IMG/VR virus record: IMGVR_UViG_3300005582_001108
Location: 1 to 20,697 of that record
Strand: one strand, 5' to 3'
Length of the DNA stretch: 20,697 nucleotides
Origin: a virus
Positions 1 to 20,697 of the stretch are shown one piece after another. Under the pieces are notes generated by a model that saw only the letters and a list, made by a program, of their open reading frames with translations, searched no databases and had not been told where the DNA came from. Numbering within the stretch: the stretch's first letter is position 1; the number at the start of each line of letters is the position of its first letter. The translations under genes were made by a program, and so were the position numbers.

Positions 1-287
1 ATCTCGCTTCCAAGATAAGACAGACCTGCGCTAAGAGCTATGTCCTCTAAGTCACCGCCCTTTAAGGCAGTCGTTGCTGACATAACATATGGGGCAGCTG
101 GCGGATACATTACGGACAAAACCATAGCCGCTGTACCTATCGGGTCTTCAACAGCCCTTTCAACTTGCTTTACAGCCTCCTGTAATACTGGCTCAACAAC
201 CTCTTCTGCCACAAACTCTATGACATCACCAGCAGCCTCAAATGGCGCTGTTACAACGTCTGCAACGAAACTAGCGACGGCTCCCAT
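1..287 (-). CDS. Partial hypothetical virion-associated protein (3' part beyond window)
   Basis: Open frame read leftward from ATG at 287 to the window edge without a stop (95 complete codons). It begins MGAVASFVADVVTAPFEAAG. The start is well supported: a GGGGGAG Shine-Dalgarno lies 7 nt upstream inside the end of the previous gene, whose TAA shares a base with this ATG (TAATG). The N-terminus is an Ala/Val/Glu-rich amphipathic helix. Around residues 55-75 there is a more hydrophobic stretch rich in Ala, Pro and Met. Such Ala/Gly-rich helical N-termini near the end of a short-tailed phage structural operon are often large internal or ejection proteins, but I recognise no domain. Role as an internal virion protein is inferred from position only. 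Confidence 0.7.
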   Translation of the reverse strand, partial: MGAVASFVADVVTAPFEAAGDVIEFVAEEVVEPVLQEAVKQVERAVEDPIGTAAMVLSVMYPPAAPYVMSATTALKGGDLEDIALSAGLSYLGSE

Positions 288-739
288 TATTTACTCCCCC
301 TAGGTTCGCCAAGTTTTATAGTGGCTGAGTATCCATCTCCTTCGGTACGCCTAATTGCGTAGCCCATCTTTGTTTCTGGTGGCTTAGACTTAAAGATTAT
401 CTTGAATAGTGACAATAGAGCTGGGTCTTGGAATTGCGTATACAGGGTATCAAAGCCAATGTTATAGGCAGCTGTAAGAAATGTACTTACGTTATTAATG
501 TAGTTACGTGCTGTGTCAGCGTTCAGGGGTCTGAATGTACCTATCCTGTCCTTGGCGTGGTGTATGATAAATATGGTATTGCCTTCTCTAATAGCCGTGG
601 TTCCCTTGGACTTAATCTCATTAATAATAGACGCATATGCGGTACCAACATCTAGTTGAACCCCAGTCTCTTGGATGGCAATCGTAATGATTGCATTGGT
701 GTCAAGCTCTTTTTGCTTACTGTCAACGACCTGTGCCAT
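287..739 (-). CDS. Conserved hypothetical phage protein, 150 aa
   Basis: Soluble alpha/beta-looking protein with no membrane segment. The sequence alternates short strands (residues about 51-60, NTIFIIHH) with helices, and the middle (about 69-100) reads like a helical bundle. The C-terminus is basic. The start ATG at 739 overlaps the TAA of the ketosynthase gene (TAATG), and a GGGAG Shine-Dalgarno sits 5 nt upstream inside the ketosynthase C-terminal codons, so the two genes are translationally coupled. I do not recognise the family with certainty. The layout, an 'adolescent' phage protein followed by a large Ala-rich protein, resembles the internal-protein region of short-tailed phages. A divergent acetyltransferase-like fold is conceivable but no motif proves it. 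Confidence 0.75.
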   Translation of the reverse strand: MAQVVDSKQKELDTNAIITIAIQETGVQLDVGTAYASIINEIKSKGTTAIREGNTIFIIHHAKDRIGTFRPLNADTARNYINNVSTFLTAAYNIGFDTLYTQFQDPALLSLFKIIFKSKPPETKMGYAIRRTEGDGYSATIKLGEPRGSK

Positions 740-1851
740 TACAACTCCCTGAAGATTGCGGCAGAGTAGATGTTACCCATACCAGCTGCCAAACTTAAAA
801 TTAACCCATCTGGGCTAGGTGCTTTATGCGAAAGAAATACCAAATCTGTCTCAGTTCTGTTGTCAATAGCTGGAACAAAGCCATTTTTCATGTCGTCCAA
901 TAGCAATAAAGTCTCTAATAATCCGCTACTACCCATAGTATGACCTATTTTTTGCTTGTATGACGTAGCAATGAAGTCGGGAATCATGGCAAGTAGTGCC
1001 GCAGACTCGGATGCGTTATTAGACGCTGTACCAGTTCCGTGCGCCTTGACTATCTTAATCTCACTAGCCTTTACATCAGCCATGTCTATAGCGCCCTGTA
1101 TAGCCTTCTTAAAGCCCTCTCCGTCCTCACGTTGACCGATGGCATTGGTAGACTGTTCTGACGCGCTGTATGCCCCTAGAAACTCGGCGTGTGGGGTGGT
1201 GCCTAGTATGTTGGTAGCTCTCTCGGATTCAAACACAGCTAATGCGGCTCCTTGACCTATCCTGAAGCCAAAGTTCTTGCTATCGAAGGCGGACGGCTTA
1301 ATTCCCTGTTGTTCCTGTTCCTCGGTCAAAACAGCTTTAGCTTCACCAAAGAACTCAAGTATGGCGTTAGATATGCCATCTTCTACCGTAAGGACTATGA
1401 CCCTATCAAATCCATAGAAACGGATTAAGGTCTGCACATCCATCATAACCTTCAGGCTAGAAGCACAGGCAGACGCGTCCGTCACAACTTGGTCTATCTC
1501 ACCAAATGACTGGGCTGTACGTCCAGCAAATACTTGAGTCAAGCTAAATGGCAAGAACTTGTAGTTGTATGACAGCTTATTGTCTGGGTAGTGGCGTGGA
1601 TTAATACCAGCAAAGTGGGCGTTACCACTAGCCAGAATGAATGCAGTCTTACCTACGTGGTTCTCCCTGAGATACTTGCACAGCTCTGGGTCAAGAACCT
1701 TTTCAGCTATCTTGTGTGGGACATAGAACAAGCCAGACTTAATCTTGGCGTAAATCTCTGGGAACCAATGCACTCTCTGTGGGTACACGACATCATCGAA
1801 TAGCTCTGCATTCGTTGTTGACAGTGACCTGTAGTGTGTTAGGTAAATCAT
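739..1851 (-). CDS. Phage-encoded beta-ketoacyl-ACP synthase (FabF/KAS-like condensing enzyme)
   Basis: Thiolase-fold condensing enzyme that would join an acyl chain on its active-site cysteine to a malonyl-ACP-type extender by decarboxylative Claisen condensation. All four catalytic residues of the KAS I/II class can be placed: Cys129 in TDASACASSL, His271 in AHGTGTASNN, and Lys299 and His304 in YKQKIGHTMGSSG, with the Lys five residues before the His as in FabB/FabF. Other family marks are GFRIGQGAALAVFE (about 195-208), Glu282 after the AHGTGT loop, and a C-terminal glycine loop SLAAGMGN (353-360). At 370 aa it is shorter than FabF (about 410). The glycine loop lacks the usual gatekeeper Phe of GFGGTN, which is Ala here. 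The ATG overlaps the TGA of the upstream acyl carrier protein (ATGA) and has no Shine-Dalgarno of its own, so translation probably depends on the ACP gene. Divergence from housekeeping FabF suggests a specialised substrate. Confidence 0.9.
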   Translation of the reverse strand: MIYLTHYRSLSTTNAELFDDVVYPQRVHWFPEIYAKIKSGLFYVPHKIAEKVLDPELCKYLRENHVGKTAFILASGNAHFAGINPRHYPDNKLSYNYKFLPFSLTQVFAGRTAQSFGEIDQVVTDASACASSLKVMMDVQTLIRFYGFDRVIVLTVEDGISNAILEFFGEAKAVLTEEQEQQGIKPSAFDSKNFGFRIGQGAALAVFESERATNILGTTPHAEFLGAYSASEQSTNAIGQREDGEGFKKAIQGAIDMADVKASEIKIVKAHGTGTASNNASESAALLAMIPDFIATSYKQKIGHTMGSSGLLETLLLLDDMKNGFVPAIDNRTETDLVFLSHKAPSPDGLILSLAAGMGNIYSAAIFREL

Positions 1852-2132
1852 TTAATGTAGTCTATTACGTCATCTATTGAGGTAGGTTCTTTAGTCTTGT
1901 GTGCCATCAGGAGGTCATATATCTCCTGTAGAGTAGTTGGCACCCATCCCTTGGATACTTCCTCGCTGACGCCATATACGTCAGTGAGGTACATCATCAT
2001 TACTAGTCCATCTAAACTGTCTATGCCTATATCCTCAAACGAGTCACTCATAGAGGTAGCTATGGCGTTCCTACAATGAGACGGTCTGGATGTCTTAGAT
2101 ACAGCATTAAATAGGTCAATAAAGTTAATCAT
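1848..2132 (-). CDS. Phage acyl carrier protein
   Basis: 94-aa ACP-family protein. The phosphopantetheine-attachment motif is clear: FEDIGIDSLDGLVMMMYL, with Ser39 in the GIDSLD context matching the bacterial GADSLD signature, followed by the hydrophobic helix II and an acidic segment (TDVYGVSEEV) as in the canonical partner-recognition helix. It is a little longer than AcpP (about 78 aa), with an unusual N-terminus containing RPSHCRN and a C-terminal IDDVIDYIK helix. It starts at an ATG overlapping the previous stop (ATGA) with AGGG about 5 nt upstream, and ends in an ATGA overlap with the ketosynthase gene. No phosphopantetheinyl transferase is visible in the window, so host AcpS would have to activate it. 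It is the obvious carrier for the adjacent condensing enzyme. Confidence 0.9.
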   Translation of the reverse strand: MINFIDLFNAVSKTSRPSHCRNAIATSMSDSFEDIGIDSLDGLVMMMYLTDVYGVSEEVSKGWVPTTLQEIYDLLMAHKTKEPTSIDDVIDYIK

Positions 2133-2392
2133 GCCGCCCTACTTATGTTAACTGTTAACACCAAAGCCTCAGCCCATTCATTCCAATTATCAAATGCAGA
2201 TGCGTCTGGCATACCTTCGTTGTTGAATATGTCAATAGCCTTGAGACCGTTAGCCCACCTCTTCCAGTCCGTGTCCTTGCTAGGTATCTCTAGTTGCTGT
2301 GCAGCAAACTGGTCACACATAATCTCTGCCCAATACTGGAAATCCATATGGCGTGGGTCAACTATTGGGGCGGTATTAATAGCCACGAACAT
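2129..2392 (-). CDS. Small acidic Trp-rich phage protein, 87 aa
   Basis: Begins MFVAINTAPIVDPRHMDFQ and has repeated Trp motifs (YWAEIM, DWKRWANGL, NWNEWAEAL) separated by about 25-30 residues, so it is probably a small helical protein with two or three similar Trp-containing helices. Similar short 'DPR...W..WA' proteins commonly follow the tail-nozzle gene in environmental short-tailed phages, though their function is unknown. The frame stays open upstream to a TTG at 2458 and an ATG at 2440, but those would overlap the nozzle gene by over 60 nt. The ATG at 2392 overlaps it by only 17 nt, although GGAG abuts this ATG too closely to be a good Shine-Dalgarno. The start is therefore uncertain. 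Its stop overlaps the ACP start (ATGA). Confidence 0.75.
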   Translation of the reverse strand: MFVAINTAPIVDPRHMDFQYWAEIMCDQFAAQQLEIPSKDTDWKRWANGLKAIDIFNNEGMPDASAFDNWNEWAEALVLTVNISRAA

Positions 2393-4379
2393 CTCCAAAG
2401 GTTGCGTTAAGCAGTAGCCTACCAACTTGGTAGTTGCCATTAAGCGTATTAGACACAAACTTTAGGCGCATCTCTCTACGCTGTTCCTTCATGTCAATCT
2501 TGTGTGTGTCTGGGTCGAATAAGTAAGGGCCTGTAGTCTCGTCGTCTGCTTGAGCATAGGGACGACCAGTTACGTAGCACTCCATCTCACCAACCTGAAC
2601 GAAGTCAGGCTCAATTCTTTCTACCCTAATCCATTTGTTCTCACCCATCATAGATGGCTGTGAAGGGCCTCCAGCTAACCAACCTAGGTCGTTAGTCTCA
2701 AAGAAACTTTCGATGGCTACCACAGCAATACCCTTAACAGAATTTACTCCAAACTCATGTTGCCACAGCGACACATAGCTCATAACGTAGGTAAGCGTAA
2801 TCTCAAAGTCACCACCAGCTGGTAGGGTTGGGCAAGTCAAGGTATCCCCTACCGTATAACCTAGACCACGAATAGCTATAATAACTTCCGTAACAACACC
2901 ACCAGTAACGGTAATGTCTGCGTATGCGCCAGTGCCAGTGCCACCAACTAATTCTGTAAGAGGGTAAACTCCATCGGTGTACCCAGAGCCAGCATTGCTT
3001 ATAGTAAATAGATTAACGGCTCCAATGTCATTGATTTCTGTGCCAGCATTTACAGGAAAGCGGAATACTTGGGAGAAGTATCCAGCAGAGCGCCTTGCTC
3101 CAACGGCAGTTCCAGCGTCATACCAACAATTCTCACGGATGTTGTAGATTATGCAATCGTCGCACTCTGTTGCATCTCCACTAGGAAAGAACCACCATAT
3201 CTCACCAAATCTAGGAACCTTAGTAGCGTATACCTTCTGTCTTTCATCGTAATTAAGATTGTCAAAGAAGTAATTCTGGTTCATGTTATTTGGGACTTCT
3301 TTTACTACACCGTTGTATAGCATGAACCTATCAACGCCAATCCAGTAATAGATACCATCGTACTCAATAACACATTGGCTAGACAGTATTGAAGACTGGC
3401 TAGATATAATGTCATAGCGCCAGTAGAAGGTAGATGCGGTAGCGCCTATAGTGACTGTGGTTGGCGTGTACGAAACCCTGACCAGAGAATCAAGAGTCCA
3501 AAAAAGACCAGACGGAGCATTTGAGCCGCCCCGTACTGGTAAACCTTGAACGACTTTAGTGGATGCTACGTTAGTTTCGTTAGCATCTGCCGACACCCAA
3601 TTATTTGTGTTACCTGCCGCACAGTTCTTTATTAATCCATTGTTGCCATATACGAATACGTATGGGTGTAGCACAACAACACCACCAGATACTGATATTT
3701 GGTTATCAAATGTGAATGTAGTTGGTGAAGTCTCGGTGCCAGTAACGGCGGCGGATAGATTAACCACAACCCCTGCCACAGATACAACGGTAGTTCCATC
3801 TGGGATGGATGCTCCAGTGACTAGCTGACCAGCTCCAATTAGGATGCTAGACGCGTCTAATGTTAGGAATGTGTCTGTATTAACGCACCCACCAATAGCT
3901 GTAAACACACCAATTGGAGACGCTGTTGTGCCAGTTATGTCACCACCAAGGACTGGGGTGTTGGTAGAGTTATTAATGTCAGACAGGTTTAATCCGGGGT
4001 GAGCCAACAGGGTCTCGTTGCCAGTACCTTGTGAGTCAAACAAGGAATCAAACTGCCATAAATTATCAGAGCTAGGGGTAAATCCAGATAGCGTAAAGTC
4101 AGATATGCCAGAGCCAACACCATCATTATTTATAGGCAAAACCTGAAGACCGTCAGCGTATCCGTTAAAAATATAATTGAAATTGTTTTGTGGATTAACG
4201 TAAATACCACGAGATGGCCCTGCCAAGTCTCCAACAATCTCTCTGAAGCCTAAAATCTTACGCGGTCTAGCACGTTGGAACCTAACCCAACGACCAGAGT
4301 TATAGAAGTTCTTGTCAAAGACGGTGCCGTCCCGTTGGATGCCGGGTTGTGTATCTAGTGCGAATACTTTAGCGGTCAC
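2376..4379 (-). CDS. Tail nozzle / packaged-DNA stabilisation protein (P22 gp10-, T7 gp12-like)
   Basis: 667-aa structural protein. The N-terminus (QPGIQRDGTVFD at 11-22, then GRWVRFQRARPRKILGF at 29-45) is the hallmark of a widespread family of beta-propeller tail-hub proteins that close the portal channel in short-tailed phages. The core has the expected Trp/Tyr-rich propeller strands (YYWIGVDRFMLYNG, EIWWFFPS, NCWYDAGT). Two segments look like small inserted beta domains: about 146-226 (Gly/Thr/Val-rich) and about 453-530 (SNAGSGYTDGVY and RGLGYTVGDTL, a GxGYxxGD repeat frequent in phage virion proteins). It ends YQVGRLLLNATFGDVRGY, typical for the family. The start is GTG, overlapping the upstream TGA (GTGA), with GGTGGAG 7 nt upstream. 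Placed after the adaptor and before the late small genes, as in P22-like gene orders. Confidence 0.75.
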   Translation of the reverse strand: MTAKVFALDTQPGIQRDGTVFDKNFYNSGRWVRFQRARPRKILGFREIVGDLAGPSRGIYVNPQNNFNYIFNGYADGLQVLPINNDGVGSGISDFTLSGFTPSSDNLWQFDSLFDSQGTGNETLLAHPGLNLSDINNSTNTPVLGGDITGTTASPIGVFTAIGGCVNTDTFLTLDASSILIGAGQLVTGASIPDGTTVVSVAGVVVNLSAAVTGTETSPTTFTFDNQISVSGGVVVLHPYVFVYGNNGLIKNCAAGNTNNWVSADANETNVASTKVVQGLPVRGGSNAPSGLFWTLDSLVRVSYTPTTVTIGATASTFYWRYDIISSQSSILSSQCVIEYDGIYYWIGVDRFMLYNGVVKEVPNNMNQNYFFDNLNYDERQKVYATKVPRFGEIWWFFPSGDATECDDCIIYNIRENCWYDAGTAVGARRSAGYFSQVFRFPVNAGTEINDIGAVNLFTISNAGSGYTDGVYPLTELVGGTGTGAYADITVTGGVVTEVIIAIRGLGYTVGDTLTCPTLPAGGDFEITLTYVMSYVSLWQHEFGVNSVKGIAVVAIESFFETNDLGWLAGGPSQPSMMGENKWIRVERIEPDFVQVGEMECYVTGRPYAQADDETTGPYLFDPDTHKIDMKEQRREMRLKFVSNTLNGNYQVGRLLLNATFGDVRGY

Positions 4380-5605
4380 GTAAACACTCCACCAGAAATA
4401 CCATTAACAAATGTACCATCCCCTTGAACGGTTAAACCAGTTGCAGTTAGGGACAGTCTGTTCACACCCAATACAGCAATATCAATCTCACCAGCACCTG
4501 ACCTCCAGATACCTGTGTTTGTTTCGTTGGCAAAGTTAATAGCTGGCGTTCCTACTGTTCCATCAATTAGATTGAGGGATGTAGCACCAGCCTGAACAGT
4601 ATTGGCATTAAAGAAGTCGGTACCATCACAAACCAATGAAGCAGTCTGTCCGGGTGGGATTGCGGCTGTATTACCAAATCCTGTGGTTACCGATAATGTA
4701 AATCCATTATCAGTCGTCTGGTTGCTAATTATGTACAGGTTAACAATAGGCAAATACACTACTGTTACATCAGATGTTAACGAGCCAACATACTCCTGAA
4801 TGATGGAACTGCTCTCGTTAGACGTAAGGTAATATGTACCACCAGTTACTGGCTTAACCAGATTAGTAAAGAAGAAAGTATTGCTCTGACCATATCCAAC
4901 AGAAATGTATTCTGTGCCAGTGCATATGATAAAGGCAGACTCGTCTGGATTAAATGACTTATCTACCAAGCCGTCAATAGTCTCGGCACCAGAGCAGTCA
5001 ATGGTAAGCGTTCCAGAGCCATTGTTCTTTAATATAAAGAACCAATTGTTCCCAAGAGTATTTGACAGTGGTAGGGTTGCCGTACCAGCGCCACTTGCCC
5101 AAATCTTGGTTTGCGCTCTATCGGTGTCCAGTAAAGTATATCCATTTGATATTGAAGATGTTGGGTGGCTTTGATTGAGAGTCGTAGAGATTGCAACCAA
5201 TCCCAAGCCAGCCAATAGAGAGGCGTCAGCAGATGATGTTCCTGCACCAAAGTCAATAATTCCCCAGACACCTGCTGTACTAGCATTGCTAGTCAGGTAT
5301 AGGTAAGAAGCCTTACCAGCTTCTACCGTTGCGATAACTCCGCCATCGAAGTTATTTACATCAAAGTCTATACCGCTTACGTTACGGATTAGGGCATCCT
5401 GACCAACCGATACTTGATTAGCTGTTGGCATGATAAGAACGCCAGTATCGCCAGTAATGTCCATAATCCTAGCGGCTGGGTTCTCTGTACCAGTAGCGTC
5501 AGAAGGCCATTGCAGTTGTACGTCGCCGTCTAGCGTATAGTCAGCATAGCTGACATCCGTTGGCAAAATAACGTCGCCCGAAAACGGGGATACAAAGGAT
5601 GTCAT
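4376..5605 (-). CDS. Beta-rich virion structural protein, 409 aa
   Basis: Starts MTSFVSPFSGDVILPTDVSY, an N-terminus I associate with structural proteins next to the nozzle gene in environmental short-tailed phages. The sequence is Gly/Thr/Ser/Asn-rich with regular beta-strand pattern and no membrane segment. A repeated scheme of strand-rich domains can be seen: about 26-120 (one domain, ending GVWGIIDFG), about 150-235 (ending CTGTEYISVGYG), and about 245-335, where a similar ending (VCDGTDFFN) recurs. The last 70 residues resemble fibre modules (GIWRSGAGEIDIAVLGVNRL) and end GISGGVFT. Start ATG overlaps the previous gene's stop. A tail-spike, fibre-anchor or decoration role is possible; only 'virion protein' is well supported. 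Confidence 0.65.
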   Translation of the reverse strand: MTSFVSPFSGDVILPTDVSYADYTLDGDVQLQWPSDATGTENPAARIMDITGDTGVLIMPTANQVSVGQDALIRNVSGIDFDVNNFDGGVIATVEAGKASYLYLTSNASTAGVWGIIDFGAGTSSADASLLAGLGLVAISTTLNQSHPTSSISNGYTLLDTDRAQTKIWASGAGTATLPLSNTLGNNWFFILKNNGSGTLTIDCSGAETIDGLVDKSFNPDESAFIICTGTEYISVGYGQSNTFFFTNLVKPVTGGTYYLTSNESSSIIQEYVGSLTSDVTVVYLPIVNLYIISNQTTDNGFTLSVTTGFGNTAAIPPGQTASLVCDGTDFFNANTVQAGATSLNLIDGTVGTPAINFANETNTGIWRSGAGEIDIAVLGVNRLSLTATGLTVQGDGTFVNGISGGVFT

Positions 5606-6237
5606 GTGTCTAGCACCGTGGCTTGTCTATCACCGATACGCTGAGTATCCTCTTGCTTCAGGATGCCCATAATTTGTGAATACTGAGCTTGCCACATAGG
5701 AATCCTGTCATCGTTTCTCAGGAAAGGCATAGCCTGTAGCAGAGAGCCATATAGCAATGCCTGTGGTGCGTATATGGTAAACCAGTTAGTCTGGTTAGAT
5801 GTGTCTAGTGGTTGGTTACGTTCGTAGTACAGAATCTCAAAGTCGTATGCCACATCTGGGGTTGGAGCCAATAACCAATGGGTATAGTCATAGTCTGCAT
5901 AGTACGCAGGGGTATCAGTAAGGGTCTCGTCAGGCCAATACTCTCTCAGGTATTCATACTTACGTAATAGGACTGGTTGCTTGCTTCCGTCTACGGTAAC
6001 ATTCATAGACACGGTCTTATGCCAACGTGCAGGCTTATTAACTACAGCCTCACCGATAACCATATTGCTCTCTACTACTGTGAGGTTTCCTAGGAACTTA
6101 ATCTCTGCGGCAATTACTTGTTCCGCAAGCATAATAAACAGAGGGATTTTTTCTATAGTAGCGACGTCATCACGCTCCAGATAGGACTGGACGTTTTCGA
6201 CTAGTGAATCGTAGGTCATTACCGATGCGACGGTCAT
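5602..6237 (-). CDS. Head-tail adaptor protein (SU10 adaptor / P22 gp4-like)
   Basis: 211 aa, helical with a beta middle. N-terminus MTYDSLVENVQSYLERDD, a central strand region with ARWHKTVSMNVTVDGSKQ, then YEYLREYWPDETLTDTPAYYADYD and a C-terminal YAPQALLYGSLLQAMPFL helix. This order (N-terminal helix, inserted beta domain, 'Y.P..LLYG.L..A.PFL' helix) is that of the adaptor family that binds the portal and receives the nozzle. The gene is directly upstream of the beta-rich protein and the nozzle, consistent with that role. AAAGGGA lies about 8 nt before the ATG. It comes right after the lysis genes rather than with the capsid genes. A second, larger adaptor-like protein lies at 16971-18044, so the division of labour is unclear. 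Confidence 0.75.
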   Translation of the reverse strand: MTVASVMTYDSLVENVQSYLERDDVATIEKIPLFIMLAEQVIAAEIKFLGNLTVVESNMVIGEAVVNKPARWHKTVSMNVTVDGSKQPVLLRKYEYLREYWPDETLTDTPAYYADYDYTHWLLAPTPDVAYDFEILYYERNQPLDTSNQTNWFTIYAPQALLYGSLLQAMPFLRNDDRIPMWQAQYSQIMGILKQEDTQRIGDRQATVLDT

Positions 6238-6277
6238 TGCTAAGTCCCTTTATTGTTTATCATTTTAGACCTTTTAT

Positions 6278-6748
6278 CTATCCCAGTAAAGCTGATTCTG
6301 CTAAGCGCCTACGGGTTAGACCAGCCAATACTCTTCCTGAAGCCTTATTCCACTTAACAATCTCTTCACAGGCACCATCCCAGTCTTGAGCATCAACCCT
6401 CTTTTTGAGGGTCGATATACGGTAATTACCCAATCCGCAGTTATAGGTGAAACTTATAATTGCCGCTAATCGCCTGTCTCCGCTTGTAATCAAACTAGGT
6501 GACATCCTTATAGCTTTGAATGTAAAGTACAGTAAATGCTTATCTAGCTCTTCCTGAGCCTTGTCTTTACTCCAGACAGTATTAGACGTTATGTCAGCTC
6601 CAGTACAGCCCCATCCTATCGTCCAAGGAGCGCCGTGAGTGGCTGGGTCGGGGTAAGCCCTACAACTGCCATTACTTAATCGCTTGGCGTACCCTTCAAA
6701 GGGCTTGACGAGGGCATCACTCGCTAGGCGAATGGCATCCGAAATCAT
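6278..6748 (-). CDS. Endolysin, GH24 lysozyme (T4/P21-type muramidase)
   Basis: 156-aa lysozyme that would cut the beta-1,4 bond between MurNAc and GlcNAc in peptidoglycan. The catalytic Glu-8aa-Asp/Cys-5aa-Thr arrangement is recognisable in order: Glu18 in KPFEGY, Asp34 in AYPDPATHG, and Thr43 in WTIGWGCTG. Downstream are the usual FTYNCGLG (about 95-102) and NKASGRVLAGLTRRRLAES (about 133-151) motifs of the family. The N-terminus (MISDAIRLASDALV) is amphipathic rather than a clear signal-anchor, so export is probably through the holin made by the adjacent gene. The start overlaps the holin stop (ATGA). Closes the lysis cassette; about 40 nt follow before the adaptor gene and hold no obvious terminator. 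Confidence 0.92.
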   Translation of the reverse strand: MISDAIRLASDALVKPFEGYAKRLSNGSCRAYPDPATHGAPWTIGWGCTGADITSNTVWSKDKAQEELDKHLLYFTFKAIRMSPSLITSGDRRLAAIISFTYNCGLGNYRISTLKKRVDAQDWDGACEEIVKWNKASGRVLAGLTRRRLAESALLG

Positions 6749-7227
6749 TTTTGATATTTTTCTATCGCCCTACCCACGAACCAGAACGTCAAAATCATGT
6801 TCAGCATACTGAAATCATCAATAGTCCAGTTGTTCTTCATAATTTCTACCCAAGTCACGCCTGTGCCCATAGCGTATACCATCATGGTTATCTTGAAGGA
6901 GATGTACATACCAAATAGGACGTAAGTCACCATAGGGCGCACTAGGGCTGATAAAGCCGCAACCCACTTGTAACTAGACGACGCAGTAGCCGATTGCTCC
7001 TTAAAGGCTTCTTGTATGGCGTTTAATTGGGTTACGCTATGGTCAACGTACTTGGCTTCCATAGAGAACTGACCACGTTGCTTCTCTAGGTCGGTCTGTA
7101 GACCAAACATAGCAAGCTCATGCTTACGCTCGTTAGCCTTGTCAAAATACTTTAAAAGTTCTGGAGCAAGACGAAAAAGTCCTCCGAAGAGGCTTCCAAA
7201 CAATCCACTACCTAAAAATTCTAGCAT
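6745..7227 (-). CDS. Putative holin (3TM / GTA-type holin family)
   Basis: 160 aa. It has a Gly/Phe/Leu-rich amphipathic N-terminus (LGSGLFGSLFGGLFRLAP), a charged helical segment (about 28-80), then a hydrophobic segment after RPMV (about 98-120) and a second one near the C-terminus (about 141-155, MLNMILTFWFVGRAI). The '...ALVRPMVTY...' entry into the membrane segment is what I associate with the 3TM holin family of phages and gene-transfer agents. It would form the inner-membrane hole that releases the endolysin. GGAGG lies 5 nt before the ATG, and its stop overlaps the endolysin start (ATGA), supporting the lysis role. Membrane topology is judged by eye. Confidence 0.7.
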   Translation of the reverse strand: MLEFLGSGLFGSLFGGLFRLAPELLKYFDKANERKHELAMFGLQTDLEKQRGQFSMEAKYVDHSVTQLNAIQEAFKEQSATASSSYKWVAALSALVRPMVTYVLFGMYISFKITMMVYAMGTGVTWVEIMKNNWTIDDFSMLNMILTFWFVGRAIEKYQK

Positions 7228-7243
7228 TCATTCCTCCGTTACT

Positions 7244-7486
7244 TCAGTTGCCATACCTTCTGTCTTCTTTGTCTGCTTTGCTATCCAACTTATCAAAAAT
7301 CTGCTTACACATAGTCTTGATAGAGTCTATGTCTCGATGATAATCCTCTTTGGCTATGTACATCCTAGGCAAATCCCTTACGTCGCTATCAAGTCTCTCA
7401 ACGGCTTTGGTGATGTTATTCAATACCCATCCACCCAAGAATGCGATTAATCCAGCGCCGATATTAAGAACGACCTGATAGTCCAT
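7244..7486 (-). CDS. Small membrane protein with coiled coil, lysis cassette (spanin- or holin-like)
   Basis: 80 aa. One N-terminal membrane segment (about 5-23, VVLNIGAGLIAFLGGWVL) is followed by a highly charged helix with heptad-like spacing (residues about 26-75). This N-terminal anchor plus coiled coil is the architecture of an inner-membrane spanin (Rz-like) but also of small accessory holins. No outer-membrane lipoprotein partner (lipobox) could be recognised next to or inside it, so the spanin assignment is weak. Start ATG shares a base with the stop of the 49-aa gene (TAATG), and the holin gene follows after 16 nt. Confidence 0.6.
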   Translation of the reverse strand: MDYQVVLNIGAGLIAFLGGWVLNNITKAVERLDSDVRDLPRMYIAKEDYHRDIDSIKTMCKQIFDKLDSKADKEDRRYGN

Positions 7487-7635
7487 TATTCAGCCTCCGT
7501 AGCAACAACGTCAAGTTGTTCTTTAGCCTCAGCCTGAAGGGCTGTTATCAATTGGAATACCTCTTGATAGGGACGGGCACCTAGATAGCCCATAACCTGA
7601 TTTAAGATTTGTACGGATATAGTAATTTTGTCCAT
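7486..7635 (-). CDS. Small conserved phage protein, 49 aa
   Basis: Short gene starting MDKITISVQILNQVMGYLGA and ending ATEAE. It is acidic and mostly helical, without a membrane segment. Support comes from a GGAAAG Shine-Dalgarno-like site about 7 nt upstream, exact TAATG coupling to the next lysis gene, and resemblance to the short 'MDKIT...VLGYLG.RPYQEV..LI' proteins I have seen in the same position in environmental phage genomes. Its function is unknown; a regulator or partner of the lysis proteins is possible. It opens the lysis cassette. Confidence 0.7.
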   Translation of the reverse strand: MDKITISVQILNQVMGYLGARPYQEVFQLITALQAEAKEQLDVVATEAE

Positions 7636-7675
7636 TTAGTTCTTTCCGTCTGCAAATACGTTAATGAAAACTGTG

Positions 7676-8425
7676 TTATTTAAAAAACGCCATTGGGCAT
7701 TTGGATTGCTTATCTATTATCTTCTTACGCTTCTCATAGAAATTAGTAAAGGACTGTGTGTAACTAGTAGAACTATTCAACCTATTCCACTCTTCTGCTG
7801 AAATTAGATGAGATTTTATAACCACATCCCTCTCTGTCAATGGTATTAGTGTGGCTATAGGTGTTCCAGCATCTATACTGATTGTTGATGCAACTTTGGG
7901 TACAAACATATTGATGTTGGATGTATGTTGATATTTGTAATTGACTATAGCTGGTACATTTTTATAGTCATTCCACCTGTCCATCTTGTTATAGAACGAA
8001 TCAGTGAAATAGAAATTAACCCCTGTCTTCTCTGTAATCAGCCAAGGTGAAGCAAGTTTGAGATGGATGTAAGAGTTTATTTCTGGAAGCTGTCTGCTGT
8101 TATGTTGCACAATCTCTGGGGATTGGTCTGCTGAATATTGATATGCCCAACTTCCATCTGCATTGGTGTTAATAATTAAATCACTCCATAATGGAATAGA
8201 GAATGAATTCCTGTATAAGTCTAAGACGCCAGAGCAGGTTTTGATTGTCGGATGTTTAATTAGTATCCCGTGTTTATTTACCTCTGGATATGTTGCTGGC
8301 ATCTTTTTGAACCAAGATGGAAATTTATTCGTGCCTTTGTCGATTGGGTACAGCCTATGCACACCGGGTATACTAGTGAATACATCAACCATAATCTTTG
8401 TACGCTTGAACCAGAATGAAATCAT
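7676..8425 (-). CDS. Protein of unknown function, resembling a family in T4-like marine phages
   Basis: About 249 aa. Features: VDVFTSIPGVHRLYPI near the N-terminus, FPSWFKKMP, TIKTCSGVLDLY, IPLWSDLII, then LKLASPWLITEKTGVNFYF and a C-terminal basic helix. I recall a family in T4-like cyanophages with the same 'P.WFK.MP...K.CPG..D......IP.W.D' and 'SPW.I.T..G' landmarks, with no known function. No catalytic motif is evident. Start is uncertain: ATG at 8425 has AAGG 8 nt upstream. ATG at 8449 would overlap the previous gene, and ATG at 8392 fits the apparent family N-terminus. The gene is clearly AT-richer than the fibre genes, as is its neighbour, suggesting they arrived together. Possibly a tail-fibre-associated or modification protein. 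Confidence 0.7.
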   Translation of the reverse strand: MISFWFKRTKIMVDVFTSIPGVHRLYPIDKGTNKFPSWFKKMPATYPEVNKHGILIKHPTIKTCSGVLDLYRNSFSIPLWSDLIINTNADGSWAYQYSADQSPEIVQHNSRQLPEINSYIHLKLASPWLITEKTGVNFYFTDSFYNKMDRWNDYKNVPAIVNYKYQHTSNINMFVPKVASTISIDAGTPIATLIPLTERDVVIKSHLISAEEWNRLNSSTSYTQSFTNFYEKRKKIIDKQSKCPMAFFK

Positions 8426-8435
8426 AAGGAAAACC

Positions 8436-9185
8436 TTAGATGACAGCAAAACTTTGGATTGGTTGTCCTATAGTTCTAATATCTACACCAGCAGGGACAG
8501 ATTCAGGGCTTATAATATCCCCACCATCATCTCTAGCAGCGTGTATACAATAAGCAACAGTGTTATCCTCAAGTGCAGTAAAATGGTGTATTTTATCTTT
8601 AACAATATATATCATAACTGGTGCTTTAAAAATAGTTATAACTCCGTTTACTGAACATTCAACAGACCCACTTGCCAATAATGTAGTGTGGTCGTGAGTG
8701 TGCATATGTGGATTATTTTTATTACCAGCTTTCTTAAAATTCATTTGGCGAACAAAAACATTAGATATAAACCCTATTGAGGTAATTGGGCTATTCTCAT
8801 CAAGTGGGAAATTTTCCACAACAAACTCTGTTATGAATATTCCGTCCTTCTCCACTATTGTCCAAGTGCCTTGGATAATATCTGCCATAAACTCATCCAT
8901 TAATACTTGTTTTCTTATTTTTGCGGCAGATAAAGAGGTAAATGATTCGTACAGACCTGTTGTATGAATAAATACCCTATAATCCCCATCTTCTGGGTCG
9001 TTAACTAAATCAGCACTACTCCATGCAAAATCATTGCCAACTGCGACAACCTTGGCGATAACAAACCTATCAGATTCTTGCAAAATGTACGAAGCACTAA
9101 TTTCAGCAAGTCTTGCGTTGGCAAATTCTTCCGTATTAACTTGTTCTATAAGACCAGTTAAAGCATTTTTAAATTGATATATCAT
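8436..9185 (-). CDS. Fibre-chaperone-like / cupin fusion protein
   Basis: 249 aa in two parts. Residues 1-100 (MIYQFKNALTGLIEQVN, EEFANARLAEI, NDPEDGDYRVF) look like the small tail-fibre assembly/tape proteins found beside fibre genes. The C-terminal part, about 105-220, has a double-stranded beta-helix signature: HMHTHDH (His160, 162, 164 and 166) with SGSVECSVNG as the first cupin motif, and KDKIHHF (His200/201) as the second, followed by YCIHAARDDG. The histidines could bind a metal. The order of motifs is that of small single-cupin domains, whose members range from dioxygenases to isomerases and non-enzymatic sugar binders, so substrate cannot be assigned. ATG overlaps the stop of the adhesin gene. 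Composition is AT-rich. The cupin call is firm; the fusion role is inferred. Confidence 0.75.
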   Translation of the reverse strand: MIYQFKNALTGLIEQVNTEEFANARLAEISASYILQESDRFVIAKVVAVGNDFAWSSADLVNDPEDGDYRVFIHTTGLYESFTSLSAAKIRKQVLMDEFMADIIQGTWTIVEKDGIFITEFVVENFPLDENSPITSIGFISNVFVRQMNFKKAGNKNNPHMHTHDHTTLLASGSVECSVNGVITIFKAPVMIYIVKDKIHHFTALEDNTVAYCIHAARDDGGDIISPESVPAGVDIRTIGQPIQSFAVI

Positions 9186-10045
9186 GATACCGCCCCATAA
9201 ACTCTAGTTGTGTTTCCAGATACCCACGTTATTGTTTTACCGTTAAGTGCAACTGCTTTACCGCCAGCACCTCCTGCAGCAGCAACACCATTACCACTAG
9301 CACCCCAGCCACCACCACCGCCACCTCCACCGCCACCTGCCGCGCCTGCGGCATTACCTGCTCCTCCAGTACCGCCAGCGCCACTAGAAATATTGTTTCC
9401 ACCTCCACCTCCTGCGCCTCCACCAGAACCGGCTCGTCCAGAGCCAGCGTAACCATTACCAGCCGGTGCGCCTGCCCCTCCAGTTCCTGGGAATATCCTA
9501 CCTCCACCGCCACCGCCACCGCCTGAGTTGGTAGCCTGACCGCCATTAGCACCCACAGCACCAATAGCACCGCCAGCACCACCACTGGTGTAGGTGTGTG
9601 GACCACCAGCACCGCCTCCAGCCCCACCACCGCCACCAGTGGTCAAGGCGTACTTCGCGTAATAGGTTCCAACCGAACCTCCACCGCCTCCCCCACCTAT
9701 ATAGGCAGAAGCGTTTGTATTATCTACGGTTGTATTAAAAGATAGCGATAGCGCTGTCCCACCCACTCCTGAGTTAGCGCTACCACCCATACCCATGATA
9801 AAGCCATTGTTAACTATCTTGACTGTATCGCCAGCAGCCCCCCCAGTTAACGCAAAGCCGGGTGTAGCTGTTGAATTAGACCATAGGTATATACCTGAAT
9901 TGATAGTAATGGTTATGTCTGACTTGCCAGATACATACCCAGAAATACTAGACATAGTAAGGGCGGCATTAGTAGTGTTAGAAGCATAGGTATACGTTAG
10001 CTGTGGTCTACCAGCTTGACCAGCGATTACGCCAATAACAATCAA
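9182..10045 (-). CDS. Polyglycine tail-tip adhesin (gp38-like receptor-binding protein)
   Basis: About 287 aa. The first 120 residues are beta-rich (SGKSDITITINSGIYLW, GDTVKIVNNGFIMGMGG). Then comes a long glycine tract region with many GGGG runs broken by short non-Gly loops, then a short cap (TITWVSGNTTRVYGAVS). This is the architecture of the S16/T2-type gp38 adhesin, where glycine-rich segments form a polyglycine-II helix sandwich and the intervening loops bind the outer-membrane receptor. The 'VNNGxIMGxGG' entry into the glycine region is characteristic. It would therefore determine host range. A TTG start at 10045, overlapping the upstream TGA (TTGA) and preceded by AGGGG, is preferred to GTG at 10069, which has no visible Shine-Dalgarno and a 28-nt overlap. 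Confidence 0.75.
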   Translation of the reverse strand: MIVIGVIAGQAGRPQLTYTYASNTTNAALTMSSISGYVSGKSDITITINSGIYLWSNSTATPGFALTGGAAGDTVKIVNNGFIMGMGGSANSGVGGTALSLSFNTTVDNTNASAYIGGGGGGGSVGTYYAKYALTTGGGGGAGGGAGGPHTYTSGGAGGAIGAVGANGGQATNSGGGGGGGGRIFPGTGGAGAPAGNGYAGSGRAGSGGGAGGGGGNNISSGAGGTGGAGNAAGAAGGGGGGGGGGWGASGNGVAAAGGAGGKAVALNGKTITWVSGNTTRVYGAVS

Positions 10046-10665
10046 GACAACGCCCCTATGATATACCACGCATCTGTACCAGTTTTGATACAGGTAGCAG
10101 ATTTATATTGTCCTAAAGTTGGTGAAGCTGCTGTAGCACCTGTAGACAATACGATTGTAGTTGCTGGGGTTACCGCGCTAATGGTAGTAAGACCTGCGCC
10201 TATTTGTATTAAAGTAATAGTTGAACCGATAGCATAAGCCACACTTGCATTAGTTGGTAACTTAAAGGTATTAGCTGACGCATTGCTTACAGTTACTATT
10301 GCACCTGCATCTGCTGCGACAGTTACATATGCCGCACTAGTCTGTGCGTTGATTGAGTAAGATACGATAGGGGCGGTTAGAGTCTTATTAGTTAATGTTT
10401 CTGTACCCGTATAAGTAGCTATTGAAGCTGCGGCTAGTGTAACGGCTCCTGTACCGCCACCAGCTACAGGTAAGCCCGTACAGTTAGTCAATACACCACT
10501 TGTGGGTGTACCAAGTAAAGGAGTTACCAAAGTAGGGCTTGTCCCCAATACATTAGCACCACTACCAGTTGAGGTTGTTACTCCACTACCGCCATTAGCT
10601 ACTGGCAGAGTTCCTGTTACTGTGGTTACTGGTACGCCAGTTGTGCCATCGAGAATTAGGCTCAT
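10042..10665 (-). CDS. Repetitive fibre protein, 207 aa
   Basis: Low-complexity Gly/Thr/Ser/Val-rich fibre module protein. It has GTLPVANGGSG (about 18-28), LGTPTSGVLTNCTGLPVAG and TLTNKTLTAPIVS, all standard phage fibre repeat units that also occur in the 821-aa and 255-aa fibres of this window. The C-terminal about 100 residues (AADAGAIVTVSNASANTFKLP to TDAWYIIGALS) look like a compact beta domain that frequently caps such proteins. It lies one base after the S74-containing fibre gene and overlaps the adhesin gene. It probably forms a trimeric shaft segment between them, with the adhesin at its tip; that arrangement is inferred. Confidence 0.7.
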   Translation of the reverse strand: MSLILDGTTGVPVTTVTGTLPVANGGSGVTTSTGSGANVLGTSPTLVTPLLGTPTSGVLTNCTGLPVAGGGTGAVTLAAASIATYTGTETLTNKTLTAPIVSYSINAQTSAAYVTVAADAGAIVTVSNASANTFKLPTNASVAYAIGSTITLIQIGAGLTTISAVTPATTIVLSTGATAASPTLGQYKSATCIKTGTDAWYIIGALS

Positions 10666-10666
10666 A

Positions 10667-11530
10667 TTAAATCCCTACCTTTGCGTTTAACGCTGTGATT
10701 TGAGTTTGTTGTGTGTCTATGATGGCTTTGAGTTCTTGGATTGCTGCGGTTAATAACGGAATTATTGCTGACTTATCTACCATTTGATATTTTGGATTGC
10801 CTTCAGCATCTACTTCATCTTTTTCACCTATGACAGCACTTGGTACAATAGCTTGCAATTCGTGGGCTACAAAAAAATCTATATCTTCTGTTGCGTCATT
10901 CATACGACCAGTACAGGGTTTCAATAAGGATAATTTACCTAAAGCATTATTAATAATGCTCTTTACAGTTTTAGACCGATAATCTGATGTTGTACTAAAA
11001 ACAGTTAAGCCACCTGCTCTATTATATGTAATCGAACCTCTTATAGTAGGTGATGCTTCTGTAAGGAATACTGCAAAATAATTATTCCCCGATGTTGCAG
11101 TATTATGGGAAGCTATGCAATACGCAGTAGCATTATCTGTTTTAGCACAAAATGGAATATTTGCAGATTTATATACATTTAAAGCCCCATCAAAATATGC
11201 ACTTGTAGCTGTTGCGCCTACAATTACAGCACCGCTGGAGTCGATACGCATAGCCTCTACACCAGCCGTACTAGCAGCAAGTATATTCGCAGCAGGAAAC
11301 CATACTCCAGTATCAGTATCGCCTGTTGTTGTTATGGCAGGGAGTGCTGCGCTGCCTGCGGCGACAGTTGTTACACCAGTAGCCGAGAGTGTCCCTGTGA
11401 TGGCTACACCAGTAGAGGTGAGGGCTAGTATTGTGGTAGTGCCAGATTGTAGGCTGAGATTACCAGAAGCGTCTGCTGTCTGGATTATCCCACCGCCACC
11501 TGCTGTTGATGCTGCTATCGTGCTTGCCAT
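10667..11530 (-). CDS. Tail fibre with C-terminal S74 intramolecular chaperone
   Basis: 287 aa. Residues 1-115 are Ala/Thr/Gly-rich fibre repeats (DTDTGVWFPAANILAASTAG, SSGAVIVG). A beta domain follows. From about 180 on comes a peptidase S74 (intramolecular chaperone, as in endosialidase and other trimeric fibres). It begins TSDYRSK, where Ser182 and Lys187 are the expected catalytic dyad, spaced as Ser911/Lys916 in endosialidase NF. Then come IDFFVAHELQAIVPSAV and KSAIIPLLTAAIQELK, ending in a coiled-coil stalk. The chaperone trimerises the fibre and then cuts itself off just before Ser182, so the mature product would be about 181 residues. Immediately upstream of a further fibre gene. Confidence 0.85.
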   Translation of the reverse strand: MASTIAASTAGGGGIIQTADASGNLSLQSGTTTILALTSTGVAITGTLSATGVTTVAAGSAALPAITTTGDTDTGVWFPAANILAASTAGVEAMRIDSSGAVIVGATATSAYFDGALNVYKSANIPFCAKTDNATAYCIASHNTATSGNNYFAVFLTEASPTIRGSITYNRAGGLTVFSTTSDYRSKTVKSIINNALGKLSLLKPCTGRMNDATEDIDFFVAHELQAIVPSAVIGEKDEVDAEGNPKYQMVDKSAIIPLLTAAIQELKAIIDTQQTQITALNAKVGI

Positions 11531-11533
11531 GTT

Positions 11534-11794
11534 TTATCCTTTAGGGTACTTATTTTTAACCGCCATTACTTGTTTAAGCATATCAGCTTGAGCATCTCCG
11601 CCCTTCCAAATAGCATCTAGTTGGTCACCTATGGATGGATATTGTCTTAATGATTTATAAGCCTCTGGGTCAATCCAAGCATTAACAAGTGACAGGTCAA
11701 TCTCGACCTTATTGCCGTCTTTATCTGTTGCCCCAACTCCATCACTAATAGATACAGCTTGAGGGTATAACGTATATATAGCTTTATGGTTCAT
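11534..11794 (-). CDS. XkdW-like small tail protein, 86 aa
   Basis: Short protein with the diagnostic segment YPSIGDQLDAIWKGGD at about 52-67, which recurs in small tail-associated proteins (XkdW and relatives) found beside fibre genes in many phages. The N-terminal half carries IYTLYPQAVSISDG and a Gly/Asp-rich loop. Members probably help fibre assembly or attach to the base of a fibre, but no mechanism is known to me. ATG overlaps the stop of the preceding fibre (ATGA), and the S74 fibre gene starts four bases after its stop. Confidence 0.7.
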   Translation of the reverse strand: MNHKAIYTLYPQAVSISDGVGATDKDGNKVEIDLSLVNAWIDPEAYKSLRQYPSIGDQLDAIWKGGDAQADMLKQVMAVKNKYPKG

Positions 11795-12558
11795 CCTGCT
11801 ATCTCCATTAGAGTAATAGTGCTAGGTACTGTCACAGACTGTGCGTCTCCTGAAGCAGATGTCCTACCAACATAAACAGCCCTTGAACTAAATGTATATA
11901 CTTGCCATTTATAAACAACAGCAGAAGTTGAGCTTGGAGAGTCCAAATATGTTGTTGCAACTGATATTATTTCATTAGCGTCAGCACCGCCAGTACTCAT
12001 TGCTGCACTTTGGCGCGTTGAGCTTCCGCTTGCATCTCCAATAAATATATTGCTTCCGTTTCTTTGTAAAAAGAAGTGAGGATACGGACCTGAAGCACCA
12101 TTAACAAAAAAGTTTGTTATCACCAGTATTTTGCTAGATGTACTAATCGGAGTAATGGTTGCAGTTAAGCCAGTTATATCCACAGCAGCTCCACTTGTAG
12201 TAGAAAAACTAGCAGTAATAGCAGTTTGAGTCACTTGCAATACACTCCCAGTGGGCATCCGTGCTGCTGCAATAGTTCCAGTTAACTGAGTAGCTACAAT
12301 GCTCTTATTCGTCAGCGTATCAGTCGTAGCCTTCCCTACTAATGTGTCGGTGCTAGACGGTAATGTTAATGTTCCAGAATTAACAATGGTCGCAATAACT
12401 GGACTAGTCAAAGTCTTATTCGTCAGCGTGTCAGTCGTAGCCTTCCCGACTAATGTGTCGGTAGCGACAGGGAGAGTGAGTACGCTAGAACCTGATACCG
12501 CAGGTGCGTTGAGGGTTATTGACCCAGATGTGTCTCCACTTACTATTACGCTTGACAT
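11791..12558 (-). CDS. Tail fibre / receptor-binding protein, 255 aa
   Basis: N-terminal half consists of fibre repeats. Two units with DTLVGKATTDTLTNK are encoded by a 47-nt near-perfect DNA duplication (see repeat entry). A linker with GTIAAARMPTGSVLQV (about 94-110) follows. The C-terminal half (about 115-255) is a strand-rich globular domain (ISTSSKILVITNFFVNG, PHFFLQRNGSNIFIGDA, STITLMEIAG), which resembles jelly-roll heads at the end of phage fibres and is probably the receptor-contact part. The gene overlaps the XkdW-like gene by 4 nt (ATGA). The start is preceded by a 9-nt spacer after the previous fibre gene. Specific receptor unknown. Confidence 0.7.
   Translation of the reverse strand: MSSVIVSGDTSGSITLNAPAVSGSSVLTLPVATDTLVGKATTDTLTNKTLTSPVIATIVNSGTLTLPSSTDTLVGKATTDTLTNKSIVATQLTGTIAAARMPTGSVLQVTQTAITASFSTTSGAAVDITGLTATITPISTSSKILVITNFFVNGASGPYPHFFLQRNGSNIFIGDASGSSTRQSAAMSTGGADANEIISVATTYLDSPSSTSAVVYKWQVYTFSSRAVYVGRTSASGDAQSVTVPSTITLMEIAG
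12304..12461 (-). repeat. 47-nt near-perfect direct repeat inside a fibre gene (two copies)
   Basis: Copies at 12304-12350 and 12415-12461 differ at two positions over 47 nt. They encode two DTLVGKATTDTLTNK units of the 255-aa fibre. High DNA identity, not just protein similarity, indicates a recent duplication or recombination, a route to changing fibre length. Confidence 0.75.
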
Positions 12559-12567
12559 ATATTATCC

Positions 12568-13521
12568 TTAAAGTACAACCCAACGCGAACCGCTGGAGAG
12601 TGTAACGCTTAAACCACCGGGTATTGTGAAACCACTTGTTCCGCCAACACTTTGTGCGCTTTGACCAGAAGCAACAGTATAACTCGCCACCAATGTAGTT
12701 GCATTTACAAACAATCCATTTAACGCTACTGGTACTGACGCTTGAAATTCACCAGTGCTGGGCTTGTACAGTAGTTTAGCATTGCTTGTGTAAACTGTCG
12801 TAGGTGTGCCAGATGTAGCTGCCGCAAACATCGGGTAGACGTTAGTGGCAGTTGCTGTGTCGTTGCTTAGAGCAGCACCAGCAGATACGGTACCCCAACT
12901 TGTGTTAGTTCCGTCAGACGTTAGGTACTTGCCATTTGCTGACACTTGGGATGGGGCTAGGGCATTAAACGCTGTATTAGCTGTAGTCTGACCTGTTCCT
13001 CCGTTGGCTATTGCTAATGTACCAGCCAAGGTAATTGCGCCTGTGGTTGCGGTATTTGGCGTTAATCCTGTTGTGCCTGCGCTGAATGACGTCACCCCAC
13101 CAGTAGATGCCGCCCACGCTGGAGCAACTCCAACGCCTCCAGCTGTTAATACATAACCAGCTGTCGTCGAAGCTAGCTTAGATAATACGTTCGTAGCTGA
13201 AGCGTATAAAATGTCACCAGTGGTGTAGGTGGTTATGTTTGTTCCACCGTACCCAATCGCTAGGGTTCCACCGACTGTAACAGCACCAGATGTCGCTGTA
13301 GAAGGAGTCAGCCCAGTTGACGCGAAGGTTATTGAGGTTACTGGCGTGGTTACTGCGTTATCAGCAAGTAGCTTAACGGTACCTGTATTATCTTTGTAGT
13401 ACAGCTTGCCGTCTGTAATGTTTATTGCTAACTCACCATTAGCAAGGTTGCCAGACGTTGGAATAGCCGCCGCAGTCGTACTGTAATACAACTGAATTGG
13501 GGTGTAATTTGCTTGTGCCAT
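12568..13521 (-). CDS. Tail fibre with Mtd-like N-terminus, 317 aa
   Basis: The N-terminus (IQLYYSTTAAAIPTSGNLAN then GELAINITDGKLYYKDNTG, about 9-47) matches the anchor domain I know from major tropism determinant-type proteins and many phage fibres. The rest is Gly/Thr-rich fibre repeat (TLAIGYGGTNITTYTTGDIL, TLAIANGGTGQTTANTAFNA), with a final beta segment ending SGSRWVVL. GGAGGA, formed by the last Gly-Gly codons of the 821-aa fibre gene, is its Shine-Dalgarno, and TAA-ATG abut. No reverse transcriptase or template repeat is seen, so there is no support for a diversity-generating retroelement despite the Mtd-like anchor. Confidence 0.75.
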   Translation of the reverse strand: MAQANYTPIQLYYSTTAAAIPTSGNLANGELAINITDGKLYYKDNTGTVKLLADNAVTTPVTSITFASTGLTPSTATSGAVTVGGTLAIGYGGTNITTYTTGDILYASATNVLSKLASTTAGYVLTAGGVGVAPAWAASTGGVTSFSAGTTGLTPNTATTGAITLAGTLAIANGGTGQTTANTAFNALAPSQVSANGKYLTSDGTNTSWGTVSAGAALSNDTATATNVYPMFAAATSGTPTTVYTSNAKLLYKPSTGEFQASVPVALNGLFVNATTLVASYTVASGQSAQSVGGTSGFTIPGGLSVTLSSGSRWVVL

Positions 13522-15987
13522 TTAAAATGTTCCTCCAGATATTCCGCCCGGTACAAATAACATTGCGCCGTCAAATGTCAATGCTGACCCCATTATAAGT
13601 TGATTTGAAACATTTTGATAAGCCACGCCATAAGATGTTCCGTTTAGAGCATACAACTCTGTAATGTCACTGTTAGTGCCTGACTTGGCGGCAACTAGGT
13701 TTGTCCTTGCATCAGTAGCGTTTGTTGCCCCTGTGCCGCCATTGAGAACGGGCAAAGTTCCAGTCACGCCTGTCGTCAGGGGCAAACCTGTTGCATTCGT
13801 TAGAGTACCAGAACTTGGTGTACCTAGCGCACCATTGAACGTCACAAAAGCGCCAGCAGAGCCTACGCTAACTGCCAACGCAGTTGCTACGCCAGTTCCT
13901 AGACCTGTAATTGAGCCAACTGCTGGGGTTACTGTGGTATCGCTTGCCAAGGTCAATTGACCCTGTGCATTGACCGTAAACGTACCTACCTGAGTTGCAG
14001 AGCCATACGATGCCGCAGTGACAGCAGTATTTGTGATGCTGAACTGCGTTCCTGTAAGGGTTAGTCCTGTACCTGCGGTGTATGAGCCCACACCAGCGAA
14101 TTGAACCCAAGTGATGGGAGTTGTGCCTAAAGTGCCACCAGCGTTTGAAGTGCAAACCCAACCAGTGTCAGCATATAGGGTTCCTTGTTCAATAAAGGTA
14201 AACGCCCCCGGCACTTCCGCCCAAGTGTCCATATCCGTTGCACGAGTCCATGCGCCCGACGCAACCAAATAAATTCCGTTGTCTTGGCTCAAGGTTTGGT
14301 CTTTAACCAAACACCTATCCCCAGCAATCAACACTACACCGTCAATGGTTTGCGTTCCAGACAGGGTGATGTTGGCTGTTGTTGCCGCCACGCAAGAGGC
14401 TTTAGGGTCTAATCCTTGGGCTACTGCATCAACATACTGCTTGGTAGCCAATTCCAGCGCCGACACGGGGTCTTGAGTTACAGCAACCGAAGTCAATCCA
14501 CCTAAAGTAAGACTTGATGCACCCAAAGCAATCGCAGTTGTTCCAACAGTCACAGAGGAGTTGGTCAACGAGGCATTGCCAATGTTGCTCAAAGTATTGT
14601 TTGAGCCACTGATTGTTTTATTTGTTAGCGTCTGAGTGCCAGTTAATGTTGCAACAGTTGAGTCAATAGCAATCGTGACGGCAGAAGAGCCGTTGTACGA
14701 AGTGCCACTCAATCCTGTGCCAATGGTCAGAGGATTTGTTGTATTCGCAGTAATCGTTCCAGAAGCGCCCAAAGCCACCGTGACACCGTTGTAGGTCACA
14801 GAGCTGTTGGTGAGCGAAGCATTACCAATATTACTCAAAGTATTGGTTGCACCGCTTATGGTCTTGTTGGTCAGCGTCTGAGCTGCGGTATTGGTTGTGA
14901 CAGTATCTGCCCCAACGGTTGCCGAGGTCATGTTGAACGTGCCATCCGTTACGGTCTTACCTGTAAAGGTCAAGGCATTAGGCAAAGACAACGTGACAGT
15001 TGATGTGCCCGTTGAGGTTATTTCGTTTGCTGTACCGTTGACGGCGGTTACCGCCCCAATTGAAACGGCGCTGATAGCCACGTTAGCGGCGGCAGTCAGT
15101 TGACCTTGAGCGTTGACCGTGAATGTTCCGACATCAGTAGCGGAGCCATACGATGCGGCTGTTACGGCTGTATTAGCTAGGTTTAGCGTACCTGTTGATG
15201 TGATTGTACCCTGTGGGCCTGCGCCTACATCTAATCCTGTGCCAGCCGTTACGGCTGTAACGCCAAGTCCTGCCGCTATAGAGTTCCATGCGTTAGCGGT
15301 GTAACCCTCTAATGTAGAGTTGTCTGTGTTGTATCTAATAGTGCCATTTGGTGGAGACACAGCCCTATTAGCCGTAGTCCCACTAGGCAATGACACGCCA
15401 GCTACACCGGGCAATACTGGGTTGCTAGATATAGCTATCGTCGGATTGCCAGCAGATGCATTGCCATTAGCGACAGATATTTGGTCGGTTGTACCAACAA
15501 TAGTAACTGGTGCTAGGGTCGTACTAGCGTTCATGGCAACTAAGCCAGTCCCTATCATTTGTGATAAAGATAGCGGTAAACCAGCCAAAGCTACAACTGG
15601 ATTGCCAGACTGACCATCACCATTGGTTACAGCCAATCCTGAGCCTGTTACAGCGATGTTTCTGTTGGCTAGGGTACTAGCACTAGTCTTTACAACAAAA
15701 CCGTTTCCTAGCGTTCCTAGAGCCTGTGCCGCGCCTGTTAGATTAATCTGTAGAAGACTCTGCGCTCCGCCGTCAGTAATCTGCAATCCAGAGCCAACTC
15801 CAACGTATCTACTGTTAGCTAGAGTAGCCTCTGCGTTTACAGTTAAGAAGGTCTGTGTTTGGTTAGGGGAGGATGATATTGCCGACGTAGTAGTCTGTAC
15901 TGTCACCCCATTCTGTACGATAGGTACAGCCTCGGTGCCAGTAATAGCTCCTGCGGAGGGTAATTGCGTTATTTGCACATTTGCCAT
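13522..15987 (-). CDS. Large repetitive tail fibre, 821 aa
   Basis: Longest fibre gene. N-terminus MANVQITQLPSAGAITGTEA is a very common phage fibre anchor. Then come many Gly/Thr/Ala-rich repeats (SNIGNASLTNSSVT twice, TAVTAASYGSAT twice, TLTNKTISG twice, QTLTNKT). About 205-240 has a NGTIRYNTDNSTLEGYTAN segment typical of trimeric fibres. About 500-632 is a distinct module (LELATKQYVDAVAQGLDPKA, LIAGDRCLVKDQTLSQDNG, WTRATDMDTWAEVPGAF). This module is widespread in fibres and may bind or orient the shaft. It ends GGISGGTF. Located directly after the Cys4 gene and first of six fibre or adhesin genes, so it is likely the main shaft. Repeats are discussed in separate entries. Confidence 0.8.
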   Translation of the reverse strand: MANVQITQLPSAGAITGTEAVPIVQNGVTVQTTTSAISSSPNQTQTFLTVNAEATLANSRYVGVGSGLQITDGGAQSLLQINLTGAAQALGTLGNGFVVKTSASTLANRNIAVTGSGLAVTNGDGQSGNPVVALAGLPLSLSQMIGTGLVAMNASTTLAPVTIVGTTDQISVANGNASAGNPTIAISSNPVLPGVAGVSLPSGTTANRAVSPPNGTIRYNTDNSTLEGYTANAWNSIAAGLGVTAVTAGTGLDVGAGPQGTITSTGTLNLANTAVTAASYGSATDVGTFTVNAQGQLTAAANVAISAVSIGAVTAVNGTANEITSTGTSTVTLSLPNALTFTGKTVTDGTFNMTSATVGADTVTTNTAAQTLTNKTISGATNTLSNIGNASLTNSSVTYNGVTVALGASGTITANTTNPLTIGTGLSGTSYNGSSAVTIAIDSTVATLTGTQTLTNKTISGSNNTLSNIGNASLTNSSVTVGTTAIALGASSLTLGGLTSVAVTQDPVSALELATKQYVDAVAQGLDPKASCVAATTANITLSGTQTIDGVVLIAGDRCLVKDQTLSQDNGIYLVASGAWTRATDMDTWAEVPGAFTFIEQGTLYADTGWVCTSNAGGTLGTTPITWVQFAGVGSYTAGTGLTLTGTQFSITNTAVTAASYGSATQVGTFTVNAQGQLTLASDTTVTPAVGSITGLGTGVATALAVSVGSAGAFVTFNGALGTPSSGTLTNATGLPLTTGVTGTLPVLNGGTGATNATDARTNLVAAKSGTNSDITELYALNGTSYGVAYQNVSNQLIMGSALTFDGAMLFVPGGISGGTF
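13950..15173 (-). repeat. Two distant copies of a fibre module in the 821-aa gene
   Basis: The coding units at about 13950-14031 and 15092-15173 both encode TAVTAASYGSAT followed by VGTFTVNAQGQLT. DNA differs at many third positions while the protein is nearly identical. That is the pattern of an older duplication kept by selection, or of modules drawn from a shared phage pool. Confidence 0.6.
14548..14887 (-). repeat. Two copies of the SNIGNASLTNSSVT fibre module in the 821-aa gene
   Basis: Copies at about 14548-14640 and 14801-14887 encode TLTNKTISG, NNTLSNIGNASLTNSSVT. They are separated by about 160 nt and differ mainly in synonymous positions. They lie just upstream of the LATKQYVDAVAQGLDPKA module and show how the shaft was built from repeated cassettes. 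Confidence 0.6.
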
Positions 15988-15989
15988 AT

Positions 15990-16331
15990 TTAGGGACTCA
16001 GATTTAAGTTGTCAAGATTACCATTATCTTCAGGCGTTTGCGTGTTCTGTTCTGGAGAAATAACAAGCTGTGCATTGCCAGTAGTAACAAGTGCATTAGG
16101 GTCAAGCGCCACACTAACGTCTGGGCGTGGGAACCTTAAATTAATACGTTCTGTCTTACGTGCTGGTAAGCGATAGGGGTCGAAGTTATCCTTACATCCC
16201 TCCTCGCATACCCGAAGTCCGGGGAAGTTGGGGTCAGGCCCTAGCGTTACAAACGCCCTCTTAACCTTACAGCGGTCACAAACTCCTATCGCTAAAGATG
16301 TAAGACCACGTGTATCAAGAAATATGGGCAT
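15990..16331 (-). CDS. Cys4 (zinc-ribbon-like) phage protein, 113 aa
   Basis: 113 aa beginning MPIFLDTRGLTSLAIGVC. Four cysteines (Cys18 and Cys21 in CDRC, Cys42 and Cys46 in CEEGC) form a plausible zinc site. Then comes FDPYRLPARKTERINLRFPRPD, an N-terminal/central pattern I recognise from small proteins adjacent to fibre or adaptor genes in environmental phages. The C-terminal 40 residues are acidic and disordered-looking, with several Gln/Asn/Glu. The N-terminal codons overlap the 3' end of the HNH gene by 17 nt, so its ribosome-binding site lies inside that gene. Function unknown; a structural or assembly role is more likely than DNA binding given its neighbours. Confidence 0.7.
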   Translation of the reverse strand: MPIFLDTRGLTSLAIGVCDRCKVKRAFVTLGPDPNFPGLRVCEEGCKDNFDPYRLPARKTERINLRFPRPDVSVALDPNALVTTGNAQLVISPEQNTQTPEDNGNLDNLNLSP

Positions 16332-16950
16332 AATTTACCACTTTGGAAATAAATCCCATAGAGCATCTTACAATGTCTTTTATATCATTGTATTTTAAAC
16401 CATCAAGTCTCAACTCTAAAACTTTTTGTGCCTTGATTGCAGATTTTTGCCTTACCGACTCTGCGCTTTTTTCTTGTGCTTTTGCTCTATTAATTCTAAT
16501 GATATTTGCATACTCAATATCATTTGCAAATCTAACTTTAAATTCTTGACCTGCCTTGGCCTGATATCCTTCTTGACGATTTTTGGTAGCACTTGATTTT
16601 ACTTTATTCATGTAATTATCAAATACAGGGTCTGACTGTCTTTTTAAAGCAATTGCTTTTTCACGTTCTATTGGAGCAACTCTTCTGGCAACCTCAAACA
16701 TCCTTGCATTAACATACCTATTGCCGCCTTTCATAATAACAAGAGCTTGCCACATTACTCCACCGTGCATCTTGGCTAATAACATATGGGCAATAAAATG
16801 CTCCCTAGATGTTAGGGTTACAAGATTATCACTATTATCTGAACCACCTAATGCCCTAGGCATAATATGATGCTTTTCAACATACCCATCTGGACGGGTA
16901 CGCCCCTTTGCTTTAGCAATAAGACGATGGTATGTTAAAATATGATTCAT
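16315..16950 (-). CDS. Free-standing HNH homing endonuclease
   Basis: 211 aa. HNH signature at about 25-56: EKHHIMPRALGG (His27/His28), SDNLVTLTSREHF (Asn42, His51) and a further His55. The middle is a long basic linker. Residues 178-207 (VLELRLDGLKYNDI, IVRCSMGFISKVVN) look like a helix-turn-helix of the kind found at the end of intron- or intergenically encoded homing nucleases. Such enzymes cut an allele lacking the gene and spread by repair. The coding region is visibly AT-richer than both neighbours. It sits in the 20-nt gap after the adaptor gene and overlaps the next gene's start by 17 nt. It is an invader in the structural operon rather than part of virion assembly. Confidence 0.9.
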   Translation of the reverse strand: MNHILTYHRLIAKAKGRTRPDGYVEKHHIMPRALGGSDNSDNLVTLTSREHFIAHMLLAKMHGGVMWQALVIMKGGNRYVNARMFEVARRVAPIEREKAIALKRQSDPVFDNYMNKVKSSATKNRQEGYQAKAGQEFKVRFANDIEYANIIRINRAKAQEKSAESVRQKSAIKAQKVLELRLDGLKYNDIKDIVRCSMGFISKVVNYAHIS

Positions 16951-16953
16951 ATT

Positions 16954-16963
16954 GTTACGTAAC
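16954..16963. repeat. 10-bp palindrome at the HNH gene boundary
   Basis: GTTACGTAAC, a perfect palindrome, lies in the 20-nt gap between the adaptor stop and the HNH start. It is at the point where the HNH gene joins the older operon, so it could be part of a cleavage or insertion site, or chance. No second copy was noticed at the other end of the HNH gene. Confidence 0.3.
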
Positions 16964-16970
16964 TCATTGA

Positions 16971-18044
16971 TTACCTTGTGTAAACGGAAATATTGGGAGC
17001 CCAGTAGATAGGCGACTTGTCGCGCTCCTCCTGCTCAGCCTCATTAAGATACTGTACAGCCATTTTCTCTAGGTACTGAATCCTATCCAAACCCACCTGT
17101 GGTAGCTCTAGGCTCATCCTGTGAGACAGGTTCATCAAGACAGCCTCGTACCAACGCTGAGGTATCTCTAGTTCGTCTGTGAGAGCGCCAACGTCCTCTA
17201 TCTGGCGTGAGTACCACACTGTCATCTGCACGAAGGCATCTGATGGGGTAGGCCAAAGATACACGGTAGGCAAAGGTATTGTCCTATCGAACCAGTATTG
17301 GAATGGCTGATTGGCTGTGAAATTCTTGTTGGGTAGGTTAGTGTAGTCGTCACGGTTGAGTCGTGACATTTGTAGCTCTGTGCTGTTATTGCCAAAATAC
17401 AGCTCTCTCAGGCTCAACGTAGTACCGCCTGTAGCCCTCATCCGATAGTACAAAACATTCTGTCCGGGGTCTATATCTTGCCATACCCACTCATTGTCTG
17501 AGACTGCTACGTCAGTTCCAGTGTAAAGGTTGTTCCATGTACTGCCATCTGTAGAGAATTCGTATACATAGTTCAATACAGCACTACCGCCTCCAGCCAC
17601 ATAAGGGAGTATTCCTATAGAGCCAATGTACTGAGGATTGTTTGTGCCGTAATTGACTGCGATGTTGCCATTCGCTGAGTTCTGTACGCAGAAGGTTGAA
17701 GTGTCACCATCGTACACATTGGCTACTACACCACCAGCAGAGGTAGTATATTGCCCTGTTGGGCGTTCCATGGTGCGGTACAGCACATTCAAGGCATCAA
17801 CTGAGCCTTTGGGTAGGTTGTATATGTAACGGTTTGGGGTTAGTCCTATAACCTCTTTGTTTATAGCCCAGTATTGGATGCCGATATTAATCAGGCTAGA
17901 TAGGAAGAAGTACAGGGATTCACGAGCTGATAGAACTTGCTCAGAGGTCAGCTCTTCAGCTAGCTTTCCACAACGCCTAGCCCCATGGTCTATGAGCTTC
18001 TGAACATTGATTACCGTTGTGCCAACTGTGCCTGAGTAAGCCAT
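16971..18044 (-). CDS. Adaptor / gp4-like head-completion protein with inserted discoidin-like domain
   Basis: 357 aa. The outer parts match a large environmental-phage adaptor family. N-terminus MAYSGTVGTTVINVQKLID with ESLYFFLSSLINIGIQYWAI (42-61) and RYIYNLPKGSVDALNVLYR (72-90); the family then continues at about 222-357 (LQMSRLNRDDYTNLPNK, YLWPTPSD, WYEAVLMNLSHRM). About 98-219 is an extra segment with DGDTSTFC, EFSTDGSTWNNLYTG and LYYRMRATGG, the order of an F5/8 type C (discoidin, sugar-binding) domain. It would protrude from the neck. The protein probably joins the portal to the tail. It is the second adaptor-like protein in the window besides that at 5602-6237. Start ATG; gap of 53 nt upstream. 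Confidence 0.75.
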   Translation of the reverse strand: MAYSGTVGTTVINVQKLIDHGARRCGKLAEELTSEQVLSARESLYFFLSSLINIGIQYWAINKEVIGLTPNRYIYNLPKGSVDALNVLYRTMERPTGQYTTSAGGVVANVYDGDTSTFCVQNSANGNIAVNYGTNNPQYIGSIGILPYVAGGGSAVLNYVYEFSTDGSTWNNLYTGTDVAVSDNEWVWQDIDPGQNVLYYRMRATGGTTLSLRELYFGNNSTELQMSRLNRDDYTNLPNKNFTANQPFQYWFDRTIPLPTVYLWPTPSDAFVQMTVWYSRQIEDVGALTDELEIPQRWYEAVLMNLSHRMSLELPQVGLDRIQYLEKMAVQYLNEAEQEERDKSPIYWAPNISVYTR

Positions 18045-18097
18045 TTAAATTTACCAAGTGCTTGTTTTATTATTGTACCTTACATGACCTTTTGGTA

Positions 18098-18373
18098 CTA
18101 TCTTTTTATTATTTTGGCTGACTTCTTAAATGATTCAGCAGTTGGGGCACCTTTTGAACCAACCTTACGCATACGTTCACCAGAGCCATCAGCAATTCTT
18201 TGCTGTTTGCGATGAATGTTTTCATATAAACCGCCCCCTTTAAATTTCTTACCTTCGTCAGCTTTGGTAAACTCCTTTCCCACTTTTGTAGGAATGCCCA
18301 CCTTCTTGGCGAACGCAGGGTTATGTGCGACAGCCGCCATAAGTTTGTGCTGAGATGGTGATTTGCTTGGCAT
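18098..18373 (-). CDS. Small basic conserved phage protein, 91 aa
   Basis: Starts MPSKSPSQHKLMAAVAHNPA and continues FAKKVGIPTKVGKEFTKAD, a sequence common in small proteins of environmental phage genomes close to capsid or adaptor genes. The protein is Lys/Arg-rich throughout and Gly-rich in the middle (KKFKGGGLYENIH), probably largely disordered, so DNA or RNA binding in the capsid is conceivable but not shown. ATG shares a base with the stop of the previous gene (TAATG). Confidence 0.75.
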   Translation of the reverse strand: MPSKSPSQHKLMAAVAHNPAFAKKVGIPTKVGKEFTKADEGKKFKGGGLYENIHRKQQRIADGSGERMRKVGSKGAPTAESFKKSAKIIKR

Positions 18374-18654
18374 TATCCGCAGAAAACAGTTACTGACGCA
18401 CTTGCTGGTAGCGTCACATGAATGTCTGTATTAAATCTAATTCCGTTTCCGGGGATTTGATTTGCAAACGGATTGGCTGTGGTGGCAATGCTTATTGTCA
18501 ACAAAACGGTTCCGCCAGAACCTCCATCACGAAACTCTATATCTCCAGCTGTACCACCAGACAAAACCTGATACCCAGCTAGGTTTGTTGCACCAGCGTA
18601 AATAGTCCCAGTAGAACTTATGTTAGCTGAGAAAACATTTGTTAGTGTACTCAT
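18373..18654 (-). CDS. Small beta-rich phage protein (decoration-like), 93 aa
   Basis: 93 aa, uncharged and beta-rich: SSTGTIYAGATNLAGYQVL, GTAGDIEFRDGGSGGTVLL, ending HVTLPASASVTVFCG. Short 'G.I.A....L..Y.V..G.AG...FRDGG' proteins are widespread next to capsid and adaptor genes in environmental phages and may be head-decoration or neck proteins. No enzyme motif. GGAGG lies just upstream of the ATG, and a GC hairpin precedes that site (18675-18690). Confidence 0.7.
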   Translation of the reverse strand: MSTLTNVFSANISSTGTIYAGATNLAGYQVLSGGTAGDIEFRDGGSGGTVLLTISIATTANPFANQIPGNGIRFNTDIHVTLPASASVTVFCG

Positions 18655-18674
18655 TCTACCTCCAGTGATAAGTG

Positions 18675-18690
18675 GGGGGGCGAACCCCCC
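18675..18690 (-). terminator. Intercistronic GC hairpin with UUCG loop (terminator, pause or processing site)
   Basis: On the transcribed minus strand six G then TTCG then six C form a perfect all-GC stem with a four-base loop, in the 51-nt gap between the basic Gly/Lys protein gene and the 93-aa gene. No U-run follows on this strand (ACUUAUCAC follows), so it is not a canonical intrinsic terminator. It may stall or partly terminate RNA polymerase, or protect the upstream message's 3' end. On the plus strand T-rich sequence follows, but there is no plus-strand gene to terminate. Confidence 0.5.
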
Positions 18691-18705
18691 ATCTATTTTG
18701 TTACT

Positions 18706-19893
18706 TTACGGCTTTAGTGGATAACCACGTTCATCTACCTTGCTCAATGCACGTTCCATTTCTTCTGGGGTTCCTGTTACTCCATATCCCCCAGCTCCAG
18801 TGGTAACTTTAGCCTCTCTAGGCACTACAGTTACTTTCTTCCTTTCAGAAATGACCGCTTTAGGAGTGGACTTTAAAGCTCCTTCATAGGCATCAGACCG
18901 CGACAAGGATTGACGGATACGATTGGCTTCCGCCGCGCGTCCAGCTTTCATTGGCATTCTAGCCATCCTTCTGGCCTCTCCTTCAGAAATAGAGCCTTCA
19001 GAAATAGGCAATCCATTGTTACCCATACCTGCACTACCGCTATCCTCATCCTCAAATGTACCAAATGGAGCGTCCATGGCAGCACCACCATCCCTATACT
19101 TCAGGTTGCTGTCAGCCTTAGATTGACGCATAGCAGTAGCATTCTCTGAATTGAATGCAGACTCTTCGCGTTTCTCAGCAGGAGTTGCTCTACCACCCTT
19201 CTTGTAGGTACCAGCTAGCTTGCTGATGCTTACAGGTGATTGTGGCTTCTTGCTACCTTGAGGCATCGCGACAGGTTTGCCTGAATTAACAGTACCCCCC
19301 GCCGCGTAGGCTTTTTTTGAGGTCTTACCCCCTTTTTTGTAGCCACCACCGTTACCCAAGGCAACTCCACCAGTAGCGCAAGCCATACCACCATCTTTGT
19401 AACCACCGCCATTGCCTAGGACAACGCCACCAGTCTTGTAACCGCCACCATTACCAAGAACGACTCCACCAGTAGCCATCTTGCCGCCTTTTTTAAGCGC
19501 CAATTTAGTTCCCTTACCGTTCTTGTGTTGTTGAGCGTCGTGTTGCTTGAAGGCTTTCTTGACCATAGCTTTGTCTTGAGCCATATCAGCCTTGCCACCT
19601 TCTTTCATAACAGGTGCCATTGACATTGCTGGCTTAGCCATCATTGCCTTACGGCGTGCTGACATGGATGGCTTGCCAATCTTTTGGACTGGAGCCGCCA
19701 TAGCAGGACGACCAACAAGTGACGGTGTTCCAGCTAGTGCGTCCATGATACCGCCGTCAGCCCTACCCATTGCTTTATGACCATGAGAGGTGCTACCACC
19801 CTTCTTCATGTTCACATGACCACCACTTTTGAGTTTCAGTATTACTGAAGGCTCTGTGGTCTCCATTTTTACCATCGGTTTAAATTGACCCAT
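18706..19893 (-). CDS. Basic Gly/Lys repeat virion-associated protein, 395 aa
   Basis: Starts MGQFKPMVKMETTEPSVILK, an N-terminus frequent in a family of Gly- and Lys-rich phage proteins downstream of the capsid gene. The protein is strongly basic and low-complexity: KKGG and GG-X-GG turns, Met/Ala/Pro runs (MAKPAMSMAPVMKEGGK), then three copies of a LGNGGGYK unit, then an acidic patch (GTFEDEDSGSAG) and a helical C-terminus (ERALSKVDERGYPLKP). The ATG at 19893 has AAGGAAAAT about 8 nt upstream. The longer in-frame start at 19944 would overlap the 43-aa gene and is not needed. Function unknown; a nucleic-acid-binding, core or condensing protein packaged with the genome is a reasonable guess from charge alone. 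Confidence 0.75.
   Translation of the reverse strand: MGQFKPMVKMETTEPSVILKLKSGGHVNMKKGGSTSHGHKAMGRADGGIMDALAGTPSLVGRPAMAAPVQKIGKPSMSARRKAMMAKPAMSMAPVMKEGGKADMAQDKAMVKKAFKQHDAQQHKNGKGTKLALKKGGKMATGGVVLGNGGGYKTGGVVLGNGGGYKDGGMACATGGVALGNGGGYKKGGKTSKKAYAAGGTVNSGKPVAMPQGSKKPQSPVSISKLAGTYKKGGRATPAEKREESAFNSENATAMRQSKADSNLKYRDGGAAMDAPFGTFEDEDSGSAGMGNNGLPISEGSISEGEARRMARMPMKAGRAAEANRIRQSLSRSDAYEGALKSTPKAVISERKKVTVVPREAKVTTGAGGYGVTGTPEEMERALSKVDERGYPLKP
19331..19473 (-). repeat. Three tandem LGNGGGYK-encoding units
   Basis: Three 39-60-nt units, at about 19331-19375, 19391-19434 and 19435-19473, each encode a TGGVxLGNGGGYK stretch of the basic Gly/Lys protein. Codons differ between units. The first and second are separated by a short ACATGG-encoding insert. 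Array length may vary between related phages. Confidence 0.65.
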
Positions 19894-19910
19894 TTTATTT
19901 TCCTTTTTCG

Positions 19911-20042
19911 TTATTGACTGAACTTTGCTAACCAAAAATGGCACTCTTGGATAGCCCCACCTATTGCATTTAGATTTGCTTCCATTTGAATACGTTGGGC
20001 GTCCAAAGATTTAAGTCTTTCTTGTATATCGTGTTCAGTCAT
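19911..20042 (-). CDS. Small helical phage protein, 43 aa
   Basis: Begins MTEHDIQERLKSLDAQRIQM and ends WLAKFSQ: one charged helix with heptad-like spacing, then a Gly-Ala turn and a short Trp-containing helix. The short 'E..I..RL..L......ANLNAI.GAIQ...FWL' pattern is typical of tiny genes in this position of environmental phage structural operons. Its ATG shares a base with the upstream stop (TAATG), and a clean stop precedes the next gene's Shine-Dalgarno by a few bases. Function unknown. Confidence 0.75.
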   Translation of the reverse strand: MTEHDIQERLKSLDAQRIQMEANLNAIGGAIQECHFWLAKFSQ

Positions 20043-20614
20043 TATATTGAGGTTGAATATAATTGGATATAACGAATAGAACCATTTACTAAAACTCTAA
20101 TTTGACCTGCAGGGGTAGATGCTGTTCCTGCTGTAACTGCTAAACCTGCAGCCACATTTTTGCCAGTTCTACCAACTTCAAGTAAATTTAAACAAGGATT
20201 AGTTGCAGAAGATTCTTCACCGAACCCTATAAATGCTTTTGGTGCTGAAGCTCTTGTTCCTGCAAATTGCGCAAAATCAAAAACTGCTCCGTAAGCTGCT
20301 CCAATAGATGTGCTAGAACCACAGTCAACCACGCCATAAACAGCAGTGTTTAAACCTGTTAGTGTGCTTGTTGGGTTATTAGAAAATGATGTTTGAGCAT
20401 AACATCCGAAAATGTTACCACCTGAAACACCCGCTGTGCGTTGATTTACTGCGCCTACTAAAGCTGCTACCGTGCCTGTATAGGTTACAGCAGGGCGTAC
20501 AGTAAAGTCTGTTAAATTATAAGAGCCTGATGCTAAATCAGTAGAATTTAGTGTGTCATCAGAATTAAAACCTGCCTTTGATGTTACCGGGCCTGAAAAA
20601 GTTGTTTGTCCCAT
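20042..20614 (-). CDS. Capsid-decoration-like structural protein, 190 aa
   Basis: Starts MGQTTFSGPVTSKAGFNSDD, a characteristic N-terminus of Gly/Ser/Thr-rich proteins located immediately downstream of the major capsid gene in many environmental phages. The body is beta-strand-rich with no charge clusters (GGNIFGCYAQTSF, NTAVYGVVDCGSS, FAQFAGTRASAPKAFIGFG) and ends GQIRVLVNGSIRYIQLYSTSI, a common strand-rich C-terminus in phage surface proteins. GGAGG lies 9 nt before the ATG. Most likely a head-decoration or head-surface protein. This gene is visibly AT-richer than the structural genes downstream. Confidence 0.7.
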   Translation of the reverse strand: MGQTTFSGPVTSKAGFNSDDTLNSTDLASGSYNLTDFTVRPAVTYTGTVAALVGAVNQRTAGVSGGNIFGCYAQTSFSNNPTSTLTGLNTAVYGVVDCGSSTSIGAAYGAVFDFAQFAGTRASAPKAFIGFGEESSATNPCLNLLEVGRTGKNVAAGLAVTAGTASTPAGQIRVLVNGSIRYIQLYSTSI

Positions 20615-20641
20615 TATTATTTTCCTCCATACAAAGTAAAT

Positions 20642-20686
20642 GACTCGTTAGTCTTGTATGCGTCTGCTAGGACAGTCTAACGAGTC
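20642..20686 (-). repeat. 10-bp perfect inverted repeat with 25-nt loop upstream of the decoration-like gene
   Basis: GACTCGTTAG at 20642-20651 is the exact inverse of CTAACGAGTC at 20677-20686. The pair would form a stem of 10 bp with a 25-nt loop just upstream of the GGAGG site of the 20042-20614 gene. It may be a transcription attenuator or the 3' hairpin of the capsid gene's message, or an operator for a dimeric protein. No U-run follows on the minus strand. The rest of 20615-20697 holds only the ribosome-binding site. Confidence 0.5.
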
Positions 20687-20697
20687 GAAACCCTAGA

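Follow-up and report, generated by a model that had tools for sequence, protein, structure and literature searches.

Introduction

In phage T7, the gene for gp13 is found between those for gp12 and gp14-16, and the GNAT-fold protein dealt with here likewise occupies a place between the nozzle and the internal/ejection proteins. GNATs encoded beside internal virion proteins have been described in cobaviruses, where they were likened to T7 gp13 (PMC6775973), and CRP-901 possesses a GNAT at the same position, also beside internal virion proteins, so that a GNAT at this place represents a known pattern. An acyl carrier protein (ACP) or a β-ketoacyl-ACP synthase (KAS) at that place has been neither described nor found in T7, the cobaviruses and CRP-901.

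Two further systems are close enough to be compared. The RtxC/HlyC toxin-activating acyltransferases resemble the phage system in idea, since a membrane-active protein encoded next door is acylated from acyl-ACP, and the RtxC acyltransferases have the GNAT fold, lack the CoA-contacting elements and use acyl-ACP as the donor (PMC8339906). No match to PF02794 (RtxC/HlyC) was, however, found among 19 members of the phage 150-aa family, and the lysine acceptor is not part of the phage evidence. We know of no dedicated KAS in the RtxC system. The second comparison concerns FeeM and the acyl-homoserine-lactone (AHL) synthases, which have the GNAT fold in common with the phage 150-aa protein; N-acyl amino acid synthases have been described as users of acyl-ACP (PMC8762209). 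The structural rank of these enzymes is weak, a sequence match is lacking and, unlike the phage protein, they have no virion context. The literature searched yielded neither a phage with an ACP and a KAS as lineage-wide genes of a virion operon nor anything relevant on acylated virion proteins. To our knowledge, no phage has been known to carry a carrier protein and a condensing enzyme in this manner. The newness of the locus described below lies in the system, each of its proteins belonging by fold to a known superfamily.

Gene order at the locus

The window, i.e. the whole stretch of DNA analysed, is a virus record of 20,697 bases and represents a fragment of a phage genome. The genes of interest are located on the minus strand and follow one another, in the direction of transcription, as an SU10-type head-tail adaptor (5602..6237, 211 aa; PF24175, E 5.3e-25), a 409-aa protein, a nozzle/stabilisation-type virion protein (2376..4379, 667 aa; phrog_3287, virion structural protein, E 1.5e-21), a small W-rich protein (2129..2392), the ACP (1848..2132, 94 aa), the KAS (739..1851, 370 aa), a 150-aa protein (287..739) and the beginning of an ejection-type protein (3..287), whose gene is cut by the window end after 95 N-terminal residues. 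The nozzle homologue in the complete GenBank phage MW202545.1, in which the gene order is the same, is annotated as 'phage stabilization protein'. The small W-rich protein (the '109-aa' gene, the start of which is put near 2392 by its homologues) forms the constant flank of the cassette site: an HMM places it after the nozzle in almost every nozzle-scan locus that includes that DNA. For the product of 3..287, the role of an ejection protein is suggested by the position of its gene.

As read from the sequence, ATGA overlaps join the 109-aa gene to the ACP and the ACP to the KAS, and TAATG overlaps join the KAS to the 150-aa gene and the latter to the next ORF; all these genes are therefore likely to be translationally coupled. 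The gene order and the overlaps place ACP-KAS within a late virion operon, in agreement with an earlier sequence-only reading of the same DNA. The two ORFs, their ATGA overlap and the residues given there (Ser39 and Cys129/His271/Lys299/His304) were found exactly as it had described them in the sequence and, for the KAS residues, in the alignment with FabF.

Elsewhere in the window, an HNH endonuclease-like gene (16315-16950), with weak, sub-threshold Pfam matches, is situated within the tail-gene region and is probably a homing-type insertion. The stretch 16971-18044 exhibits an F5/8 type C (discoidin) domain together with a weak SU10-adaptor match and is thus a second adaptor-like gene besides that at 5602-6237. 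Between the tail-fibre genes and the lysis region, there are two overlapping genes (7676-9185), one belonging to phrog_7084 (E 2.7e-21, unknown) and the other giving a weak cupin match.

The acyl carrier protein and the ketosynthase

The 94-aa protein gave weak matches to PF00550 (E 0.003; 18.2 bits, narrowly under the gathering score of 20.8) and TIGR00517 (E 1.4e-4). It shares with the family PF00550 the Asp-Ser-Leu/Met site, the conserved helix II and a similar size, and differs from it in its weak score, in having a PHROG of its own (phrog_28189, unknown function, E 2.5e-5) and in occurring always with the KAS. The phosphopantetheine site corresponds to Ser39 within GIDSLD, Asp38-Ser39 being invariant in 55 of 55 relatives, while the rest of the protein goes down to about 27-35% identity. 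Judged from these features, the protein is a weak but real ACP, and its conversion to the holo form is predicted.

The KAS was recognised by both PF02801 (1.6e-16) and PF00109 (3.9e-8) above their gathering scores. The score against the NCBIfam FabF model TIGR03150 (3e-30, 105.1 bits) is well under the curated cut-off of 493.75 and places the protein outside the FabF equivalog. In the alignment, Cys164/His304/Lys336/His341 of E. coli FabF (Met counted) correspond to Cys129/His271/Lys299/His304 of the phage KAS, and this Cys-His-Lys-His quartet is invariant in all 53 relatives. The AlphaFold model (pLDDT 90.8) has its best PDB matches in the actinorhodin ketosynthase (1tqy) and FabF (E about 1e-21). 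By its modelled thiolase fold and its active site, the protein would belong with the elongating KAS I/II enzymes, and condensing activity is predicted. The fold and active site are thus common to FabF/KAS II and the type II polyketide ketosynthases, whereas the phage KAS is distinguished by its length (about 370 aa vs about 412 aa in FabF/KAS II), by its first ~95 residues being unmatched by sequence, by Met358 in place of the FabF gatekeeper Phe and by its location in a virion operon.

Purifying selection is evident from the dN/dS values of 0.016-0.116 obtained in eight pairs for the ACP, KAS and GNAT genes; the invariant Asp-Ser of the ACP and the KAS quartet, taken with these low values, therefore indicate that both proteins are under selection for function. 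That the two look catalytically competent had already been stated from the single sequence, and the invariance among their relatives is in line with it.

The sequence-only reading had also suggested a tree of ketosynthases. The tree prepared here covers, of the enzymes it named, FabB and FabF, both from E. coli, together with sampled bacterial KAS proteins, and the phage KAS forms in it one long-branched clade apart from all of them. When two phyla were sampled widely (148 and 398 genomes), the best cellular matches were ordinary KAS proteins at about 100 bits, compared with about 600 for the phage members, the phage contig L074 excepted. The phage KAS therefore does not look like a recent acquisition from a host. 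Contigs of cellular genomes gave two matches to the KAS, one at 27% (an ordinary cellular KAS) and one at 57%; a cellular origin of the latter was rejected, L074 (JAGYJQ010000016.1) being a phage contig in a Balneolaceae MAG. FabF-like matches at 23-28% identity in unannotated records of Listeria, Staphylococcus and other 'phages' are presumably bacterial DNA.

It should be noted that the L074 phage carries the full trio, its host link to Balneolaceae being uncertain because of binning, and that, instead of the W-rich protein, it encodes another small one (7361-7708) in which W/F...HxxxH motifs are repeated. In MW202545.1, the KAS annotated in GenBank is truncated, starting at 23381; the open frame and the homology reach 23537 (22437-23537).

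The third member of the cassette

For the 150-aa family, structure was used because Pfam gave no match and the PHROGs no convincing one. The AlphaFold2 model, built with 36 phage sequences (pLDDT 91.5), has the order helix-helix-three strands-helix-strand-helix-two strands, and all 50 PDB matches listed for it are acetyl- or acyltransferases of the GNAT fold, RimI being superimposed with a Z-score of 11.2 and an rmsd of 3.3 Å over 123 residues. RtxC structures are absent among the PDB matches listed, an absence that speaks neither for nor against a relation. The pyrophosphate loop for CoA binding, R/QxxGxG/A, expected after β4, is absent at that place in 36 of 36 sequences, with two matches elsewhere in the sequence; T7 gp13, by contrast, keeps an RxxGxA motif. 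A comparison with hhalign detected no relation between the family and T7 gp13 (E 0.16) or CRP-901 gp34, a weak test with single sequences on the other side; there was no Pfam match for the T7 gp13 family (PF11090/phrog_308) either, and the position agrees.

The sequence-only reading had seen structural-type genes on both sides of ACP-KAS; this does not hold for the downstream neighbour, which, given its predicted GNAT fold, is therefore better read as a putative, possibly acyl-ACP-dependent, transferase, although a fold alone shows no activity. The cassette should therefore be regarded as ACP-KAS-GNAT, with the gene of a predicted ejection protein immediately downstream. Two things had been missed earlier, namely this third member (287-739), which supplies a plausible transferase, and the conservation of the N-terminus, a possible acceptor, in the protein encoded next.

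Distribution and linkage

Relatives at 57-100% identity were found in 71 viral contigs by a scan of viral contigs, and a profile scan raised the number of contigs encoding a relative to at least 593. The cassette belongs to a large family of uncultured aquatic phages of a podovirus-like lineage, and this family is abundant in viromes. After removal of duplicate KAS sequences, the ACP is upstream of the KAS in 137 of 137 distinct loci with enough upstream DNA, and the 150-aa GNAT gene adjoins the KAS in 129 of 129 with enough downstream DNA, so that the co-occurrence count which had been proposed earlier came out without exception. An independent scan with the GNAT gene as the query found ACP-KAS directly upstream in 74/74 loci having upstream DNA. 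Host contamination or a chimeric contig, the latter named earlier as what might overturn the idea, was ruled out by the number of these contigs, by the constant flanks of 145 distinct KAS sequences and by the complete phage MW202545.1.

Other fatty-acid families were looked for with Pfam among the 54 proteins of a related 53-kb genome, and none was present. The host FabD, FabG and FabZ, together with a host phosphopantetheinyl transferase, would therefore be needed to complete the cycle, as had been expected.

Probable losses of the cassette

The Caulobacter phages RW, KcrB, RLK and GB2A share with the cassette-bearing phages the portal (47%), the nozzle (42%) and the small W-rich protein. Phage RW lacks all three cassette genes, its nozzle gene being followed by that of the small protein and then by that of an ejection-type protein. 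Both Caulobacter and roseobacters are among the hosts of distant relatives of the trio phages. The nozzle scan gave 80 loci; where 2.6 kb or more of downstream DNA was available, 42 had no cassette gene, eight had the trio and two (L333 and L334) had the GNAT gene alone. When all 255 scored loci are taken together, the trio is present in 210, none of its genes in 43 and GNAT alone in two, counts that include repeated contigs and become 52/15/1 for 68 dereplicated nozzles. The pattern is nested: neither ACP nor KAS occurs without the other, and ACP-KAS never occurs without GNAT among the scored loci. Both KAS and ACP were also absent from the whole records of eleven sampled trio-less or GNAT-only phages.

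In trees of the nozzle and of the adaptor (5602..6237, the second neighbour gene so analysed), the trio-less group is found among the trio phages, and trio phages are also the sisters of the GNAT-only pair (supports of 100 and 98, respectively); it should be pointed out that both are 'quick' trees with long-branch warnings in which the root was not inferred. Since the GNAT-only pair stands beside trio phages, ACP-KAS was probably lost and GNAT kept. Read most simply, the trio would be old and would have disappeared entirely at least once, while on one occasion ACP-KAS would have been lost with GNAT retained, and ACP-KAS thus seems to depend on GNAT, not the reverse. Each phage of the pair measures 53 kb and has only the GNAT-fold gene left; despite 98% identity between their nozzles, the N-termini of their next proteins are strongly different.

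The protein encoded downstream

The ejection-type protein of the window starts with MGAVASFVADVV and is the candidate acyl acceptor; its complete relatives have hundreds of residues (271-807 aa in most loci), and a tblastn search of phage records, with the complete ejection protein as the query, gave no match. A start of the type M[SGAT][AGVSI][VIL] was observed in 113 of 117 distinct N-termini following the trio, compared with 0 of 38 in trio-less phages, a contrast that reflects two or three evolutionary events and was counted in the loci in which the motif had been noticed. In the 117 N-termini, residue 2 is S in 75, G in 36, A in three, T in two and F in one. The start continues into an amphipathic sequence of the VGDVVEAVGDVV type, and residues 2-31 are hydrophobic with the trio (mean +1.0 vs -0.5 without it), the trio-less N-termini being hydrophilic and proline-rich. 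In the GNAT-only pair, the starts are changed to MGWVKFR and MGLFSWV. Such a conserved N-terminus would be suitable for acylation at that end of the protein, and RimI acts as an N-terminal acetyltransferase. The trio-less proteins encoded after the small W-rich gene align with their trio counterparts over a short C-terminal stretch only, so that the contrast may arise from the genes being different and not from a change in an acceptor site.

Possible roles of the cassette

Among the options raised earlier, acylation of a virion protein fits best, and that the ACP-KAS-GNAT cassette serves this purpose, the acceptor probably being the adjoining ejection protein, is in our opinion about evenly balanced between right and wrong. 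As to its substrate and chemistry, i.e. the loading of the ACP with phosphopantetheine, the nature of the chain, its transfer and the acceptor, we infer the following course. Translation of the cassette would take place late, along with that of the ejection proteins; the phage ACP would be loaded at Ser39 by the host phosphopantetheinyl transferase, the KAS would join an acyl primer to malonyl-ACP by condensation and the host FabD/FabG/FabZ would finish the chain, leaving a defined acyl group on the phage ACP. The GNAT-fold protein, devoid of the CoA loop, may then transfer this group from the phage ACP to a virion protein, for which the product of the adjoining ejection gene is the likeliest candidate. 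Several points weigh against acylation: the GNAT-fold protein, matching no Pfam family, might be a structural relic, the N-terminus contrast may come from a different gene, ACP-KAS has to rely on the host for a reductase and a dehydratase, and the product could be a free metabolite. A more specific form, in which ACP and KAS would build a particular chain for a dedicated viral lipidation, the ACP-dependent GNAT acylating the N-terminus of the amphipathic ejection protein (Ser/Gly/Ala after removal of Met) and thereby aiding entry into or crossing of the host membrane during DNA delivery, is offered tentatively and, taken with all its details, is rather doubtful.

The free product just mentioned could be a small N-acyl compound of the acyl amino acid or acyl-homoserine-lactone type, made from phage acyl-ACP by the GNAT and acting late on the host or its neighbours. 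Among the Foldseek matches of the 150-aa model are two GNAT-fold synthases, TofI (an AHL synthase; 3p2h, E 9e-4) and FeeM (an N-acyl amino acid synthase, of the kind using acyl-ACP; 2g0b, E 1.3e-3); these two, however, are outranked by CoA-dependent GNATs, RimI among them, the cassette keeps strictly to ejection genes instead of lysis or early ones, and the unusually conserved N-terminus of the following protein does not speak for such a synthase, which makes it unlikely.

Less probable again is the idea of auxiliary metabolic genes (AMGs) that would raise fatty-acid elongation in the host or, as had been considered earlier, alter its envelope lipids near lysis. AMGs are usually sporadic and host-like. 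There are reports of fabF, fabG and acpP as AMGs in roseobacter prophages (PMC8224337) and of fab genes in marine and lake viromes (PMC10653327, PMC12783922), but the present cassette is lineage-wide, its synteny is strict (129/129 and 137/137) with the GNAT-fold protein always attached, and its KAS, a separate clade with cellular matches at about 100 instead of about 600 bits, has no close cellular relative in the genomes sampled; the idea is therefore improbable. The least probable is a structural or chaperone role, with the ACP, KAS and GNAT-fold proteins as virion or assembly parts in which catalysis no longer matters: the operon position, the missing CoA loop and the labelling of the family of T7 gp13, found at the same position, as internal virion or probable scaffold protein would agree with it, but the catalytic residues of two separate proteins are invariant where most other positions vary, and such a role would have no need of the ACP serine.

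Significance

We know of no earlier phage-encoded pathway of virion lipidation, so that the cassette would represent the first one if it acylates an ejection protein. Were this true, it would form a parallel to the myristoylated capsid proteins of animal viruses as well as to the activation of RTX toxins, and it would provide a concrete lead on the function of the proteins found at the T7 gp13 position.
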